Shown here piece after piece: positions 1 to 64,000 of a stretch of DNA of 64,000 bases. The DNA comes from Meghimatium bilineatum (taxonomy: Eukaryota > Mollusca > Gastropoda > Stylommatophora > Philomycidae), in NCBI GenBank assembly GCA_034231615.1, contig CM067298.1, positions 4,514,713-4,578,712 on the forward strand, written 5' to 3'. Below the pieces are notes generated by a model. That model saw only the letters and a program-made list of their open reading frames with translations, was not told the origin of the DNA and did no database searches. Numbering within the stretch: position 1 is the stretch's first letter; the number at the start of each line of letters is the position of its first letter. A program made the position numbers and the translations under genes.

Positions 1-780
1 AAACATTTAGTAATCATTGGAAAGATCAAGGAAAGAAGGAACAGAGGAAGAAAAGGAGATACATTTCTGTATGGGTTGTCGCTGTGGAACAAAAAAGATC
101 TCATCAACTGAACTTATTAACATCAGAGACAGAGTTGTGGAGAAGCATGATCACCTACTCCACTCGGCATGACACTGGATTGATTGACATTTCTACCGTG
201 TAGTACGGATTTTTTTTTGCGGCTTACATGCGGGCATTAGGAAAAAACAACAACCAGAAGCAATCCACTGAACATTGTCTCAGGAATAGAGACTTTTCAT
301 GTGATCATGTCACAGCAAGAGAAGAACTTTTGTTTTCGTCTTTCTCTTCTATCTTCCATATCTTTGAACATATTGTTTCAGAACACCATCGTCCCCTCAC
401 GCAGGTTATGCCCCCAGATATCCCGAGTTTCGGCCGTGTTTTCCCAGATTTTGGGGTCTATGAAGAAATCTTTCATTGAGGATTTACAGATGTTTATACA
501 TCAGCATTGGTCCACCGCGGACTCGTTGGTTTTCAGCCAGTTCTCCGAATACTACTTGTATTGAGATGAAGAAGTGCGGTAATCTGTTGAGTGATTCATC
601 CAACGTAATCTATATATAATCTCTATTTGAGAAATGAATGCAGTATTTACCCACTAGTTATTGTTTCTCAACATGAGACGGTTTTTTATCAGCAGCCTTT
701 CTTGTGGGATACGTTCAGTTCTTACATTGGATGTCGTTTATCCTGCATTGAACTGAAGACATATCAATATCTATTTTCGA
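1..780. other. Unassigned unique sequence
   Basis: No array, transposon end or coding pattern recognised. The short open frames here have no recognisable domain and no consistent splice signals. Confidence 0.4.
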
Positions 781-1240
781 CGTATGCCAGATCATCGTCT
801 GTCAAAGAAACCTCCCTATGATGAGTTGTAGAAGGACATCGTAAGGTGGCCAAAAAAGGTCTGCAAGGACTAGATAAAGACATGAATGAAAACCATCGAA
901 ATAGACCACGAGATACATTAGAAACATTTGCATAAAATAGATCTACATGGCGCTCTATAGTAAAAAAATTGTACACAATAGATCTACATGGCGCTACACA
1001 TTAAAAAAAAGTACGCAGAATCTTGCGAAAAGAGGATTCATGCTGCAACTCAACAGCGGAGAGTAGTTACAAAGCCACTGGTAGACCTAAAAGCAGTTAC
1101 AGTGGTCATCCCATGCCCGAACTGCCCAAGGGCCAGAATAGGGATCAATGGCAATCTACAAACTCATTGTCAAGGTCATAACTCTTACTGAATTTCAAAA
1201 GGCGATGTAACAAATAGCCATCATCACATGTGATGAACAA
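781..1240 (+). mobile_element. Decayed 3' end of a LINE with C-terminal finger (family D, copy 1)
   Basis: The translation starts with RMPDH, matching the post-RT segment (RMPDHVVPK) of the copy at 26.1 kb, and passes several stops. It ends with a finger-like stretch, IPCPNCPRARIGINGNLQTH, which has a CxxC and a following His. The 3' UTR (about 1185-1240: gatgtaacaaat, then tgatgaacaaac) matches the ends of the copies at 26.4 and 43.2 kb. Non-LTR retrotransposons with a terminal C2H2-like finger are common in marine invertebrates. The family is called by recognition; the clade (RTE- or Jockey-like) is inferred. 5'-truncated and dead. Confidence 0.6.
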
Positions 1241-2040
1241 ACAACAAAAATATAGGCCCTACTTTCGACATATATTATTCACTCACTCATCACAATTCGG
1301 TATTTTCACACATCAATGAACAAGTAGATCGAATACATATTTCACTCATTATTGCATTTCAAATTGTTCACAAATATTGCGCTTTCCTTTAGGTTGGTGA
1401 CTGGATGGCATATTGACCACCATGATTGTTATGATCCCCACAAATCGAGAACTATCGATGCACAAAATATATGATATTTGTAACAAGCCAACCAAGTCAT
1501 AAATAACTCATCAGGAGAGTAACTGGAACCAAAGACATATCATTGCTAAGAAATAAAGTTTGATGTTTTCGCTAGACAGCGAGTAGAGAACAAACATGAA
1601 CGTTGTTAAAGAGATAGAAATGAGACAGCGTTATAATTTAAAACTAGGAAGACGAACTAGAAACTGAAAAAAAAGAAAAATCACACGTGACATATATAAA
1701 TAATAGTGCGTGTCGTATACATTTTCTCACTTGCAGAGTAAGAGCTAAATGTATTCACCAAAGTTCCCACTAAGATTTTAGAAATATCCAGTGTGTCTTG
1801 AAAAGCTTAAAAAAAACCCAATTTACTTTCAAATCTAAAGTACTTATGAGAAACACAGTTTAAATAATCGTTTAACATCTAAGAAAATATATAATTATGT
1901 GAACTTGTGAATATTTCATTAAATCTAATTCTTTTTTTTTCTTAGTTGGAGATAATTCTCAAATCCTGGGAGATTATTAGGAGAAAATGTTATGAGTCGT
2001 GTGATGGTTTACATATGGTTTACTCCGATACCTGTGCCAT
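1241..2040. other. Unassigned AT-rich sequence
   Basis: Homopurine and A-rich stretches only. No repeat unit, element end or coding pattern supported. Confidence 0.4.
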
Positions 2041-2320
2041 CTGGCATGAAACATCCGGCTTCAGTATAGTTTAAAAGATCACTTTGACCCACTCTGGAAT
2101 GGGGCAGCCAACTCCACCCTCAAGCCTTATTACGTCATACAGGACACACACAACTACGTCATACATGACACAGTCATTCATGATACAGTCATACTTTACA
2201 CACACAACTACGTCATCCACGACATACACAACTACGTCATAGACGACACACACAACTACGTCATACATGACACAAATGGGGCAGCCAACTCCGCCCTCAA
2301 GCCTGCTTACACGCCTCGAA
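2041..2320 (-). mobile_element. SINE-2 fragment with an internal short array
   Basis: SINE-2 is my working name for a repeat found at least seven times here. At 2048-2135 this copy carries the acatccggcttcag, ttgaccc and ggggcagccaactccaccct segments of the fuller copy at 51.9 kb. The ggggcagccaactcc segment recurs 177 bp later (2275-2318). Between the two lies an array of acaactacgtcatacatga-like units (2130-2275). The simplest reading is duplication of SINE sequence bracketing a local array. Orientation follows other copies, whose CTT-rich left end is the 3' tail of a minus-strand element. Confidence 0.5.
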
Positions 2321-2395
2321 CGTCAAGAAGGCGCACACACTTACGGCTCTTCACATACACATGGACAGAAGACATGGAATAACACACCTACAGCT

Positions 2396-2610
2396 ATGCA
2401 CATACACATGGGCACATACACTCATGCACACACTAGCAACTCTACACATACACATGGGCACATACACTCATGCACACACTAGCAACTCTACACATACACA
2501 TGGGCACATACACTCATGCACACACTAGCAACTCTGCACATACACATGGGCACATACACTCATGCACACACTAGCAACTCTGCACATACACATGGGCACA
2601 GACGCTGATA
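2396..2610. repeat. 46-bp tandem array
   Basis: The catacacatgggcac segment recurs at 2401, 2447, 2493, 2539 and 2585, an exact 46-bp spacing, giving about 4.6 near-identical copies. Confidence 0.9.
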
Positions 2611-3051
2611 AACACAACTATGGCTACACACGTATTTCTAACTATACTGACTTATAGAAAAGGCAAACCCTGTTTATATTAAACAAGTGTTAAATTATCT
2701 AGAGTCAGTAACACTCGCTGACAAACATCTATAAAAGCAAGCCTGGATGATCCTTCCAAATATGCTGTGCAGAGTCAATGAGGCTTCCAACCAATTTCCA
2801 TCCGAGGATGACAAAAAAGAAATAATAATGGGAACATAATGATATGTCATTGCAGTGCTCTAAAAAATATGGAAGAGGTCAGCGATCGATACATGGGCTT
2901 CATTGATCAGACACTTTCTTTGAGAGTGTCGGCAACAATTTTGTTATTATACAACCAGGTCGAGATAATTAGGTCGCGCTTAACAGTTGTTTCCTGTGCA
3001 GGAAATGCTTTCTTACTGTTAAAAAGTGTTTAAATCTAAATCATAGCACTC
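2611..3051. other. Unassigned unique sequence
   Basis: No recognised feature between two arrays. Confidence 0.4.
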
Positions 3052-3835
3052 AAGATATACCTAGAGGTACTCAAGATATGCTTACAAGTACTCAAAATAT
3101 ACCTACAGGTACACAAGATATACTTACAAGTACTCAAGATATACCTACAGGTACTCAAGATATACTTACAAGTACTCAAGATTTACCTACAGGTACACAA
3201 GATATACTTACAAGTACTCAAGATATACCTACAGGTACACAAGATATACTTACAAGTACTCAAGATTTACCTACAGGTACACAAGATATGCTTACAAGTA
3301 CTCAAGATATACCTACAGGTACACAAGATATACTTACAAGTACTCAAGATTTACCTACAGGTACACAAGATATACTTACAAGTACTCAAGATTTACCTAC
3401 AGGTACTCAAGATATACTTACAAGTACTCAAGATATACCTACAGGTACTCAAGATATACCTAGAGCTACTCAAGATATACCTACATGTACTCAGGATATA
3501 CCAAAAAGTACTCAAGATATACGTACAAGTACTCAAGATATGCCTACAGGTACTCAAGATATACCTACAAGTCATCAAGATATACCTACACGTACTCAAG
3601 ATATACCTACACGTACTCAAGATATACCTACAGGTACTCAAGATATACCTACACGTACTCAAGATATACCTACAGGTACTCAAGATATACTTACAAGTAC
3701 TCATACATACAGGTACTCAAGATATGCCTAGAGCTACTCAAGATAAACCTACAAGTACTCAAGATGTACCTACAGGTACTCACGATATACATACAGATAC
3801 TCAATATATACCTACAGGTGCTCAGGTCTCACAGT
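3052..3835. repeat. 21-bp tandem array with 42-bp higher-order period
   Basis: About 37 units of the type actcaagatatacctacagg. In the first half two variants alternate (cttacaa and cctacag), making a 42-bp dimer. The second half loses this alternation and is more diverged. Because 21 is a multiple of three, both strands stay open for more than 100 codons (for example TQDIPTG / TQDILTS on plus). No gene evidence. Confidence 0.93.
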
Positions 3836-4004
3836 AGATAAACAAGTGCATAGTTACTGGACTACACAGTCTTACTTCAGCAATGTTTATTGGGTACCTC
3901 TTAGAAATATAAACATCGCGCCGTTTGATAATTGTTCTAATGATGAATGAAGATGGACAATGTTATGAACTGTTCTGATCATGAATGAAAATGAGAAGTA
4001 TTAT

Positions 4005-4268
4005 GAATTGCTCTAAAGGGGAGTAGAGTTATGAAATGTTCTAAAGGGGAGTAGAGTTATGAAATGTTCTAAAAGGGAGTAGAGTTATGAAATGTTCTAA
4101 AGGGGAGTAGAGTTATGAAATGTTCTCAAGGGGAGCAGAGTTATGAAATGTTCTAAAGGGGAACAGAGTTATGAAATGTTCTAAAGGGGAGCAGAGTTAT
4201 GAAATGTTCTAAAGGGGAGCAGAGTTATGAAATGTTCTAAAGGGGAGCAGAGTTATGAAATGTTTTAA
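4005..4268. repeat. 28-bp tandem array
   Basis: About nine copies of a unit containing atgaaatgttctaaagggg, with gtagagtt/gcagagtt variants in different blocks. Confidence 0.92.
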
Positions 4269-4459
4269 ATATGAGCTAATCAATACAAAGTAACTGCGTG
4301 AAACGTAACAACAATTAGACTTACGTAAAACACAGGTTTATATATGGCTTCAATGAGACACGACATAATATAGCTAAAACTAGTAGGTAATGATGGGCAA
4401 TGATGAGCACACAAGAAATCATAAAAATTACAATACGCAAATCACATTCAACGTTTAAA

Positions 4460-4596
4460 CCTGAATATCAAAAGCACCATGATGACCATTGCCATTGAAG
4501 TGTGTGGCCACATGAGTGGATGTCCTGTGCTTACGGGTACTCCTGTGGCCACACACTTCAATGGCGATGGTCATCATGCCGCTTTTGATATTCAGG
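4460..4596. repeat. 58-bp-stem inverted repeat inside the PLE
   Basis: 4460-4517 pairs with 4539-4596 across a 21-nt loop with few mismatches. The right arm encodes the His-Phe-Asn...Gly-His part of the GIY-YIG remnant, so the left arm is an inverted copy of coding sequence. Confidence 0.85.
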
Positions 4597-4718
4597 TCAC
4601 CTCCATCAGATCTTGCACCACCGATGATAGATCTAGGTATGCTCTAGAAAATCGTCTCATTTTTGAATTGGGTACACTCAAGCCTTTTGGATTCAGTTCC
4701 GAGCACTCTTATGTCTAG
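4540..4718 (+). pseudogene. C-terminal remnant of PLE GIY-YIG endonuclease
   Basis: Open to a TAG at 4716-4718. The translation contains PVATHFNGDGHH, then ENRLIFELGTLKPFGFS. The HFN...GH block and the E-x-x-LI-x-x-LGTL-x-P-x-G block are characteristic of the C-terminal end of Penelope-like retroelement proteins, where the GIY-YIG nuclease nicks target DNA. Only the last ~58 codons remain; the GIY-YIG core and the whole RT are missing. The upstream in-frame ATG at 4479 lies in the inverted arm and is not a genuine start. Confidence 0.7.
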
Positions 4719-4904
4719 TACAGGGTTGGTGTGGTCTTTGTCTTTATTCTTTATGTTCTGTCATTTACTCATTTTTTTTGTTCGTTTCGTTTCCAAGTAT
4801 ATGTACGTTTTTTATGTACTTTCTGACCTTCCGGCATTTCATTTCCATATTTCCGTTGGATGTTGTGATACTTTTTCCATTCGTCGTCCTTTGATGTTTT
4901 GTTT

Positions 4905-4945
4905 GTGTCTTGATAAAGACCTTTTGGTTGAAACGTTGAATGTGA
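4905..4945 (+). other. Hammerhead-like hairpin in PLE 3' region (degenerate)
   Basis: The order cttgataa, agacc-tttt-ggtt, gaaacg resembles the CUGAUGA / stem II / GAAA core of hammerhead ribozymes known in PLE terminal repeats. The first box deviates from the consensus, so activity is doubtful. The same layout appears at about 14130 and, on the minus strand, at about 45660. Confidence 0.3.
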
Positions 4946-5072
4946 TTTGTGTATTGTAATTTTTATGATTTCTTGTGTGCTCATCATTGCCCATCATTAC
5001 CTACTAGTTTTAGCTATATTATGTCGTGTCTCATTGAAGCGATATATAAACCTGTGTTTTACGTAAGTCTAA

Positions 5073-5765
5073 ATATGAGCTAAATATGAGTTTAGTAATG
5101 ATTCAGCGTCATATTGAACAGTTGTATCTATATGTGCTGTACATAAATTACTGGTTAAATAGAAACATCATGATGTGTCAAGTGTCCCGTTCTACACACC
5201 CCCCCTCACCCCGTAACGGGGCAAATCAAATATTGTTATAAGTATCTAATGTTCTCATTGTGCACGAAAGTAAACAAATGTACAATGTCCCCACCCGGCC
5301 CTTCTTCGTATCTCGAGCCTGCAATGAAATGTATGTAAAACATTGCCTAGAAATAGACACTATAGGTAACTAATAGACACTGTGAGGATGTCTGCGTCCT
5401 GACTGCGACATCATACCAATGTGTGTTGGATAAACAGAAATGGGCAGAAGTCATCAAGACATTCTTGGGAATGTCAAATCATCCACGATCCAATTCCCTT
5501 TAACTGAAATGTAGAATGTGTCACTCATCTTGGCTGGTCCAACTTATGCCTGCTCTGTATTGGTCACTTTGTGTACATTTATTGTTACTTCCATTTGACA
5601 GTTACTGATACAGCCAGAAGGAATGAAGCAGTTACTATGCCGCATAATTAATCAGGGTTTTCAATAATTCCGCGTTAAATTTACTATTTACTATCAAATA
5701 TGTTTTGTTCTTCACAAAATGTTCTCTTTTATTTTATATTTTAAGTGATATAATTGAATTTGTTG
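5073..5765. other. Unassigned unique sequence
   Basis: Contains a C-rich stretch near 5200. No feature supported. Confidence 0.4.
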
Positions 5766-6135
5766 CAGGTCTATAGGTATAATAAGGCTCCTATATTCGA
5801 TTTCTGGCAGTTCTATAGGTATAATAAGGCTCCTATATTCGATTTCTGGCAGATCTATAGGTATAATAAGGCTCCTATATTCGATTTCTGGCAGGTCTAT
5901 AGGTATAATAAGGCTCCTATATTCGATTTCTGGCAGATCTATAGGTATAAGAACTCCTATATTCGATTTCTGGAAGGTCTATAGGTATAAGAAGACTCCT
6001 ATATTAAATGTGTGGCAGGTCTATAGGTATAATAAATCTGTATTAGATTTCTGGCAGGTCCATAGGTATAAGAAGATTCCTATATAAAATTTGTGGCAGG
6101 TCTATTGGTAATAAGACTCCAATATTAGATTTCCA
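5766..6135. repeat. 42-bp tandem array decaying to the right
   Basis: About 8.5 copies of a unit containing tctataggtataataaggct. The first five are almost identical; later ones carry substitutions and short deletions. Open on plus as VYRYNKAPIFDFWQ repeats because 42 is a multiple of three. No gene evidence. Confidence 0.92.
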
Positions 6136-6376
6136 AGGTTAGTGGTGTGCTGAAAAGGCAAAAACTTATTTGGTTTCAACATATAACGAGACACGACTAA
6201 CTTTCGGAAATTAGTTTGCAAGAAACAGTCGAGGGAGGAAGGAGAAGAGTTCGTTTAAAAAGTCCTGGAATGGTAACATCAAGAAATGATCAGGGCATAG
6301 TTTTTCTGCTCTCGTCTGAATGGCTGAGGATAGAGGTGTGTGTAGGACTTTGTGTGCTGATGTCTCCTGTGTGGTA

Positions 6377-6500
6377 GGTACCCTTACGACCATGCCTCCA
6401 GTGTGGTACCCTTACGACCATGCCTCCAGTGTGGTACCCTTACGACCATGCCTCCAGTGTGGTACCCTTACAACCATGCCTCCAGTGTGGTGCCTCTACC
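6377..6500. repeat. 28-bp tandem array
   Basis: Four copies of a unit containing cttacgaccatgcctccagt. Confidence 0.9.
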
Positions 6501-6789
6501 ACTCTGACGGTATATGGGTATTATTGTTATTATTTCAAAGGGTATGCAAGATGAAAAAAGTGCCCCTTTAAGGCTAAATGATTCTCTTTCTACCTTGCAT
6601 GCGTCCAACATACAATTAATTAAATACGTCAATTAAATAAAATTATTTAAAAAAACCAGTTGCTGTCACCCCCTCCCATATAATCAAAATACTAATATTC
6701 ACTTTCATAACAAAATCCAATTGTTACAAAACTAGAACAGAATTTTAGATCAAAGATTTTTCCAGAATGAGACAATTTGTCATTGTCAC

Positions 6790-7445
6790 AGCGGATGTGA
6801 TGGCGAATAATAATCCAATAGAAATCAACATCCTGGTAGTCGTCGCTCAGAATCGCCAAGTGTAGTGCAGAAATACTAGCAAAGATGCTTGCATCACCCA
6901 GAATCATCAAATCTCAGAGTCACGGTGAAAAAGTATTGCTAGAAAATACAGAAAAACAAAGACACAAACTCGCAATTCTGATCATACGTGTTTCAAATGT
7001 GGCAGGGGATTCTATGCCACAGACTCGCAATTATGACCATACGTGTTTCACATGTGGCAGGGGATTCTATGCCACAGACTCGCAATTATGACCATACGTG
7101 TTTCACATGTGGCAGGGGATTCTATGCCACAGACTCGCAATTATGACCATACGTGTTTCACATGTGGCAGGGGATTCTATGCTAGGATTGATCTGTTCAC
7201 ACACACCAGAGATATGCAACAACACAAGTCTGATACTGTTGAGAGATATATCTCAAGAATCGGGTAACAATCCGAAACTGGAAGTAAGGTGGCTGGAGCA
7301 CCATAGCGCAAATATAAAAATACAAGGAAATAGGTTTATGGCACACACCATAAGTCATACAGAGCTTCTGAAATGTGAGATCGCTAACATCTCACATCCC
7401 TACGGCATTAATAAATGATATGGGTTACTTTACTTTACTTTTTAC
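6790..7445 (+). mobile_element. LINE 3' end with C-terminal zinc finger and hairpin 3' UTR
   Basis: The translation shows VVAQNRQ (the usual A.DR.W region before the finger), basic residues, then CFTCGRGFYARIDLFTHTRD. This matches the CxxCGR...ARIGL.SH finger that ends many invertebrate LINE ORFs. The finger segment is duplicated into a 55-bp array (6968-7185). The 3' UTR holds the hairpin tgtgagat-cgctaac-atctcaca (7374-7396), then ctacggcattaataaatg and a TTACTTTACTTTACTTT tail. The same tail ends the SINE at 21.7 kb, so this LINE lineage is the likely machinery for that SINE. 5'-truncated and dead. Confidence 0.65.
6968..7185. repeat. 55-bp array formed from LINE finger-coding sequence
   Basis: About four copies of a unit containing cacatgtggcaggggattct. 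Each unit in the right frame encodes CFTCGRGFYATDSQL, but 55 is not a multiple of three, so the frame rotates between units. Only the last copy continues into the normal finger (ARIDLFTHTR). Confidence 0.9.
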
Positions 7446-7672
7446 TATAAGTCAATAAAGCGAAAGAACGATGAGACACAGTGACAAACGACGTTTCGAC
7501 TTAAAGTTGATACAACACAATGCAACAAGTATAGAACTCTTGTCATCAACCTCTGTGATGGGTGGCTATTAATTTTAATGGATAAAAGAGTCCCAATATT
7601 TTGTCAGACTTTGGTGCCTACATACATAAATCTAGATTGTTCTTTTGAAAAAGAAAAAAAAGACGCACGCAC

Positions 7673-7704
<32 letters not shown>

Positions 7705-8029
7705 CTACTGAGTAGGGATCCTATTCTCCAACAACTGCTTAGTTGTGAGTTAGAATTTACTGCGTCTGTCAGAAAGTTTTCGGGATCACCTCCCCCTCCC
7801 CTCTCCATTTCCCCTTAAATATAAAGATAGGTACCATAGCCGCAATTTGCCGTCTGCGATGAAGATAACTCTTCATGTACTAAGCCGCAGCAACTATTAA
7901 ATGTGGGGAACATTGCTGTGTTCGGCTACACTAGTTCATCAGAAAGGGATCCTTTTACAGCTGGGTCGACTTGAGGTCCACTACTTTCAGGCGAGAAATC
8001 ACAACCTGAATTTTGTGTGTGTGTGTCCG
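7446..8029. other. Unassigned sequence with a CA microsatellite
   Basis: (GCAC)n then (CA)n at 7664-7700. Otherwise nothing recognised. Confidence 0.5.
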
Positions 8030-8250
8030 AACGTAGTTTCGAATCGGGCACGCTGTAACCCGGTGATAGCAAGCGAGCTATCAACTAGACTAGAACCTGG
8101 CGATAGCAAGCAAGCTCACTATCAACTAGGTTACCGTATTCCTCTAATTCCCTATTACCGTTCCATTGAATATTGGAATTAGAGCTTCGGCTCTATTAAT
8201 TCCCGGGTATCCAAACAAACAAACAAACAAACAAACAGACAAACAAAACA
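8030..8250 (+). mobile_element. Possible retroposon 3' end with (AAAC)n tail
   Basis: Two ~40-bp repeats with gatagcaagc...actatcaacta (8062-8145) precede an imperfect hairpin with a UUCG loop (ggaattagagcttcggctct, 8174-8193, pairing with attaattcc) and then (CAAA)n. A structured segment plus a simple tail suggests a SINE or LINE end. No target duplication was found. Confidence 0.3.
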
Positions 8251-8439
8251 GCAATAATGAAACAGAAAGTGTCAATAATTGAAGGTTTAACCTCGGTCTC
8301 AGCAGGACTTAAGGCAGGAGTCCACTTACGTTGGAGATGGCGTGCTCACATCAAAGGATCAAGCAGAGGTTTGCGTGAATGATATTACAATGGAAATTAG
8401 CGTATTTGAATTTTCTACCCTTGACGTGTCACAAATCAT

Positions 8440-8655
8440 AACCGTGTATTTGTCTCACATGTCACAAATCATAACCGTGTATCTGTCTAACTTATCATAG
8501 ATTATAACCGTGTATCTGCAGAACATTTCATTATATTCTCACGTCACCAAATTATCAAATGTTATAGATTGACAATAAATGTATAAATAACCATATTATC
8601 AAATGTTATAGATTGACAATAAATGTATAAATAACCATATTATCAAATGTTATAT
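8440..8655. repeat. Two short tandem arrays
   Basis: About three copies of a gtcacaaatcataaccgtgt unit (8440-8520), then a 44-bp unit with tatcaaatgttatagattga repeated just over twice (8567-8655). Confidence 0.8.
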
Positions 8656-8929
8656 CAAATGTTACCATATTTTTAAGTTGGTACGGCTACATCAACCTAA
8701 AAAATTGTAAAATTATTACATTTGATGAATATTCGAATAGTCTACATTTATTATGAATTACTTTTCGCTGAAAGGAAATAACGCAACCACACCTGACATG
8801 GTCAAGCTTGAATTTTAAACAAACTTAACATTCTTATCGAAGTTTATTTTGTGATATCGTGTTATCGAATAGGTGCCATGATTTATGCTAATTTATCCTG
8901 TGAGGTCAAGTAACTTAATGCGCATATCG

Positions 8930-9124
8930 TTACTGCATGTTTTCCTGTGACGGAATGCAGGGAGGCTTTCTATTACTTTCGTTTTTGCATGTTTTTCTGT
9001 GAAGGAGTGTAGTGATGCTTTCTATAACTTTCGTTACTGCATTTTTTTCTGTGAAGGAGTGCAAGGAGGCTTTCTATAACTCGTTACTGCATGTTTTCCT
9101 GTGAAGGATATAGGAAAGCTTTCT
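8930..9124. repeat. ~56-bp degenerate tandem array
   Basis: Four diverged copies of a unit with actgcatgttttcctgtgaa and ggctttctata. Confidence 0.85.
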
Positions 9125-9279
9125 ATGGGCTGTGAAAAAAGGCCACTGTGTCACAACAGACGCCGCGACATGTAAAAGAAGGATTTTGATTGTACCTCCG
9201 AAAGAAAAAATCCTGTCCCAACCGTGGATTGAACCCGATATCTGAAAAGAATTCTAATTGCGCGGCCATGCGATCCCCT
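9125..9279 (-). mobile_element. tRNA-derived SINE, minus strand
   Basis: On the minus strand an A-box-like gcatggccgcgcaattaga is followed by a B box, gggttcaatccacgg, at tRNA-like spacing, then a non-tRNA body (ttgggacaggattttttctt). The rest of the cloverleaf does not fold well, so this is a SINE and not a tRNA gene. Clear target duplications were not found. Confidence 0.55.
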
Positions 9280-9282
9280 CAA

Positions 9283-9450
9283 AGTTTGACAATGTCACAA
9301 TATCTAAGCCAAACATAAACTTTTAGATTTGACAATGTCACAATATCTAAGCCAAACATAAACTTTTAGATTTGACAATGCCACAATATCTAAGCCAAAC
9401 ATAAACTTTGAGATTTGACAATGTCACAATATCTAAGCCAAACATAAACC
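9283..9450. repeat. 43-bp tandem array
   Basis: Four near-identical copies of a unit with ttgacaatgtcacaatatct. Confidence 0.92.
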
Positions 9451-9852
9451 TTGAGTATTAAAAATTGTCATTTCAATATTTATTACATTATTGATTATGA
9501 GCAGACGTCACTGCACTCCGGGCAAACCTATATGTGCTCAGTCTTCCCAAGCAAATATCAAAGTGTAAGCATAAGGATGGTTCCAGTAGCTCACTGGTGG
9601 AACAAGTTAATCATTCTGTCCTTCAAATGGCCAGTTCTATTTGTTCTACACTGAATATAAACTCCCTCACTTGTATTCTAGACGCATGGTTGATAGGTTG
9701 CTGATCCATCGGTCCATGGCTCATTGGTGGGACCCGCAGACGCAACCGCATGCGTATCATAGACGCATGATCTATAGTATTGAGCCTATGTACATGATCT
9801 AAAGTATTGATCAGAGACTTTTAGAAGAAATACGTAAAGAAAATGTGATTAC
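9451..9852. other. Intron-like unique sequence
   Basis: Lies 3' of the SUEL exon donor on the minus strand. No further exon recognised. Confidence 0.35.
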
Positions 9853-10107
9853 CTTGAATGCAGTTAAATTTGACACGAACATCATTCGATGAAGTTATAT
9901 CGTTTCCACATTGAGAACCAAGTATGATTTCAATACCCAAGTTTGAACAAGTCTGATGTTTGTGACAAAGATCAAACACTGTTTTGTTTGTGCCCGGTGT
10001 GCAGTAACCTTGTCTTCCACACGTAACCTCATCCAGTGAAATAAGTTCCCCAATTTCACACCTAAACTTGTATGCTTCATTGCAGACGTCAATGGTGTGT
10101 ACTGTAC
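9853..10107 (-). CDS. Internal exon encoding a SUEL-type lectin domain (Gal_Lectin family)
   Basis: The 255-bp exon is bounded on the minus strand by an acceptor (ttacttacatttctcag) and a donor (caag/gtaatc). Both introns are phase 1, so the exon is a symmetrical 1-1 module of 85 codons. The peptide begins TVHTIDVCNEAYKFRCEIGE and has eight cysteines, ending VRVKFNC, with EVTCGR where canonical SUEL domains have YGR. Spacing fits the sea-urchin egg lectin / rhamnose-binding lectin fold, found in secreted lectins and in ectodomains such as latrophilins and polycystin-1-like proteins. Partner exons were not found in the window, so the parent protein is unknown. The Cys in place of Tyr at YGR and a weak FGD.C motif could mean altered sugar binding. 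No in-frame stop or frameshift: it could be functional. Confidence 0.62.
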
Positions 10108-10464
10108 CTGAGAAATGTAAGTAATAAAATTCAACATTATAGATATAAACTAAATATTCAACCCTTACATAACAGTAATTACGCAAAACACAAAGTCGAT
10201 AAGTTTTACAGTGAGCGCACAAACTATCAGACTATAGGGTATGGGTATGAAAAAATATAGATAATAGTATACACGACACTTTCAGCGTTTCAACCATAAT
10301 GTCTTTTTTTTCAAGAAAATAAAAGACAAATTGAACAAACAGTAAAATAGTTAAAAAAAGGAACTACTACAGAAGCATTAAACGGCAGACTTCAACAGCA
10401 GAGACTCCCAAGCTAACAATCACGTACTTATATACAAGTATTGTCGTATAGTCTGCAATAAACA
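10108..10464. other. Unassigned sequence upstream of the SUEL exon
   Basis: Intronic if the exon is real. Nothing else recognised. Confidence 0.35.
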
Positions 10465-11065
10465 AATATGGGGAATGAAAACGAAATAAAACAACTGCCT
10501 GACGACACAATCACTTATTATCGATTACCACAACATAAATGTGTTCTAAGGAAGAGATTGGCAATGGCATATTTGAAAAACATGTGGAAAAACCACACAT
10601 TAGAAACGAAACTGCTGACAATAAGAACTTTTATTTTTCTGGTTGCAACATTTGGCTGTGAAACATGGACCCTAAGTAAAACAGCGGCAACAGATGAACG
10701 TCTTTTAGATGAAAAGCTACAGAAAGATACTTAGAATATTATGTAAGGAAAAAAAGAGAAACTCAGATATTATAAAAACATTGAAGATGCTAGAGTGTTG
10801 GTTACTAAACACAATAACAAAAAGAAAACTACACCTGTTTGGTCATATAAAGAGACACAACTGTTTAGAAAGACAAATAATGGAGGGGTGATTCCCCGGG
10901 AGAAAGGGCAGACCAAGAAGAAGATGGACTGACGACAATAAAGATAACATGAACACGTCGTTGGAAAAAAAAATGCAAGCCGCATCGTCCAACACAGAGA
11001 AGGGTTCAGGGAGTTCATTGGGAAGCCAGTGTTCTGGAGAGAACACGTCACATGACAACTCATTT
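10465..11065 (+). mobile_element. LINE post-RT tail (family B)
   Basis: Translates, across at least two frames, to KNMWKNHTLETKLLTIRTF, then ATFGCETWTLSKTAAT, KRKLHLFGHIKRHNCLERQI and GRKGRPRRRWTDD. The order YGCE.WT / FGHI.RH / GRPRRRW is the region downstream of the RT domain in RTE- and Jockey-like LINEs. Frameshifts near 10710 and 10890 separate the pieces, so it is a dead copy. The RT catalytic motifs are missing. Confidence 0.7.
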
Positions 11066-11219
11066 GTAAGATTCCGACAAAATTATGGTAGGTACTACTC
11101 ATTTTTGATGTTTTGGGATTATTGGTTGTGGAAACAGCGGTAGCTTAGCTAGTAATGTATCTGCGTCGCAGTCGATGGGTCCAATGTTCAATTTATAACT
11201 AACTGTAGTCATTGGTACG

Positions 11220-11480
11220 ACCAAACTAAAAATGATAATCGTAAAATGCTATATCTATTCAATTCTAATGTATGGCTCAGAAACATGGACAATGAAAAAG
11301 TCAGATAGAAGACAGAGTTGGTTCTTTTGAAATGTATTTATAAAAAAAGGGATAACTTCATGGAAAGAGAAGAAAACCAACAGGAAGGTTCTAACAACAC
11401 TTCCTATGAAAAAGGAATTGGATATATTAAAATATGTTGAACGATAATTAAACAGTAATATTATACAATATGATATATGG
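11220..11480 (+). mobile_element. LINE post-RT fragment (family A)
   Basis: Translates to VKCYIYSILMYGSETWTMKK, then SWKEKKTNRKVLTTLPMKKE. The same blocks appear in the longer minus-strand copy at 53.7-54.0 kb (IYSILMYGS, SWKGKKLKKKVLTTLDMKKE). Stops after SWFF and VER show decay. Confidence 0.65.
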
Positions 11481-12654
11481 AAAGTAGTATGTATATATTT
11501 AAAATAATAAGAAAAACAGTCAGGGGGAGGGGTGATTTGTCGCTTAACACGACCGCTTCTCCAGTCGAATCAGCTGTAAATGGGTACCTGTGGAGTGAAT
11601 AAGGGAAGGTAAACACACAGGGAAAGAAATTTGTGACACCACCTAATAGTTACTGCTGCTTTGTAAATGTATAATTATTATTCCCCCCCTCCCCCCCTAC
11701 GCAAGGTTGCCGTCATGGGACATAGCTTTATCTTTCTTTAAGGTAAGTTGAAATATTGTTAATTAGGAAATTATTTTAGAACTTTAGACCACATATGACG
11801 TGATGCAACGTTTTGTCTTTCTATGACTCGACTCTTGCCAGAGCATCAACGAATACACAGTAACAGATAGTACATTGAAATTAAGCAGAGGTACTTGAAT
11901 ATCCCAGATGTCTGATACTGTGCCTCCAAATATATAAACATTAAATCAGAGTGTTCTTTGTTTCACTTCGTGTTTAACAAAATGTTTTAAAATGTTTATG
12001 GAAGTTTGAAGAGCATTTTTATTTGGCTGTGCAATTTTGTAAAGAAACAAACATTTGCTCATTATTTTCTATTTCCTACTTGATCCCCTGTCAATCCGTC
12101 AAGATAGCGGAGTTATTTTCTTTTCTTGTATATGGTATATTGTTAAGCTTCAAGCAATGTTAATGTTTTATGATTACATTGACATGCAAGAGGAAGTATT
12201 GTAGGATAGCTGCCATTTTAATGCCGTTATCAAATTGTCAGAGATTTTTGGCTCGTCGCTAGTGAATTTTTTATCAAGCGAGTTGGCAACTATTGTGTGG
12301 GTCGGCAAACTGCAGTAAAAGGAGCGTTCATATATTGAAAGCTTTATAACCATTAATGATTCTGTATTTTATGCTTCCTGTTGTTCAGAAATACACACAC
12401 CAACGATATTAGTAATCCTGCGTGAGATCGTAAGACTGTAATATATTTGATTAAGGATGTAGCCATGAACCCATACATTTTTTGTTGCAGTGATTTTATA
12501 GGCAATATAAATGCGTTCAGTAGTGTGCCATTGCTTTACGAATAGTTCAGATGCAAAATTGCCTGTTGTCAGATGTCAACCCGGTGCCTTGGCTGTGCAC
12601 AACGTCGCTACAGAACCGTAGGTTTATCGTGAGATCAACACGCATGAAATATTC
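11481..12654. other. Unassigned unique sequence
   Basis: Contains C-rich tracts near 11685. No coding or repeat signal supported. Confidence 0.4.
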
Positions 12655-12815
12655 AAATTTGTGATTCTATCCATATATTACTAACATCATAACTTAATGA
12701 CGTGATTCTATCCATATATTACTAATATCATAGCTTAATGACGTGAATGACATCATAACTTAATGATGTGATTGTATCCATACACTACTGACATCATAAC
12801 TTAATGATGTGACAC
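12655..12815. repeat. ~41-bp degenerate tandem array
   Basis: About 3.5 diverged copies of a unit with gtgattctatccatatatta and catcataacttaatga. Confidence 0.8.
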
Positions 12816-13480
12816 AAATTAATTGAATTTTTACTGGCTGATAAATGATGTCAGTTTTATTTAACTGAACTTGACAGAGACAAACAACCATTATTGTGGA
12901 GAGAGTGAACGTATGAAGGAATAATGGAACTCGTTCATGAGTTGTGTGATAAGCTACTGAAGACAGATGTGGCAGCTGTAAGTTGGGTGGGTCATTACAT
13001 CAAGACAGTTTAGTACTTCTATCCGTGGCACACAGGGATTGTCTACACAATGGTTGCCTTTATACAGCAGAGATTTCTTCAGTGAGTCCACATCTATGCA
13101 ACCTTACAACTATAGGCAATAAAAGACAGTACATATTTAAAAAAAATCATTGCCATAATTAAGCGTAACTAGAAAGTCAATGGACTAACACACTTCGTAA
13201 TAATTATAGTCTGTTTGCTAAGTCATAAACATGGTTTCGAGCAGTTGAATTCCACACAAACTGTTGGATCGCAGATGGTTTAGACATACAACTTTCGAAT
13301 ATCATTGACGATATATACAAATATTATGCTCGTAACAATATTATTTTGTTGCCAAATTTCTCTATAAGTTTTTAGATTTGATTAGCCTCATTCAATTGGA
13401 GACACAATATAACATTTCCTGCAGTAAACAATCGTCTTTTTATCAAAATAGGTTTCCAGCAATGAAAGGATCGTACAGAA
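12816..13480. other. Unassigned unique sequence
   Basis: Nothing recognised. Confidence 0.4.
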
Positions 13481-13483
13481 TTA

Positions 13484-13560
13484 CTTTTTCTTCTGGATTC
13501 GATCCCAAACTCCTGCAGATTAGCAGGATGTTGCCCAGAGAACGCAATGTGTATTTTTGT
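13484..13560 (-). mobile_element. SINE-2 fragment (3' part)
   Basis: cttctggattcgatcccaaa, then ctcctgcagattagcaggat and agaacgcaatg match the CTT-tail end of the copies at 36.3 and 51.9 kb. Truncated after about 75 bp. Confidence 0.6.
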
Positions 13561-13574
13561 GGTCAACGACTATT

Positions 13575-14288
13575 AACAATGTTCTCATTGTGTTTACATT
13601 GGCTTTAATGTATTTCCTGTTCCTTTACTTCCGTCATCTCGTTTCCACATTTCGCTCGGACAAGTTAGTGTGTCGTAGGGTTAGGGTTAGCGTATCCACA
13701 TTTCGCTCGGACAAGTTAGTGTGTCGTAGGGTTAGGGTTAGCGTATCCACATTTCGCTCGGACAAGTTAGTGTGTCGTAGGGTTAGGGTTAGCGTATCCA
13801 CATTTCGCTCGGACAGGTTAGTGTGTCGTAGGGTTAGGGTTAGCGTATTCACATTTCGCTCGGACAAGTTAGTGTGTCGTAGGGTTAGGGTTAGCGTATC
13901 CACATTTCGCTCGGACAAGTTAGTGTGTCGTAGGGTTAGGGTTAGCGTATCCACATTTCGCTCGAACAAGTTAGTGTGTCGTAGGGTTAGGGTTAGCGTA
14001 TCCACATTTCGCTCGGACAAGTTAGTGTGTCGTAGGGTTAGGGTTAGCGTATCCACATTTCGCTCGGACAAGTCAGTGTGCTGTGGTGCCATTCCTAGTC
14101 CTCGTCTTTTGATGTTATGTGCTTGCCATCTTGATATAGGCCTTTTGGTCGAAAACTCGATTATATCTTGTGTATTGTTATTGGTATGATTGTGTACTGC
14201 TGTATGTATTCTTTCACGTCAGCATCCGACATCAATAGTGTTTTAGACTCCATCCTGTAAGACTAAATTAGCTGTGTTCTACGTAAGT
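13575..14288 (+). mobile_element. PLE 3' end with internal minisatellite
   Basis: Flanking the 51-bp array, the sequence follows the 3' region of the PLE at 4.3-5.1 kb: tcgtttccacatttcgctcg corresponds to catttccatatttccgttgg there. Then come cctcgtcttttgatgtt, the cttgatataggcc-tttt-ggtcgaaa hairpin, cttgtgtattgtta and a final gtgttctacgtaag. Coding sequence is absent. The 51-bp array has expanded inside what is single-copy in the 4.8-kb element. Confidence 0.6.
13648..14072. repeat. 51-bp array containing telomere-like TTAGGG motifs
   Basis: About 8.3 copies of a unit with tccacatttcgctcggacaa followed by gttagtgtgtcg and tagggttagggttag. Each unit therefore carries two and a half telomere-type repeats. 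Copies differ at single bases. The unit is 17 codons, so both strands stay open (plus: STFRSDKLVCRRVRVS). Confidence 0.95.
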
Positions 14289-14931
14289 ACTATTTTCCTA
14301 CAGTTTTACAGCAGTATTACCTTTTATTGATTGTCATTGTGTTTCATACAGTCAGTGTTATTGTGCGTGTGTGTGAAATATTTTCTCTTTGTCCGTTGGG
14401 ACTATCCTATGACTCCTTGTTGACCAAGCACCGGATCTGTAAAATCTGTGATCACATTAACTGTTTCCCATGGAAGAGATGGTTTGGACAGCTAGAGATA
14501 GACATTAGCTCTCTCCAAGCCTTTTTTTGGCCTATTGACAGAAATACCGACCAGAACTATTCTATAGCGCGTCATTGTGAGAGGTTATTTCGTATATTTC
14601 ATTGGCTGGCGACAAGGGGATGTGTCACACACAGTGATGCCCAATAGGGTGGATAAAGATGATGTTTCAATCGAGAGGTCACGAAAATCGGATGTGTCCT
14701 TTTAGTTGGGGACTGTTGCAAAGTTGGCCAAGCTTTAACGGCTTCTGTGAATTGCTCGAATGTTGAAACAAACTTCTATGAGAGAACGAAGTTGTTCTAA
14801 GCCATACACTAGTTTCAATGCAATATCTCACAACACCGTATTTGTTTTTATGTACGTGCATGTGACATATGTACGTCACGTGTGTTCCTTCCACTTTTAC
14901 TTAACTTTCATGTCAGTCTCTTGTTTGTGTT
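14289..14931. other. Unassigned unique sequence
   Basis: Has a 106-codon open frame (14327-14647, plus) without recognisable domain or clear splice sites. I do not call it a gene. Confidence 0.35.
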
Positions 14932-15475
14932 CAGGGCTGCCATACTGTCCATTTTAAAACTGTAAATTTTCGTGGTAAAAATGCTCTAAGTTTGCATAAT
15001 ACTTTAATTGTAACTATTTAGCTACTATATTGTGAAAGCAAGATATACAATTTTGCTATGCACACATAATAAGTAATTTAGAGTCAGAAAAGCATTAAAA
15101 GAACCAAAATTTAAGTTAGCAGTAACATAAATATGTTGTCACTGTGAAATGAATAGTCTATTGTCTTTCCTCAGTTGAATTGCAGTTGATACTATTCACA
15201 TGTTTCGTTAAACGCTGGGATAGGAGTCTCAGTTGTCATTCCAAGGCCACATGTGTCGCCTTGTTTGCTTTGAATCTATGTTTGTTCAAGGTAGCAACGA
15301 CATGAATTAATGTTAATAACTGGAGAGATAATACAAAGGTTTTTTTTAAAGGCAGAATTTTTGAAAATGCAGCGTGTATTTAGTAGAGTATATACAATTT
15401 TGAAATGTTGCAATTTTTAGTTATTGTTAAACAAACAATTTTATCATAAATTGTTCAAACCATCTGGCAACCCTG
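14932..15475. mobile_element. Non-autonomous DNA transposon, hAT-like ends
   Basis: The left end, cagggctgccatactg, and the inverse of the right end, cagggttgccagatgg, form matching termini of the CAGGG(T)TGCCA type seen in hAT elements. The 8 bp outside them (tttgtgtt, ttcatatt) agree at five positions, with transitions at the others, so any target duplication is old. A similar right end (accatctggcaacact) occurs at about 41525. No transposase. Confidence 0.45.
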
Positions 15476-15904
15476 TTCATATTTGATGAATATTAACTTA
15501 TTCAGAATTTTGAAGGGAAAAAAACACACACACCAGTTGTGTTATTTCTATTGGCCGACTTTTCGACACCACCCATTTATAAAACAGCTGACATTTTCTG
15601 CAGACGATGGTTAAACTTGGAAAACAAACAACAAACGAGAACAACCCCACCAGTTCGGATACACTGAGTCGTAGGTTATCTGAGAAATATCAGCTTCTAA
15701 CCTGAAGCCTTTCCAGCGCTATTTTCTCATACTTAACACATGTTGGCTTTTCCTTTTGCTTACGTAATACAACATCAGGACTTGTTTAGAAACTTTGTGA
15801 AGCTAGCGGATGATTTAAAGATGTCAGCAAATATACATGTGATGTCCTAGACATTAAAAAGTATTTGAAAACTAAAGTACACAATTACTTTTGCCAAACA
15901 TGTA

Positions 15905-16210
15905 GATTTTGAAACATATATATTTTGAACTATGCAGATTGTGAACTATGTAGAGTTTTAAGCATGTAGGCTAGGAAAAATATGTATTTTTAAATTTTGA
16001 ATCATATTGATGATGTAGATTTTGAAACACATAGATTTTGTAATCATGTTGATTTTGAGCCATGTAGATTTTTGCAATGTAGATTTTTGCCATGTAGATT
16101 GTGAACTATGGAACTTCTGAACCATGTAGATGTTTAATTCCTACATATTTTGAACCATGTAGCTTTTGAAAAATGTAGATTTTTCTTGATGTCAATTTCT
16201 TACAAGGTAG
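15905..16210. repeat. Degenerate 15-20-bp repeat tract
   Basis: Many diverged copies of ccatgtagattttgaa-like units, variable in length; an old decaying array. Confidence 0.75.
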
Positions 16211-17778
16211 ATTGTGATCCAAGGTAAAGGGCCCTGCATTGTTCTTTTGCAAACCCAAGACTAGCAAATAACTAAGATTCTAAAACCACCTCCTCGTTGT
16301 GTTCCCTGAAAACAAAATGCATTGAAAACAGGTTCATAGATAGTATAGGGGAGGCATCGTGGTGTTGAAGCCCCCTCCCTAACAATGAAAACATTGCAAA
16401 CATGAACATGACTTTAGTTCCTAGTAACTTAACCAAAACGGCGGTAACACCCCTCCCTAATCGAGATTTCACAAAAGGTCTTAAAATTTCCTGTCCGATA
16501 GTTTAATTTACACCCGAAAATGGACGAATGTCCCTATTTTTAGGTAAAAATCCCGGCTTAAGGTACTCATATCTATGGCCCTGTTCAAAGCAGCCTGGAA
16601 AAGCTTTATGGAACGTGTCCAGGAAGTGTAGATAGAGGAATGAGATTTGCTTGTACAAGACAAAGAAGACGTCTGAATGAAGTCACTACCGCCACAAAAC
16701 TGTGACAACAGTGTAAGGTAACGTTTGTTATAGACTATCGGAATCTCACTTTCACGACAAGCTCAAGAACAGAGAAAATATTGAGCAAATCTCCGGAGAA
16801 ATAATGTTCACATTTTGAGTACAATGTGAAGGCAGCACAACTCTAGAGGGCATCACAATGTGCAAATATAATGGAGAATGCGATATACAGAAACAAGACT
16901 AAAGAAGTTTTTAGCTGGACAACAAGCTTCTAATTATATTCCTGAAGCATGTATCTGTGACAATGTCAAGACAAATGGCTGCTTCTATATGTGTCTATGT
17001 AGAATGCATGAGCAGGCTCCAGCACAGGCCTGTCAACAGAACGTAAACAAGATTTCATTCTCGAAGTTTCTGATTATTTTCGTGGATCCGTTGGTCACTA
17101 TTTATATACACAGAGTTGCATGCCACAAAAAGAACCACAAAAAATATCCACGGCCGACCAACAAAGTGCACGGGAATAATAAATAATCAGCCTTTGTTGT
17201 CATGTTTAACTTCTCTCAGAGGTCATTGCTGGCGACTGGCTGGGTAGAATGTCAGACTTGGACAGGGTGTTCACGACATCGTTGAATGAAACCTTGGCTA
17301 TTACCACAACATGTGTACTGTCATCACCTTCGACAATGTCGGCCTTCATTCGTTACGTATTTGAGTATTCTCGCAATCCTCGTTGATCCCTATGTATATG
17401 CTTGGTGCCGTCATGGCTATTTTTGGCATGATATTCCAAGTATATAATTAGTGAGCAACGAAAACACGAGAATAATAGCAAAAAGTAACGAATGAATGCC
17501 TAATTTATTCTGTGAAAAGGTCTTTTATATTATTACAGACAGTCATGGTAGTGTTGTAATCTCTTCAAGACTTCAATACCTGCAACAATACCTGCAAAAA
17601 TAGCTGCACCAATCTGACTATTTTGAACTGGACAATGAAGAATTAGGGTTTCCCAAGAGCATGGGTCAATGCTTCACTGATTTAGCCATTTTTCTCTGAC
17701 CTATACCTGAGAGTTTATTAAAGGTAAGTTTCAGGAGGATAGATGCTTTGGAAGATGCACATCTGGAAATGTTGTATA
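16211..17778. other. Unassigned sequence; one dispersed repeat
   Basis: 16370-16480 (two cccctccctaa blocks, ggcggtaac, tttcacaaaa) is related to 31080-31200. Open frames at 16508-16708 (minus) and 16878-17186 (plus) have no recognised domain. Nothing else seen. Confidence 0.4.
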
Positions 17779-18173
17779 TTTCTTCTGCTTCCTTCTTCTG
17801 CCTTCGATCTTCAACTCCTGTAGACGAGCGGGATGTAATACAGAGAATTTTCTCCAACTTAATGGTGGCGAGGTACACGGTACGGCTGTGTATTCAAATT
17901 CCACGGCAAGCAGGTCTTCATCCGGACCGTTCCCAAAAAAGTAGTGCCTATGGCTATGTCCCGAATACACAATGCTACTCAGTGTGGAGAAAGCCATCGT
18001 GTCATGGTTTATAGTTTAGCTGCAATGCATGTTTTTATTTTGGAGTAACATCCAACTTCAGGAAATCTTCTAGGTTTCTTTGACCCTATAGGAGATGGGA
18101 CAGCCGAATTTACTCTAAAACCATCTTAGCCACCTCTTTTTACACCCATGGAGGTAGCAATTCTTTTCTCCAC
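17779..18173 (-). mobile_element. Diverged SINE-2 copy split by a ~150-bp insertion
   Basis: The CTT-rich 3' tail, then ctcctgtagacgagcgggat, are separated from gtgtcatggtttatagttta, tttgaccctataggagatgg and the later body by about 17849-17998. Those 150 bp are absent from the other copies. The inserted stretch is less AT-rich and open on minus (GPDEDLLAVEFEYTAVPC); its origin is unknown. Confidence 0.6.
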
Positions 18174-18334
18174 TTTCATGCTCATTCAACATACAAATAG
18201 ATGTAGCTGCGGAAGAAGACAACAGCTCAACGAATCCTCGCACAATATTTGAAGACAAGTCAAGCAACAGTTTTAGAAATACACTGATATACCCGGCTGC
18301 TTCGTTAGAATAGCACAAGCGTAGATAGGAACAA

Positions 18335-18568
18335 GTGTCACCAAAACAAAAAGAATACTTGACATATTGTACACAACTAAGGCAGAGTAAATGGGATATC
18401 GGACAAGACCGTCAGAAAGTAGTAAAATTCATAAAACTGGGGAAGTGCACAAAGGTGGTACATGTCAAGAGATTATATCACCCACAGTTACAAACTCATG
18501 AAAATAATGAAAAGGTTAAACCTTCCAATAGTAAAATAGATATTTCACTGTTACCTGAAATGATATGA
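18335..18568 (+). pseudogene. Possible LTR-retrotransposon integrase tail
   Basis: A 77-codon frame contains LGKCTKVVHVKRLYHPQ. This resembles the end of the integrase C-terminal domain of Gypsy-type elements (KVVHV.RLKPY). No upstream integrase core, primer-binding site or LTRs were found, so the assignment is weak. Confidence 0.25.
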
Positions 18569-18683
18569 CAGACTAGTGGGAAATTACACCATAAGGGTAA
18601 CAATAGAAGATGACAGAGGCCGTATAAGTGCGCCGGTTCATGTGGAACAAAATAATACCGGCCTGCAAAGTGTGTTCGATTTT

Positions 18684-18763
18684 ATCGTGCACGGGTTTAC
18701 GTACAATGCATTAGCCAGAATTTGTCGTGCACGGGTTTCCGTACAATGCATTAGCCAGAACGA
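18684..18763. repeat. 40-bp direct duplication
   Basis: tcgtgcacgggttt, then cgtacaatgcattagccaga occur twice, 40 bp apart. Confidence 0.9.
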
Positions 18764-19057
18764 GCTGACGACGTAATAATTTCATGTGGTGTTGTGCGTG
18801 TGCGCGCGCATGGGTGAGTGTTTCTTTGTGTGTTCTGAGTAGGACAGAGAATGGCGGGTTTATTAATGCGAATAAATGGGTATATTAATAAATATAATAA
18901 CAATAATAATAAAGAACAACACAATCGTACAATTATCGTTCATTAGAACAGTTGCCAGCAGCTAGACACAGTTCATGATGAAGGGGTAACATTAGAATTA
19001 GCTGATGTGTTTATAATGTGTAGCAGATACACTACAGAAAACAATGACATCATTATA
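18764..19057. other. Unassigned AT-rich sequence
   Basis: Contains (TG)n-like and (AAT)n-like stretches. No feature supported. Confidence 0.4.
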
Positions 19058-19690
19058 TCACGGGTAGGGTCTATGCATTTGTTTCTCCGAATCATTTGCA
19101 TCGAGGGGTTCCCTGACCATTGTGTCTCGTGTCTTAAGTCTTACTTGCAAACGCCAAAGATTGAAAAGTTTACCATCTGTTATATATTTTATTTGCATGC
19201 ATGTTATGTTACTTAATCTAGATGCGTCTGTCAGCATAACAGAAAACATAAGGCTGAGCAGTGTTGGAGCCAATACGCATCATTGTATGACCCCATTTGT
19301 TACAAGAACGGCTGGTGATGACACTTCATTACTGATAACAACGGTCATCACGCCGTCATGGAACTGTCGCACGACATACATACACTTTTGGGGACAGTCA
19401 AATGCGAGGAGCACTTTCCACATATCTTTTCACTGTGTCAAATGCCATTGTGAGGTCTATAAATGTTATGAAAAGATCCCTATTGTTTTCTTGGACTTTA
19501 TCTTGGAATTGACGGGCAGCATAGATTATGTCCACTGTTCCGCGACCAGCATGAAATCCGCACCGACTTTCAGACAGACGATATTTGTCAGTCGGTGTAA
19601 CTCGGTTTAGCATTACACGAGCTACTATTTTACCAGTTATGGATAGCAAAAATATCCCTCTGTTGTTGATATCCCCATTCACCATGCTAT
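19058..19690 (-). mobile_element. LINE reverse transcriptase fragment (family E)
   Basis: The minus-strand frame from 19685 reads NNRGIFLLSITGKIVARVML, then SESRCGFHAGRGTVDIIYAA and FITFIDLTMAFDTVKR: RT motifs 1, 2 and A of non-LTR elements, including the catalytic Asp of FIDL. A frameshift near 19430 moves the continuation to another frame (FDCPQK...VVRQFHDG). A further break precedes APTLLSLMFSVMLTDA and YITDGKLFNLWRLQ. The (F/Y)ADD motif is missing. Dead and truncated at both ends. Confidence 0.8.
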
Positions 19691-19971
19691 TGGAGTGAGC
19701 AGAAATATTCTGAATAGGGGTGCTCAGTCCACCAGAGGGCTGACCAATACCATTTCTACCTTGAGTTTACACAGGAAGCGAGCCTTTGCCCTGATCTGCT
19801 TGTGTACAGGTTTGTGACCGCAGCTTGAGTATTCCACACTTTTTTTTAAGTTCGTCATTTCCCCATCGCCACAGGACTTGTTGTGTCAGTTATACAGATT
19901 ATGATACTTGTAGTTGAGTTATGACTAACGCTGACTTGTGTTTAAATTTTGGGTAGCGCCATTTGTCGACC

Positions 19972-20057
19972 ACACACACACGCACGCACGCACGCACCCA
20001 CCCACCCACCCACCCACCCACGCACGCACACGCACACGCACACGCACACGCACACGC

Positions 20058-20133
<76 letters not shown>
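19972..20133. repeat. Compound microsatellite (CA/CACG/CACC/CT)
   Basis: Runs of cacgcacg, cacccacc, cacacg, (ca)n and (ct)n follow each other. Purine-pyrimidine alternation followed by a polypyrimidine run. Frames across it are artefacts. Confidence 0.97.
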
Positions 20134-20137
<4 letters not shown>

Positions 20138-20148
20138 TGATCCAACAG

Positions 20149-20465
20149 TGTTCCAGTGGAAAGATACATCACGACGACTGGAGATGTACCAGGATGCAGT
20201 GGATGATCACAATGTTCTACGTGTCTCACAAAGTCCTTTACGTTCCACAACGATCTGCTGTCAAGTGCCTTCCAGTCCGTTCAATAACAGATTTTACTTC
20301 GGTACCATCTGCCATACCCAAGCTTCGTATGCTCCAGCAGACATCCATGTGCTCATGTTCGGGACGGAGCCCATCGGTTATCCGCACCTGGTGTGTCCGA
20401 CCTGTCAAAGCCGTTACCGGAGTGTGGTACCTCTGCCGCACGCTAACAACTACTAGAAGCTACAG
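20149..20465 (+). other. Candidate exon, unrecognised product
   Basis: A less AT-rich segment follows a (CT)n tract and a possible acceptor (tcctgatccaacag), and ends at a good donor (gctacag/gtgaga). One plus frame is open across all 317 bp. It is Cys-rich near the end (MCSCSG, TWCVRP, WYLCRT) but matches no family I know, and other frames are also long. The microsatellite could mimic a polypyrimidine tract. Confidence 0.25.
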
Positions 20466-21417
20466 GTGAGAGCTGAGTTTCAGATGGGGACCAATACATG
20501 TAATGTGAGAACTACTAAAAGGTGTATAACAATCTCAACGTCAGATGTACTACCCTTCCCTGACACATCATACACCCCAACATAATGTACATATTTATTA
20601 GGTCTAACAAAATATAACATCATGAAAAAATGGCATTAAAACGTTATATGGTTAATCAACCACAGAAGACAGATGTGTCGGGCCATCGACGCAAATAAAA
20701 CAACGACACAACGCATTTCCATTCTCTGGACTACATCTTACTGGAAATCTAGTAGGATCATTGTCCTGCTACAAGAGAGATCGAGGGGGAGTTTGAGAAT
20801 GAACGCTGAAGAAGTTAATTTACAATGTGTCTGAGCTAGTGAATCGTTCTTTTTAAAAATATGTGTTCCTCGCTAGCAAGATTAACAGAGCACATATTAG
20901 AGAAAATACACAGCGCTTCTGGTAGCGTAGGCAAACCTGTACCAATTATCAGCACCTTGTGTACACGCGTAATTAACAAGCGTATTGTTCGCACTTACAA
21001 GATCGTTTGTTTTCAAGTGATACGCTCGTCAGAAGTTGGAGAACATCCGAGGCGAACAGGATATGTACTTAATACAGGTCAAGGAAAACATTCCTTACTG
21101 GATCAAGTTGATACCAAGAGAATTATTTATACACATTTTGATTTATTTCTATTCCATGAATACATATTTTCTGATGACTAATATTATGTTTTTTTTGTGA
21201 GTTATTTACACGTATCATTCACTATACGTGAATAGAATGACTGTTGATCAAATATTACATTAGAGGAAGAAACGTAGACGATAGTGTTTGTGCTCTGTTG
21301 TTGTTATCTTTCTGAAAAAAGATAGCGCCATATATCGTTATTAGACTATTAGTTCACTGTCCTCTTCTTTCTTTCTTTTCACTTTATACCCCTTTATGCC
21401 TTGCAGCGTCAGGTTTA
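20466..21417. other. Unassigned unique sequence
   Basis: A 106-codon open frame at 20861-21181 has no recognised domain. No repeat or element end seen. Confidence 0.35.
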
Positions 21418-21620
21418 GAATGTGTTATCAGCTTATCAAGGCGTATCATAGGACTATATCTGTATTCAAGGCTGTGTTATCAGCTTATCAAGGCGTATCA
21501 TAGGACTATATCTGTATTCAAGGCTGTGTTATCAGCTTATAAAGGCGTATCATAGGACTATATCTGTATTCTTCTTCTTCTGCGATCATTACATATCTGT
21601 ATTCAAGGTTGTGTGTTACG
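21418..21620. repeat. 52-bp tandem array
   Basis: About three copies with gtgttatcagcttatcaagg and ggactatatctgtattcaag; the third is interrupted by a 22-bp insertion. Confidence 0.9.
21571..21592 (-). mobile_element. 22-bp retroposed tail with 11-bp target duplication
   Basis: cttcttcttctgcg plus eight bases interrupts the array and is flanked by atatctgtatt on both sides (21560-21570, 21593-21603). The insert matches the extreme 3' tail (ctgcagaagaag type, minus strand) of SINE-2 and of the LINE at 57.2 kb. Confidence 0.6.
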
Positions 21621-21717
21621 ACAATGTTTTTGAAAGTTAAATTCGTGACGCTAGAAAGTGTAGCAATTAAATTATATACATATTTTTCATGTGAGACACG
21701 GTGTGGTAGCCTGTATA

Positions 21718-21990
21718 GTAACGTAACGTTAACCCATGACATTTATTAATGCCGTAAGGGTGTGAGATTTTAGCGATCTCACATTTCAGTGGCTCTGCTA
21801 TATGAGGGCGGTAGCGATCTCCTCTCCCTCACAGGCTTTATTTCCTGAAATAACCCGGTACCCACTTAAGGCGTGGTGGACCTGGGAGCCGTTTCATTCC
21901 GAAAATCATTTGCGCTTCAACTATGAACCCAAGACCACTATATGTGAAACCAGCGCTCAAACCATTGTGTTACGCCCCTCCCCACCCCAA
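21718..21990 (-). mobile_element. tRNA-derived SINE (SINE-1), minus strand
   Basis: On the minus strand it reads cacaatggtttgagcgctgg (A-box-like) and cttgggttcatagttg (decayed B box). A body follows with gagatcgctaccgccctcat, then a 3' end with tgtgagatcgctaaaatctc, acggcattaataaatg and gggttaacgttacg. The last ~70 bp are nearly the same as the 3' UTR of the LINE at 7.37-7.44 kb. Transcription would be by Pol III from the internal boxes. Confidence 0.65.
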
Positions 21991-22068
21991 TCTGTATTCC
22001 ACAACCTGTAAAAAGAGTAAAACATGCTTTGCTTTTTGTGCAAAAACCAAAGGAAAGAGTAGAATGAC

Positions 22069-22158
22069 GAAAGTTCTAGATAGCTTTGACGAAGCAAAGA
22101 AAGTTCTAGATAGCTTTGACGAAGGAAAGAAAGTTCTAGATAGCTTTGACGAAGCAAC
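22069..22158. repeat. 30-bp tandem array
   Basis: Three copies of a unit with aaagttctagatagctttga, open on plus as KVLDSFDEAK repeats. The surrounding frame has no recognised domain. Confidence 0.9.
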
Positions 22159-22218
22159 TATTAAACAAGACATTTATAGATATTTAGATGATGAAGAAGC
22201 ATTGACGCTAACGAAATT

Positions 22219-22845
22219 AAACGTCTCGCAAACAGAAAGACATTTATATATCAAAATATAGATTATAGAATCTGTAAGGAGTGATGACTTTGCTTCACAT
22301 TTCGCAAACAGAAAGACATTTATATATCAAAGTATAGATTATAGAATCTGTAAGGAGTGATGACTTTGCTTCACATTTCGCAAACAGAAAGACATTTATA
22401 TATCAAAGTATAGATTATAGAATCTGTAAGGAGTGATGACTTTGCTTCACATTTCGCAAACAGAAAGACATTTATATATCAAAGTATAGATTATAGAATC
22501 TGTAAGGAGTGATGACTTTGCTTCACATTTCGCAAACAGAAAGACATTTATATATCAAAGTATAGATTATAGAATCTGTAAGGAGTGATGACTTTGCTTC
22601 ACATTTCGCAAACAGAAAGACATTTATATATCAAAGTATAGATTATAGAATCTGTAAGGAGTGATGACTTTGCTTCACATTTCGCAAACAGAAAGACATT
22701 TATATATCAAAGTATAGATTATAGAATCTGTAAGGAGTGATGACTTTGCTTCACATTTCGCAAACAGAAAGACATTTATATATCAAAGTATGGATTATAG
22801 AATCTGTAAGGAGTGATGACTTTGCTTCACATTTCGCAAACATGC
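22219..22845. repeat. 76-bp tandem array
   Basis: Eight almost identical copies of a unit with aaggagtgatgactttgctt and cgcaaacagaaagacattta; near-identity suggests recent expansion or homogenisation. Confidence 0.96.
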
Positions 22846-23199
22846 ATGTGGTAGAAATGTCATGTACGAAAAATCTCATTTTGTCACTCCAGAAGTAAGT
22901 AATAACGACAAATTAAGGAAATGTGTAAATAAAAAGACAATACTGTGAATACAGAGAAACAGAAATACACACACGCTCATCACATGAATGAAAAAGAAAG
23001 ATAATCTATTGATGGAACTGTAAAGAGATATTTGGCAATCATAGTTCAACGGTTGATAACGGCCCATGCAGGTAACAGACAATTTGCTAAAGAATAGTGA
23101 ACGTATTGTGTTTCACAATCTACCGATATTGCAATTACCATGCGGAAATGAATGCACATATATTCATAGAGGGGATTGAAAAAAACTGTACCTCCATCA
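22846..23199. other. Unassigned unique sequence
   Basis: Spacer between two arrays; nothing recognised. Confidence 0.45.
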
Positions 23200-24252
23200 T
23201 TAGATAGACCTTTCTGTCTGGTAGTGGACACTGCATCCTACCATAGTGTTGTGATAGACTATCATGTCTGGTAGTGGACACTGCATCCTACCATAGTGTT
23301 GTGATAGACTCATGTCTGGTAGTGGACATTGCATCCTACCATAGTGTTGTGATAGACTCTCATGTCTGGTAGTGGACAATACTTCCTACCATAGTGTTGT
23401 GATAGACTCTCGTGTCTGGTAGTGGACAATACTTCCTACCATAGTGTTGTGATAGACTCTCGTGTCTGGTAGTGGACAATACTTCCTACCATAGTGTTGT
23501 GATAGACTCTCATGTCTGGTAGTGGACACTGCATCCTACCATAGTGTTGTGATAGACTCATGTCTGGTAGTGGACATTGCATCCTACCATAGTGTTGTGA
23601 TAGACTCTCATGTCTGGTAGTGGACAATACTTCCTACCATAGTGTTGTGATAGACTCTCGTGTCTGATAGTGGACAATACTTCCTACCATAGTGTTGTGA
23701 TAGACTCTCATGTCTGGTAGTGGACAATACTTCCTACCATAGTGTTGTGATAGACTCATGTCTGGTAGTGGACAATACTTCCTACCATAGTGTTGTGATA
23801 GACTCTCATGTCTGGTAGTGGACAATACTTCCTACCATAGTGTTGTGATAGACTCTCGTGTCTGGTAGTGGACAATACTTCCTACCATAGTGTTGTGATA
23901 GACTCTCATGTCTGGTAGTGGACAATACTTCCTACCATAGTGTTGTGATAGACTCTCATGTCTGGTAGTGGACAATACTTCCTACCATAGTGTTGTGATA
24001 GACTCTCGTGTCTGGTAGTGGACAATACTTCCTACCATAGTGTTGTGATAGACTCTCATGTCTGGTAGTGGACAATACTTCCTACCATAGTGTTGTGATA
24101 GACTTATGTCTCGTAGTGGACAATACTTCCTATCATAGTGTTGTGATAGACACTCATGTCGTGTAGTGGACAATACTTCCTACCATAGTGTTGTGATAGA
24201 CTCTCATGTCTGGTAGTGGACACTGCTTCGTACCATAGTGTTGTGATAAAGC
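23200..24252. repeat. 50-bp tandem array, ~21 copies
   Basis: Unit with accatagtgttgtgatagac and gtctggtagtggacaatact. Variants (cactgcatcc / caatacttcc; actctc / actc) cluster in blocks: a block at 23230-23400 recurs at about 23520-23640, showing segmental duplication in the array. Confidence 0.96.
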
Positions 24253-25261
24253 AATCCAGGAACATGGGCATATGTATTTCCGATTGGCATCGTGCCATTG
24301 ACATTTAATTCCAACATAATTAGTTGGAGTACAAGGTTAAGGGGACTGTTGTAATTGGGAAAAAACATTTAAACTAACATATGTACAGAAAATTTCATCT
24401 ACTACCCTTTCAGCTATTGATAAACAATTCTTTCAGTCATTGATAAAGAATTCTGGACAAAATGTCAGGATCATGTATTGTAATAATATTTGCAGAACGA
24501 TAGATTGCACTTGATTCAACCAAAAATAATAAATTAATCTTTATTATTCATCTTATAGTGAATATTATGAGTAGAATATGTGTATACGTTCATTTTACAT
24601 TAATATAACGTCAAGTCACACATCCATCTATTTATACCTGAACTGTAAACGTATATTTCATTTGCATATAATCATATACTCTCGACACAATAAACCACAA
24701 TTTTTCATTCGAAATTCTTTAGTTTACCCCCTCCCAATAATATCTTGTAGTCTGCATCTTTCCACACAGTTACTGTACAATATTGTTTTTTTTGCCTGCA
24801 TACTCGCTTAATATTGATCTCATTTCATGCAACATTGATAACGATTACTGCAACAAATTTGTTCAATCTACATACTAATGAAGCATAAATCTACATACTA
24901 ATGAAGCATAAATCTACATACTAATGAAGCATACATCCGTAATGTCGAGAGATGAAAATATGCGACCATGCAAAAATATTACGTTCATAAGTTCAGAAAT
25001 TACGGAGGTAAACACAGCAAGGAAGGGAACTGGCTACCCAATCTAATAGTTGCTGCAGCTTAGTACATGAAGAGTTATCGTCATCCCGACGGAATGTTGT
25101 AGCTTGTTGACGTAGCTTGTTGACTTGGGGCATGCCCGACGACACGTTACTAGCATGAACATTCTCGACGGAGGACGAGTACCAAACTAAGAAAATAAGA
25201 GAAGACAGAAGAAATACGAATATTTAAGACATAATGTTCACAGCCGAGAGTGAAGAAGGCC
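24253..25261. other. Unassigned sequence with a 23-bp triplicate
   Basis: atctacatactaatgaagca repeated three times at 24866-24935. Otherwise nothing recognised. Confidence 0.5.
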
Positions 25262-25738
25262 AAACAAACACAAAATACAACAAACAAACACAAAATACAA
25301 CAAACAAACACAAAATACAACAAACAAACACAAAATACAACAAACAAACACAAAATACAACAAACAAACACAAAATACAACAAACACAAAATACAACAAA
25401 CAAACACAAAATACAACAAACAAACACAAAATACAACAAACAAACACAAAATACAACAAACAAACACAAAATACAACAAACAAACACAAAATACAACAAA
25501 CAAACACAAAATACAACAAACAAACACAAAATACAACAAACACAAACTACAACAAACAAACACAAAATACAACAAACAAACACAAAATACAACAAACAAA
25601 CACAAAATACAACAAACAAACACAAAATACAACAAACACAAAATACAACAAACAAACACAAAATACAACAAACAAACACAAAATACAACAAACAAACACA
25701 AAATACAACAAACAAACACAAAATACAACAAACAAACA
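25262..25738. repeat. 20-bp tandem array
   Basis: About 24 copies of caaacaaacacaaaatacaa, with a few 16-bp variants and one aaactac variant. Strong purine/pyrimidine strand bias (no G on plus). Long frames on both strands are artefacts. Confidence 0.97.
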
Positions 25739-25751
25739 GTACTGTCTAGAC

Positions 25752-26518
25752 CAGAGGTCAGTAACCTACGGTCCGCACATCTAAATTACGAGGCCCGTTA
25801 GTATTCAAAAATTGTAACCGTTGAGCCTCGTTGCTTCAAAAAAGAAAATAATGAAAGTATTAATTTCGAGCCTGGCCTAGAAGCACTTAATTGTGATAAA
25901 TTGTATGTATCCGTTTGTTTGTACGCTACATATACATGTCTAAATGTCTGCAAGTTAAGAAATGTTCACATGTCTAGTTTAGTTATATTAATGTCTAGTT
26001 TAGTTATTTATGCCCATCCGGGTAGCGACCGTGCATTTCTGTACCCTATGAACATCAGATGGCAAGACACGATTACGGATATCACTGTCCTTGACAGATC
26101 TGATATCCCTAGAATTGACACTATTCTGATGCAGACACAGATTAGTTGGGTAGGTCATTTGGTACGTATGCCAGATCATGTCGTACCAAAGATACTTTTG
26201 TATGGTGAGTTGCAGAAGTGTACACGATCTGAAGGTGGACACAAGAAGTGCTACAATGATACCTAACTAGAGACTCGTTACAGTCCTTACTGAAAGCTTT
26301 TTAAATAGACAAAGATATATGGCAAGGACATATAAGGCCAGAATAGTACATATTAGTTATCTACGAACTCATAGTCAAGGACATAACTCTAACTGAAGTT
26401 CAAAAGTGGATATTACAAATGGTCATCATCATCATTTATCATCATCATCATCGCGTGATGGACGAACATCAACATTTCTGCACCCGGCTCTAGGACCAAA
26501 AACTGTTGTCTACCCCTG
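25752..26518. mobile_element. hAT-type DNA transposon remnant carrying a LINE fragment
   Basis: The left end cagaggtcagtaacctacgg and the inverse of the right end caggggtagacaacagtttt share the CAG(A/G)GGT... terminus typical of hAT elements. The flanks gtctagac (25744-25751) and gtctaaac (26519-26526) are an 8-bp target duplication with one mismatch, the hAT hallmark length. No transposase; most of the interior is a family-D LINE tail. Confidence 0.7.
26030..26470 (+). mobile_element. LINE tail nested in a hAT element (family D, copy 2)
   Basis: Translates to MNIRWQDTITDITVLDRSDI, then TILMQTQISWVGHLVRMPDH and PKILLYGELQK: the NIRWQD / VLDR / WVGH..RM / LLYGEL order of a widespread LINE C-terminal region. 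After YGELQ the frame decays. The 3' end (gtggatattacaaatggtca, gtgatggacgaacatc) matches copies 1 and 3. Confidence 0.75.
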
Positions 26519-27514
26519 GTCTAAACGTCAGGGTCCGAAGATAAGCGATAATATAAGAAACATGGATAGGCAGATAAACATGGAGAGGAAGGTAAACGGG
26601 GTAAGGCAGGTAAACATGGAGGGAAAGGTAAACAGTTGTAGGCAGGTAAATATGGATAGGAATCAGCAATATGCTAAACAGAAATCAAATAACAAATGTC
26701 AGAGAAGAGATTGGGACACCTAAACCCGGAGTTTCATTGATAAAGCGCAAAAAATGCTACGATAAATATCAATGAGGAAAATTGGCAGTTCTAAGATTCA
26801 TGAAAAACCACCAGAATAGCAGTTCTAAGATTCATGAAAACCACCAGAATAAGCCACCATTGACGTAGCTCTCAGGAAATCTCGGAAACAACTAATCCCT
26901 GGAATGCTCTTGTCAGGATCTGTCCTTAGCGTCCAGATAATTATCTGTGTTGAATGTTGTCTTGACAAACCAGATCTGATTGAAATATAAAAATACTGGG
27001 GAAGGAACAATGGGTACAGCTGTAAAGCTGAATATAATAGAGACATAGGCCTATTGTCTTCATGGCGCCACATTATGTGCTCAGTCTCTTTTAGCTAGTT
27101 GAAAGTGTCAGTGCGCTTAGTATAGTATCGGATTATCCATATACAGACACTATCTGGTTATCCAATTTAAGCTCTCTTCTATGTTTATGAGACCCAAACT
27201 AAAGGTAAACAATAATAAGAATTTGCCCTACCATGCATGTCATAAGTTGCAACTAAGGAGAGTTGGTCTTGATGTTGATAGTCTCATTTCATAGAAGTTC
27301 AGAGTCGTACGAATATTATACTGAGGTAGGATGCGACTGACAAAAGGCACATTATATTGCGGTCAAACTGTATACTACGACATGACACTGTTCTCCGTAC
27401 TATGCCCTACCAACTGGCAGGAGTTTGAGAATGACCTCATAAGAATAATGATTTTAATCCGCGTGACTACAGAACTGATTAAATAACCGATTATATAGAT
27501 TCGCAGAGTGAGCA
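26519..27514. other. Unassigned sequence with short duplications
   Basis: 26561-26662 holds diverged ggcaggtaaacatgga units; 26784-26855 holds two copies of cagttctaagattcatgaaa. No gene recognised. Confidence 0.5.
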
Positions 27515-28588
27515 ATAGATATAATCATAACTAGTTTCTGTTAATGCAACAATCATATAATGTGAACATAACTAGTTTCTGTTAGTGGAACAATCATATA
27601 ATGTGAACATAACTAGTTTCTGTTGGTGCAACAATCATATATTGTTTTGTTTGTTTGTTTTGCGTTCGCTCCATTATAACCAGCACGGATATCTGTGCGA
27701 TTTCTGCCGGGAGCGTAATTACGTTGTGCAACCGTTATGCGCCTTGTAGGCCTAGCACATCCGATTTCGGCATAATATATTGTTAACATAAGTAGTTTCT
27801 GTTAGTACAACAATCATATATTGTTAACATAACTAGTTTTTGTTAGTGCAACAATCAGATATTGTTAACATAACTAGTTTTTGTTAGTGCAACAATCAGA
27901 TATTGTGAACATAACTAGTTTCTTGTTAGTGCAACAATCATATATTGTTAACATAACTAGTTTCTTGTTAGTGCAACAATCAGATATTGTGAACATAACT
28001 AGTTTCTTGTTAGTGCAACAATCATATATTGTTAACATAACTAGTTTCTTGTTAGTGCAACAATCATATATTGTTAACATAACTAGTTTCTGTTAGTGCA
28101 ACAATCAGATATTGTTAATATAACTAGTTTCTCTTAGTACAACAATCATATATTGTGAACATAACTAGTTTCTTGTTAGTGCAACAATCATATATTGTTA
28201 ACATAACTAGTTTCTGTTAGTGCAACAATCATATATTGTTAACATAACTAGTTTCTGTTATTGCAAGAATCATATATTGTTAACATAACTAGTTTCTGTT
28301 AGTGCAACAATCATATATTGTTAACATAACTAGTTTCTGTTAGTGCAACAATCATATATTGTTAACATAACTAGTTTCTGTTAGTGCAACAATCATATAT
28401 TGCTAACATAACTAGTTTCTGTTAGTACAACAATCATATATTGTGAACATAACTAGTTTCTGTTAGTACAACAATCTTATATTGTTAACATAACTAGTTT
28501 CTGTTAGTACAACAATCATATATTGTGAACATAACTAGTTTCTGTTAGTACAACAATCTTATATTGTTAACATAACTAACTTCTGCTA
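27515..28588. repeat. 41-bp tandem array, interrupted
   Basis: More than twenty copies of a unit with aacataactagtttctgtta and gtgcaacaatcatatattgt; a 42-bp subfamily has gtttcttgtta. Interrupted by a 130-bp retroposon at 27645-27774. Confidence 0.95.
27645..27774 (-). mobile_element. Short (AAAC)-tailed retroposon with 8-bp target duplication
   Basis: Flanked by atatattg (27637-27644, 27775-27782). The left end is the (TTTG)n complement of an AAAC tail, so the element is on minus and 5'-truncated. Its 130 bp (gcgttcgctccatt, gagcgtaattacgttgtgca, cctagcacatccgatttcgg) match the start of the 1.33-kb element at 47.74 kb. Confidence 0.75.
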
Positions 28589-28729
28589 TATATGATTGAT
28601 ATATTTATGGGTCAATAGTCGTTAGTACTATTGATTGTGACACCAGGTAATACAAATGAATCAGGTTAAGATATATAGTGGCTGTTTATTTGTATACGTT
28701 TATGTTTATTTCATTAACAAAATAACTGG

Positions 28730-28905
28730 GTTTTTGTGTAAAGACAACAAAAGAACTGGATTTTTGCGTAAAGACAACAGAGAACTGGGTTTTCGTGTAA
28801 AGACAACAAAAGAGCTGGGTTTTTGTATAAAGGCAAAAAAAGAACTGGGTTTGTGTGTACAGACAACAAAAAAACTGGGTTTCTGTGTAAAGACAACAAA
28901 ATAAT
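28730..28905. repeat. 30-bp tandem array
   Basis: Six diverged copies of a unit with aactgggtttttgtgtaaag; open on plus as KELGFCVKTT-like repeats. Confidence 0.9.
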
Positions 28906-29304
28906 TTGGACCAACAGGAAGAAGATGACTAGTAAATAGTTGTAAAGATGTATAAAATGGTAACCTAAACCTGTGTTCCAAGCCCTGCTATCAGCTCGAG
29001 AACAGAGTGACCAGATTTTGGAAATCAGTAAAAAAACCGGAACCCATTAACAAGATTGTTCAAAATAGTTGCCATAGAAACGAACAATCACTTTTATTTC
29101 CTTGATCTCTTCGCTCATAAATCAAGATTTGGAAATTGTAGAATATTGTCAGATGTTTTCTCGTATTTCAGGTACAGATATAATAGTAGAGATTAGCAAC
29201 AGTCACAGCTACCATATATGTCGTAAGAGGCGTCTAGGAAGGTTAGGTGTGCAATTTAATATTGATGAGAAGAAACAGATCAGCAACACGGAAACCAGAA
29301 TATA
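28906..29304. other. Unassigned sequence with a possible SINE core motif
   Basis: atgtcgtaagaggcgtctag at 29218 resembles a cgtaagaggcgactaa motif that I recall from widespread molluscan SINEs, and the cgtaaaaggcgattaagg segment of SINE-2. No boundaries visible. Confidence 0.3.
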
Positions 29305-29455
29305 TGCAACATAATTGTCCCAGTTTCATTGCTTAGAGAACACATACTACTGAATTGTCCCAGTTTCATTGTTTAGAGAACATATACTACAGAATTGTCA
29401 CAGTTTCACTGTTTACAGAACACACACTACAGAATTGTCCCAGTTTCATTGTTTT
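29305..29455. repeat. 40-bp tandem array
   Basis: About 3.5 copies of a unit with aattgtcccagtttcattgt. Confidence 0.9.
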
Positions 29456-29535
29456 TCCACAAAAAGTACAAAAAAATAATCTATATGCTTGTCTCTATTT
29501 GATCTTACACCAGAATTATTATCCAGCATCTAACG

Positions 29536-29744
29536 CAGTGTTTGCCAAGTTTTTTTTTGTTCCCATGTCACACCTAAATAATTCAGAAATGCTAATGCCC
29601 CCATATGTACCATATGCATATTTTTTTTATATTCAAAAATAGAATTATTCCCCTAAATTTTTTCGAATTGTTCCCCCCCCCCCCTGAACAATAAAATTGC
29701 CCCCCACCCCCTGTGAGGCGTGCGCCCCACGTTGAGAAACACGG
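29536..29744. mobile_element. hAT-type MITE, 209 bp
   Basis: Perfect 8-bp duplication atctaacg (29528-29535, 29745-29752). Left end cagtgtttgccaag; inverse of right end ccgtgtttctcaacgtgg. The interior is T- and C-rich with no coding capacity. Terminus type and duplication length both fit hAT. Confidence 0.75.
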
Positions 29745-29752
29745 ATCTAACG

Positions 29753-30145
29753 TATTTCTTCTCTGAAGTTGTTACGCAATATTTCTCCTGCTACTGACAA
29801 TCCTTGATGAATACCGTTGCTAAAATACGCCCTTCTCAATTTTCTCTTTTCTTGCGCGATGTATGTACTCACAAGTCCAGATGTTGGGGTATAGTATTTC
29901 GTAGAATATATACAAGTCTGCTCTTCTTGTTTATAGTTCTGTCTGGTCGTTTCAAGTCTGCTCTTCTTGTTTATAGTTCTGTCTGGTCGTTCTTTCTCTC
30001 AATATTAGGAATATTACAGTCTGTGTCACGTCAATCTGGCTTATTTTGATTGATACATTTGAAATGTGTGTACTTATATGTGCTTGTTGTTATATTGATT
30101 ACTACTCTCATCATATGTTATATTCTATATCGTGTGTTATATTCT
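29753..30145. other. Unassigned sequence with a 41-bp duplication
   Basis: caagtctgctcttcttgttt, then atagttctgtctggtcgtt occur twice at 29912-29993. Nothing else recognised. Confidence 0.5.
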
Positions 30146-30660
30146 ACACACTTTTTGGAGTGTAATTTATACTTTCTGGAGTGTAATTTATACTTTCTGG
30201 AGTGTAATTTATACTTTATGGCGTGTAATTTATAATTTGTGAAGTGTAATTTATACTTTCTGGCGTGTAATTTATACTTTCTGAAGTGTAATTTATACTT
30301 TATGAAGTGTAATTTATACTTTGTGAAGTGTAATATATACTTTGTGAAGTGTAATTTATACTTTATGGCGTGTAATTTTTACTTTCTGGAGTGTTATTTA
30401 TACTTTCTGAAGTGTAATTCATACTTTCTGGTGTGTAATTTATGCTTTTTTGGAGTGTAATTTATACTTTCTGGAGTGTAATTTATACTTTCTGGAGTGT
30501 AATTTATACTTTCTGGAGTGTAATTTATACTTTCTGGAGTGTAATTTATAGTATCTGGAGTGTAATATATACTTTCTGAAGTGTAATTTATACTGTCTGG
30601 AGTGGAATTTTTCCCTTTTTGGAGTGGAATTTATACTTTCTGGATTGGAATTTATCACAG
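30146..30660. repeat. 21-bp tandem array
   Basis: About 24 copies of ggagtgtaatttatactttc-like units with many point variants. The flank (tatattctacacactttttg) plus one unit has a single-copy relative at about 36088-36140. Confidence 0.94.
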
Positions 30661-31204
30661 TTGATTAAAATTTATTACATATAAGCCATTTACATAATTT
30701 TTGTTCCTACTTTTGCTTGGAACCGTGTTAGCTTAATGTTACGTGATTCTCGCCTGCTGACCATCAGACACGGTTTTCAAATCCCCTGTTTACTCCTTGT
30801 TTAAAATACAATTCCTCCCTTCCCAGGTTTACCAACCGATTATGTTACCAAAGCTGATGCTCTGGGAAGGTCGAGGAAAAACGCTACTTTAAAAATGAGA
30901 TAATCGACGCAAGTCAGGTAGTCAGTTTCTGGTCAACCACTAACTAGCAAGTCAGCACTTATGGGAAGCCATGTGCTATAACGATGGTTCATAGCTAATG
31001 CTACTTTTACCCGTGAACCTGCTATCCCTCATATGTGCACAGGCAGGCCTGTAGATAACGCAGGTGTTTAAAGTGTTCAAATCCCTCCCTTAGCAAATCT
31101 GAACATCATTTTTAGTACTAGAAACTTCACCAACAAAAGGTCGGTAAAACCCCCTCCCGTAGCGATGTTTCACAAAAACCCCTTCCTTAGCGATGTTTCA
31201 CAAA
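30661..31204. other. Unassigned sequence; dispersed repeat at its end
   Basis: 31080-31200 (ctcccttagcaa, aaaggtcggtaa, gatgtttcacaaaa) is related to 16370-16480. The last element, tagcgatgtttcacaaaaa, is itself duplicated just before the big array starts. Confidence 0.5.
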
Positions 31205-34200
31205 AATTTCTCAGGAAGACACAGTGTACCACGGACAGGAAGACACAGTATACCACAGACAAGAAGACACAGTATACCACGGACAGGAAGACACAGTATA
31301 CCACAGACAAGAAGACACAGTATACCACAGACAGGAAGACACAGTATACCACAGACAGGAAGACACAGTATACCACAGACAAGACACAGTATACCACGGA
31401 CAGGAAGACACAGTATACCACAGACAGGAAGACACAGTATACCACAGACAAGACACAGTATACCACGGACAGGAAGACACAGTATACCACAGACAAGAAG
31501 ACACAGTATACCACAGACAGGAAGACACAGTATACCACAGAGAAGACACAGTATACCACTGACAGGAAGACACAGTATACCACGGACAAGAAGACACAGT
31601 ATACCACAGACAGGAAGACACAGTATACCACAGACAGGAAGACACAGTATACCACAGACAAGACACAGTATACCACGGACAGGAAGACACAGTATACCAC
31701 AGACAAGAAGACACAGTATACCACAGACAGGAAGACACAGTATACCACAGACAGGAAGACATAGTATACCACAGACAAGACACAGTATACCACGGACGGA
31801 AGACACAGTATACCACAGACAGGAAGACACAGTATACCACAGACAAGACACAGTATACCACAGACAGGAAGACACAGTATACCACAGACAGGAAGACACA
31901 GTATACCACAGACAAGACACAGTATACCAAGGACAGGAAGACACAGTATACCACGGACAGGAAGACACAGTATACCACAGACAAGAAGACACAGTATACC
32001 ACAGACAGGAAGACACAGTATACCACAGACAAGACACAGTATACCACGGACAGGAAGACACAGTATACCACGGACAGGAAGACACAGTATACCACAGACA
32101 GGAAGACACAGTATACCACAGACAGGAAGACACAGTATACCACAGACAGGAAGACACAGTATACCACAGACAAGAAGACATTGTATACCACAGACAAGAC
32201 ACAGTATTCCACAGACAAGACACAGTATACCACGGACAGGAAGACACAGTATACCACAGACAGGAAGACACAGTATACCACAGACAAGACACAGTATACC
32301 ACAGACAGGAAGACACAGTATACCACAGACAAGACACAGTATACCACGGACATGAAGACACAGTATACCACAGACAGGAAGACACAGTATACCACAGACA
32401 AGACACAGTATACCACGGACAGGAAGACACAGTATACCACAGACAAGAAGACACAGTATACCACAGACAGGAAGACACAGTATACCACAGACGAGACACA
32501 GTATACCACGGACGGAAGACACAGTATACCACAGACAGGAAGACACAGTATACCACAGACAAGACACAGTATACCACAGACAGGAAGACACAGTATACCA
32601 CAGACAGGAAGACACAGTATACCACAGACAAGACACAGTATACCAAGGACAGGAAGACACAGTATACCACGGACAGGAAGACACAGTATACCACAGACAA
32701 GAAGACACAGTATACCACAGACAGGAAGACACAGTATACCACAGACAAGACACAGTATACCACGGACAGGAAGACACAGTATACCACGGACAGGAAGACA
32801 CAGTATACCACAGACAGGAAGACACAGTATACCACAGACAGGAAGACACAGTATACCACAGACGAGACACAGTATACCACGGACAGGAAGACACAGTATA
32901 TCATAGACAAGAAGACACAGTATACCACAGACAAGACACAGTATACCACAGACAGGAAGACACAGTATACCACAGACAGGAAGACACAGTATACCACAGA
33001 CAAGACACAGTATACCACGGACAGGAAGACGCAGTATACCACGGACAGGAAGACACAGTATACCACAGACAAGAAGACACAGTATACCACAGACAGGAAG
33101 ACACAGTATACCACAGACAGGAAGACACAGTATACCACAGACAAGAAGACATTGTATACCACAGACAAGACACAGTATTCCACAGACAAGACACAGTATA
33201 CCACGGACAGGAAGACACAGTATACCACAGACAGGAAGACACAGTATACCACAGACAAGACACAGTATACCACAGACAGGAAGACACAGTATACCACAGA
33301 CAAGACACAGTATACCACGGACATGAAGACACAGTATACCACAGACAGGAAGACACAGTATACCACAGACAAGACACAGTATACCACGGACAGGAAGACA
33401 CAGTATACCACAGACAAGAAGACACAGTATACCACAGACAGGAAGACACAGTATACCACAGACGAGACACAGTATACCACGGACGGAAGACACAGTATAC
33501 CACAGACAGGAAGACACAGTATACCACAGACAAGACACAGTATACCACAGACAGGAAGACACAGTATACCACAGACAGGAAGACACAGTATACCACAGAC
33601 AAGACACAGTATACCAAGGACAGGAAGACACAGTATACCACGGACAGGAAGACACAGTATACCACAGACAAGAAGACACAGTATACCACAGACAGGAAGA
33701 CACAGTATACCACAGACAAGACACAGTATACCACGGACAGGAAGACACAGTATACCACGGACAGGAAGACACAGTATACCACAGACAGGAAGACACAGTA
33801 TACCACAGACAGGAAGACACAGTATACCACAGACGAGACACAGTATACCACGGACAGGAAGACACAGTATATCATAGACAAGAAGACACAGTATACCACA
33901 GACAAGACACAGTATACCACAGACAGGAAGACACAGTATACCACAGACAGGAAGACACAGTATACCACAGACAAGACACAGTATACCACGGACAGGAAGA
34001 CGCAGTATACCACGGACAGGAAGACACAGTATACCACAGACAAGAAGACACAGTATACCACAGACAGGAAGACACAGTATACCACAGACAAGACACAGTA
34101 TAACACGGACAGGAAGACACAGTATACCACAGACAAGACACAGTATAACACGGACAGGAAGACACAGTATACCACAGACAGGAAGACACAGTATACCACA

Positions 34201-35128
34201 GACAAGACACAGTATACCACAGACAGGAAGACACAGTATACCACAGACAAGACACAGTATACCACGGACATGAAGACACAGTATACCACAGACAGGAAGA
34301 CACAGTATACCACAGACAAGACACAGTATACCACGGACAGGAAGACACAGTATACCACAGACAAGAAGACACATTATACCACAGACAGGAAGACACAGTA
34401 TACCACAGACGAGACACAGTATACCACGGACGGAAGACACAGTATACCACAGACAGGAAGACACAGTATACCACAGACAAGACACAGTATACCACAGACA
34501 GGAAGACACAGTATACCACAGACAGGAAGACACAGTATACCACAGACAAGACACAGTATACCAAGGACAGGAAGACACAGTATACCACGGACAGGAAGAC
34601 ACAGTATACCAGAGACAAGAAGACACAGTATACCACAGACAGGAAGACACAGTATACCACAGACAAGACACAGTATACCACGGACAGGAAGACACAGTAT
34701 ACCACGGACAGGAAGACACAGTATACCACAGACAGGAAGACACAGTATACCACAGACAGGAAGACACAGTATACCACAGACGAGACACAGTATACCACGG
34801 ACAGGAAGACACAGTATATCATAGACAAGAAGACACAGTATACCACAGACAAGACACAGTATACCACAGACAGGAAGACACAGTATACCACAGACAGGAA
34901 GACACAGTATACCACAGACAAGACACAGTATACCACGGACAGGAAGACGCAGTATACCACGGACAGGAAGACACAGTATACCACAGACAAGAAGACACAG
35001 TATACCACAGACAGGAAGACACAGTATACCACAGACAAGACACAGTATAACACGGACAGGAAGACACAGTATACCACAGACAAGACACAGTATAACACGG
35101 ACAGGAAAACACAGTATACCACGGACAG
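31205..35128. repeat. 3.9-kb minisatellite of 24/21-bp units with ~0.95-kb higher-order repeat
   Basis: Units: ggaagacacagtataccaca plus gaca (24 bp) and a 21-bp form lacking gga/gaa. Rare variants mark a long period: tatatcatagac at about 32896, 33867 and 34814 (971 and 947 bp apart); ggacatgaagac at about 32350, 33322 and 34268; accaaggacagg at about 31927, 32642, 33615 and 34560. Each long unit contains a 22-bp ggacggaagacac monomer, where the frame shifts. Units that are multiples of three leave frames of over 1,000 codons on minus and almost 900 on plus; these are array artefacts. Confidence 0.97.
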
Positions 35129-35905
35129 ATAAAATGAAATGATGGATCTGTCTTTATTGTTTACTCTCAACAGTTCCTGAAGATATAAATCCTTTCTATC
35201 ATTTTATTTCATGTTGATGCATCCTTCCCCCCGTCCCACACGCACACACACACTCACACACACCCACCACCCCCCTTCAGTCACAGATAGTTCTGGGTTT
35301 ATGAGTTTTAACGGTATATACAAATATATAAAAAAAATTTCGTTGGCTTAAAGGTAGGCATGTAATTTCAGATTACTGACGTAGGTTTCTTTAAACTTAA
35401 AGGTAGGAATACATTTTCAAGATTTTAACGTGTGTTTCTTTAAGCTAATCCTTATAATTCTTACGATCACATATTAGAGTATGTTTATTGTCTTCGATTT
35501 GACATGTCTGCAGTTGCTCATATACCATTGTGATTTCTAGGATCAGTGTCACTCCTCTCTACAACTGTGCAACATGTACATAGAAATACACAAGTAACCA
35601 ATGAAAAGATCGTTATTATGACAATTCCAGCATTTACAGAGTCTCAACATTTATGAGCCGTGAGATCCTAGAAATTGGGTACACAGATGACAATATGTAT
35701 AGGGCATGGAATTCTAGAAAAGGGGCACACAGAAGGCAACATGTCGCACAGATCGAGAACACATACATATAGTCATTTAATGAAAAGTTTTAGGCGAGGT
35801 CCAACATTGTGTGTTAAATGACAATACCATCACAATAATGCACATCAACAGAAACTGACTCACATCATGAAATTAATAATATACTCAACCGTATAACATG
35901 TGCCA
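35129..35905. other. Unassigned unique sequence
   Basis: Small (CACA)n and C-rich stretch near 35240. Two short duplicated phrases (taaaggtagg near 35350 and 35400; gatcctagaa/gaattctagaa near 35670). No gene recognised. Confidence 0.4.
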
Positions 35906-36008
35906 CAGAATAAGTTGGCTGTGCCACAGAATAAGCTGGCTGTGCCACAGAATAAGCCGGCTGTGCCACAGAATAAGCCGGCTGTGCCACAGAATAAGCC
36001 GGCTGTTA
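35906..36008. repeat. 21-bp tandem array
   Basis: Five copies of tgtgccacagaataagccgg. Confidence 0.93.
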
Positions 36009-36303
36009 CTATATAATGCTGGATTTCATGTATAACGAGGCTCAAATAGATTAGAGGATTGACTTTTCACATAATTTCTGGTGTGATATTCTACACACTT
36101 TTTCCTAGTGTCACTTATAATAATTGTTTATACTTTCGAACAAAGAGTCGTAATTTACACTGTATATCAACAGAAGCGGACACAAACTCACTATATAAGA
36201 ATAATATCTGTTCAAGTCTGATGTGACACGATGGGTATTGTTGGTCTGTTTTGTTAGCCGAGAGATATCCTGTTCTGGTTCAGGAAGGTATCAATTCATA
36301 CTG

Positions 36304-36510
36304 CTTCTTCTTCTTCTGCGTTCGTTCTCGAACTCCTGCAGATTATCAGGATGTAGCCCCCAAAACGGAATGCGTTAACAACAGCAGCGATATTTACGAC
36401 TTTCGGCCTGATACATCCGATTTCATCATGGCTTCTGGGTCACATTGACTCTAAATGGGATAGGAAATGCAAATTCACACCAAACCCCTCTTAGTCGCCT
36501 GATACGACTA
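36304..36510 (-). mobile_element. SINE-2 copy, 5'-truncated
   Basis: cttcttcttcttctgcgttc, then ctcctgcagattatcaggat, cttctgggtcacattgactc and ccctcttagtcgcc match the fuller copy at 51.9 kb. Ends at tacgactactctttta without the distal body. The CTT run is the complement of a GAA-rich 3' tail. Confidence 0.7.
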
Positions 36511-36696
36511 CTCTTTTACACTGCTTTACTCCTTTACACTGTTTTACTCCTTTACACTCCTTTACACAGGAATGGCTGTTCCGTAGCTCACGTGATATAT
36601 ATATATTGATATTATCTAATATTTCACAATTTACCACTATTTCTTCGTCTTTGTTCTTTACGCTTACTCTCTCAACCTTCTACACATTTTAATTAC

Positions 36697-37490
36697 CGAG
36701 TTTATTTAATATCTACACAGAGAACATCTATAAACATACAGAATGAAATCCAGGACTCAAGAATCAATGGGAAAATAATAAACAACCTTAGATATGCAGA
36801 TGACACTGTTCTTTTAGCAGAAAGTGAGAATGAACTACAAAGACTAATAGATCAGGTCAATAAATCAAGTAAAGAATATGGACTGGATATAAATATCCAC
36901 AGAACAAAAACCATGATAAAAACACAGAAGAACAGACGCTAAATAAACATATATGGAGAGAAACAGACGCTAAATAAACATACATGGAGAGAAACAGACG
37001 CTAAACAAACATACATGGAGAGAAACAGACGCTAAATAAACATACATGGAGAGAAACAGACGCTAAATAAACATACATGGAGAGAAACAGACGCTAAACA
37101 AACATACATGGAGAGAAACAGACGCTAAATAAACATACATGGAGAGAAACAGACGCTAAATAAACATACATGGAGAGAAACAGACGCTAAACAAACATAC
37201 ATGGAGAGAAACTACAACGAGTAGAACACTATCGATATCTTGGACACATAATCATACATGACGGCAGATGTGAAACAGAAGTTAAAAGGAGAATAGGAAG
37301 ATCTTACTTCAGGGTACAGTCGAAGGGAAGCGAGCAAGAAGCAGGCAGAGATACAAGTTGGAGAGTAACATCACAAGATGGACAGATTACAGTCTAGCAG
37401 AGTGTACCACCAAAACCAGAGACAAGGAATATTGGAAGTCTGTTGCAGTCAAGCGTCCTTGCGGAGACAACACTTTATGATGATGATGAT
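36697..37490 (+). mobile_element. LINE RT fragment interrupted by its own minisatellite (family A)
   Basis: Begins within the RT palm (PSLFNIYTENIYKHTE), then NNLRYADDTVLLAESENELQ with the catalytic YADD, and QVNKSSKEYGLDINIHRTKT. At the position of NGEKLQQV in the copy at 54.4 kb, a 31-bp segment has been repeated about nine times (36936-37213). After it the frame resumes as LQRVEHYRYLGHIIIHDGRC and ETEVKRRIGRS. A deletion then joins the C-terminal part, RQRYKLESNITRW..SLAEC. Ends near GDNTL at 37480. Confidence 0.82.
36936..37213. repeat. 31-bp array derived from RT coding sequence
   Basis: About nine copies of a unit with ataaacatacatggagagaa and acagacgct. The first copy (aaataaacatatatggagag) best matches the ancestral RT sequence encoding I-N-I-Y-G-E-K. 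Confidence 0.95.
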
Positions 37491-37516
37491 GTGTCTTTTA
37501 TAAGACCAACATCATT

Positions 37517-37725
37517 TCATCTTTAGAATAGCACATGTGTAATATACAAGGTAGATCGACTTTAGAATAGCACATGTGTAATATACAAGGTAGATCGACT
37601 TTAGAATAGCACATGTGTAATACACAAGGTAGATCGACTTTAGAATAGCACATGTGTAATACACAAGGTAGATCGACTTTAGAATAGCACATGTGTAATA
37701 TAAAAGGTAGATCGGCTTTAAGAAT
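37517..37725. repeat. 39-bp tandem array
   Basis: Five copies of a unit with tttagaatagcacatgtgta and caaggtagatcgac; a multiple of three, so open on minus. Confidence 0.94.
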
Positions 37726-37744
37726 ACAAATAATAACATTCATA

Positions 37745-37985
37745 TCCCTTTAGGGTTCTAGGGTCACAATGAAACAATTAATGCAGAAAGATCTCCACTC
37801 ATCTCTATCCATCATCCTGATGAGTTTGGAAACTTCACTACCTGTCCAGTACTTGGTATTATCCAGCAATTGTCTCTTCCCCACACCTCGTCTTCTTTAC
37901 AATGTAAGCACAGACTGTCGTCTTCGTACCCGTAACAACGAGACTGATCTAGTCAGAAAAGGGCCAATCGAATTTTTTTTTAAAT
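37745..37985 (-). mobile_element. LINE C-terminal fragment (family F)
   Basis: The minus-strand translation contains RRRGVGKRQLLDNTKYWTGS, then SKLIRMMDRDEWRSFCINCF. This fits the R(G)RGRQR..W.DNI..WTG........DR..WR.......... tail of LINE ORFs. Nothing of the RT domain is left. Confidence 0.55.
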
Positions 37986-38158
37986 AGTTGAGTGTCAGCA
38001 CAGGTTCAGCAAAGCGTATTATCGTTCATCTTTATAATCACGTTTTAGCCACTCCGAGTAGGAGGCTTTTGTTCAAAACATTGCGCACTGCTAAAAGTTG
38101 GAGTCTTCTTGGTATGACACAAATCTATTGGGAAATCCACTCAATTCCTCACAAGAAT

Positions 38159-39348
38159 GTTATGTTATATTATGTTCCTTCAGTGCCACAGGCGGCGCAT
38201 AGGGAAGAAACCATAGCTTTCCATTTCTGTTTTTGTGTTGCCAGGTCTTTCAATTGTTGCGTGTTGTTTAGGTTCATTGACATGCCTTCTCTTTTAATGG
38301 TTCTCCGTAGAGTTTCTCAATGTCTCCCTCTTCTTCTTACTCCAGGTGGCACCCACTATAGTGACTGCTTGGGAATTCTTAGGCTGTTCATTCTGATAAC
38401 ATGGCCGATGTAAGCCCAACGCCTTTGTCTAATGAAGAAAGATATATAGGTTTGTTTGCTTTCCTCTCTTATAGTAGTGTTAGATTTAAAGTCACTCCAC
38501 TTAACATTCAGAATTGTACGTTGGCATTTGTTTTCAAAGGAGTCGAGTCTCTTATCTGTGGCTTTTGTGGCTTTCCAACTTTCGCATCCATATGATAGAA
38601 TAGGGATGATGTTGAAGTTAAACAACCTGAGTTTTGTGGTGTTTCTTAGTGTGTTTGACGTCCAGATGTTACGTAGTTTATTGAAAGCAACCGCTGCAAG
38701 GGCAATACGGTGTAAAATTTCTTTTGATGAGTCTCCATCCAATGCTAGATTGGTGCTTAAATATGTATAATTGTTGACTTTTAATAATGGAACATTTTGA
38801 ATTTCTATGTTGTCGTTGGATCTCGTATAATCTAGTATATGAGTTTTTGATGTGTTGATTTTCAGGACTATCTGATTTGAGTAGTGTTGGAGATTGTCAA
38901 GCTTAGATTGAGCATCTGTGTGGTTTGCGCTCAAAAGGGCCAGGTCATCTGCGTAGTCAAGATCTTAGAGAACGGTATTATTAATCCATTTTATTCGTGT
39001 CAGCTCATATTCAGTGCTCTTTCTCATGACCCAATCAATAGCGACGCAGAAAAGTAATGGGGACATGATGCATCCCTGTTTAACGCCCGTAACAACTTGG
39101 AACCATTCTGACTTCTCAGTGTTCGTTTGAACACAGCAATGTGAGTTGGTGTAAAATGCCTTTATATCATTGATTATTTTAGTAGGAAAACCGTATTGTT
39201 GTAGAATATTCCATAACGTAGGCCGATGAAGACTATCAAATGCTTTTTCAAAGTCAACAAAGTTGATTATGAGCGGAGATTGAAATTCGAGTGATTCTTC
39301 AATGATGATGCGAAGAGAAAATATATTGTCTGTGCAGGAGCGAGCTGA
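38159..39348 (-). mobile_element. 5'-truncated LINE, nearly continuous RT frame (family C)
   Basis: One minus-strand frame runs from about 39345 to a TAA at 38172-38170, broken only by three stops (TAA near 38965, TAG at 38356, TGA near 38320) and no frameshift. Order: IINFVDFEKAFDSLH (motif A Asp), VTGVKQGCIMSPLLF, then LDYADDLALL (catalytic YADD), VNNYTYLS, SYGCESW, RRWAYIGHVIRMNS and RTIKREGMSMN. The ORF ends 11 bp from the 3' end, with almost no 3' UTR, as in RTE-like elements. Perfect 10-bp duplication tcacaagaat at 38149-38158 and 39349-39358. Confidence 0.88.
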
Positions 39349-39358
39349 TCACAAGAAT

Positions 39359-39607
39359 ACACGAGCTATATTGCGCGTAATTCTTGATTCTCGTGATGTA
39401 AAACGAAACCTAGAAGAATGTTTCTACACTTGACGATTTCGTATTCTCTCCAAAGCGCCTCACTCCATTTCTCTTACTCCACTTCTCCCACGAGTGTTAA
39501 TACTTCACACCAGTAATGTAATTCTGTTGTGCAATAATTCGTTCTCATAACCATCTTAACACTCACAAAAACCGCACATGATCCTGACCTCCAATCCAGA
39601 AAATCTC
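39359..39607. other. Unassigned sequence
   Basis: Continuation of the target site of the family-C LINE. Nothing recognised. Confidence 0.4.
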
Positions 39608-39695
39608 AAAGATAAAAATTCCAGATCTGGTCCATACAAAGATAAAAAGTCCAGATCTGGTCCATACAAAGATAAAAAGTCCAGATCTGGTCATA
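39608..39695. repeat. 30-bp tandem array
   Basis: Three copies of a unit with aaagataaaaagtccagatc. Confidence 0.9.
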
Positions 39696-40254
39696 ACAAA
39701 GACAGCAGAAGAGTTTTGACTGCGACAAACGAATAACGAGAAGCTTGCCAACTTTCCGGAATTCTTAGAAAAATAGATTTTTATGATTATTTGTGCGATC
39801 AAATTGAGAATTGAGATATGCAAGAAATTCTTTTGGAAAATGAGATATGGAAAATTGGAAATAACAGTTAAAAATGGGGGAAAATTCATAGTAGACATGT
39901 CGACGGTTTAGTCAGCACACATCAATTTACGAGGGAATACGAGGGGATGCAATATATAATCATCTGTCCGATGTTTATCTTTCTACGTCTGGGCTATCCG
40001 ATAGAAATATTGGGTTCGTAACCTCAAACAGTCTGTCTTGAGATATCACCTCGCATATCAAAATACGGTTAGTCAGTCAATTAGCCTGATATTTGAGAAT
40101 ATTGGTCACTCGTGGACTCCGGTTTCAAGGGTGTTCTCAACTTGGCATTTCTGAATTCAAGCATCACATTGTAATGTTATGCAACATCTAATAAACATTG
40201 GAAGCATATTCTTCAGTTCCATGTGGAATATAAACTGCAACTCTTGTTCTTCAG

Positions 40255-40354
40255 CAATAGTTGTACCACGATGTTATCTTCAACTGTGCCCACGAGATCC
40301 AAGTGGACAGAATTCTGGATGTATGAATCTAAACAGTGTAGCGTCAGGATATTT
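40255..40354 (+). other. Weak candidate exon
   Basis: 100 bp between an acceptor-like ctcttgttcttcag and a good donor attt/gtaagta. The open frame reads SNSCTTMLSSTVPTRSKWTE, then FWMYESKQCSVRIF. No family recognised. The rest of 39700-40980 shows only C-rich tracts and nothing assignable. Confidence 0.18.
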
Positions 40355-40979
40355 GTAAGTATGAAACTCAGTGGCGTCGTAGTTAAGATATTTGTACTGG
40401 TAGGTAACGATGTCCATTTCTCCACTTCGAGTCCATCCCCCCCCCCCCATATACAGGTGGAATTGTTCACCATGTCTGACTCCCACAAAAATTGCGACTC
40501 CCTATATTGTCTGTAGCCTGCTGAGAGCTTATTTTTGTCCATAATGATTGGTCTGATAGGCCAATAAAAACATTCAGACATTCCGCATGCGGGAACTGGA
40601 TGTAAGAATTATACTTAGATTGAGTGCATCGCGAATACAAGTATCGGTGTCTACGTTACGCCGCGTAGATGTCAGACAGTGAAACGTTCTCTTAAAGAGA
40701 ATATTCTGAAGGTTTCTAGGATTAGAGCGAGATACGCTCAGGGACAGTGTAGATTGAGAGCTTGTGTGAAAGAATATGCTACAGTCAAGGAATGTTTTAC
40801 ACAGACGGCCGTTGTTGAGTGTGTCAGCACGCCTAGAATGTCTGCTAAAGTCGAGTATGATAGATATGGAATCTATATTTGTATGTTTCAGATTACAACT
40901 GGGAGGATATATGAACGGCCGTCTTATCATTCACTGTACTGAACCATCTCACCTCATCATTAACTATGCATAACTATCT

Positions 40980-41165
40980 TGCATCATCACCAGCTCTACC
41001 GAACCATTTTGTCTCTTCACTAACTTTACCTAACCACCTCTCTTCATTATCAACTCTACCTAACCATCTCACCTCATCACCAAATCTACCCAACCATCTC
41101 GTCTTATCACCATCTCTACCTAACCAATCGCCTTATCACCAATTCTACCTAAACATCTCGCCACA
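40980..41165. repeat. ~30-36-bp degenerate tandem array
   Basis: Six diverged copies of ctctacctaaccatctc plus catcacca-like sequence. Confidence 0.75.
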
Positions 41166-42280
41166 TCGCAAGAGGATAAGTTTAAAATTCTTGAGACTAA
41201 CGGAAATTGAACGATCCGTTATAACCGCACCGAACCGCATTGCAACTTCAGTAAACGGGTATAAAAGATGCGATTTTGTCAAGATATTAAAACTGTGTAC
41301 TCAAGTCACTGAGAACGGAGAATCGAGACAAGGCCTATTACAACATCAATGAACATCCCGTACAAGTATTGAAGTATCATCAGTAACACAAACATTTAAC
41401 ATCCGTATTCGTACTACAAGGGCCAATAACATACATAACCTAAAGACAGGACAATTTTGCTTCAAATATTAACTTATACAAGTAAATTCAAGTAAGAAGC
41501 AAGATGATAAATTAAAAATTCCAAACCATCTGGCAACACTATCTATCTAAACGTCTCGCTACATTAATAATTACACACAATTTCACAACCGATTCTTCAC
41601 ATTCACCACGCGTAAATAATTTCAACATAGTTGCCATAAATGCATCTAAAAAATTGACACATTACTATTTATCTATAGAAGATAATATAGTTCTATTTAA
41701 CAATAAAAATCATATCTCCACCGTTACTCTAGCAGCGTTTTCCAATGATACATCTTTGTTGAATGCATTGTGAGACCTCGTATGAAATATAACAGCATAA
41801 TGACACATAACCTCCAGGAATATAGCAGAGAGATGGTTACAATATGGAAGACATCAGCGTAAAAACAATACTACCCATATTACACCAATACTCAAATGGT
41901 ATCATTACAGTGAGAAGAATTATTCTGGCACACATTCGTATGGAATATGCGACAAGACTCAGCAGAAGGTATATCGATATAGCTGGATTAATGCAGATAC
42001 CTGTAACAATTATTTCTGGCCAATATTTGATTTGAACAACTAAATTGTTAATACGTATGCTCTTATGGTACACATGGTTTATTTTAACGCTGCATTAAAT
42101 ATCCGGCACGCGGACTTAATATGTCTCGGATATGAAAAACGAGGCCTTAATCATAGAGTAATAATGTAACAAGATCTACAGAATATTTTGTCAATGTCAC
42201 CAGCGACATACGACAGATTTTATATGAAGCTTAACCTAGAGTAAACATAATCTGACAAGAAACAGAGACCATCGTCTTCG
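41166..42280. other. Unassigned AT-rich sequence
   Basis: A hAT-like right end (accatctggcaacact, ~41525) related to 14932-15475, without a visible left partner. Nothing else supported. Confidence 0.4.
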
Positions 42281-42675
42281 GAATCATTCTGGATCATGAC
42301 TTGTGGGAACCACTCTGGATCATGACTTGTGGGAACCACTCTGGATCATGACTTGTAGGAACCACTCTAGATCATGACTTGTGGGAACCACTCTGGATCA
42401 TGACTTGTGGGAACCACTCTGGATCATGACTTGTGGGAACCACTCTGGATCATGACTTGTGGGAACCACTCTGGATCATGACTTGTGGGAACCACTCTGG
42501 ATCATGACTTGTGGGAACCACTCTGGATCATGACTTGTGGGAACCACTCTGGATCATGACTTGTGGGAACCACTCTGGATCATGACTTGTGGGAACCACT
42601 CTGGATCATGACTTGTGGGAACCACTCTGGATCATGACTTGTGGGAACCACTCTGGATCATGACTTGTAGGAAGC
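42281..42675. repeat. 26-bp tandem array
   Basis: About 15 almost identical copies of a unit with ctggatcatgacttgtggga. Confidence 0.96.
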
Positions 42676-42699
42676 AGCAAACATGCTTTGATTTTAGTA

Positions 42700-43228
42700 C
42701 TTCATGTTCCAAGAAGGTGATTTCAAGACACGATTCCAGATACAACTGTCCTAGACAGATCTGATATCCTCAGCATTGACACTATTCTCACGCAAACACA
42801 GATTCGTTGGGCATGACATTTCGTGCGTAAGCCATAGCATTATGTGTCAAAGATATTTCTCCATTGTGAACTGGAGAATGGTACACGACCTCAATGTGGT
42901 CAATAGAAGCGCTACAACGACTCGCTAAAGTCCTCACTGAAAGCCTATGAAATAGACCAAGAAACATGGCAAGAACTTGCACAAAATAGATCTACATGTT
43001 GCTCTACAGGCAAAAATAGCCCATCATCTTGTGAAAAGTGAAGAAATACAGCAATTCAACAACAGCTAGAAAATCACGGATATACCAAAATCCGTCTACA
43101 AATATAATTACATCAGGAGTAGGGCTTATTAGCCACCTGAGAACTATTAGACACAGGCATAATTCTAACTGAATTCTCAAAAGTGGATGTAACAAATGGT
43201 CATCTTCACTTGTGATGGACGAACATAC
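42700..43228 (+). mobile_element. LINE 3' end (family D, copy 3)
   Basis: Translates to FQDTIPDTTVLDRSDILSID, then TILTQTQIRWA, HCELENGTRPQ and AYEIDQETWQELAQNRSTCC. It keeps more of the ID...W..LA.NRS region than copies 1 and 2. The finger is decayed. The 3' end gtggatgtaacaaatggtca, then gtgatggacgaac matches the other copies. Many stops. Confidence 0.72.
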
Positions 43229-43374
43229 AGAGTTGATTCTCAACTGAGAAACAAGTGTGTGGGGCCCTTTTACTGGAGGGCCAGTAAAAATGTCGTTCGG
43301 TCTAAATTTGGCCGAGGAATAGTATTTTGCCAAAATCTGTTTTAGAATAACTGTTTATAACATTATTTATATTT

Positions 43375-43825
43375 TTGTCTACGAACTAAATATCATGGAG
43401 ACCAGTCTAAGAAATAAATGTCACGGAGATCAGTCTACGAACTAAATGTCACGGAGACCAGTGTACGAACTAAATATCATGGAGACCAGTCTATGAAATA
43501 CATGTCATGGAGACCAGTCTAAGAAATAAATTTCATGGAGACCAGTCTGCGAACTAAATGTCACGGAGACCAGTGTACGAACTAAATATCATGGAGACCA
43601 GTCTATGAAATAAATGTCACGGAGACCAGTCTAAGAAATAAATTTCATGGAGACCAGTCTGCGAACTAAATGTCACGGAGACCAGTGTACGAACTAAATG
43701 TCATGGAGACCAGTCTATGAAATAAATGTCATGGAGACCAGTCTAAGAAATAAATTTCATGGAGACCAATCTACGAACTAAATGTCACGGAGACCAGTCT
43801 ACGAACTAAATGTCATGAACACCAT
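43375..43825. repeat. 28-bp tandem array
   Basis: About 16 copies of a unit with catggagaccagtctacgaa. Variant types (aagaaataaa, tgaaataa, gtgtacgaac) recur in an ordered series about every 112 bp, a four-unit higher-order pattern. Confidence 0.94.
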
Positions 43826-44114
43826 TCATAAATTCACATTGTAATAGGTAGTTAGTTAGTTGTCAAATCAACATCATGCCACTGCTCACAAGTCCATATG
43901 TGTTCCGATATCAAATTCAGTATGTGCTTCAGCATGTGTAACTGATTGTTCCTGTGCTGTGTTAATTGATAACACTTCTTGTGATTCCTATATGCTACTG
44001 GTCTCTTGCAACACCACGCTTGACTCCAGGTCCTGCATTGTAGCTATATGCAAGGAAGAAAACATACACTCCAATATCTTCCAACTAGTCCAACTTCATG
44101 ATTGCATTCAAAAT
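43826..44114. other. Unassigned sequence
   Basis: A 91-codon open frame (43860-44135, plus), Cys-rich, no recognised domain; runs into the next array. Confidence 0.35.
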
Positions 44115-44865
44115 ATTAGAACATTAGAATCATAACACCATAGAATGATAGAAACATTAGAATCATAACACCATAGAATGATAGAAACAGAATCATAACA
44201 CCATAGAATGATAGAAACATTAGAATCATAACACCATAGAATGATAGAAACATTAGAATCATAACACCATAGAATGATAGAAACATTAGAATCATAACAC
44301 CATACAATGATAGAAACAGAATCATAACACCATAGAATGATAGAAACATTAGAATCATAACACCATAGAATGATAGAAACAGAATCATAACACCATACAA
44401 TGATAGAAACAGAATCATAACACCATAGAATGATAGAAACATTAGAATCATAACACCATAGAATGATAGAAACAGAATCATAACACCATAGAATGATAGA
44501 AACATTAGAATCATAACACCATAGAATGATAGAAACATTAGAATCATAACACCATAGAATGATAGAAACATTAGAATCATAACACCATACAATGATAGAA
44601 ACAGAATCATAACACCATAGAATGATAGAAACATTAGAATCATAACACCATAGAATGATAGAAACAGAATCATAACACCATACAATGATAGAAACAGAAT
44701 CATAACACCATAGAATGATAGAAACATTAGAATCATAACACCATACAATGATAGAAACAGAATCATAACACCATAGAATGATAGAAACATTAGAATCATA
44801 ACACCATACAATGATAGAAACAGAATCATAACACCATAGACTGATAGAAACATTAGAATCATATC
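44115..44865. repeat. 33/30-bp two-length array
   Basis: About 24 units of agaatcataacaccatagaa, with a cattaga (33 bp) or caga (30 bp) start and a catag/catac variant. Reading from the minus strand, a nine-unit order of lengths and variants repeats twice in a row. Both lengths are multiples of three, so minus stays open for 248 codons as MILMFLSFYGV/MILFLSLYGV. No start context, flanking exons or domain: not called as a gene. Confidence 0.95.
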
Positions 44866-45050
44866 ATCACGATTACCGGATAATATTTTTCTTTACTGTA
44901 ATTCAAACTGAAAGCAAAGTTATGTTGTCAAATTTTCTTGTATAAAAAAGGCAAATTCCTCAAGATATAAAATGCAGAGAGGCAGCTACTCGCATGTAAG
45001 GAAGCCTGTTCATAAATTACGCAATCGCTTGCTTGCTTGCTTTACCATAA

Positions 45051-45199
45051 TAACTATGATAATGTAATATTGTTACTGGTAACTAATATAACAAACAAGT
45101 ATTACAACTAGCTCTAGTTATTTACTATTTATCGTTAGTTTTACTAATTGTTAGTTATAGCAGTTACCAGTAACAATAATATAATATAGTTGTTATAGG
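45051..45199. repeat. Imperfect inverted repeat, MITE-like
   Basis: Arms of about 42-50 bp around the exact core ttgttactggtaact (45070-45084) / agttaccagtaacaa (45162-45176), with further matches to ataac at each end. Could be a small MITE; superfamily not determined. Confidence 0.6.
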
Positions 45200-45218
45200 T
45201 TCTTGGTTTTGATATTGT

Positions 45219-45308
45219 GGCACTCTCCACCTTGTCGGATATCCTCTGACAATTTGTTACTGCAGCACTCTCCACCTTGTCGGATATCCTCTGACAATTT
45301 GTTTTTAT
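45219..45308. repeat. 45-bp direct duplication
   Basis: gcactctccaccttgtcgga, then tatcctctgacaatttgtt, twice. Confidence 0.9.
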
Positions 45309-45599
45309 ACTTGCATAAATGACAAGTTTAGATGAGAATTGACGTCTCGGGAAAGTCAGCATCAGTCTTTTGATCTCCAGAACTGCAGCCCTGTTGTAGA
45401 TTGTTCCTCTCAGTGATCATAGTTGCCATTACGTCAAAATTGTTTCACAGAACATTTTGTGAAAAAGTGCTTTCCAATATTTGAGTAAATGTCCAGAAAT
45501 TGATGGTTCTCACAGCAAGGGTGATGAGCTACACAAGCATTACGAATCATTTCTTGTGCATCGCAATATGCCAGGTTAAAAAAACCCGGGTGATTAAGT

Positions 45600-45725
45600 T
45601 GTGCTAATAACTGTAAACATACATGATAACACACGAGAGTCAACGTTTTGACTAAAAGCCCTTTATCAATAACACATTTACAACATAGTACGCTGAAGGT
45701 CTTTGTCCTTTGTAAAAACGTCATC
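45600..45725 (-). mobile_element. Possible PLE 3' fragment
   Basis: On minus, gttattgataaagggctttt is followed by agtcaaaacgttgactctcg. This has the same boxes and TTTT-loop hairpin as the PLE tails at 4.9 and 14.1 kb. Nothing else of the element was recognised. Confidence 0.35.
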
Positions 45726-46155
45726 ACCCTAATTTTCTAGTTTAACCTTTTTGATTTCAGTTTTGCAGCAATTATTACCTATTTTCGGTATCCTTATTAT
45801 ATAAGTATTTCTTTAGTGATTGTGTGAACTGAGTCCAGAAATTTTTTTAAAATGTTTTAAGGCATCTTCGTAATAAAGCTGTGTAATTCCTATCACACCC
45901 CTTCGTCTCCTCTATCCCTACCCCCACATTGGTTGCATGACTGTAGGTTCTGAATGATAAGGAAATTGTATAGATATATTCACAAAGTAATTGTCTTATG
46001 GATTTACTCATAAGCTTGCGTACATAGCCAGTTGTTGACCAGGTCAGGGTTCTTTTCCCATGTAAGTTTGGAAATATTCATGATTTTAGAGAGTTAGTCC
46101 TTGCTCGGCGAACGCTGTAACATACCAACTGTCACCGCTGCTGAAAAAAAAACCA
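45726..46155. other. Unassigned unique sequence
   Basis: Nothing recognised. Confidence 0.4.
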
Positions 46156-46650
46156 GTGATAAACATGGCGATGAAACGACAGAAACAGCATCTTTATTCC
46201 AACATTATGCTACCAGTGCCATACATGGGCCCTGACAAAAACACTCTTAAAAAGATTACATGTGAGATTAAATGCCCGAGAAAGACTATAACCGTCACCA
46301 GGAGAGACATAATGAGAAATGAAGACATCAGAAAGATAGTAAAGACCATATCATGAACACAATATATAGAGAGACATTAGATCAACTGGTTCGGACACCT
46401 TATGAAAATAAAACCATCATAACCATCCATGTACTTCCAGGCGTACAATAGCAGAAAGAACGGCTACAGGGCAAGCGGGAGACCAAGAACACCATTGAAA
46501 GATTCAATCAGAGAGATTAAGGACCACGGCCTGACCATGGCAAGCCAAACAAAGATGGCCAAAGACAGAAAACTTCAACTCCCTACAACGCCTAGAGGCA
46601 TTTGTGGAAAAGACAATAGATGGATAGATAGTCTTGTTCATATTTCTTGA
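46156..46650 (+). mobile_element. LINE C-terminal fragment (family G)
   Basis: Translates to RRDIMRNEDIRKIVKTIS, then YIERH.INWFGHLMKIKPS and MYFQAYNSRKNGYRASGRPR, then RKLQLPTTPRGICGKDNRWI. The order RMRN.DIRK / INWFGHL / GRPR / DR.LQLPTTPRGT is a recognisable LINE tail distinct from families A-D. Two internal stops; no RT core. Confidence 0.65.
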
Positions 46651-47514
46651 TTGTTGAGTCCAGCAGAAAAGTATTCAACAAATTACATAGGACTCAAGAC
46701 TCCACCGTTGACTTCAGAAATGATTGGATGAACGACTGGCGAGTGATATGGTACCATAAACCTGTAGTTCCTTATAAAGAAATATATATAATACGTCAGC
46801 GTTGTTATTTATATATATTGTTATTTATTTTTAATCTCTGCCCATTTCTGGGGCAACCTTTCTTCCGTGGGTCATTGAAGGTTAAAAAATTGCCTTTCTT
46901 TACAAGACACTAACGTTTTTATAGTTTATCGTTATCATTTGTTATTTTCAGTTGCGTTATTATTATTTATGTTATTATCATTTGTTATTTTCCGTTTAAA
47001 TAATTACAATTATGTTGATAACCTGGACGGGTATATAATCACCCCCCCCACCCCCATACAATCCCTCATTTCAAAATTTACCCCCCAGGAAGCTATATAA
47101 CCCACATTAAGAACCGCTGATTGAAGTAAATTCTTGTTATAATGACGTTAAAGTGCGTAGTTAGTCGGCAGATCACCATTCAATGCAAAAATAACAAGTT
47201 CTAAGGTGCCCCAGTCTCCCTTGGGCGTATCTACATTCACAGAACGACTGACAGTTCCAGTCGTGCGTTGTCTGCAGAACATTTTTCTAGTGACTATCAT
47301 TTCAAGCGACGCCACATTTCCAGCCCACCTCCTTTATTCTCTACATACGTTGGCATGTTTTTATAGAACGTTTGCCTTGAGATAGAAAGAAAACGTGTTC
47401 GTATTCCGTGTAGCCGGGCACCAGTCCAACCCAACTGAAAAGATGTGGTTTGCTATAGCCTGAGATGGGGAAAGAAATATGGCTATATACCAACACAAAA
47501 TTGTCACCTTTAAA
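46651..47514. other. Unassigned; orphan hAT-like end
   Basis: cccacattaagaaccgctg ending at 47119 is the inverse of CAGCGGTTCTTAATG, a hAT-type terminus, preceded by C-rich tracts as in the 29.5-kb MITE. No matching left end or target duplication was found. Confidence 0.35.
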
Positions 47515-47738
47515 AATGTAACACTAGTAATGTAAGACCTTGAGAATTCAGGACCTCTAAAATAAAGTACCAGTACTGTAAATTCTCTAGATTACAGGGC
47601 CTACAAAATGTAGTACAGTTGCTAAAAATCTACATAATTCAGGGTATCTAAAATGCAGTTCACCTATTGTACTTTATAATTCATGACACCTAAAATGAAG
47701 CTACAACTACTGTCAAATTTCTATAGTTCAGGACATAT
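47515..47738. repeat. ~46-bp degenerate tandem array, left part
   Basis: Four to five diverged units with tctataattcaggacatcta and aatgcagt. Continues at 49083 beyond the inserted retroposon. Confidence 0.8.
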
Positions 47739-49069
47739 GTTTGTTTGTTTTGCGTTCGCTCCATTGTAACCATCACGGATATACGTGCGATTTCCGCCAG
47801 GAGCGTGATTACGTTGTGCCACCGTTATGCGCCTTGTAGACCTAGCACATCCGATTTCAGCATGCCTTGACAATTCGGGTGGGCTACCCTTAGCCTGTGA
47901 CAGCCTCTATATCTGTCTCCAGGCATGTTTAGTGGCGACTCTTCGCCCAGACGATTTTTGCTCTCTTCTGACTCGCACGAGGTGTTCCACTGTCTATGAA
48001 CTTGCCTCGTGTAATTAGACGTGCTGTGCCTGTGCCCATTGGGTACTGAACGGTTTCTCATCCGTGAGCCTGGTTCCTTAAGGGGAATAACTCAACAGAG
48101 GAGTTGGACCCTGGCTCTTTCGTCCTCTTAGCCGAGGTGTCATTCACCGACATCGTGTACCCCTTGTCCAAGTTCGAGTCTCACACCACGCGTTTGAGAG
48201 CAAGGCGTTCTCGAGCTGAGCGTCCTTGTCCCAATAGCGCCTGAGCCCATCAGGTACTGAACCCTTTCTCTCTTCAATTGTATTTCCAGTGTAGGAAAAC
48301 CTGCAGTAGAGTTGGGCCAGGGCTAACTCGTTGTCCCTTTTGTGCCTGAGCCCATCGGGTTCGGAACCCTTTCTCTCTGCAAGTGTACTTCCGGTATAGG
48401 GAACCTTGACAGTAGAGTTGGGCCAGGACTACCATCGTTGTCCCTTTCTTGCCTAAGCCCATCGGGTACAGAACCCTTTCTCTTCGCGAGCATATTTCCG
48501 GTTTAGGAAGGCTCGACATAAGAGTTGGGTTAGGTCTTCTTGCTTTACCAGACGCCAATGGATGGGTCTGGGTCTCTGCCTGTAAGGAACACAGGTAACT
48601 AGAAGCTCGTCTCGAGCTGACGGAGCTTGTAGTTCCCCTTTCCTAGAGCCTTTTCACTTTCTATTTGCAGTTCGCGCTGCCCTCTAGCGCTGTTCTGCCT
48701 TTTCATTGTTTCATTGTACTCGATATGAAATATATTTGTCTCTCGCCATGCATCTACCTTTACGTGCATTTTACATTGGCCGCCCCTCCAATGTTCGGAC
48801 TGGACTGACTAGCTTCACTGTATGTTGACAGTGTCGCTATATGTGGTGATGCTGGTGGTGTCGGAGATATTGTCTGTCTCTTGTGCAATCAAATCTCTTT
48901 CCATCTGCTACCTCCACATTCTCGGACACGATCCCCAAATGATTTGGCCAGAATCAGCTCGAGCTGCTGTATTTCTGTTTCCAGGGTGCACCGCGTGGAG
49001 GTACATTTGGGATCTTGGTTATCTGCTAACCCTGGGTCCGCCTAAAGCAATGCGTTCCCTTTGCACCAC
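47739..49069 (-). mobile_element. 1.33-kb (AAAC)-tailed retroposon with 13-bp target duplication
   Basis: Flanked by gttcaggacatat at 47726-47738 and 49070-49082. The left end gtttgtttgttttgcgttcg is the complement of an AAAC tail, so the 3' end is on the left and the strand is minus. The first ~130 bp match the truncated copy at 27.6 kb. Segments such as acgttgtgccaccg and agcacatccgatttcagcat also resemble the SINE-2 body. The interior is richer in G+C and holds ~105-bp repeats (48034-48560). No protein recognised: the 48822-49136 plus frame is open but unassigned. Confidence 0.7.
48034..48560. repeat. ~105-bp degenerate tandem repeat inside the retroposon
   Basis: gcccat(c/t)gggtac-ga-accctttctc recurs at 48034, 48245, 48350 and 48457, with gttgggccagg between. 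Spacings of 211, 105 and 107 bp suggest five units, one badly decayed. Confidence 0.8.
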
Positions 49070-49082
49070 GTTCAGGACATAT

Positions 49083-49215
49083 AAATACATTGCCATTACT
49101 GTAAAATCTAGGGCCTACATAATTTACGGCATCTAAAATGCAGTACTATTACTGTAAATATCTACAATTCAGGACATCTAAAATGCAGTTCACCTACTGT
49201 AAAATCTCTATAATT
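49083..49215. repeat. ~46-bp degenerate tandem array, right part
   Basis: Same units as 47515-47738 (cattactgtaaaatcta, aattcaggacatctaaaatg). Confidence 0.8.
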
Positions 49216-50668
49216 GAGCATCTTGGAAATATATTTATTATCGAATAACCGAGTGATATGAGATGTCTGTTACGAAATTTCTGTGGACAAAAAGAAGGTT
49301 AGCTTGACGGTGCCCATCTCCACTACAAGTCTATAAACTAGTACAAATCTCGAATAACACCTATTCCTTTGTACGGATATGAGAGTCTAACAATTATATC
49401 TGATATGAGAGGAGAATACAGGTTTTTGAAAACACATGTTACATACGAGTATTGCGCATTCGTTAAAGAGAACATACAAGCAACATATACGTGAGAAATA
49501 AAATAAATACTTTAGCAGGGCAACATCTCATGGCAATGATTATTTGAATATCAATTGATAGATGTCGTTTCACATTATTTTGAATATCGCTGTTCCTTGA
49601 AGTGAAATGGTTATTCTCTGATATCTGTGTTGAGAATTTAGAAATTCTTGTCCAGTACAAGAAATGAGAGTACAATTGAAATTCAAGGAAAACCGCGTAG
49701 TTTTCTAGCAGTGGTGGCAGTGAATATATCGATGTTGTTTATCGGTTTCCACAAGAACCGCACTGTGATACAGGTAGATCTGAGCCTCGGACTTGAAATC
49801 TGCGTTCACAGCTAAAGAGACGGAGGGCGCTAATGATACTTTATTTCACCTCTCGTATGGCAACGCTTTAATTAGAGATACTTACTAAACCGTGTGGCAA
49901 CGATGACCTAGTCAAGGGTGCAAGGAACATGGCCAGTGACTTCATTCCAGTATTGGCGATGGAGACGACTAAGGACGGTTAGGGATAGACTGACAACCTG
50001 TCACCTGTAAACCAAGCATCATTGTCATATCTTGTCTCGACATCTTACTGTTGGATTCCATCAATTAATGCTCATGGGTGACGTAGAGATGTAGGGCTGA
50101 GATCATTGCACATTTGTCCTTTTGTGACAGATTTGTATGTGACAGACTTGTATGTGACACGGGATGCTAAATGTGCAGTCAGCAAATCTGTGGACGAGTC
50201 AACAAACCTGACCGCGGAATGCTGATTTAGGTGACTCAGAAGTGTGTTCTGTGCTCCTGGCAGCAGGTGGTAATCGTGTGATGCTAGCACGCTGGACAAC
50301 CTTCATTCCGGGGCAAAACCTGCATCCATAAACCCGTACACAATCACGTATTTGAAACAATCTTATGAGTCCGGATGTTGCAACAGTTACACATCTGAGA
50401 AGAACCTATATTATTATCATAATGTCTATCTCCTGCCAAGAGCTGCCTGAAAACAGCTAAAGAGATTATTTCATCATCATCACCTTGCTTGACATGAGCT
50501 GAATGTAAGATGTATATATGTTATTCAATATGTGTGCTGTTCCACGTAAAACTGCTATTTAACAATTCATATTGCTTGCATATATATTTCTGATCAGTTA
50601 TATATGTTATTCATGCAGTTATATATGTTATTCATGCAGTTAACTGCTGGCTAAGGTTTAATTTTACT
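49216..50668. other. Unassigned unique sequence
   Basis: A small duplication, gtatgtgacagacttgtatg (50134-50160). Open frames (50072-50299 minus) unrecognised. Confidence 0.4.
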
Positions 50669-50813
50669 CTTCTGAGTTTGCTCTCAATGTACCCGCAGAT
50701 CAACAGGATGTAGAACATAATTTCTTTTCTGTCATGGTTTACAGTTTGGCAACGATATTTGCGCCTTTTGGAACTTACACATCCCACTACAACATGACTT
50801 CTGCTGGGTCATC
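50669..50813 (-). mobile_element. SINE-2 fragment
   Basis: tctgtcatggtttacagttt, ggcaacgatatttgcgcctt and acatgacttctgctgggtca match the SINE-2 body. Tail reduced to ctcttctg. Confidence 0.6.
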
Positions 50814-51219
50814 CCCCCCCCCTTCAATGGCGTTGGAAAACTAACTACACAGCAAATCTTAGTTTTATCTTTTGACATGAATGGTAGGTTCTAATAGTAT
50901 TACAAATGGTTCCTCTTCTTTTGAGCCCTTGCAAAAAAGCGAGCCGCGTACAGTGTGCGAATCGCTGAATTTCCAAGGTCAAGGATGCCACTAGTTCCAT
51001 AACAATATCGACCATCTGCTATCGCTTTTGACATATTGTTAAGAACACGTTCAGTTAACAGCAATCGCCATGGATATATCTGCATTATATGATTATATGT
51101 GACATTGTTGAAAAGGCAGTCCCTTCTTAATAAAGTACATGCGGGAGATTTCATGTTGACAGTTCATATTAAAGAGATCAGGCATGGCTTTGTATTATCA
51201 TCATTAAAATCGAACATAA
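50814..51219. other. Unassigned sequence
   Basis: An 84-codon minus frame (50900-51154) has no domain I recognise and no flanking splice signals that I trust. Confidence 0.35.
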
Positions 51220-51360
51220 CCGGGAAGTTATCGTTCTTGTATTGAGAAAGTTATCGTTCTTGTATTGAGAAAGTTATCGTTCTTGTATTGAGAAAGTTAT
51301 CGTTCTTGTATTGAGAAAGTTATCGTTCTTGTATTGAGAAAGTTATCGTTCTTGTACTAA
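51220..51360. repeat. 23-bp tandem array
   Basis: Six copies of aagttatcgttcttgtattg plus aga. Confidence 0.95.
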
Positions 51361-51654
51361 GAAGTTTAGACAAAGAATGGAAAAGACTTATAGAAAAGAG
51401 GATGAACATTGTTGGTCTATTTAGCAAATCATACCACAGAATAATGTAACTCAGATGCTAAAACATGGCTCAAAATGAGTAGAGAATTGACTTGAGTGTA
51501 CTCGAATTACCCCATATGTACTGCGTCTCTCTAATCGAAATGGCACGTCACCTGCAATAGTACAAATCATCGCACGTAACTCCACAGGTTCAAGTTAGAA
51601 TCCCCAATGGGGAATTAATATCCCAAATGCGGAGGAGAATTTCTTTAGTTGAAC

Positions 51655-52795
51655 ACTGTAACTATAAATGGTTAAGTGTCAACCACAGAACAATGTAATT
51701 AAGCAGTTAAGTGTGGACCAAACAACAATATAACTATACGAAGTTAAGTGTGGACCACACAGCAATGTAAATATAAGCAGTTAAGTGTGGACCACACAGC
51801 AATGTAAATATATAAGCAGTTAAGTGTGGACCACACAGCAATGTAATTATAAGCAGTCAAGTGTGGACCACACAACAATGTAACTATAAGCAGTTAAGTG
51901 TGGCCCACAAAACAATGTAACTATAAACAGTTCTTCTTCTTCTTCTGCTTTTGTTCTCAAACTCCTGCAGATTAGCAGATTGTAGTCCGGACAACGGAAT
52001 GCGTTGTGTCATGGTTTACAGCATTGCTTTGATATCTGCGCCTTTCGGCCTGACACATCCAACTTCAGCACTGCTTTGGGTCACTGACCCTATATGGGAT
52101 AGCCAACTCCATCCCATAACCTCCTTAATCGCCTTTTACGACATGCGTGGAAGGTAAACAGTGTTGCTATTCTTTGCTCCCCTTTCGGGCCCCGGCAACA
52201 CACGGGCGTATAAACAGTTAAGTGTGGACCACACAACAATGTAATTATAAACAGTTAAGTGCGGAACAGAACAATGTAATTATAAGCAGTTAAGTGTCGA
52301 CCACACAACAATGTAACTATAAGTAGTTAAGTGTGGACCACACAACAATGTAACTATAAACAGTTAAGTGTGGACCACACAACAATGTAACTATAAACAG
52401 TTAAGTGTGGACAACACAACAATGTAACTATAAACAGTTAAGTGTGGACCACACAACAATGTAACTATAAGCAGTTAAGTGTGGACCACACAAAAATGTA
52501 ACTATAAACAGTTAAGTGTGGACCACACAACAATGTAACTATAAACAGTTAAGTGTGGACCACACAACAATGTAACTATAAACAGTTAAGTGTGGACCAC
52601 ACAACAATGTAACTATAAACAGTTAAGTGTGGACCACACAACAATGTAACTATAAACAGTTAAGTGTGGACCACACAACAATGTAACTATAAACAGTTAA
52701 GTGTGGACCACACAACAATGTAACTATAAACAGTTAAGTGTGGACCACACAACAATGTAATTATAAACAGTTAAGTGTGGACCGATTAAGTGTGG
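51655..52795. repeat. 37-bp tandem array, interrupted by a SINE
   Basis: About 23 copies of a unit with cagttaagtgtggaccacac and aacaatgtaactat. The right block is more uniform than the left. Confidence 0.96.
51931..52208 (-). mobile_element. Full-length SINE-2 with 11-bp target duplication
   Basis: Lies in the 37-bp array, flanked by tataaacagtt (51922-51932, 52209-52219; two bases shared with the tail). On minus it starts acgcccgtgtgttgccgggg, runs through tgtcgtaaaaggcgattaag, gggtcagtgaccc and aactcctgcag-complement sequence, and ends in (GAA)n. No clear A and B boxes, so it may not be tRNA-derived. The cgtaaaaggcgattaagg core resembles a motif that I recall from molluscan SINEs. The tail matches the LINE at 57.2 kb. 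Confidence 0.75.
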
Positions 52796-53281
52796 AGTTT
52801 GAGATCGAAAGCAGAAAAAGAAGGAAGATTATTGTAAAAATAAATAATAACATAGAAAGGGAGGAGGTGAGGAGCTGATTTCCGAATGTCAAGTTCAATA
52901 CAGTGTAACCCCTTTATAACGCATCCTTGTATAACGAATATTTTCCTATATGAAAACATTTTAAATAATTCCTAATGATATTTATTCTAGGCTATATTGT
53001 TTGTATTACATATAGCGAATGTCTGCTATCACATACATATTTTGCTCTTTCGGACCAAGTTGTTATAACGGGGCTTGGCTGATTTAACTTGACCTTTTAA
53101 TCGCACACACACGATCACAATCATACAGACAATCACATGGAATGAACAGAAAACCACACACGCACAGAACGTTGCACGCATGAATCCCAAACACATACAC
53201 AGTTCAACAGACACAAACACACACAGACATGTTATACACATACAGACTTCAGTGAATCTAAGTCACTGACCACGCTTTACT
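52796..53281. other. Unassigned sequence
   Basis: (ACAC)-rich tract at 53100-53250; otherwise nothing recognised. Confidence 0.45.
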
Positions 53282-53570
53282 GTTTCTTCTGATTTCGTTC
53301 TCAAACTCCTGCAGATTCACAGGATGTTGCCCAATGAACGGAATGTGCTGGTTTTTTATTTACATAATACATGCGATATCTGCGTATTTCGACCAGACAC
53401 ATCCGACTTCGACACGTCTTCTGGGTCACTTTGAACCTATATGAACTGGGTCAGACAGCTCCACCCTAAAACAGCATTAGTCTTGTCTTAAGACTAGCAT
53501 TTACACATGGAAGAAGAACAGTTCTGCTATTCTTTATTCCCCTTTCCGGTCCGGTAATTTCACGGGATAT
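53282..53570 (-). mobile_element. SINE-2, near full length
   Basis: tcgttctcaaactcctgcag, cacatccgacttcgacacgt, cttctgggtcactttgaacc, attcccctttccggtcc and a cacgg end correspond to the whole 51.9-kb copy, with about 15-20 diverged positions by eye. Weak target repeat ctttac on both sides. Confidence 0.72.
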
Positions 53571-53599
53571 TCCTCTTTACATTATTGGACATTTCTAGT

Positions 53600-54905
53600 C
53601 TTTGATTCTGCCATGTAGTCATCATCATCAGGTGTCGTCTCCGCAACGAAGGTTGGCTGCAACATACCTCCAACATTCCCTCTTGTTTTGGTAGTGTACT
53701 CTGCTAGACTGTAACCTGTCCATTGTGTGATGTTACTCTTCCACTTGTATCTTTGCCTACCTCTTGCCCGTTTCCCTTTGACTTTATCCTCGTCATCAAC
53801 AAGGTGTCATGTCTTTTAATGTGTCCAAAATATTTTATTTGCCCAATGTTTATTTTCTGTAAAAATTCTTTCTTCATATCAAGTGTTGTTAGAACCTTTT
53901 TCTTTAATTTCTTTCCTTTCCATGATGTTCTCTCTATTCTTCTATATACCCACAACTCAGTCATCAATGTGTCTTCTAATTGTTTATTTAGTGTCCATGT
54001 TTATGAGCCATACATTAATATAGAATAGATGTAGCCTTTTATAATTCTCATTTTTAACGTGTGTTTAACTTGTTTAGATGTTAAGCGTCCGGTTCTGTAG
54101 CTGGGTGGTACAAGACACGTCTATGACGGCCAAGGTACATAGTTCGATCCCCGCCATAGGCAATTGTACATATGGACCGTTCACAAAGCACTGGCAAACT
54201 ACTGAACGTATTTATATTGCCTAGACATACACTACGGCCAAAAATGCTGGGTTGATAACTACGTCCTGAATAGGATATGCTACCAATTAGATGTTATTCT
54301 TTTCCTCATGTCATTGAAGATACTTTTAGCCATTTCTATTCTCATTTTAACTTCTGTTTCACATTTGCCATCATTTGTGACTATGTGTCCAAGATATTGA
54401 TACTGTTTAACTTGTTGTAGTTTCTCTCCATTTATTTTGGTGTTTATCACCTGATCTTCTGTGACTTTGCTGATTATCATGTTTTTTTTATTTTTTATGT
54501 TTATACCTAGTCCATATTCATTACTTGATTTATTGACTTGATCTATTAGTCTTTGTAGTTCATGTTCACTTTCTGCTAAAAGAACAGTGTCATCTGCATA
54601 TCTAATGTTGTTTTTATTATTTTCCCATTGATCTTGAGATGATAAAATACATCCTTATCTTACCCCTCTTCTTATTTCTATGTATGCTGATTAGCTGTTT
54701 TCACACCTTATTGATGCAGTTTGTTCCCAATATATATTTCTAACCAGTCTGATGTCTTTTCCATCTATGCCTATTTCTTGAAGAAATTTAATTAATTTTT
54801 CATGTTGGACTTTGTCAAAGGCCTTGCTGTAGTCTATGAAGCAAATAAAGATTTTTTTGGCCTTCTATATATTTATCTATCACTAGTCGGATACTCAGTA
54901 TAGCT
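53600..54905 (-). mobile_element. LINE RT fragment carrying a SINE (family A)
   Basis: Minus-strand order: DYSKAFDKVQHEKLIKFLQE (motif A Asp), IRRGVR.GCILSS, a deletion, NNIRYADDTVLLAESEHELQ (YADD), NGEKLQQVKQYQYLGHIVTN, then the SINE insertion. After it come IYSILMYGS.TWTLNK, SWKGKKLKKKVLTTLDMKKE, IGQIKYFGHIKRHDT and RGRQRYKWKSNITQWTGYSL, ending at GDDT near 53620. Stops and frameshifts throughout. This is the best reference in the window for the family-A copies at 11.2 and 36.7 kb. Confidence 0.82.
54084..54286 (+). mobile_element. tRNA-derived SINE inserted in the RT, 10-bp target duplication
   Basis: ttagatgtta flanks it at 54074-54083 and 54287-54296. The 5' part reads like a tRNA: A box tagctgggtggtacaaga, B box tagttcgatccccgcc, at tRNA spacing. 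The 3' part (acatacactacggcc, atgctgggttgataactacg) is a non-tRNA body. A SINE and not a tRNA gene, because the acceptor stem and anticodon arm do not fold cleanly. Confidence 0.82.
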
Positions 54906-54954
54906 TAGTATGTGCCTCGATGTGGAATAAAATTATAAGATAATTTGAAGACTT

Positions 54955-55370
54955 AAATTTGAAGACTTAAATTTGAAGACTTAAAATAAAATTAAAATAA
55001 GATAAATGTATGTGACACTGAATAAAGATGTAAGAATTAAAGATCTTAAGAATATAAGTTTAGCACACTTGTTCAAAGGTTTGCTATATAGAATTATATG
55101 AATTGAGTGTACTTGTTCAAAGGATTGCTATATAGAATTATATGAATTGAGTGTACTTGTTCAAAGGTTTGCTATATAGAATTATATGAATTGAGTGTAC
55201 TTGTTCAAAGGATTGCTATATAGAATTATATGAATTGAGTGTACTTGTTCAAAGGTTTGCTATATAGAATTATATGAATTTAGTGTACTTGTTCAAAGGT
55301 TTGCTATATAGAATTATATGAATTTAGTGTACTTGTTCAAAGGTCTGCTTATGTAGAAGTATATGGATTT
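54955..55370. repeat. 14-bp and 44-bp tandem arrays
   Basis: tttgaagacttaaa three times at 54947-54983; then about six copies of a unit with tgtacttgttcaaaggtttg and ctatatagaattatatgaat from 55060. Confidence 0.9.
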
Positions 55371-55712
55371 TATGTACATGTACAAAAAAAGGTCTGCTTT
55401 TATCACATGCTCTGAATTTAGTTTAGTAGTGAGAATGTATGCTTATACCAATACTATGAGTTTAGTGTGCTAGTCCACAGGTTTACTAAAAGTATTTTTT
55501 ATGCGTAATTCTCAAACTCCTATCAGATCGTATTGCAGCATGATGGTGCTACTAGATTTCTAGCAGGACATAATCTAGAGAATGGAGATGTGTTGTATCG
55601 CCGTTTAATTTACATCAATGGCCAAACACAATCGTCTTTTGCGCTTATCAAGGATATGATTTTAATATACTAATCTCAAACGATCGCTAGTTATGGTATA
55701 TTTAACTGTGTT

Positions 55713-55717
<5 letters not shown>
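55371..55717. other. Unassigned sequence
   Basis: Decaying continuation of the 44-bp array near 55400; nothing else recognised. Confidence 0.4.

Positions 55718-55783
<66 letters not shown>
55717..55783. repeat. (TA)n microsatellite
   Basis: About 33 uninterrupted TA dinucleotides; able to extrude a cruciform. Confidence 0.98.
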
Positions 55784-55787
<4 letters not shown>

Positions 55788-55799
55788 GTAGACGTTTCA

Positions 55800-55885
55800 A
55801 TGCCACAAATGTCTGTGAAATAGCACGTGAAGTCTGTGAAATACGAGTGAAATCTGTGAAATATCATGCGAAGTCTGTGAAAAGC
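55800..55885. repeat. ~21-bp tandem array
   Basis: Four diverged copies of gtctgtgaaatagcacgtga. Confidence 0.85.
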
Positions 55886-56817
55886 AATGATTAACATTCA
55901 TGTGTTTAGAAATTCACGAGGAATTTCAAGCAGTTACACATCAGGTCAAGCAAATGATGTATGCCAAGCTTACATACAACTATGTATAAGTTATAACATC
56001 GATCTCAAAGGAACTAGTTTCAATTTGTATAAAACATGCCAACAAATCAGTTCTACTCACCTTCACAGGAATTCAATAACAAGAATAAATAAAATACAGT
56101 TGTACAACAAAAAATATTGTTATTAGTAGCTGCAGCTATTTGCTGAAGTTGTATCCTGCGATTCTTGTCCTGCATTGTCGTCATTATTGCTCATTCAATA
56201 TTCCTGCTTGCTGCCAGCGTTCACATCAACTAATGCTGAAATCGGGATTGTTGACTCACAACTGCATGGTTGGGGATTCCCTGTTTGGAAAAATAAATCG
56301 ATCCTTGCCTGGGTTTTATCGGAAATTGTCATGTCTAGAAATAACTTGGGAGACAATCCGATCTTGAATAATTTAAAGTGTAACCTGATTGAGTTACGGT
56401 TCCTGATCTAAGATAAAGTAGTCTGAGTTTTAAACACTTCTTTGTCACAGACCAACACAGGTCCAACTGTTCTTAGAATGTTTTACCACACCTATGTTCT
56501 GGTTTGCCAACGATATCACTAAAACACTCTTACTTAGTATTTATGCACTAGACCAGGTCTTTCAATGACCGTATCCTGCTAGAATAATGTGAGACTGCTA
56601 AGGGGAACAACCCGATACTTGTGAAGAGTTGCTGTTCCTGTGAGCACGTTTCAACTTGTGGGGGTGCTCCCATTCGTCGTTGATTTTTGCCGACTTCATA
56701 GTAAAGTTTCATTTTTCCAAGCTACTAATGCCTATGGAGTATAGGTTGTTAGGATTGTATTGTTTTATGGTTAAACAAAACATATTTAATTCTAAATCAT
56801 TAGATAAAATATAAGAT
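55886..56817. other. Unassigned unique sequence
   Basis: Short open frames at 55887-56411 without recognised domains. Confidence 0.4.
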
Positions 56818-57105
56818 ATTCCAGAGGTGAGGATAATAACTAAATCTAGGGTCAAGAAGTAAAATAAAACTTTTGTAATACAGGGGGAATAATAACTAAA
56901 TCTAGGGTCAAGAAGTGAAATATAACTTTAGTATACAGGGGGAATAATAACTAAATCTAGGGTCAAGAAGTGAAATAACTTTTGTATACAGGGGGAATAA
57001 TAACTAAATCTAGAGTCAAGAAGTGAAATAAAACTTTTGTAATACAGAGGGAATAATAACTAAATCTAGGGTCAAGAAGTGAAATAACTTTCGTATACAG
57101 GGGAT
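56818..57105. repeat. ~55-bp tandem array
   Basis: Five copies with aataactaaatctagggtca and aagaagtgaaataact; lengths vary slightly. Confidence 0.93.
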
Positions 57106-57156
57106 CTTATGCCATTTACTAATCATGAAATATGAAATATCAGGCCAGCTAGCAAT

Positions 57157-57411
57157 TCTTCTTCTTCTTCTGCGTTCAGCATGTGGTCATGCTATACCGT
57201 CAACCTGTCGTCAAGACGAAGTCCACTGTCTTCTCCAGGTCAGAGCGGCTGCCCCATAGCTTTTGCATCAAGTCTGTATCCTCTGACCAGGTCTGCTATC
57301 TCTTGCTCTTTGTATGTTGGGCAGTCCTGAAGTATGTGTTCCGGAGTCTGTGTTCTGGATCCACATGGACATTCATCTGTGTATGAGATCCTTAATCGAT
57401 AAAGTTATATT
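57157..57411 (-). mobile_element. 5'-truncated LINE end with CPCG motif (family H), 10-bp target duplication
   Basis: agctagcaat flanks it (57147-57156, 57412-57421). The minus translation reads TDECPCGSRTQTPEHILQDC, then PTYKEQEIADLVRGYRLD. The C-x-C-G...T.EHIL..CP block is typical of the Cys/His region near the end of some LINE ORFs. It ends in AACGCAGAAGAAGAAG, the same tail as SINE-2. One stop (after GQPL) before the natural end. Confidence 0.78.
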
Positions 57412-57421
57412 AGCTAGCAAT

Positions 57422-58027
57422 AACGTGAAGTAACTGATAACATCAACAAAAATGATTGGCTATTAATTCCAGAAATAAAGTCATATTCAAATGGCATATA
57501 CACGTGGAATGTGAATTAATTCATACATGCTGTAATAAAGATGATGATATTCACAAGTTAGGAAGAAAGAATACAAAATAATTGTTAGTTTGAGAACAGC
57601 TCACAACAAACTTAGAACAACATACAAACTTACGGCAAGTTGAAAAGTAGAGAGACGTACACGTACCGGACAATTTGCAGAAAACAAAACATATTTGATA
57701 GAACTGTCCACTGTACAACATACCAAGAGGAAAACTATGGCCATCTGATACATCTCTGACGGACAATCTCTACGGCCATGTCATTGGGGCTGGTGACCAC
57801 CAGTGGCGTAGCAGGAATTTGTATAGAGGGGATGTCGAGAGACAATTCCATTAGTATGTAGGTTGCTCTCCCCCCCCCATTTTTTGGTCGTTCCAGAAAC
57901 ACATTTTTGCTTCCCTATATACAATAGTTTCTAGTTTTTTTTTTGGAAAGAGAAATATACCTTATATAATCTTGTAATATATCAAAAAATATGCAAGTAA
58001 GACACAAAAGAAAGGAACCAAACACAG
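57422..58027. other. Unassigned; orphan hAT-like left end
   Basis: cagtggcgtagcaggaattt at 57801 looks like a common hAT terminus (CAGTGGCGTAGC), but no inverse copy follows. C-rich run near 57870. Confidence 0.35.
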
Positions 58028-58305
58028 CAATATATTTCTACAACAATAAGAAGAAAACGATGGACATATATCAGACAAGTACTTAGAATGAATGAAAACT
58101 GACTGCAACTACATCCATTAAAATGGGTACCAGATGGCAAAAGAAAAAGAGGAAGACCAAGAGAGACTCTTGGCAGAAAAACCATCACAGAGGGAATGAC
58201 TATGTCATGGGTCTCAAAACATACAATAATTGCACACAGTAACAACCCATCGCCCGAACTGGAGAGCTCTGATTTCTACCCTACGCACCGTGTTCGGCGC
58301 TGAGG
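58028..58305 (+). mobile_element. LINE C-terminal fragment, related to family C
   Basis: Translates to IRRKRWTYIRQVLRMNEN, then LKWVPDGKRKRGRPRETLGR and EGMTMSWVSKH. Directly comparable to RRWAYIGHVIRM...WVPPGVRRRGRH...REGMSMN in the 38-kb LINE. One stop. Ends near a (GATA)n stretch. Confidence 0.7.
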
Positions 58306-58764
58306 GAATAGACAGATAGATAGATTGAATCTGTAACGATAGATAGATAACAATATTTGAGACTGGTAAACTTAACTTTTATTTCGTAGTTCAACAGTTA
58401 TATAACCATGATTAGGTACACACACACAGAAGTAATAGTTTATGGCTTATGCACAGTCTAGCTGATAGAGTTTTCCATTTTCTAATTATCAGAAAAAGCG
58501 TCATCATATATTGTCTCTAACAGTACGATTGGTTTGAAGCTAGAATTATATAGACCAGTGCGTTAGATATTTATGAATCAAAGCATTTTCCAACTTCTGC
58601 ATTACCAGACACTACGGGATGTGTTTTTTCCTACTATCATAATTGTTATTTCGACTCCAAAATTTTTTGCATAAAACTTTCAGTGTATTTTTTTCCAAAT
58701 AGATAGTTTTTTTTAATTGAGGCAAAAGACTTCTACCTTCAAACTGCACGGGGGCGGGTACTTA
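58306..58764. other. Unassigned AT-rich sequence
   Basis: (GATA)n-like at 58312-58345; nothing else recognised. Confidence 0.45.
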
Positions 58765-59027
58765 GTTACTGTATTCTTCAAAGGCAGATACTTAGTGTAT
58801 TCTTCAAGGGAGGATACTTAGTGTATTCTTCAAGGGAGGATACTTAGTGTATTCTTCAAGGGAGGATACTTAGTGTATTCTTCAAGGGAGGATACTTAGT
58901 GTATTCTTCAAGGGAGGATACTTAGTGTGTTCTTCAAGGGAGGATACTTAGTGTGTTCTTCAAGGGAGGATACTTAGTGTATTCTTGAAGGGAGGATACT
59001 TAGTGTATTCTTCAAGGGAGGATAGTT
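58765..59027. repeat. 26-bp tandem array
   Basis: Ten copies of tacttagtgtattcttcaag plus ggagga. Confidence 0.95.
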
Positions 59028-59031
59028 GTCA

Positions 59032-59125
59032 AATATTGAATAAACCATCTATTGTCTGTATGTATCATTTATATCAAATATTGAATAAACCATCTATTGT
59101 CTGTATGTATCATTTATATCAAATA
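59032..59125. repeat. ~45-bp direct duplication
   Basis: tcaaatattgaataaaccat, then ctattgtctgtatgtatcat, occurs twice. Confidence 0.92.
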
Positions 59126-59684
59126 AATATTCATTTGTGTGGGAAACTGACGTTATTTAAAATAAAAATATTTACGCTGTGACTGGTGGCCACAAGACAA
59201 AAGTCTAGTCTCTCTTGCAGCAGTCCAGACATAATCTTAATGAATATAACATTCTGAAGACAAAATGCGTGTTTCTCTTCCTACAGACAGCTAAGTTATA
59301 AATCATATAACAGCCCACTCCGTGCTCTGATTTATATAAATCATATCACAGCCCACTCAGTACTCTGAATTATATAAATCATATTACAGCCCACTCCGTA
59401 CTCTGAATGACATCCTCCTGATCTGAAGAAGTCTGAAATCGAATGCTGAATAAGAAAAAAGTAAAATACTCTCGGTTAGAGCCTCATTACCTTACAAGTT
59501 GCGTATGTTGCCGTTTATATTTCAAAACAGAAGAGGACAAGTAGAAAAGACAAAATATCACAACGTCCCGTAGACACTATCTACAGTTGTCAATTATGAG
59601 GAAGAAATGTTTGTGCTCACATTGAATTTGTTAGTCATTTGAAATTCTAACAAAATTTTTAACAAAGGCTTTGTCTACCTAGGC
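59126..59684. repeat. Unassigned sequence with a ~40-bp triplicate
   Basis: Three copies of a unit with acagcccactccgtactctg (59300-59405). Otherwise nothing recognised. Confidence 0.6.
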
Positions 59685-59875
59685 TTAAAAAGTCTGTTTG
59701 CGGCGAAATACTCGGAAGAAGTTGGCAGGTAACTCAACGGGTACATAGTCGCTAACAGCAGAGCTGTGTGGACAGCATAGGGCACAGTTAGACACATAGT
59801 ACGCTCTGGCCATCCACTTCACCTGATTTTCTCCCAGTTGTCTCGACTTTGTCTTGCCACTGGACCAAGATAAAA
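59685..59875 (-). CDS. Weak candidate terminal exon
   Basis: A strong acceptor on minus (cacactctctctcctcag) opens a 62-codon frame: LSWSSGKTKSRQLGENQVKW, then AYYVSNCALCCPHSSAVSDY, ending FFRVFRRKQTF and TAA. Less AT-rich than its surroundings. No family recognised, a second frame is also partly open, and no polyadenylation signal was confirmed. It could be an unrecognised repeat. Confidence 0.25.
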
Positions 59876-59979
59876 CTGAGGAGAGAGAGTGTGATTGACG
59901 ATTAGCGCAACTCTTCCACACTATAAACCAACTTCAGCGCTAGTCATTTCTCAACCCATTTATTTACTTATCTTTATTA

Positions 59980-60120
59980 TTATTATGGTTGAGTTTTTAG
60001 TCATCGTCGATCACGACAGACGAACATCATTAACTTTATTATCTTTTTTAAATCTATTGTTATTGTTATTTTGGTTGAGTTTTGGTCATTGTCGACTATA
60101 ACGGACGAACATCATGTTGC
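59980..60120. repeat. ~90-bp imperfect duplication
   Basis: ttattatggttgagttttag, then tcatcgtcgatcacgacaga, cgaacatcat is repeated as attttggttgagttttggtc, attgtcgactataacggacg. The gacgaacatcat phrase also ends family-D LINEs, so these may be two LINE 3' scraps. Confidence 0.55.
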
Positions 60121-60544
60121 CGTGCATATTGCTTTAAGCATCATAATTTTAAACACGAAATATAAAGTTGGGGCCGAAATCGAATGTATCATGCCATATG
60201 CGCCTATAAAACAGCAACACAACACAATTCCAATGATTATGCTACTTCTAAATTCTAATAGGCCTGCTACAAGATAGACCCAGTGGGAGTCTGAGAACAA
60301 ACCACAAAAGTATAAAGTGAAGTAATAACAGTAAGCTGTCACTTAAGATATTTTTTAAAAAGTTCAATAAATCTTTCGGAAGAGAATGTTATTATTAATT
60401 AGTTACCAGTTCGTTATTCTGCGAACGTCAAGTAATGGCGCCATCTCTACAAAGTACAAGTTAAAGAATGCAATAGTTCAGATGGTCTTTGGTTGACCAC
60501 TGTCCAGGAAGAATTTGAAAGCTCAGAGTTGAATAGGCGTACTA
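60121..60544. other. Unassigned unique sequence
   Basis: Nothing recognised. Confidence 0.4.
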
Positions 60545-60995
60545 TTTCGGTGCTTAATATCTCTGATCACATGTAGTCTGTGCCTTTATAGTATAACCCA
60601 GTTCTAAATTTCATTATAGCTCAGATTACCTGTAGGTTGTGCCATTGTGATAACTTTGTTCTAAGATCTTGATAACTCATATTACATATAGGCTGTGCCT
60701 TTTGAGGAATTTCTCATGTTATCTAGGTGTCTGATAACAGATTATCCATAAGAACATATTTAGGAAACTAGATGCTGCTTGATAATTCAGATTACTTATA
60801 GAATGTACATATAGACTAACCCCCGTACTATAGTTTACTAGTACATTGTTACCTATAGAGTACACCTCCGTACTATAGTTTACTTGTAGATTGTTAGAGT
60901 AAATTATCGCACCTTATATTACCTGTAGATGTTTATTTGTATAGAAAATCATAATACTGTAACTGTGAATGTTAACTCACCTTACCTGTACCTTT
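60545..60995. repeat. Highly degenerate ~65-75-bp repeat tract
   Basis: Phrases such as cagattacctgtaggttgtg, catattacatataggctgtg and cagattacttatagaatgta recur at irregular spacing: an old array. Confidence 0.6.
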
Positions 60996-61294
60996 ACGTC
61001 TATCAATATATAAAACACTTTAGGTGTCTTTGTGACCTCTAATACATTTTGGTTGTGCGTCCTGATAAAGTCTACTTGGACATTGTCCGCTGGTTGAAAG
61101 AGACGGTCAACTCATACCTTACCTACCTACCCATCTATGTCTATCAATATAGCACCGGATGTGATCTCGTTTGTTCCCGTCTACGAAATCATCACTGAAC
61201 ACAGCGACATCGCAGAGATTACGACACTGAACTGTGGGGATCGATACACATTCTTGTGTAATAGCATTCTGGACGAACATGTTGTCTGGTGATC
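60996..61294. other. Unassigned sequence
   Basis: A plus frame open at about 61143-61292 (IITEHSDIAEITTLNCGDRY) has no recognised domain or splice signal. Confidence 0.35.
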
Positions 61295-61690
61295 ATGATT
61301 AAGTAATCCATTTAGCTGTGAGCAGGTAACTCTTGACACATGATGATGAAATAATCCCATTAGCTGTGAGCAGGTAACTCTTGACACATGATGATGATGA
61401 ACTAATCCCTTTAGCTGTGAGCAGGTAACTCTTGACACATGATGATGATGAACTAATCCCTTTAGCTGTGAGCAGGTAACTCTTGACACATGATGAACTA
61501 ATCCCTTTAGCTGTGAGCAGGTAACTCTTGACACATGATGATGATGAACTAATCCCTTTAGCTGTGAGCAGGTAACTCTTGACACATGATGAACTAATCC
61601 CTTTAGCTGTGAGTAGGTACCTCTTGACACATGATGATGATGAACTAATCCCTTTAGCTGTGAGCAGGTAACTCTTGACACATGATGTGA
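61295..61690. repeat. 45-54-bp tandem array
   Basis: Nine copies of a unit with ttagctgtgagcaggtaact and cttgacacatgatgat. Length varies through the number of ATG triplets. Confidence 0.94.
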
Positions 61691-63480
61691 GTAAGTGTGT
61701 AAGTGAGGTTTATTGATTTATATAAGGTTTCAATGTATTTGTATGTAATTGAGATTTATGGATGCATATAAGGTGTCAATGCATTAGTATGTAATTGAGG
61801 TTTATGGATGCATATACGGTTTCAATGCATTAGTATGTAATTGAGGTTTATGGATGCATATAAGGTTTCAATGCATTAGTATGTAATTGAGGTTTATGGA
61901 TGCATATAAGGTTTCAATACATTAGTATGTAATTATGTAATTGAGGTTTATGGATGCATATAAGGTTTCAATGCATTAGTATGTAATTGAGGTTTATGGA
62001 TGCATATAAGGTTTCAATGCATTAGTATGTAATTGAGGATTATGGATGCATATAAGGTTTCAATGCATTAGTGTGTAAGTGAGGTTTATTGATTTATATA
62101 AGGTTTCAATGTATTAGTGTGTAAGTGAGGTTTATTGATTTATATAAGGTTTCAATGTATTTGTATGTAATTGAGATTTATGGATGCATATAAGGTTTCA
62201 ATGCATTAGTATGTAATTGAGGTTTATGGATGCATATACGGTTTCAATGCATTAGTATGTAATTGAGGTTTATGGATGCATATAAGGTTTCAATGCATTA
62301 GTATGTAATTGAGGTTTATGGATGCATATAAGGTTTCAATGCATTAGTATGTAATTATGTAATTGAGGTTTATGGATGCATATAAGGTTTCAATGCATTA
62401 GTATGTAATTGAGGTTTATGGATGCATATAAGGTTTCAATGCATTAGTATGTAATTGAGGTTTATGGATGCATATAAGGTTTCAATGCATTAGTATGTAA
62501 TTGAGGTTTATGGATGCATATAAGGTTTCAATGCATTAGTATGTAATTGAGGTTTATGGATGCATATAAGGTTTCAATGCATTAGTGTGTAAGTGAGGTT
62601 TATTGATTTATATAAGGTTTCAATGTATTAGTGTGTAAGTGAGGTTTATGGATTTATATAAGGTTTTAATGTATTAGTGTGTAAGTGAGGTTTATTGTTT
62701 TATATATGGTTTCAATGTATTTGTATGTAATTGAGATTTATGGATGCATATAAGGTTTCAATGCATTAGTATGTAATTGAGGTTTATGGATGCATATAAG
62801 GTTTCAATGCATTAGTATGTAATTGAGGTTTATGGATGCATATAAGGTTTCAATGCATTAGTATGTAATTGAGGTTTATGGATGCATATAAGGTTTCAAT
62901 GCATTAGTATGTAATTGAGGTTTATGGATGCATATACGGTTTCAATGCATTAGTATGTAATTGAGGTTTATGGATGCATATAAGGTTTCAATGCATTAGT
63001 ATGTAATTGAGGTTTATGGATGCATATAAGGTTTCAATGCATTAGTATGTAATTGAGGTTTATGGATGCATATAAGGTTTCAATGCATTAGTATGTAATT
63101 GAGGTTTATGGATGCATATAAGGTTTCAATGCATTAGTGTGTAATTGAGGTTTATGGATGCATATAAGGTTTCAATGCATTAGTGTGTAAGTGGGGTTAA
63201 TTGATTTATATAATGTTTCAATGCATTAGTGTGTAAGTGAGGTTTATTGATTTATATAAGGTTTCAATGTACTAGTGTGTAAGTGAGGTTTATTGATTTA
63301 TATAAGGTTTCAATGTATTAGTGTGTAAGTGAGGTTTATTGATTTATATAATGTTTCAATGTATTAGTGTGTAAGTGAGGTTTATGGATTTATATAAGGT
63401 TTCAATGTATTAGTGTGTAAGTGAGGTTTATTTATTCATATAAGGTTTTAATGCATTAGATTGTAAGTGAGGTTTATGGA
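61691..63480. repeat. 46-bp tandem array, ~39 copies, in blocks
   Basis: Main unit: tatgtaattgaggtttatgg, then atgcatataaggtttcaatg. A second type (gtgtaagtgaggtttattga, tttatataagg) forms blocks at the left edge, near 62070-62150, 62585-62700 and 63180-63440. A tatgtaattatgtaattgag variant occurs at about 61926 and 62345, in matching contexts about 420 bp apart, which indicates a segmental duplication. Confidence 0.96.
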
Positions 63481-64000
63481 TGCACATATTGTTCCGAAGG
63501 AAAATATTCCATTGTGGCAGTATGACAAGATTACGAAATGCTAACACAAGGCATAGCAGACATCTGGGTCAACTATTATATCAATTTCTGTCAGATTTGT
63601 CGACCTATCTGATTTGGTGGCACATCTAGCAGTCCCTATTGCTCCTAATTCAGTTAAAAAATTAAAGACAACTTGTAACTTCATTTTGTCAACCAGTGCA
63701 ATCGATTCTTATATATTTACAATGTCATGGGAAATAACCCTACAAACGTAAAATATTGCATAGCATGTTTTATTATTTCCCATTTTTTCCTGCTTGTGTA
63801 TGTAAAATCCAGTTATTTATTGCTGACAGCAGTAGTTCTGAATGCCGTGCTTGCGAGCATAATGGTGCTATCGTAATGGTATGTGGGGCTCGCGCAATGC
63901 GGGTTAAAACGTGCGGTTCTTGCAAGCATGGACGCTAATAATTTCTTTATACATTTAAAACTGTAAAGAAATAGTTTTATCATTTACGATTATGAGGGAA
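63481..64000. other. Unassigned end; weak candidate terminal exon 63830-63938 (plus)
   Basis: After an acceptor-like ttatttattgctgacag, a CpG-richer frame reads SSSECRACEHNGAIVMVCGA, then VKTCGSCKHGR and TAA. Three Cys clusters (CRAC, CG, CGSC) could bind zinc, but the spacing matches no domain that I recognise. The remainder is unassigned. Confidence 0.2.

Follow-up and report, generated by a model that had tools for sequence, protein, structure and literature searches.

The window analysed here is a 64-kb stretch of DNA on contig C1, lying 4.5 Mb in from the contig start. At 36931-37209 it carries a minisatellite of nine head-to-tail units, each exactly 31 bp, which sits inside a decayed non-LTR retrotransposon with reverse transcriptase (RT) sequence on both flanks (Table 1). 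The initial annotation had placed the array at 36936..37213; its nine 31-bp units stand, but its start falls 5 nt inside unit 1. A 3-nt AAC at 37210-37212, which is also how the unit begins, extends the array to 37212. When the window was searched with the 31-mer, allowing up to 3 mismatches, there were 9 matches, every one of them within the array, and 100 shuffles gave 0.

Table 1. Features of the window and carriers of arrays derived from the same LINE segment
Feature	Position	Strand	Repeat	Basis or remark
5'-truncated family-A LINE fragment left of array, YADD	36685..36930	+		blastn to genomic copies; RVT_1 on 36763-36930 reading
Minisatellite from RT segment	36931..37209	+	nine 31-bp units	T,T,C pattern, 93-bp period
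AAC common to unit start and right flank	37210..37212	+		3-nt microhomology, array border
LINE RT right of array	37210..37299	+		frame +2 relative to left part
LINE 3' end after internal deletion versus other copy	37311..37492	+		ATG/TGA-type tail; 37311-37486 aligns with 53790-53619
Unrelated minisatellite	37521..37726	+	39-bp	~29 bp past LINE 3' tail
Decayed second LINE copy of family A, array-free at site	53619..54864	-		genomic copy L009
Single-copy homologue of unit in second window LINE	54423..54455	-		pre-amplification state
Carrier: window copy			31 bp x 9	
Carrier: L002			22 x 13	
Carrier: L006			18 x 11	
Carrier: L041			22 x 3	
Carrier: L056			37 x 2	plus third partial copy
Carrier: L057			28 x 2	
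Carrier: L058			47 and 22 mixed	
Carrier: L059			45 x 17	
Carrier: L063	C6:5.087 Mb		28 x 41	
Carrier: L083			two copies	filler between copies; only ~46 bp LINE there
Carrier: L084	C9:2.20 Mb		28 x 14	
Carrier: L122			28 x 6	
Carrier: L123			39 x at least 7	

The array and its host element

The left flank reads as RT, YADDTVLLAESENELQRL, with the YADD motif, and matches RVT_1 with E=1.3e-8, in agreement with the initial annotation; its score is 35.2 bits and that of the 54-kb piece is 34 bits, against a cut-off of 29.6. The right flank reads as the next RT part, YRYLGHIIIHDGRCETEVK, a short piece for which a Pfam search on its own gave no match. The host is assigned to the LINEs by its reverse transcriptase domain and by the structure of the family copies, which are truncated to differing extents on the 5' side but share their 3' end.

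Once the array is collapsed to a single unit, the copy aligns over its full length, and colinearly throughout, with the reverse complement of the LINE at 54.3-54.6 kb. Unit 1 matches 54423-54455 (minus strand) at 24 of 31 letters with a 2-nt gap, a score reached by 0 of 20,000 shuffles. The single-copy RT piece at 54.4 kb had been named as the counterpart of the unit, and it is indeed the sole top scorer: among 127,584 window 33-mers, taken from both strands with the array excluded, only this colinear piece scores as high. At the level of sequence, the nine units are shown to be copies of the element's own RT segment at that point. The unit homology is colinear, the transposable element (TE) lies on both sides, and other copies are array-free (see below), which are the marks of a TE-derived minisatellite.

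The RT frame had been said to resume after the array, and it does not. YADD belongs to the 36691 frame and YRYLGHI to the 36690 frame; eight extra units of 31 bp amount to 248 bp (+2), matching the observed offset of the right part. Were there just one unit, the frame would run unbroken from 36763 save for a stop. A TAA is present in all nine units and would be in frame in the one-copy state; since all nine share it, parsimony makes the stop older than the array. Thus, the proposal that a segment was amplified within a dead LINE is supported, and the copy was probably dead before amplification.

The units vary at two sites only, 14 and 22. Site 14 reads, in order, T,T,C,T,T,C,T,T,C, whereas the variant at site 22 is a T confined to unit 1. 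Three C units can be placed among nine in 84 ways, 3 of which have a period of three. Self-identity of the array is 0.995 at a lag of 93, compared with 0.976 at a lag of 31. The mean difference between units is 2.3%, while between the two LINE copies of the window the flanking parts diverge by ~11-18%, so that the array is either younger than the split of the LINEs or homogenised.

The window as a whole is rich in minisatellites. Its 62 merged arrays (period of at least 10) cover 31% of the 64 kb, whereas five mononucleotide shuffles contained 0-1 arrays; around 29 family copies elsewhere, arrays make up 11.5% of 56,124 flank bases and 1.5% of 39,694 LINE bases. Thus, an array in this window is in itself unremarkable; a visible ancestral sequence is less common, and among the 62 arrays only 36931-37209 is shown to lie inside recognised RT sequence. 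With an identity gain of 0.03 as the threshold for a higher-order repeat, 3 of 25 arrays of at least 5 units pass (44120-44863, whose higher-order repeat is 285 bp, 3048-3824 and 61290-61687); the lag-93 gain of 36931-37209 falls below it.

Several other elements were noted in the window. A SINE-like element (51933-52208) lies within a 37-bp minisatellite (51652-52783) between the two copies of an 11-bp, array-derived target-site duplication, TATAAACAGTT (51922-51932 and 52209-52219). A short element with a (TTTG)n end, at ~27645-27775, lies in a 41-bp array (27526-28585) with a ATATATTG-type duplication, and has a relative at 47738-47863. A lone copy of the 51-bp unit of the 61290-61687 array, 84% identical to it, lies on the opposite strand at 50434-50482, and no homology was noticed in the flanks; both places contain TGATGATGATGA, as does the family-A LINE tail. 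An inverted repeat at 4315-5072, with 147-bp arms that are 98% identical and span 758 bp, is a possible DNA transposon or MITE. On the minus strand at 38356-38964, ~900 bp from the array-bearing LINE, there is a fragment of a different LINE RT, DLDYADDLALLSANHTD, with DUF6451 and a weak RVT_1 match.

Array-free copies and other arrays from the same segment

The search covered the assembly from which the window comes (32 contigs, 1.61 Gb), in which the segment of the array-free LINE has 3,364 first-look candidate places. The best 40 of these were scored and, by their coordinates, 40 of 40 cover the site without an array; 30 of them, the window's own second copy included, were read. Because the best-scoring copies are biased toward the array-free state, a second sample was picked by the 3' half of the LINE, which does not touch the site. 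In this case, 40 of 114 candidates were scored, upstream pieces were read for 35 of the 40, and 20 of the 21 site-spanning copies were array-free. The remaining one, L107, has a 69-bp insertion at the site with ~17 bp doubled around it, and was read as an insertion with flanking duplication rather than as an array. Given the array-free state in both samples, the array is not a normal feature of the element in the copies examined, and these are shown normally to carry one copy of the segment. Comparison with other family-A copies, the check called for at the outset, thus bears out the annotation: neither an array general to the family nor a unit without RT homology was found.

Other arrays were located with a pattern of two GGAGAGAAAC within 2-32 bp before TACAA, which gave 120 genome matches and 0 in a reversed control. 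The matches listed fall into 17 distinct places: 2 are false, and of the other 15, 10 were read around the array and are carriers (the window copy included). L002, L006, and L041, which an array-query search found, bring the carriers read to 13, all with units from the same RT segment, 18 to 47 bp long and present in 2 to ~41 copies. Hence the window array is no isolated case, since this segment was multiplied in further family copies too.

The carriers W37 (the window copy), L006, and L041 could be placed among the family copies. Each is 90-95% identical to its own best family copy (for W37 over 89 columns only), while identity between them is 87.0% for W37-L041, 81.8% for W37-L006, and 84.4% for L006-L041; none are the closest copies of one another. 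L002 is poorly placed in the tree because only ~150 bp of LINE follow its array. Since the placed carriers are not sister copies and unit lengths and borders differ, most carriers look, as far as their sequences tell, like separate events. Among the matches listed, the LINE-derived minisatellite with 28-bp units is present at several sites of C5, C6, C9, and C12, with clusters on C9 (2.20, 2.25, and 2.35 Mb) and C12 (40.9-42.1 Mb); this type has possibly been copied between places and may be a young dispersed satellite family.

A number of candidates were set aside. L120 and L121 are single-copy LINEs with a variant letter; L003, L004, L005, L040, L042-L044, L046-L048, L050, and L051 belong to other repeats, their arrays showing no match to family A; at L045 the LINE end in the vicinity amounts to only 41-44 bp; in L008 and L039 a LINE lies close to or adjoins an array, but at a different LINE position; and L049 and L052-L054 are LINE copies with no array at the site. 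L029 and L030 are family-A LINEs inserted into minisatellites, each having one and the same array unit on either side. A search of viral contigs found no relative.

Probable birth and growth of the array

We consider it likely that the minisatellite was born in an already dead, 5'-truncated non-LTR retrotransposon copy by misalignment at short repeats, followed by misaligned growth. The first 31-bp duplication would have arisen by misalignment between the short repeats that border the segment (putatively AAC/AAC in the window copy, and AAAC/AAAC at 22 bp in the family), through either slippage during replication or unequal exchange between sisters. AAC stands at each border of the window unit, but a repeat of just 3 nt exact, with a chance of ~5% for a random junction by a rough estimate, speaks against this reading. 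In the family, the AAAC just before TACAAC recurs 16 bp upstream in 28/30 and 22 bp upstream in 27/30, against a background of 0.9% for a 4-mer repeat at lag 22, and the 22-bp arrays have exactly these AAAC repeats, 4 nt shared, as borders. Also against it, by the same measure the border of the L006 array has 0 shared letters; its 18-bp unit reads as the 16-bp lag plus two bases. Two broader versions of the idea were rejected, and both results count against it. Microhomology is not a rule throughout the window, given that the border remainders of 28 clean arrays (of the 62) did not differ from uniform (KS p=0.25). Nor do direct repeats predispose the site: for such repeats it ranks 118 among 221 windows along the reference copy, and the one that starts at 1691 ranks 163.

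Growth afterwards would have proceeded via misaligned exchange. The exact 31-bp length of all nine units and the 93-bp pattern fit a putative growth by whole-unit misalignment. Together, the T,T,C rounds at site 14 and the identity at lag 93 make a three-unit stage copied as a 93-bp block the simplest history; the pattern suggests a triplication of that block, and by parsimony such copying was likely a late step of growth.

The position of the arrays within the LINE is a counterpoint to slippage. In 11 of the 13 carriers the LINE starts no more than 45 bp to the left of the array (range 0-39 bp), which ordinary slippage does not predict. In the sample picked by the 3' half, the array-free copies that span the site have an equally close LINE start in 5/20, or in 4/19 when one duplicate pair is counted once. 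With the 45-bp cut-off, which was set after data inspection, the Fisher p is 0.0045 for 11/14 (L107 counted as a carrier) versus 5/20, and 0.0008 for 11/13 versus 4/19. High-identity carriers (L056, 98.6%; L058, 98.6%; L057, 96.3%) have just 2-4 partial re-copies at the 5' junction, which by reading are small and irregular, with short shared letters; L083 has filler between its copies; and in L011 a 12-bp duplication of LINE sequence coincides exactly with the 5' end of that copy, at another LINE position. These observations raise the possibility, which we hold only tentatively, that faulty insertion at the LINE 5' end seeds this class of minisatellite: the last tens of bases would be re-copied by template switching or end joining, giving 2-4 imperfect copies that later expand to 10-40 units. 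If true, retrotransposition would yield tandem arrays as a by-product. A hotspot, a 5'-end effect, or chance among many copies may each be compatible with the carrier positions.

For the window array itself, seeding at insertion, with RT or end joining switching back at the cDNA 5' end to re-copy the last stretch and expansion at the DNA level coming later, seems to us improbable. The window copy, with 246 bp of LINE at the left, is one of the two exceptions to the short left flank (L122, with 97 bp, is the other). In addition, LINE-derived duplications at visible 5' ends are rare: L011 was the one clear case in 26, with L021 doubtful, and a further 26 visible 5' ends yielded no clear case, L098 being weak (8-bp x 2.9 copies across the junction). 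The window copy taken alone may nevertheless be compatible with slippage or unequal exchange, as the initial annotation had it, and with an insertion-time event. We regard two other explanations as very unlikely. One is that an arrayed master element spread the array through retrotransposition, for which the recurrence of the 28-bp version on four contigs might speak; however, the family samples are array-free, the 31-bp unit is confined to the window copy both in the set of 31 scored matches and in that of the 17 listed places, and W37, L006, and L041 are not sister copies. The other is that the LINE inserted into a pre-existing array, or that the array is an artefact of assembly. Insertion of elements into arrays does occur in this genome, but here the unit itself is the piece of RT that belongs at that point, the LINE is colinear on both sides, and different arrays are present at the same LINE site on other contigs. 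Misalignment within a dead LINE copy is the reading that we favor for the window array.

Comparison with known minisatellites

To our knowledge, the beginnings of minisatellites have mostly gone unobserved. The segment studied here offers, in one genome, the 3,364 candidate places (the best 40 scored, all array-free) together with 13 carriers at stages of 2 to ~41 units. Such staged carriers permit the first duplication, the borders, and the growth to be compared directly.

TE-derived minisatellites are well described (PMC3389668, PMC9659126, PMC6947457). Thus, this origin of tandem repeats is already known, and the window array is a further case. Ahmed and Liang 2012 (PMC3389668) give 7,276 human TE-derived cases, of which the two established models explain only 6%. 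Like those cases, the present one would involve a TE segment that was locally duplicated and then expanded; theirs involve human Alu, LTR, L1, and SVA elements, whereas here it is the RT coding part of a LINE, and several arrays come from one segment. In the standing model of Haber and Louis 1998, as cited in PMC3389668 and PMC6947457, minisatellites arise at flanking direct repeats of 5-10 nt. As in that model, a segment between short direct repeats becomes the unit, but the repeats here are of 3-4 nt: flanking repeats of 5-10 bp were not found at the borders of the window array (3 nt), the 22-bp arrays (4 nt), or the 18-bp array (0).

LINE 5' junctions can involve a template jump to the target and microhomology, as described in the available part of PMC2881922. 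Several carriers resemble such junctions in having re-copied LINE pieces and short shared letters; tandem arrays growing from them are not described in that part of the report. The repeated occurrence of arrays at one segment of the LINE, for the most part where its 5' end is truncated, could be new, absence from the literature being weak evidence. A minisatellite within a retrotransposon is also known from Gmr9/GmOgre of soybean, where it is a family feature located between the coding region and the LTR (PMC3305785). The window array, like these, lies within a retrotransposon, but it is inside the RT and is absent from the sampled family copies.
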